Shown: positions 1-17,118 of the stretch, piece by piece
Layout of the letters: the number at the start of each line of letters is the position of its first letter
Position numbering within the stretch: the first letter of the stretch is position 1
Source of the DNA: Spirochaetaceae bacterium
GTDB taxonomy: Bacteria; Spirochaetota; Spirochaetia; SZUA-6; Bin103
Direction: 5' to 3'
Assembly (NCBI GenBank): GCA_026710565.1
Contig: JAPOQV010000211.1
Location: forward strand, 1-17,118
DNA length: 17,118 nucleotides
The notes under the pieces: generated by a model
Databases searched by the model: none
Told to the model about the DNA's origin: nothing
The model's input: only the letters and a program-made list of their open reading frames with translations
Made by a program: the position numbers and the translations under genes

Positions 1-936
1 CAGATCGGCGACCGGCCGCTGATCACCACCGGCTACTTCGACTCCCAGAACCTCGCCTTCTGGGACGCCACCCGCGGCGAGTACCGGGCCTACGTGCGCG
101 ACTTCCACGGCAGCCGCGACGCGGCCGCCCGCGAGGTCGCCCTGCGCGATGTCCGCACCTGCACCTCGCCCGACTTCCTGGCCTGGACCGAGCCGCAGTG
201 GCTGTCATACGAGCCGGAACGGTTCGCGGAGATCTACACCAACCAGATCAACCCCTACTACCGCGCACCGCACCTGTTCGTCGGCCTGCCGATGCGCTAC
301 GTCACCGGCCACGGCTACGTGACGGAGCTCAACGAGCGCATCTCCCGGTCACAGGAGCGGTTCGGCACCAGCTATACCGACACGGCGCTGATGACCAGCC
401 GTGACGGCCGCACCTTCGACCTCTGGGGCGAGGCGTTCATCCGCCCCGGTCCGGTGCAGAAGGGACGCTGGCACTACGGAGCCAACAGCGCGGCCCTGGG
501 CATCCTGGAGACGGCTGATGAGGCCGGCGCCCCGGAGCTGTCGCTCTACGTCAAGGAGGGCGGCTGGGACGTGCCGTCGCAGCTCCGTCGCTACGCCCTG
601 CGGGTCGACGGCTTCGCATCGATGCGCGCGGGAGCGGCCGGCGGCGAGGTGCTGACCAGGCCGTTGATCTTCGACGGCGACCGGCTGGCGCTGAACGTCT
701 CCACCTCGGCGCTGGGATGGCTGCGCGTGGAGATCCGGGACCGGGAGGGACGCCCGATCGACGGGTTCGCGGAGGATGACTGCGTCGAGGTGTTCGGCGA
801 CGACATCGAGCATGGAGTGCGCTGGCAGGGCGCCGCGGACCTCGGCCGGTTGGCCGGCACGCCCGTGCGACTGCGCATCACCATGCGCGACGCCGACCTG
901 TACTCGCTGCGCTTCTGTGACGGAGGAACGAGATGA
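1..936 (+). CDS. Beta-propeller glycosidase-like protein, 5'-truncated
   Basis: The reading frame is open from base 1, so the start lies outside the window; 311 residues are visible. I recognise the general type, widespread in environmental bacteria with large carbohydrate repertoires: blade-like motifs such as DSQNLAFWD, YRAYVRDF, CTSPDFLAWTEP and MTSRDGRTFDLWGEAFIRPG resemble the five-bladed propeller of GH32/GH43/GH130-like enzymes. The last ~80 residues form a separate beta-rich domain (LNVSTS, RVEIRDREGRPIDGF, VRLRITMRDADLYSLRF) that recurs at the end of the next gene. Activity and substrate cannot be read from the sequence, and catalytic acids cannot be assigned without a structure. The stop overlaps the next start (ATGA), so the two genes are almost certainly one operon. 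A role in saccharide processing is inference. Confidence 0.72.
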   Translation, partial: QIGDRPLITTGYFDSQNLAFWDATRGEYRAYVRDFHGSRDAAAREVALRDVRTCTSPDFLAWTEPQWLSYEPERFAEIYTNQINPYYRAPHLFVGLPMRYVTGHGYVTELNERISRSQERFGTSYTDTALMTSRDGRTFDLWGEAFIRPGPVQKGRWHYGANSAALGILETADEAGAPELSLYVKEGGWDVPSQLRRYALRVDGFASMRAGAAGGEVLTRPLIFDGDRLALNVSTSALGWLRVEIRDREGRPIDGFAEDDCVEVFGDDIEHGVRWQGAADLGRLAGTPVRLRITMRDADLYSLRFCDGGTR

Positions 937-2525
937 CCCGGATCGAGCCCGGAGGGAAGGCGGTGCTGTTCGCGTTCGACGACCAGAGCATCCCGTGGCG
1001 CTATCGCGTGCGGCTGGAGATGCATCCGCCCGAGAAGTACGACGGCAACCCCGTCATCGCGCGCGGCCCGATGGGCGCGGTCGACGAGCGGCGCGCGCAG
1101 AACAGCCCGGTCACTCACGACGGCGAGCGCTTCCGGATGTGGTACATCGCCCGCGACGACGGCACCGGCTCGACCTTGCCCGGTGAGCGCGAGCGCTACG
1201 AAACATCGCGAGGCGGCCGGGACGGCATCAGCGAGATCGGCACGACGAGCGACATCGTCCATTCCTACGACACCGGCCGCATCTGCTCTGCCGAGAGCGA
1301 CGACGGGTACCACTGGCGCAAGCCGGACCTGGGGATCGTGGAATACCGCGGCAGCACCCACAACAACATCTGCGACATCGAGCCCGGCACCGGGTCCATG
1401 GACGTGCTGTTCCAGCCCGACGCGCCGCCGGAGCGGCGCTACCTGATGGTCATCGAGTTCACCGCCTGGCGGCACCTCAAGAAGCCGCCGCTGGAGATGC
1501 CCTCGATCACCCGCTTCGCCGCCAGCCCGGACGGCTACCGCTGGACCATGCTGCAGGAGGAGCCGGGCGTCGTTGGCCAACACCACGAGGTGTTCTGCCT
1601 GTACCGGTACCGGGATCGCTACCACATCGCCGGTCACCAGGCGTCACCCCTGCTGTACCTGCCCCTGCAGCGACACCCAGCCCTCCCCTACTGCGGCCCG
1701 CGCACCATGGTGGTCTGGCGATCGCCGGACGTGGGCCGCTGGCCGCTGGAGACCTGCCACGCCTTCTTCAAGCCGATGCAGTCCTCCTCGCCCTACCGAA
1801 CCGGCTGGGACCGCGAGGAGGTGCACATGGGCGCCTACGTGACGCCCTACCCCAACGTCTGCCTGGGCGTCTGCGGGCAATGGCACCACCCGATCACCGA
1901 CGCGCCGCCCGAGCGGCCGGACTACCGGGGCGAGGAGGTCGCCGTCGACCTGGGGTTCATCCTCAGCAACGACGGCGTGCACTTCCGCGAGCCGGCTCCC
2001 GGCTTCACCTTCATCGGCCGCGACCAGGAGCTGTCGTGGGACCGGGACTGGCGGGACAACGCGACCCGTGACCGGATGCTGATGGAGCAAGGGCCGCTGC
2101 TCAACATCGGCGACCGGACCGTCCTCTACTACACGGCGTGCACGCCGCACGGCAACCTGATGGGATCGATGAGCAACATCGGCATGGCCACGCTTCCGCG
2201 AGAGCGGTTCGGCAGCCTGACGCCGGTGGACGGCGCCGCCTGCGGCCAGGCGGTCACCGACACGATCCAGGCAGGGTTGGCGACCCAGCTCTACGCGAAC
2301 GTGGAGATTCCGCCGGGCGGCCGGCTGCAAGCCGCGCTCACGGACCCGGAAGGACTGGCGGAGCTGCCCGGTTACGAGCTCGACGCCAGCCGCGCGCTGA
2401 CTGCATCGGGCTTCGACCAGCGCCTCACGTGGCGCGGCCGGCCGGAGCTGCCTGCCGGCGCCTTCCGCATCCGCGTGCGCCTCACCGCAGGGTCCCGGCT
2501 CTACGCTCTCTACGTGGGAGGATAG
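933..2525 (+). CDS. Beta-propeller glycosidase-like protein, full length
   Basis: A 530-residue protein with no obvious signal peptide, so probably cytoplasmic. The ATG overlaps the upstream stop (ATGA) and sits behind a clear GGAGGA ribosome binding site at 922-927. Propeller-type strands include FRMWYIAR, CSAESDDGYHWRKPDLGIVEY and FAASPDGYRWT, the same 'S.DG..W..P' blade signature seen in GH32/GH43-like folds. The final ~80 residues (from about LYANVEIPPGGRL to RLYALYVGG) match the C-terminal domain of the upstream gene, so the two are paralogues with the same architecture. Function as a glycoside hydrolase or phosphorylase is inferred from fold-like motifs only. The 3' end overlaps the convergent antitoxin gene by 16 bases. 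Confidence 0.75.
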   Translation: MTRIEPGGKAVLFAFDDQSIPWRYRVRLEMHPPEKYDGNPVIARGPMGAVDERRAQNSPVTHDGERFRMWYIARDDGTGSTLPGERERYETSRGGRDGISEIGTTSDIVHSYDTGRICSAESDDGYHWRKPDLGIVEYRGSTHNNICDIEPGTGSMDVLFQPDAPPERRYLMVIEFTAWRHLKKPPLEMPSITRFAASPDGYRWTMLQEEPGVVGQHHEVFCLYRYRDRYHIAGHQASPLLYLPLQRHPALPYCGPRTMVVWRSPDVGRWPLETCHAFFKPMQSSSPYRTGWDREEVHMGAYVTPYPNVCLGVCGQWHHPITDAPPERPDYRGEEVAVDLGFILSNDGVHFREPAPGFTFIGRDQELSWDRDWRDNATRDRMLMEQGPLLNIGDRTVLYYTACTPHGNLMGSMSNIGMATLPRERFGSLTPVDGAACGQAVTDTIQAGLATQLYANVEIPPGGRLQAALTDPEGLAELPGYELDASRALTASGFDQRLTWRGRPELPAGAFRIRVRLTAGSRLYALYVGG

Positions 2526-2746
2526 CCGGCACGCTCCAACCGCTCCCCGACCCACACCTTGATGATCGACTGCCGCGGCACGCCGAGTCGCCGAGCTTCC
2601 TTGTCCAACGACGCAATCATCCACACTGGAAAGTCCACGTTCACACGCTTCACGCTCTGACCCGGCCTTCTGGCGCCCGACATTTCCAGATACTGCGTGA
2701 TGTCCTCGCCGGCATCGAACCGTCGGTCGAACTCCTCAGCTTTCAT
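2510..2746 (-). CDS. BrnA/CopG-family antitoxin
   Basis: A 78-residue protein. An N-terminal acidic segment (FDRRFDAGEDITQYLEMS) is followed by a ribbon-helix-helix-like segment (KRVNVDFPVWMIASLDKEARRLGVPRQSIIKVWVGERLE is the region, about residues 33-70). RHH antitoxins of this group bind DNA as dimers through the strand and neutralise the partner toxin with the other terminus. The ATG at 2746 overlaps the end of the upstream toxin gene by 11 bases, giving the toxin-first order usual for BrnT modules. The 3' end overlaps the convergent propeller gene by 16 bases. Autoregulation is expected from the family; a candidate inverted repeat lies just upstream of the toxin. Confidence 0.82.
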   Translation of the reverse strand: MKAEEFDRRFDAGEDITQYLEMSGARRPGQSVKRVNVDFPVWMIASLDKEARRLGVPRQSIIKVWVGERLERAGYPPT

Positions 2747-2996
2747 AGATCGCTATCTCCTCCTTGCTTGATCTGCGCACGGATATGATCCTCCGCCTCT
2801 GATCTCGATAGGTGATCACGGCCGACCAGTGCTTGCCGCCGGACTTGGCAACCACCAGAAGTCGCGGCTCATCTACGGTGCGGGCCGGGATCTCGACCAA
2901 GTCCGTATCCGCCCACAGGGTCTGCGCCCGTTCGAAGTCGATGCCATGCTTCTGCTGATTGGCACGGCTCTCGGCCTCATCGTATTCAAAGCTCAC
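2736..2996 (-). CDS. brnT: BrnT-family ribonuclease toxin
   Basis: An 86-residue protein fitting the BrnT family in length and pattern: FEYDEAESRANQQKHGIDF at the start (the family's F-WD--KA--N--KHG--F block), then a central beta region, and a closing YRDQRRRIISVRRSSKEEIAIYES (R-IIS-R-A---E---Y block). BrnT toxins are small RelE-like-fold ribonucleases that inhibit translation. The only reasonable start is a GTG at 2996, because an in-frame stop lies just upstream at 3009-3011; no strong ribosome binding site precedes it. It is translationally linked to the antitoxin by an 11-base overlap. Toxicity is inferred from family membership. Confidence 0.85.
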   Translation of the reverse strand: MSFEYDEAESRANQQKHGIDFERAQTLWADTDLVEIPARTVDEPRLLVVAKSGGKHWSAVITYRDQRRRIISVRRSSKEEIAIYES

Positions 2997-3022
2997 AAGG
3001 TATAGAAATCATCCCATGTGAG
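2992..3022. promoter_or_regulatory. Inverted repeat upstream of brnT, candidate operator
   Basis: CTCACA (2992-2997) and TGTGAG (3017-3022) are perfect 6-base inverted arms separated by 19 bases, spanning the GTG start of brnT and the region where its promoter should be. BrnA-type antitoxins repress their own operon, so this is a plausible operator. Short arms like this can arise by chance. Confidence 0.25.
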
Positions 3023-3094
3023 ACGCCTGCAGGGGTAACCAGCCTAAGGACCCGCCATAGTCCTCTCCACCGGCTCCCACAGGCAGGCGCGGGC

Positions 3095-4135
3095 TCACCA
3101 GCTCGACACGATGCGGTCGCGGTTGGGGATCGGGGGGCGCACGGCGGTGCCGCGGAGGTGCGACTCGTAGAGGCCGAAGCCGATCTCGGTGGAGAGCATG
3201 GCGATGCGCAGGTTGCTGACCGCCGGCTGACCGGTGCGGATGGCCTGCACCAGGTCGCGGATCTTGCGCTCCGTGCCGCACCAGTGCTCGACCGGCTCCA
3301 GCGGAACCGGGTCGAAGCCGGAGCGCGTGTCCTTCCGGCGCACTTCCATCTCTTCGCCGTCGTTGCGGATGCGGATGAGCCCGCCTTCGCAGACGATCTC
3401 GAACTCCAGGTTGCCGGTGCCCACCACGGCGATGTCCGGGCCGTCGGCGAACTCGATCAGCGCGCTGCGGATCGACGGGTCCTTGACGAAGTGCATGTGC
3501 GAGGTGTCCCCCGGCGCCGGACTGAGCGTCTCCAGCGTGCCGCGGATCGAGGTGACCTCCTGCGGATCGCCGGCCAGGTACAGCACCGTGTCCAGCCCGT
3601 GGCCGCCCACGCTGTTGCCCCAGAAGCCGATCACGCGCTGCACGCGTCCGAGCTCGCCGCCCGCCGCGATGGCCCGCGCCTGCTGGTAGACCGTCCAGTT
3701 GCGCCGCGGCGGACCGAACTCCAGCATCACGCCGGCGCGCTCGAACGCTTCCCGGATGGCGTCGGCCTCGCGCAGGGTGCAGCACAGCGGCTTCTCCGCG
3801 AACATGCCCTTCACGCCGTGCTCGGCGCCGTAGATCATCGCCTCCGCGTGCTGCTCGGGCCGCGTGCAGATGCTCAGGATCTCCGGCCGCTCCGCGTCGA
3901 TCAGCTCCCGGAAATCCGTGTACCCCCGCGGCACGTTCCAGCGCCGCCGAAACTCCGCGAGCTTCGCCTCGTCCACGTCACAGGCGGCGACCATCTCGGT
4001 TACGTCGGTGGCCTGCGCGTAGCCGCCGGCGTGCGCGAGCGGCGGCACCACCCCGCCGCGCCACTGCGGCGTCCGTTCGTCGTCGATGGTGCCGGCGATC
4101 CGACCGCAGCCGATCATGCCCACCTTCAGTCTCAT
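3095..4135 (-). CDS. Gfo/Idh/MocA family NAD(P)-dependent oxidoreductase
   Basis: A 346-residue protein from the ATG at 4135. That start is preferred over a longer reading frame because it follows a strong GAGGAGGAA ribosome binding site, begins directly with the Rossmann strand, and overlaps the upstream cysN stop (ATGA). Residues 5-14 (VGMIGCGRIAG region) are the GxGxxA dinucleotide-binding motif; AEKPL at 113-117 is the family's EKP motif with the catalytic lysine. A C-terminal beta domain follows. The family oxidises or reduces sugars, inositols and related polyols. The substrate is unknown. The coupling to a sulfate-activation operon is unusual for this family and is the main clue to function. 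Confidence 0.9.
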   Translation of the reverse strand: MRLKVGMIGCGRIAGTIDDERTPQWRGGVVPPLAHAGGYAQATDVTEMVAACDVDEAKLAEFRRRWNVPRGYTDFRELIDAERPEILSICTRPEQHAEAMIYGAEHGVKGMFAEKPLCCTLREADAIREAFERAGVMLEFGPPRRNWTVYQQARAIAAGGELGRVQRVIGFWGNSVGGHGLDTVLYLAGDPQEVTSIRGTLETLSPAPGDTSHMHFVKDPSIRSALIEFADGPDIAVVGTGNLEFEIVCEGGLIRIRNDGEEMEVRRKDTRSGFDPVPLEPVEHWCGTERKIRDLVQAIRTGQPAVSNLRIAMLSTEIGFGLYESHLRGTAVRPPIPNRDRIVSSW

Positions 4136-6008
4136 GCGCGTTCCTCCTCGCCCTCGCTTTGGTCTTCCGCGCGCAGCCTGCGGCACACCGCCGCCGCCGC
4201 TTCCTCCGGCGACAGCTCCGGCGGCAGGACCAGGTCGGCCTGCACGCCGTGCAGGTCCTCTCCCGCCCGCACGATCAACATGTCGTTGGGTTGATTGAGG
4301 ATGCGCAGCGTCTCCGCCTCGTAGACGTCGAGGTCGGCGACCGTCGTGATCACGATCTGCCCGGAGTCGGTCAGGAAGTGGGCGATCTCGCCAAGATGGC
4401 GGATGTTCTCATCACGCGTCTCGCCGCTGGACGACTGCTGCTCCCGCTCGACGTCGGCGTCCAGCCCGCCGGCGAGGTTGGAGAGCCCGAAGTAGTAGAC
4501 GTTGCTGCCGCCGTGAAAGAGCTCCCGCTCCACGTCGCGGGCAACCCGGACCAGCAGCGGATGCAGCGAGCCGGTGAGCACCAACAACCGCGGCTCCTGG
4601 CCGTAGCGATCGGCGCGCTCGCCGCCTGAGACGGCGCCGTTCACCCATGCGTAGTCCCGGCGCCGGACGTGCTCGCGCAGCGACTCGCTCAGGTCGGACA
4701 GGTACTCGGTGATGATGCCGCCGCCGGCGATCTCGTACTGGTCGACCAGCACGAAGCGGCCGGTGGCGACCAGATCGGCGTCCACGCCCAGGTCGAACGC
4801 GATCGGCTTGTGGGTCTCCAGCACGCACTCGGCCACCTCATGCCGCCCGACGTGCTGCTTGGCGGCGCTGCGCTCCAGGGTGTCGGCGTCGAGGACCTGC
4901 ACGATCTCCTTCACGTGCACGGTCACCCTCGTGCTGGCCAGCTTCAGCAGGTAGCGCCGGCCGCGCACCAGCGGGTTGCGGTCCAGCCAGAACAGGTTGG
5001 CGCGGAAGGTGGTGCCCACCCGCGGCGGGGCCTCGCCTTCCCGGTACATCACCTCGCCCGGCCGCACGTACAGCTCCTCGGTCAGGGTGATGCCGGTGGC
5101 GGAGCCGGCCGCCGCCGCGCGCGTCCGGGGGAGGTTGAAGCCCTCGATGCTGCGCACCCGAGACCGCTTGCGCGACGGCAGGAACTCCACCGTGTCGCCG
5201 ACGGCCACCGTCCCGCTGGTGATGGTGCCGGCGATGATGCGCGCGTCGTCCCCCCGCACCGGGAACTTGTAGACGTCCTGCACGGGCAGCCGCAGCGCGT
5301 GCTCGGTCTCCGGGCCGGCCGAGTCCAGGGCGTCGATCCGCTCCAGCAACGGCGCCCCGTCGTACCAGCGGGTTCGGGGCGAGGGGGCGACGAGATTGTC
5401 TCCATGCCGCCCGCTCACCGGCACGAACCCGAGCGGCGTGGCCTGGATGTCGGCGAGGAATGCCGCGTACTCCTCGTGTATGGCTTCGAAGACCGCCTGG
5501 TCGTAGCCCACCAGGTCCATCTTGTTGACCACCACCAGGATCTGCCGGATACCCAGCATCGCGGTCATGAAGCCGTGGCGGCGGGAGTTCTCGCGCACCC
5601 CTTCGCGGGCGTCGATCACCAGGATCGCCGCCTCGGCGCGGGCGGCGCCGGAGATCATGTTCTTCAGGAACTCCACGTGCCCGGGCGCGTCGATGATGAT
5701 GTAGCGGCGCCGCTCGGAGCGGAAGAACACCCGCGCGGCGTCGATGGTGATGCCCTGGGCCTGCTCGTCGCGGAGCGCGTCGATCAGGAACGCGTACTCG
5801 AACGGCTTGCCCGAGCGCTCGCAGTTGCGCCGGACCTGCTCGATCCTGCCGTCCGGGAGGGAGCCCGTGTCATGCAGCAGGCGTCCGACCACCGTGCTCT
5901 TGCCGTGGTCGACGTGGCCGACGATGACGATGTTCATCGCCGCCAGCTCGGCCGGTGGCGCGGTGTCCCCGGCGATGGCGGTCGCGGGCTCGGAAGCGGG
6001 ACCGGCCA

Positions 6009-6009
<1 letters not shown>
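4132..6009 (-). CDS. cysN: Sulfate adenylyltransferase GTPase subunit fused to a degenerate APS kinase domain
   Basis: A 625-residue protein. The GTPase subunit couples GTP hydrolysis to APS formation by CysD. G1 is GHVDHGKS (31-38), G3 DAPGH (107-111), G4 NKMD (162-165), followed by the EF-Tu-like beta-barrel domains to about residue 440. Residues ~471-611 align with APS kinase (CysC): RDENIRHLGEIAHFLTDSG (532-550) is the kinase's ENIRR-GEVA---DAG block and ADLVLPP its C-terminal strand. However, the P-loop position reads TGSLHPLL (479-486) instead of GLSGSGKST, DGDN is replaced by FGLSN, and the lid segment is missing. Kinase activity is therefore very unlikely. The ATG at 6009 shares a base with the cysD stop (TGATG) and has GAGGGA about 10 bases upstream; a GTG one codon earlier is the alternative. 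Adjacent cysD and cysH support the role. Confidence 0.92.
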
Positions 6010-6890
<881 letters not shown>

Positions 6891-6901
6891 CGGGGCGGCG
6901 G

Positions 6902-7621
6902 TCACGAGGCGCCCGCCGACACGTGCAGCCCGCACTCCTTGACGCCGTCCTGCTCCCACCACCAGCGCCCGGCGCGCGGATCCTCGCCCGGCTCGACGGC
7001 GCGCGTGCACGGCGCGCAGCCGATGCTCAGGAAGCCGCGGTCGTGCAGGACGTTGTAGGGCACGTCGTGGGCGCGCAGGTAGTCCCACACCTGGTCTTCC
7101 GTCCAGTCGGCCAGCGGATTGGCCTTGAGCGCGCCGTGCGCGGAGTCCCATTCCACGAACGGGGTGCCGGCGCGATCGGGGCTCTGCGCGCGGCGCAGCC
7201 CGGTGATCCACGCCGCGGCCCCGCTGAGCGCGCGGCGCAGCGGCTCGACCTTGCGGACCCCGCAGCAGCGGTGGCGATGCTCCACGCTCTCGTAGAAGAG
7301 GTTGGGGCCGGCCTCGCCCACCATCTCCTGCACCGCTCCGGCCGACGGAAACAGCACCTCGTAGTGCATGCGGTAGCGGCTCATCATGCGCGCCATCAGG
7401 TCGTAGGTCTCCTGGTGCAGGCGGCCGGTGTCCAGCACGAAGATCGATGCGTGCGGGTCGATGCCGAGCAGCATGTGGCTCAGCACCTGATCCTCCGCGC
7501 CCAGTGAGGACGCCAGCTTCACCGCGCGGCCGTGGCGCTCGGCCAGCGCGCGCAGCAACGCCTGTGCGCCGCCGGCGGCGACGGCGTTCAGCCGCCCGAT
7601 CTCGGTGCTGTTCACCTCCAT
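6902..7621 (-). CDS. cysH: Iron-sulfur APS reductase (thioredoxin-dependent)
   Basis: A 239-residue protein. It contains the PP-loop-like SLGAEDQVL (39-47) and the four cysteines that distinguish APS reductases from cluster-free PAPS reductases: [16 protein letters not shown] (C119, C120) and [23 protein letters not shown] (C202, C205), which together bind a [4Fe-4S] cluster. The C-terminal KECGLH (C230) carries the catalytic cysteine that forms the thiosulfonate intermediate. The enzyme would reduce APS to sulfite and AMP with thioredoxin. The ATG at 7621 has AGAGGA about 8 bases upstream. It lies 13 bases after the dehydrogenase gene and directly before cysD. The residues argue strongly for APS rather than PAPS as substrate. 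Confidence 0.95.
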
Positions 7622-7634
7622 CCGTCGTTCCTCT

Positions 7635-8639
7635 TTATCGGCTCCAATCGATCGTCACGCCCAGCGTATCCGCATCCTGCTGCAGCACTCGGTAGGCCGC
7701 CGGGGCATCCGCGGGCGCGAAGCGATGGGTGACCAGCTCGTCCACCTTCACCACACCCTGCTCGATCAGGGCGAGCGTCCGCTCCATCCGGTCGCGCCGC
7801 TGGCCGTTCGGAAAGTGGGTGGTGGTCTCCCCCGCCCGCAGCCAGTGGATGTCCACCTCGCAGGCGCCCGGCGAATAATACCCCAGCACGACCAGGTGGC
7901 CGTCGCGTACCAGCAACTCCGCCGCCGCGCGGATGAGATCGGTCTTGCCGGTGGTTTCGGCCGCGATCCGCAGGCCCTCCGGGACGCGGCTCCGGACCGC
8001 CTCGCCCAGATCCTCGGCATGGGTGTCGATCACCTCGTCGGCGCTGTGCTCGGCAGCGATCTCCAGCCGCCGGCGGCGGTGCCCGGCCAGCAGCACGCGC
8101 GCGCCCCGGTGGCGCAGCACCTGCGCCGCCCACTGCCCGACCAGGCCGTCGCCGATGATCAGCGCCGCGTCGCCGGCGGTGACCGGCGGGCGCACGCCGC
8201 CGTTGTAGCCCACCTGCGCCAGCAGCAGGGCCGATGCGCTGCGCGTGCCGACCCCTGCGGGCACGGGAATCACGTCGGCCGCCGCCGCGACGTGCCAGGC
8301 GCAGTGCCCGGCCCACCAACCGCCCTCCCAACCCTCTGGCTGCTTGCAGCGGGCGCTGAACACCCGGTCCCCGACGGCGAACCCGGTGACCTCATCGCCC
8401 ACCGCGCGCACGCGCCCGGCCGCCTGGTAGCCGGGTGTGAACGGGAAGCGGACCGTGCCGGTGCCCAGCCGTATCGTCCCGTGCAGGCAGTGCAACTCGG
8501 TGCCGGCGCTGACCGTCGTGTGCTCCACCTCGACCAGCACGTCTCCCGGGTCAAGCGGAGACAGCGGCACCTCGCGCAATTCCACCTCGTTAGCGGCGGG
8601 AAAGACGACTGCCGCGGTCGATGCGGGATGCGGGCGCAT
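7635..8639 (-). CDS. MDR-family (zinc-type alcohol dehydrogenase-like) oxidoreductase
   Basis: A 334-residue protein with an N-terminal GroES-like domain (~20-120) and a Rossmann domain with GDGLVGQWAAQVL (163-175). It lacks the classic GHE zinc motif: the equivalent site reads PFTPGYQAAGRV (66-77), and the catalytic-cysteine region reads SAGTELHCLHG. It belongs to the subgroup with a STGTE/SAGTE motif, and zinc binding is doubtful. Substrate unknown. It ends 13 bases before cysH, so it very likely shares that transcript. The ATG at 8639 has no clear ribosome binding site, and a possible -10 box lies only about 10 bases upstream. Confidence 0.85.
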   Translation of the reverse strand: MRPHPASTAAVVFPAANEVELREVPLSPLDPGDVLVEVEHTTVSAGTELHCLHGTIRLGTGTVRFPFTPGYQAAGRVRAVGDEVTGFAVGDRVFSARCKQPEGWEGGWWAGHCAWHVAAAADVIPVPAGVGTRSASALLLAQVGYNGGVRPPVTAGDAALIIGDGLVGQWAAQVLRHRGARVLLAGHRRRRLEIAAEHSADEVIDTHAEDLGEAVRSRVPEGLRIAAETTGKTDLIRAAAELLVRDGHLVVLGYYSPGACEVDIHWLRAGETTTHFPNGQRRDRMERTLALIEQGVVKVDELVTHRFAPADAPAAYRVLQQDADTLGVTIDWSR

Positions 8640-8648
8640 ATCCGTGAC

Positions 8649-8654
8649 TGTATA
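8649..8654 (-). promoter_or_regulatory. Possible -10 box for a near-leaderless MDR-cysHDN transcript
   Basis: Read on the minus strand, this is TATACA, near the sigma-70 consensus, within a relatively AT-rich patch. A start about 7 bases downstream would fall only 2-3 bases before the ATG at 8639, which would explain the missing ribosome binding site. No good -35 box is seen at 16-18 bases (TTCGAC is the best). Weak support. Confidence 0.25.
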
Positions 8655-8684
8655 AGGGAACAGACAGCCGGTCGAACCGGAGCG

Positions 8685-9422
8685 TCAGGCGCTCCCGGCC
8701 GGAGCGTGCTCGTAGAGCGAGACGTGGTTGGTACTGGACGAGGTGAACCGGGAGCCTGACCAGCCGCCCCAGCGCTCGCGCAGGCGGAGGCCGGCCAGTC
8801 GCGCCATCAGGTCCAGCTCCGAGGGCCAGGCGTAGCGGAGCTGCGCCGGGAACAGCCGGGTCCCCGCCGCGTCGATCACGAGATGCTGGCAGGTCACCCG
8901 CTGGCCGGCGGCGTCGTGGCGGGACAGGTCGAGCTGGACCGCGTCGGACTCCAGGTGCGAAATGCCCACGCTCTGGCCGTTCGTGAAGCGCGTCGGGTCG
9001 GGTACGAACGCCTCGATCAGAAAGACGCCGCCCTCGCCGAGGTGCTCGGCGACGCGCGCGTAGCACTGCACCTGCTGCTCCTGGCTGGTGAGCATGAAGA
9101 AGGTGTTGAACACCACGAAGATCAACTCGAACATGCCGTCGACGCGGAAATCCGCGAAGTCGCCCACGGTCACCGGGATGGCGTCGCCGCCCGGCTTGTC
9201 GCGCAGCTTCGCCACCATCGCTTCAGACGATTCGATGCCGTGCACCTCGACGCCCCGCGCGGCCAAGGGCAGGGCTACCCGGCCGGTGCCGATGCCCAGC
9301 TCCAGCGCGCGGCCGCCGGCGGCCAGCCGCTCCAGCGCCTCCACGGGGACGGCGCCGGTCACCATCCGGTCGTAGTTGTCCGCGATGCGGTCGCCGTAGG
9401 TGGCCGGGGTGTAGTCCTTCAT
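8685..9422 (-). CDS. Class I SAM-dependent methyltransferase
   Basis: A 245-residue protein. Motif I is ALELGIGTGRVALPLA (39-54), the SAM-binding glycine loop; the acidic residue after beta-2 is E in VHGIESSEAM (60-69). VGDFADF and FELIFVVFNTFFML match the post-I and motif II regions, and GGVFLIEAFVPDP the motif III strand. The ATG at 9422 is chosen because AGGAAGG precedes it closely; a GTG one codon upstream is the alternative. Substrate unknown. It lies 45 bases before the MDR gene on the same strand and may head the operon, but a separate promoter for the downstream genes is possible. Confidence 0.88.
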   Translation of the reverse strand: MKDYTPATYGDRIADNYDRMVTGAVPVEALERLAAGGRALELGIGTGRVALPLAARGVEVHGIESSEAMVAKLRDKPGGDAIPVTVGDFADFRVDGMFELIFVVFNTFFMLTSQEQQVQCYARVAEHLGEGGVFLIEAFVPDPTRFTNGQSVGISHLESDAVQLDLSRHDAAGQRVTCQHLVIDAAGTRLFPAQLRYAWPSELDLMARLAGLRLRERWGGWSGSRFTSSSTNHVSLYEHAPAGSA

Positions 9423-9452
9423 CACCTTCCTATGGGACCTTCCGCTGGTCGA

Positions 9453-9539
9453 TCAGTCCAGCACGCCGCCACAGTGCTCCTCAATGTACTCACGGAAGGA
9501 CCGGGTGAGCTCGTCGGCCTCGGCGCCGGGGGTCCCGCG
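9453..9539 (-). pseudogene. Possible 3' remnant of an unidentified gene
   Basis: Between the Uma2 gene and the methyltransferase, one minus-strand frame encodes about 27 residues without a start, bounded upstream by a TAG and ending in TGA at 9453. The peptide (GAEADELTRSFREYIEEH, then CGGVLD) looks like the amphipathic helical C-terminus of a real protein rather than random GC-rich coding. This could be the tail of a deleted gene. Too short to identify, and chance cannot be excluded. Confidence 0.2.
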
Positions 9540-9565
9540 CTATCCGGTTGCCACAGACGGCCCGG

Positions 9566-10114
9566 CTACAGCAGTCGGCGTACGGAGACGGCGACATCCG
9601 GGAACGCCAGCGGGTGAATCACGCCGGCATTCAGGGTCCGTTCGGTTCGGTAGGTCCCAGCGCTCGGGTCGCGAAACACCAGCACTGTCATGTCCTGGAG
9701 GTTCACCACCCAGTACTCCGGAATGCCCGCCTCGGAATAAATCCGCTTCTTGGCTTCGAGGTCCTTCCTCAGGCTCGTCTGCGCGTACTCGACGAGCCAG
9801 AACACGTTGTCCGGATAGGGGTGATGGTCGCGGTACTCGCGGCCCAATCGCTCGACGATCGCCAAGTCAGGTTCCGGCTCGGAGTCGACGTCGGCCAGCG
9901 TGATCGGCTTTGCCTGGCGCACCTTCGCACGCTCCCCCAACAACCGCAGCAGGTATTCTCCCGCCTCGTCGCTACCGTATGCGTGAGGCTCGCCTTCGGG
10001 AGCCATGACTACGATCTCGCCATCGAGCAACTCCACCGGCTGGTCATCGAGGATTCCTTCATCGCCGAGCCGGTGGTACTCGGCCACCGTCCAGGTCTTC
10101 GTCATCAAGGCCAC
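9566..10114 (-). CDS. Uma2-family putative PD-(D/E)xK endonuclease
   Basis: A 182-residue protein of the Uma2 (DUF820) family, which has a PD-(D/E)xK nuclease fold and largely unknown roles. Visible blocks: LLDGEIVVMAPEGEPHAYG near the N-terminus, SEPEPDLAIVERL (79-90, with the motif acid D83), FWLVEYAQTSLRKDLEAKK (105-123, E109 and K122/K123), and IPEYWVVNLQ (131-140). A GTG start at 10114 is chosen because GAGGAG lies 5-6 bases before it; an ATG three codons later has worse spacing. It follows the VapBC-like pair on the same strand after 94 bases that show no other gene. Confidence 0.87.
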   Translation of the reverse strand: MALMTKTWTVAEYHRLGDEGILDDQPVELLDGEIVVMAPEGEPHAYGSDEAGEYLLRLLGERAKVRQAKPITLADVDSEPEPDLAIVERLGREYRDHHPYPDNVFWLVEYAQTSLRKDLEAKKRIYSEAGIPEYWVVNLQDMTVLVFRDPSAGTYRTERTLNAGVIHPLAFPDVAVSVRRLL

Positions 10115-10208
10115 GGAATCTCCTCACGGTCCATCATAGCGGAAAGAGCGGCTACGGAACTGCTTCGAGGAGTCGGTGCCGGGTTCCGTGGCTCACGGGT
10201 TCCGCGTG

Positions 10209-10646
10209 TCAGGTTGCGCGGATCCAATGTGCCCACGCCACGCCATGTTCGACGAGCGCGTTCCTGAGACGCTCGTCGGCGGTCCAGAATTGCGCCTTGA
10301 GTTCTTCGGCGAGCGTCACGTAGTGACCGTCATATGCCTTGCTGTGTCCGAGCCGGCCCGCCCAGAGGAGAGCCCCGCGGTTGAGTGCAGGCGAGGGGTC
10401 GATCAACTCGAGGTCGAGAGCCTCGAGCAAATCGAGGGCCTCCTCCAACTGAGACTGACTGATGAGCTTGCGCCACAACGCCCGGCGCAGGCCGCTGGTC
10501 ACTTCATAGCTCCACAACCGCGGCGCCGCCACGACCGCCCGTTCGTCGCGCCATTCGTCGACTCGGCGATCTGCGTGCGAGCTGTACGGGAGCGGCAGGG
10601 CCAGGGCGAGGGTCCCGTTCGCGTCCACCACTACCGTCATCGTCAC
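10209..10646 (-). CDS. vapC: PIN-domain ribonuclease toxin (VapC-like)
   Basis: A 145-residue PIN-domain protein. The four acidic positions of the metal-dependent RNase site are present: D8 (VVVDANG), E48 (LWSYEVTSGLRRAL), D106 (KAYDGHYVTLAEEL) and D124 (FWTADERL). VapC toxins cleave tRNA or rRNA to stop translation; the target cannot be predicted. The GTG at 10646 overlaps the antitoxin stop as GTGA, and an ATG two codons in (10640) is an alternative. Location after a ribbon-helix-helix gene with a 4-base overlap is the standard VapBC layout. Confidence 0.9.
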   Translation of the reverse strand: MTMTVVVDANGTLALALPLPYSSHADRRVDEWRDERAVVAAPRLWSYEVTSGLRRALWRKLISQSQLEEALDLLEALDLELIDPSPALNRGALLWAGRLGHSKAYDGHYVTLAEELKAQFWTADERLRNALVEHGVAWAHWIRAT

Positions 10647-10921
10647 GGGCGCTCCTGCTCGCGTTCCTCACGTGCTTCGGCGACCAGGTCGACGGTGATC
10701 CTGCCGCTGGTGTCCCGAATGGCTTCTCTCAGAGCCCGCAGATGACCCAGAGCCGGCTTCCGCGCCGACCAGGCCGCACTCCGATGGGCGACCAGCGCTT
10801 CGTCGATGAGCGTGCGGGCGACCTCGGATATGCTCTTTCCCTCTTGCCGGGACATCAGCACCAGCCTGCCGTGCTGCTCGGGACGAAGCAGTATCTGGGC
10901 CCGATACATTCGTTCACTCAT
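10643..10921 (-). CDS. vapB: Ribbon-helix-helix antitoxin (VapB-like)
   Basis: A 92-residue protein with an N-terminal RHH domain (MYRAQILLRPEQHGRL then ISEVARTLIDEAL, about residues 5-43) for DNA binding, and a charged C-terminal tail (EAREEREQERP) that would bind the PIN toxin. The ATG at 10921 has no ribosome binding site; the promoter described at 10928-10955 would place the transcript start at the A of the ATG. The stop overlaps the toxin start. RHH antitoxins repress their own promoter, and a matching inverted repeat overlaps that promoter. Confidence 0.85.
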   Translation of the reverse strand: MSERMYRAQILLRPEQHGRLVLMSRQEGKSISEVARTLIDEALVAHRSAAWSARKPALGHLRALREAIRDTSGRITVDLVAEAREEREQERP

Positions 10922-10927
10922 GCCAAG

Positions 10928-10955
10928 ATCCTACATCTACACAACCATGTGTCAA
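10928..10955 (-). promoter_or_regulatory. Sigma-70-like promoter with embedded operator for vapBC
   Basis: On the minus strand, a perfect -35 TTGACA (10955-10950) is separated by 16 bases from a -10-like TAGGAT (10933-10928). The predicted start is about 7 bases downstream, at the A of the vapB ATG. The arms ACACA and TGTGT (10939-10943 and 10948-10952), with a 4-base centre, overlap the -35 box and spacer, where a bound RHH repressor would block RNA polymerase. Confidence 0.55.
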
Positions 10956-10973
10956 CGGACGAAGACGTCTCGC

Positions 10974-10987
10974 ACACGCCGGCGTGT
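10974..10987. promoter_or_regulatory. Perfect 14-base palindrome, candidate operator
   Basis: ACACGCCGGCGTGT is a perfect 14-base palindrome centred on CpG, in the divergent intergenic region between vapB and the sugar importer. Its size and CpG centre resemble operators of LacI/GalR-type sugar regulators, but no regulator gene is in the window, so the factor is unknown. Confidence 0.35.
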
Positions 10988-11050
10988 CCATGGTCCACGT
11001 CTCCGCTCCGTTCTCCCATCCGGCGACCAATCGGCTGTCCAGGATACCGC

Positions 11051-11086
11051 CGCGCGTCCCCGCCGGTTGACCGGCGGGCGCGCGCG
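11051..11086 (+). promoter_or_regulatory. GC-rich hairpin in the leader of the sugar-transporter operon
   Basis: A perfect 8-base inverted repeat CCCGCCGG / CCGGCGGG flanks a TTGA loop (11067-11070). After one mismatch and one G-T wobble the stem extends by CGCGCG / CGCGCG, about 16 positions in all. It ends 29 bases before the permease start. There is no T-tract, so it is not a classic terminator. The loop forms part of a possible -35 (TTGACC, 11067-11072) with a weak TAGCAC 17 bases later. It could be an operator or an mRNA leader structure. Confidence 0.4.
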
Positions 11087-11115
11087 TAGTAGCACATCCG
11101 GACGGTAGGGGAACC

Positions 11116-12099
11116 ATGAGCGACCAGGGTCAGGTGGCGAGTTCGGCGCCGGCCACGCCCTTGGACGCCCCTGCGCGCGCCGTCTCCGGCCCCAAGCGCG
11201 AGCTGTGGGCGCGCGTACGCCGCCACTGGATGCTGTACGTGATGATCGCGCCGGCGATCCTGGGCTTCCTGGTCTTCAAGTACATCCCGGCGATCGGCGC
11301 CGTGACCATCCCGTTCACCCGCTACAGCATCGTCGACGGCTTCTTCGGGTCGGAGTGGGTCGGGCTGAAGTGGTTCATCTCCTTTCTCAACGGAGCGTTC
11401 TTCCCGCGCCTGCTCAGGAATACCTTCCTGCTCGGATTCCTGGGGATGGTGATCGGCTTTCCCATGCCGATCCTGCTGGCGCTGTCGCTGAACGAGATCA
11501 GGAGCGAGCCGTTCAAGCGGTTCGCGCAGACCATCACCTACCTTCCCCACTTCATCTCCGTCGTGGTGGTGGTCGGCCTGATGTACTCCTGGTTCGCCTA
11601 CGACGGGTACGTCAACAACTTCCTCGGCCTCTTCAACCTCGATCCCATCGACTTCCAGGGCGATCCGCGCTGGTTCCGGCCGCTGTACATCGGCTCCGGC
11701 ATCTGGCAGGGGATCGGCTGGGGGGCGATCCTCTACCTGGCCGCGCTCGGCGGGGTCAACCCGGAGCTGTACGAGTCCGCCTACCTTGACGGCGCCAATC
11801 GCGTCCGCCGCGCCTGGCACGTGACGCTGCCGGGCATCGCGCCGACGATCACCATCCTGTTGATCCTGGGCATGCAGAACATCATCGAGGTCAGCTTCGA
11901 CAAGGTGTTCCTGATGCAGAACCCGGCGATCATGAGCACGTCGGACGTATTCGCGACCTACATCTACCGCCGCGGCATCATCGGCCTGGACTACTCGTTC
12001 GCGGCCGCGGTCGGCCTGCTCAACTCCGTGGTCGGGCTGCTGCTGGTGATGGGCGCGAACTACCTGAGCAGGCTGGTCAACGAGCACAGCCTGTGGTGA
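11116..12099 (+). CDS. Sugar ABC transporter permease, LplB type
   Basis: A 327-residue polytopic inner-membrane protein. After a ~35-residue hydrophilic N-terminus come about six membrane segments, beginning with WMLYVMIAPAILGFLVF. The EAA loop that docks the ATPase is ESAYLDGANRVRRAWHVTLP (220-239). The opening HWMLYVMIAPAILGF and overall layout match the LplB/YtcP-type permeases of carbohydrate importers. The ATG is preceded by AGGGGA. It is followed 28 bases later by the second permease and then the binding protein, forming one operon that ends at the terminator at 14665. No ATPase gene is present, so the transporter probably uses a shared MsmK-like ATPase encoded elsewhere. Confidence 0.93.
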   Translation: MSDQGQVASSAPATPLDAPARAVSGPKRELWARVRRHWMLYVMIAPAILGFLVFKYIPAIGAVTIPFTRYSIVDGFFGSEWVGLKWFISFLNGAFFPRLLRNTFLLGFLGMVIGFPMPILLALSLNEIRSEPFKRFAQTITYLPHFISVVVVVGLMYSWFAYDGYVNNFLGLFNLDPIDFQGDPRWFRPLYIGSGIWQGIGWGAILYLAALGGVNPELYESAYLDGANRVRRAWHVTLPGIAPTITILLILGMQNIIEVSFDKVFLMQNPAIMSTSDVFATYIYRRGIIGLDYSFAAAVGLLNSVVGLLLVMGANYLSRLVNEHSLW

Positions 12100-12127
12100 G
12101 GGCGGCGGTCATGAAGGCGAGAGCCCG

Positions 12128-13045
12128 GTGATCAGGTACAAGACGACGCCCGGCTCGCTCGCGTTCGACGTGGCGAACCACGCGGCGATCATCCTGCTGA
12201 TGATCTCCATGGTGTACCCGTTCGTGTTCGTCATCTCGGTGTCGGTGAGCGACTTCGAGGCGATCACCTTCAACGAGGTCAAGCTGCTGCCGGTCGGCCC
12301 GCTGCAGGCCAAGGCGTACAACGTCCTGCTCGGCGCCACCAACATCCTGAGGAGCTATCTGAACAGCATCTACTACGCGCTCGGCACGGCGACGATCACC
12401 CTGGGCGTCACCAGCCTGGCGGCCTACGTGCTGGAGCAGCGCACCCTGCCGTTCCGCAAGGCGCTGATCCTGTTCGTGGTGCTGACCATGTTCCTGCCCG
12501 GGTTCTTCATCCCCACGTTCCTGCTGGTCAACGAGCTCGGACTGGTGGACACGCGGCTGATCGTCATGCTGCTGCCCAGCTTCGGCGCCTGGTACATCCT
12601 GGTGATGCGCGCCAACATCCGCACCGTCGTCACGCGCGAGTTGCAGGAGGCCGCGTTGATCGACGGCGCCAACCACCTGCAGATCTACGTCTCGCTCGTG
12701 CTGCCGCTCATCAAGCCGATCCTGGCCACCATCGGCCTGTTCACGGTCGTGGGAAGCTGGAACAACTTCTTCCTGCCGCTGATCTACCTGCACGACCGCG
12801 ACAAGCACCCGCTCACCCTCATCCTCCAGCGCATCCTGATCGAAGGCGAGATCGGCAAGTACAGCGGGGGCGGCATGGCGCAACTCTGGGAGGACCAGGG
12901 CGTACCGGGCTACGTCGGCGTCGGCTTCTTCAAGTCGTTCAAGTTCGCGGCCGTGGTGGTCACGGTGTGGCCGATCATCGTCGCCTACCCGTTCCTGCAG
13001 AGGTACTTCGTGAAGGGCATCCTGGTCGGGTCGGTTAAGGACTGA
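12128..13045 (+). CDS. Sugar ABC transporter permease, LplC/YtcP type
   Basis: A 305-residue inner-membrane protein with about six membrane segments. The N-terminus (GSLAFDVANHAAIILLMISM, then VYPFVFVISVSVSDF) and C-terminus (VAYPFLQRYFVKGILVGSVK) are typical of the LplC/YtcP family. The EAA loop is EAALIDGANHLQIYVSLVLP (174-193). The start is a GTG at 12128; a six-codon reading frame from an ATG at 12111 ends across it as GTGA, which may help re-initiation. An insert of about 20 residues (KYSGGGMAQLWEDQGVPGY) precedes the last membrane segment. It pairs with the first permease to form the channel. Confidence 0.93.
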   Translation: MIRYKTTPGSLAFDVANHAAIILLMISMVYPFVFVISVSVSDFEAITFNEVKLLPVGPLQAKAYNVLLGATNILRSYLNSIYYALGTATITLGVTSLAAYVLEQRTLPFRKALILFVVLTMFLPGFFIPTFLLVNELGLVDTRLIVMLLPSFGAWYILVMRANIRTVVTRELQEAALIDGANHLQIYVSLVLPLIKPILATIGLFTVVGSWNNFFLPLIYLHDRDKHPLTLILQRILIEGEIGKYSGGGMAQLWEDQGVPGYVGVGFFKSFKFAAVVVTVWPIIVAYPFLQRYFVKGILVGSVKD

Positions 13046-13066
13046 CCGTTGACACCGCAATCGATA

Positions 13067-13106
13067 ACGCCGAGTCTCGGCGTACCAGACCTGCGCGGAA
13101 GCGCAG
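13067..13106 (+). promoter_or_regulatory. Tandem hairpins before the binding-protein gene
   Basis: Two perfect small stem-loops lie between the second permease and the binding protein. The first is ACGCCGA / TCGGCGT (13067-13073 and 13077-13083) with a 3-base loop. The second is CTGCGC / GCGCAG (13091-13096 and 13101-13106) with a GGAA (GNRA) loop, ending directly before the AAGGAGGA ribosome binding site. Intercistronic hairpins often protect a binding-protein mRNA segment from decay so that it is made in excess over the permeases. Confidence 0.45.
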
Positions 13107-13119
13107 AAGGAGGATCGTG

Positions 13120-14628
13120 ATGAAAAGAACCATGCTGATCGCCGCCGCGGCGATCCTGGCCCTCGCCGCGACGCCGGTGTTCGGGTCCGGTGAAGAGGAA
13201 GGCATGGCGAGCGGCCCGCCGACCATGCAGATCTACGCGAACTACTGGGACCGCAATCCCAACTGGTCGCCGGAGACCCTGGTCGTTGCGAAGTTCGCCG
13301 AGATCGCCGGCGCCGAGATAGAGCTGGTCACCGGTGACGCGCAGAAGCTCAAGACCCTGGTGGCGAGCGGCGACCTGCCCGACACCATGTGGGGCGGTTT
13401 CACTCGGCTCGAAGCTATGGACTTCGGCACCAAGGGCGCGCTGTTCCCGATCGACACGCTGTTCGACATGATGCCCAACCTGAGCACGTGGCGGGAGAAG
13501 TACCCGGAGTACGACTCCGCCATGACCGCCCCCGACGGGCACCAGTACGCGACCACGTCGGTGTACAACTACACGCAGCTCCGCCGCGCGCCGTCGATCT
13601 CGCCGGCCGTGCACGAGTTGGGCGTCGACCCGCGGGCGGACATCCAGGCCATGCAGGACCTGCTGGAGGTGCTGGGCCAGTCAAGGGCCTGGTGGCCGGA
13701 GAACCATCCCGGGGTCGCCCGCCGCGGGCTTCGCGACGGCTACCACGTGATGTTCGGCACCAACCATTCCGTCTACCTCAATCCGGAGACCGACCAGTGG
13801 ACCTACGGCGAGATGGAGGACAACTACCGCGGCATGATCGAGATCCTGCGGCAGGCCTGGGCCGACGGACTCATGCATCCCGACTTCATGTCCATGGGCG
13901 AGGATCCGTGGCGGGAGATCATGTCGCAGGGCAAGGCCTACTTCACGACCGGCCCGTACAGCCAGATCTCATGGCAGGGCACCGACCGCGCGGACCCCAA
14001 CACCTGGTGGATCCCGATCCTGGCGCCGGAGTTCAACGGCACGCGCTACTGGTCGACGATCCAGAATCCGCGCGTGCTGGACGCGGCCAGGTGGACGCTG
14101 GGCGCCAACACCGAGGTCGCCGAGAACGCGGTCCAACTGATCGACTGGCTCTACAGCGACGAGGGCGTCTACTACATCTACTTCGGCGAGGTCGGCGTGA
14201 CCAGCGAGCTCGACGACCTGGGCTACGGCTACTACGCGCATTTCCCGGAGGGCCAGCGCACGGAGTGGATGTGGGAGCAGGGCTTCCACTTCTTCCGCTA
14301 CAACGTCGTGCACTCCCTGTGGGAGCTCAACCCGAGCAAGGCAGGCAGCGCGGCGGAGAAGATCTTCACCGACGAGGTGGCCGACTTCTACATCAGCAAC
14401 GACTCGGTGCGCCCGCCGGAGCCGGTGCTCACCTTCACCGAGGACGAGCTCGACCAGATCAAGCAGATCAAGGCCGACGCCGACGCCGCCGCCCTGGAGG
14501 GCGCTGCCACCTTCATCCGCGGCAGCAGGGCGATGAGCGAGTGGGGCGACTTCACGGCTCAGTTGGAGCGCATCGGAGTCAAGCAGCTCGAGGACATCTA
14601 CAACGCCGCCTACGCGCGGCTGAAGTAG
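13120..14628 (+). CDS. Carbohydrate ABC transporter extracellular solute-binding protein
   Basis: A 502-residue exported protein of the LplA/YtcQ type. The ATG at 13120 has an ideal AGGAGG site 6 bases upstream; a GTG one codon earlier is possible. The signal peptide is MKRTMLIAAAAILALAATPVFG (1-22), with likely cleavage before SGEEEG. There is no lipobox cysteine, so it is presumably a free periplasmic protein. Mature blocks include IYANYWDRNPNW, KLKTLVASGDLPDTMWGG and ALFPIDTLFDMMPN. Residues ~150-205 diverge from the usual RxDWLDxLG...DPDGNG segment of the family. Ligand unknown, probably an oligosaccharide. It is the last gene of the transporter operon. Confidence 0.92.
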   Translation: MKRTMLIAAAAILALAATPVFGSGEEEGMASGPPTMQIYANYWDRNPNWSPETLVVAKFAEIAGAEIELVTGDAQKLKTLVASGDLPDTMWGGFTRLEAMDFGTKGALFPIDTLFDMMPNLSTWREKYPEYDSAMTAPDGHQYATTSVYNYTQLRRAPSISPAVHELGVDPRADIQAMQDLLEVLGQSRAWWPENHPGVARRGLRDGYHVMFGTNHSVYLNPETDQWTYGEMEDNYRGMIEILRQAWADGLMHPDFMSMGEDPWREIMSQGKAYFTTGPYSQISWQGTDRADPNTWWIPILAPEFNGTRYWSTIQNPRVLDAARWTLGANTEVAENAVQLIDWLYSDEGVYYIYFGEVGVTSELDDLGYGYYAHFPEGQRTEWMWEQGFHFFRYNVVHSLWELNPSKAGSAAEKIFTDEVADFYISNDSVRPPEPVLTFTEDELDQIKQIKADADAAALEGAATFIRGSRAMSEWGDFTAQLERIGVKQLEDIYNAAYARLK

Positions 14629-14664
14629 ATCCTCCAGCGCGCGACACACGCGTTGGACGTCAAG

Positions 14665-14702
14665 GGCCGTCGGCCGGCAGATGCCGGTCCGGCGGCCTTT
14701 TT
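14665..14702 (+). terminator. Rho-independent terminator of the transporter operon
   Basis: GGCCG (14665-14669) and CGGCCGGCA (14671-14679) pair with TGCCGG (14682-14687), CCG (14689-14691) and CGGCC (14693-14697). There is one G-T wobble, one bulged T and a very short loop; TTTTT follows at 14698-14702. It lies 37 bases after the binding-protein stop. This is a strong intrinsic terminator in a position that makes sense. Confidence 0.88.
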
Positions 14703-14714
14703 CATTGACCTGCC

Positions 14715-16172
14715 ATGTCGCGATCTGTTCTGAGGTCTTCCCCGGTCCGCTGGACGGTGCTGGTCGACGTCCTGCTGGCCGGCGCCGTGACCTGGGCCGC
14801 GCTGTCGGGCGAACGCGGCGTCGTGGCCGCGCTCGTCCCCGCGTGCGTATGCCTGGGCTGCTGGCAGGCGGTCGTGTTCCTCCGGGCGAGGCGCGGTGGG
14901 CTGATTCTGGGGGTCGAACGCCACATCAGGCTTCCCCACTACTTCCAGGCCGGCGTGCAGGGCTGCCACTACCTGTACCTGGGGCTCTACTACCCGGCGG
15001 TCCGGGAGCACCTGCCGCTCATCGCGGTCCAGGTCGTGGTCTTCTACGCGCTGGAGATGCTCCTGCAGTGGTCGCGGGGCAGGAAGTGGCGGGCCGGCTT
15101 CGGCCCCCTGCCGGTGGTGGGCAGCATCAACCTCTTCCTGTGGTTCGAGCCCGAGTACTCCTTCGGCCAGCTCCTGCTGATCGTCGGCGCCCTCGCCTCC
15201 CGCGAGTTCGTGCGCTGGCGCCGGGACGGCCGCTCCTCGCACATCTTCAACCCGTCGGCGATCGCGCTGGCCGCGGCCGGCGTGTTCCTGATGACGACGA
15301 ACACGACCACGGCGACGACCGGGATCAACCACATCCTGGCCTTCGAGCTGCCGCCGAGCTTCTTCGAGCTGATGTTCGTGTGCGGCATCCTGTTGCAGAT
15401 CTTCTTCGCCACCACCCTGGTCACCTTCGGCGCGGTGCTGGCGCTCGCGCTCATCCACTACGGCGGCACCCTGCTGCTGGGCGCGTGGCCGCTGTTCAAC
15501 ATCTTCCACATCAGCGTCTTCCTGGGCCTGAACCTCCTGGCCACGGATCCCGCGACCTCGCCCCGGACGCCCGCCGGCAAGCTCCTGTTCGGGCTCACCT
15601 GGGGCGCGGCCATCTGGTGCTGCTACCTCGGGCTGCGCCTGCTGGAGCTGCCGCCGTACTACGACAAGATCCTCACGGTCCCGCTGGTGAACCTGCTGGT
15701 GCCGATGTTCGAGAAGTCTGCCGGAATTGGCCGCGTGAGCGGCCAGTTCGGCAGACTTCTCGAGAGGTGGGGAAGGGCCAATGAGCGGAGCCGGAGGCGA
15801 CGGTCATCGGGGCGCGAGAGGGCCGGCCGGGCGATCACGATGTCGTTCCGGTTCGACCGGGCGGCCTTCATCGCCGCCTACGCCGGGCTGTTCCTGCTCA
15901 TCCTGCCGACGCTGAAGCTGCAGTACCGGTCGGCCGAGTACTACTTCAAGGACCGGCTGCCCCCCATCACCTCTCCCGAAGTCTGGAAGTCCATCCCCCT
16001 GGTACAGGAGAAACGGCTCTTCTGCGAGCGCCACCGGCGCGCGTGCGAGCCGTGGGGCATCGCCGAGGAGATCCGCAACTACGCGGCGTTCGCCCGCGAA
16101 CTCCGCCTGCGGTACGCGGTCGTCCAGGACATCGACCGCCTGAGAAACGCCACCGAACGCGACGACCGATGA
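14715..16172 (+). CDS. NqrB/RnfD-like integral membrane protein with C-terminal extension
   Basis: A 485-residue protein. Residues 12-330 contain about eight to ten membrane segments and the family's conserved positions: HIFNPSAIAL (176-185) and LLATDPATSPRTPAGKLLFG (274-293). These correspond to the FNP and (M)ATDP-TSP-T-RG motifs of NqrB/RnfD, near the covalent-FMN site. NqrB and RnfD are subunits of ion-pumping electron-transfer complexes, but no other Rnf/Nqr gene is nearby, so this stand-alone protein probably does something related but different. A basic linker (~335-375) leads to an extra membrane segment (~384-400) and a soluble tail with C437 and C444. The ATG at 14715 lacks a ribosome binding site and is only 12 bases after a terminator T-tract. 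An in-frame ATG at 15840 could begin a separate 110-residue protein. Confidence 0.7.
   Translation: MSRSVLRSSPVRWTVLVDVLLAGAVTWAALSGERGVVAALVPACVCLGCWQAVVFLRARRGGLILGVERHIRLPHYFQAGVQGCHYLYLGLYYPAVREHLPLIAVQVVVFYALEMLLQWSRGRKWRAGFGPLPVVGSINLFLWFEPEYSFGQLLLIVGALASREFVRWRRDGRSSHIFNPSAIALAAAGVFLMTTNTTTATTGINHILAFELPPSFFELMFVCGILLQIFFATTLVTFGAVLALALIHYGGTLLLGAWPLFNIFHISVFLGLNLLATDPATSPRTPAGKLLFGLTWGAAIWCCYLGLRLLELPPYYDKILTVPLVNLLVPMFEKSAGIGRVSGQFGRLLERWGRANERSRRRRSSGRERAGRAITMSFRFDRAAFIAAYAGLFLLILPTLKLQYRSAEYYFKDRLPPITSPEVWKSIPLVQEKRLFCERHRRACEPWGIAEEIRNYAAFARELRLRYAVVQDIDRLRNATERDDR
15709..15763 (+). repeat. 55-base near-perfect inverted repeat with GNRA tetraloop inside a coding frame
   Basis: The left arm (15709-15734) and right arm (15739-15763) form 25 pairs with one bulged G and one G-U wobble; both arms share TCGAGAAGTCTGCCG (left arm or reverse complement of the right). 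The loop is GTGA (15735-15738), closed by C-G, which is a GNRA tetraloop in RNA. It lies in frame between the membrane domain and the C-terminal extension. There is no T-tract, so it is not a standard terminator. Confidence 0.85.
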
Positions 16173-16239
16173 TCGGCTGGGGCACGCTCGACTCTTCTCC
16201 GGTCCGCGGAACGTGACAGTAGGGTCGTACGTCACGACA

Positions 16240-17118
16240 ATGGCGGCCATGCGCACGTTCAACACGGCAGGGCCGGTGGTAGCCGCTGACCACTACCACA
16301 TCCCGCCGCTTGAGCGGATCGACCTCGCCGAAGTGCTCGATCTGATCCGCGACAAGAAGTACTTCGTGCTGCACGCGCCGCGCCAGACCGGCAAGACCTC
16401 TGCGCTGCTGGCGCTGCGCGAGCTGCTGAACGGCGACGGTGCCCGAGACTACCGCTGCGTATACGCCAACGTCGAGGCCGGCCAGGCGATGCGCGAGAAC
16501 GTGGCCGAAGGAGTGCGCACGGTGCTCGCCGAGCTCGCGTTTCGGGCGAGCGTAACGCTGAGTGACGACACGCTTGAACGGCTGTGGCCGGACCTGTTGG
16601 CGCGCGTCGGTGCGGGCCAGGCGCTGCGCCAGGCGCTGGCTCGCTGGAGCATGGCCGACCCGCGCCCGCTGGTGCTGCTGATCGACGAGATCGACGCCCT
16701 GATAGGCGACACGCTGCTGTCGGTGCTGCGGCAACTGCGGGCAGGCTACGACCAGCGCCCGGAAGGCTTCCCGCACAGCATCGTCCTGTGCGGCGTGCGC
16801 GACGTGCGCGACTACCGCATCTATTCGACCGACGAGGACCGCATGGTGCTCGGCGGGAGCGCCTTCAACATCAAGTCCAAGTCGCTGCGGCTGGGAGACT
16901 TCAGCGCGCAAGAGATCGGCGACCTGACCGCCCAGCACACCGAGCAGACCGGACAGGCGTTCACCGCGGATGCGCTGGCGTCGATCGAGGCGCGTAGCGC
17001 CGGGCAGCCGTGGCTGGTGAACGCCCTGTGCCGGGAGGCGTGCTTCGAGAGCGCCGGCGGCCGTGACCGCTCCTGGCCGGTAACGGCGGACGCGGTTCTG
17101 GATGCGCAGGAGCGGCTG
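16240..17118 (+). CDS. AAA-type P-loop ATPase, 3'-truncated
   Basis: The frame is open from an ATG at 16240 (or 16249, nine bases on) to the window end, 293 codons. The sequence begins TFNTAGPVVAADHYHIPPLE, followed by the Walker A region LHAPRQTGKTSALLAL (about residues 46-61; GKT present, the leading glycine replaced) and Walker B LVLLIDEIDAL (about 157-167). This belongs to a group of stand-alone ATP-binding proteins with an AAA-like domain, often multicopy in spirochaetes and other environmental bacteria, whose roles are not established. Later blocks include HSIVLCGVRDVRDY and AGQPWLVNALCREA, a sensor/lid-like region. No ribosome binding site is clear before either ATG. The rest lies outside the window. 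Confidence 0.85.
   Translation, partial: MAAMRTFNTAGPVVAADHYHIPPLERIDLAEVLDLIRDKKYFVLHAPRQTGKTSALLALRELLNGDGARDYRCVYANVEAGQAMRENVAEGVRTVLAELAFRASVTLSDDTLERLWPDLLARVGAGQALRQALARWSMADPRPLVLLIDEIDALIGDTLLSVLRQLRAGYDQRPEGFPHSIVLCGVRDVRDYRIYSTDEDRMVLGGSAFNIKSKSLRLGDFSAQEIGDLTAQHTEQTGQAFTADALASIEARSAGQPWLVNALCREACFESAGGRDRSWPVTADAVLDAQERL

Follow-up and report, generated by a model that had tools for sequence, protein, structure and literature searches.

The window, by which we mean the whole stretch of 17,118 nucleotides analysed here, encodes a CysN whose C-terminal part resembles the APS kinase CysC. We asked whether this part can still act as a kinase and, if not, what it may do. The gene, designated cysN*, lies downstream of cysD and a gene for a 4Fe-4S APS reductase:

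6902..7621, minus strand: cysH, 4Fe-4S APS reductase (TIGR02055 260 bits, cut-off 235.3; cysteine motif)
6009..6890, minus strand: cysD, ATP sulfurylase catalytic subunit (NF003587 342.5 bits, cut-off 195)
4132..6009, minus strand: cysN*, CysN GTPase plus pseudo-APS-kinase domain, 625 aa; its start codon shares the cysD stop (TGATG)
4705..5937, minus strand: EF-Tu-like GTPase and two beta-barrel domains, residues 25-435
4135..4692, minus strand: linker helix and pseudo-APS-kinase domain, residues 440-625 (profile match, AF2 model, fold search)
4546..4572, minus strand: Walker A position, degenerate, residues 480-488, GSLHPLLVR
4471..4491, minus strand: LDGDN position, degenerate, residues 507-513, FGLSNLA
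4387..4416, minus strand: kept segment RDENIRHLGE, residues 532-541, equivalent to E. coli CysC R82-E91
4234..4263, minus strand: lid deletion site; residues 583 and 592 correspond to positions 133 and 173 of E. coli CysC in the alignment

cysD starts at the ATG at 6890 or at a GTG at 6905 that overlaps the cysH stop codon. The stop codon of cysN* shares the ATG of the next gene (ATGA), which encodes a Gfo/Idh/MocA oxidoreductase (window 3095-4135, minus strand); this overlap suggests co-translation. The stretch fetched for L001, which is the closest relative of the window, contained no match to the oxidoreductase.

The window protein passed the CysN model TIGR02034 (349.5 bits against a cut-off of 336.1), and the carrier of the degenerate domain is the EF-1A-like GTPase subunit CysN, with cysD adjoining. 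The P-loop of the GTPase is intact: the G-HVDHGKS columns were invariant in 77 aligned sequences, and CysDN itself is expected to make APS in the normal GTP-coupled way. The G1 motif of CysN* (window residues 31-39) reads GHVDHGKST, as in the aligned EF-1A chains, in place of the G[SN]VDDGKST carried by E. coli CysN, NodQ and 1zun_B. A local frameshift or assembly error was ruled out, as the reading frame is open and the architecture is common to relatives in many genomes.

The initial annotation had described a CysC-like C-terminal part without P-loop, DGDN and lid, and had called it a pseudokinase. Alignment, profile and AF2 model confirmed the description, and structure prediction with a fold search on the domain matched the APS-kinase fold around a dead site. 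The domain matched APS kinases by profile with an E value of 1.4e-26, the model and the fold search agreed with the profile for the last ~175 residues, and in the full-length model helix 440-454 joins the domain to the barrel. In the window domain, the P-loop lysine, the S/T and the two Asp of DGDN are all missing.

We compared 82 such domains with true CysC proteins. The full G....GK[ST] was found in one domain, and the lid region (E. coli 143-167) held zero residues in 82/82. By position, S/T42 of Walker A was kept in a single domain (L026), K41 in 52, the second Asp of DGDN (D65) in two, R68 in two, and F77, K145 and F159 of the kinase in none. Four positions were widely retained, R82 (58 domains), E84 (77), R87 (77) and R88 (73). 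S/T42, D65, R68, F77, R82, K145 and F159 were each present in 39/39 true CysC, a set made of 35 distinct sequences from 45 motif-picked ORFs plus four references; because the 35 were picked by the P-loop and an LDGD..R motif, only F77, R82, K145 and F159 give an unbiased contrast. The pattern G..G.GK[ST]T was likewise present in 0/19 genes with the domain in an added spirochaete sample. We infer that the domain no longer phosphorylates APS. A live APS kinase that uses an atypical nucleotide site is extremely improbable: L026 retains G....GKS and the second Asp, but the lid is absent from all 82 domains and the window lacks the P-loop lysine, the S/T and both Asp residues.

The homologue search proposed in the initial annotation showed that the P-loop-less form is conserved. 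A protein search gave 41 close relatives of the window protein; 17 of these were aligned with the window, and G....GK[ST] was absent at the Walker A place in all 17. A scan of species genomes gave at least 571 confirmed relatives; the domain was present in all of the best 80 of these, from 79 genomes, a sample that favours kin of the window. According to record titles and tree labels, the sources include Spirochaetota, Planctomycetota, Bacillota, Gemmatimonadota, Myxococcota, Calditrichota, Omnitrophota, Elusimicrobiota, Verrucomicrobiota, Kiritimatiellota, Chlorobiota and Bacteroidota, as well as Fusobacteriota, Fibrobacterota, Chloroflexota, Actinomycetota and others, well over ten phyla in total. 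The source genomes are mostly metagenome-assembled bins, so that gene absences and two-copy genomes may be artefacts. A further copy of CysN* (L103) lies on a 1.04 Mb plasmid record of Gemmatirosa kalamazoonensis. One sequence with 93% identity over the domain (P0003) is deposited as the sponge Geodia barretti and is presumably from a bacterial symbiont. By sequence and modelling, the window protein belongs to a widely distributed CysN lineage with a C-terminal APS-kinase-fold domain that has no recognisable working active site, yet is retained.

Phylogenetic analysis set this lineage apart. All 82 dead domains were divided from the 39 true CysC by one branch (SH-aLRT support 100, quick tree). 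In a quick tree of the GTPase part, 17 canonical rows formed one clade (100) and 91 CysN* rows, including the window, another (98), so that the window GTPase falls outside the canonical CysN clade. L163, without the domain, was placed at the base of the 91-row clade; L147, L153 and the long-branched L164, all without the domain, fell outside both clades. These trees were built without bootstrap, and the long rows L164, EF-1A and L166 were flagged. For the CysN tree, 13/81 rows were dropped; nearly all of these were close duplicates, L020 being a less similar one. Of the 32 spirochaete canonical CysN that were fetched, 13 were included. A protein search for a wider canonical set was unhelpful, as the 120 matches listed were all at least 89% identical to E. 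coli CysN. Among 296 Spirochaetota genomes, TIGR02034 matched in 73 with an E value of 1e-60 or lower. Two of the matches were partial; the others scored either 464-599 or 308-360 bits, and the lower group straddles the cut-off of 336.1. An origin separate from that of the canonical bifunctional CysN/CysC, in line with the independent module suggested in the initial annotation, was supported by the GTPase and domain trees. Since the GTPases form a lineage separate from canonical CysN, the fusion may have arisen within the CysN* lineage, independently of NodQ, the placement of the long rows being unsure.

We examined the genes near cysN* in 81 loci, where near means inside the fetched stretch of up to ~6 kb. 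cysH without cysC was found in 28 loci, including the window, and cysC without cysH in 31, of which 30 have an intact cysC and one (L031) a 115-aa fragment at a contig end. Both genes were present in L058, whose cysH is a 101-aa fragment, and neither in 21 loci, partly from contig ends. The 4Fe-4S motif was present in 28/29 cysH neighbours, the exception being the L058 fragment, and TIGR02055 was passed by 10/10 cysH tested (nine of the 29 and one from L144). In the spirochaete sample, 14 genes lay near cysH (L140, L141, L143-L146, L150-L152, L154, L156, L158, L160 and L162), four near cysC (L139, L142, L157 and L161) and one near neither (L159). The APS reductase neighbour noted at the outset therefore holds for the window, but for only 28 of 60 loci with readable context, and most others lie near a separate CysC. 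A strict tie of P-loop loss to an APS reductase neighbour was rejected, as 31/81 loci have cysC and no cysH.

Another PF01583 match above 100 bits was present in 32/32 cysC-type genomes (the mixed one included), in 14/20 of the rest and in 50/79 overall. Among cysH-type genomes, 4/27 had one (L001, L002, L009 and L026) and 23/27 had none above 100 bits; the latter are mostly bins, possibly incomplete, and include L011, a 6.5 Mb record titled chromosome. PAPS is therefore probably not made in these 23. In L001 the other match is a CysC domain that ends a 1129-aa open frame, so that this lineage may make PAPS. Two metagenome bins carry both types, every copy lying near the partner of its type: in G076 these copies are L077 (cysC-type) and L144 (cysH-type), and in G025 they are L026 (cysH-type) and L167, a run of cysC-cysD-cysN*. 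Both bins could be mixed.

AprBA as a common partner of the cysC type did not prove general. In a search that covered 50 of the 79 genomes, AprA-like proteins of 319-376 bits, all below the TIGR02061 cut-off of 641.75, were found in 6 of 32 cysC-type genomes, mixed L058 included (G050, G052, G053, G058, G068 and G079). The cut-off was exceeded once, in the cysH-type genome G040, and other matches were at most 42 bits. In Halanaerobium (L059:565-2650), apparent AprA-like and ferredoxin-like genes, labelled by eye, precede cysD-cysN*-cysC, and the contig has an AprA-like match. A DUF2061 membrane protein fused to an APS-kinase domain was observed near cysD-cysN* in four loci (L019:4277-5008, L047:4262-5050, L050:3628-4395 and L077:4125-4907); by pattern search, the fusions in L019, L047 and L050 are without the G..G.GK[ST] motif.

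These genome contents bear on the idea that the dead domain is a nucleotide sensor, binding APS or PAPS in the old pocket and feeding back on CysDN as in fungi. The fungal-style PAPS form of this idea, raised in the initial annotation, is disfavoured on two grounds: most cysH-type genomes probably do not make PAPS, and most of the APS contacts have been lost. In M. tuberculosis CysC, APS is contacted by Asp480, Arg483, Phe492, Arg497, Lys562 and Phe576, according to a passage of PMC4373884. With our own motif-based mapping to E. coli residues, only the counterpart of Arg497 remains; at least 80/82 domains have lost R68, F77 and D65 as well as the lysine and the phenylalanine of the lid. We consider a sensor of either nucleotide unlikely.

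Decay after PAPS became unnecessary was also weighed. Outside the window clade, dN/dS of the domain (Nei-Gojobori) was 0.020-0.162 in 15 measurable pairs, or 0.4 to 2.9 times that of the GTPase part. The pairs were chosen by us (17 tried, two saturated), some share a member, and in many of them synonymous sites are near saturation. For the window and L001 the values were 0.31 (domain) and 0.20 (GTPase part), and for the window and L002 they were 0.65 and 0.24. Thus, the family is maintained, and the window clade is one with eased constraint. The domain is missing beside cysH in L148 and L155, beside cysC in L163, and in three distant relatives (L147, L153 and L164); for L149, no domain is found by profile, though a remnant is discernible by eye. 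L148 and L155, which belong to CysN*, end in LLKKYFPHRF, resembling VRRHFPHWG in the C-terminal part of E. coli CysN; in these two proteins, the domain may be replaced by a short tail. A relic kept by chance would fit the weaker constraint in the window clade, its wholly erased P-loop and missing tail, and the relatives without the domain; it would not fit dN/dS well below 1 in the 15 pairs, the presence of the domain in all of the best 80 of at least 571 relatives, or its retention in 30 loci that have an intact CysC and no cysH. Decay is thus quite improbable as a general account, given purifying selection outside the window clade and the domain in 80/80 fetched loci, although constraint is weaker in the window clade and the domain is missing from some spirochaete relatives.

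Since the domain is mostly kept by selection though its catalytic parts are lost, it is probably a docking or control module. We tentatively favour, at slightly below an even chance, a protein-protein module within the CysDN complex that recruits or orients the next APS-using enzyme. In the cysH subtype, to which the window belongs, this enzyme would be APS reductase, and in the cysC subtype it would be the separate CysC. The equilibrium of ATP sulfurylase is very unfavourable, and coupling to a consumer helps; docking or hand-off of APS would pull the reaction forward and would dedicate one complex to one branch. A wider form of this proposal, in which there are two dedicated sulfate-activating complexes and the dead domain is an address label, the pseudokinase carried deciding whether APS goes to the reductase for reduction or to CysC for PAPS and sulfation, is doubtful.

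The subtypes differ at former catalytic positions. In 30 cysC-type domains (L033 left out), K replaces S42 of Walker A in 97%, GIG replaces DGD at 63-65 in 97%, 83% and 93%, Y replaces H69 in 97%, and W is found at 131 in 80%. In 26 cysH-type domains (L042 and L060 left out), D561, L571, N572 and P574 (window numbers) are conserved at 88-96%. These residues sit shortly ahead of the lid deletion, and the window keeps them in DLDVYEAETLRILNQPND.

Such subtype-specific residues speak against a purely structural part, in which the domain would stabilise the CysN barrel or make CysDN oligomeric with neither partner nor ligand; plain CysN and a few CysN* relatives also manage without the domain. APS kinases are in general dimers, and the dimer was seen for M. 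tuberculosis CysC, as described in a passage of PMC4373884. The conservation includes positions shared with true CysC (G550, L497 and G480), and the helix between domain and barrel in the full-length model would suit a structural part as well. We regard this explanation as rather improbable.

We considered whether the C-terminal tail is a partner code. The motif [DENQ]Y.[LI] is found at the end of 23/28 cysH-type and 1/31 cysC-type proteins; with a looser pattern and the spirochaete sample added, the counts were 35/41 and 1/27. The window and L001 are without the tail typical of the cysH type, L033 is a cysC-type operon with a cysH-type tail, and L042 and L060 are cysH-type with a cysC-type tail. 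Operon type changes only five times along the tree, so that common descent alone may account for the shared partners and sequence features. For the tail there are two independent contrasts on supported branches, and the sign test was not significant. The tail as a partner code is thus not statistically established.

Six of the 41 close relatives bear a source name, and all six are called bifunctional CysN/CysC or NodQ; PAPS-making capacity may therefore be wrongly credited to such genomes. If docking is indeed its role, the domain would illustrate how scarce APS is committed by a cell to reduction or sulfation, and CysN* would provide a second, separate example of an ATP sulfurylase on which an APS kinase has become a pseudoenzyme.

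Finally, we compared CysN* with known systems. With stand-alone CysC (PF01583) the domain shares the fold, the E-x-I-R-R-x-x-E helix and the N-terminal W...R segment, and it differs in having no intact P-loop (except L026), no DGDN and no lid. Bifunctional CysN/CysC (NodQ, NF004035) has the same order of CysN GTPase and APS-kinase-fold domain, with cysD upstream. However, the window protein scored 433.4 bits with NF004035, under the cut-off of 715, three NodQ-type domains from plasmid records keep the P-loop, DGDN and lid that the CysN* domain lacks, and the GTPases fall into separate clades (canonical 100, CysN* 98).

Another close system is fungal ATP sulfurylase with its inactive C-terminal APS-kinase domain (1i2d, 1m8p). 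The fungal carrier is a single-chain sulfurylase, a type unrelated to CysN, whereas the carrier in CysN* is the GTPase subunit CysN. The fungal effector is PAPS, which is probably not made in most reductase-type genomes with CysN*. A passage of PMC1780047 describes the two sulfurylase types, and the survey reported there separated NodQ from CysN by the presence of PF01583; by this criterion, CysN* proteins would be classed as NodQ. Dead APS-kinase domains on fungal ATP sulfurylases are known from passages of a 2013 review (PMC3734648) and of PMC2275785. In its relevant passages, the review also states that some bacterial sulfurylase/APS-kinase fusions are the only case in which APS channeling has been demonstrated beyond doubt, and that dead domains of this kind in other sulfurylases may be leftovers that have taken on different roles. 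We found no report of a P-loop-less CysC domain on a bacterial CysN in the open-licence literature, which does not establish its absence from print; as far as that literature can tell, the CysN-borne dead domain in bacteria is new, the fungal ones being already known.

A further parallel in sulfate activation is the APS kinase of Entamoeba histolytica, which, according to the abstract of PMC13213808, carries an ATP-sulfurylase-like domain that does not bind substrate and influences catalysis. Both systems retain a partner-enzyme domain without substrate binding. In Entamoeba the working enzyme is the kinase and the inactive part is the sulfurylase-like domain, whereas CysN* presents the reverse arrangement, in bacteria.
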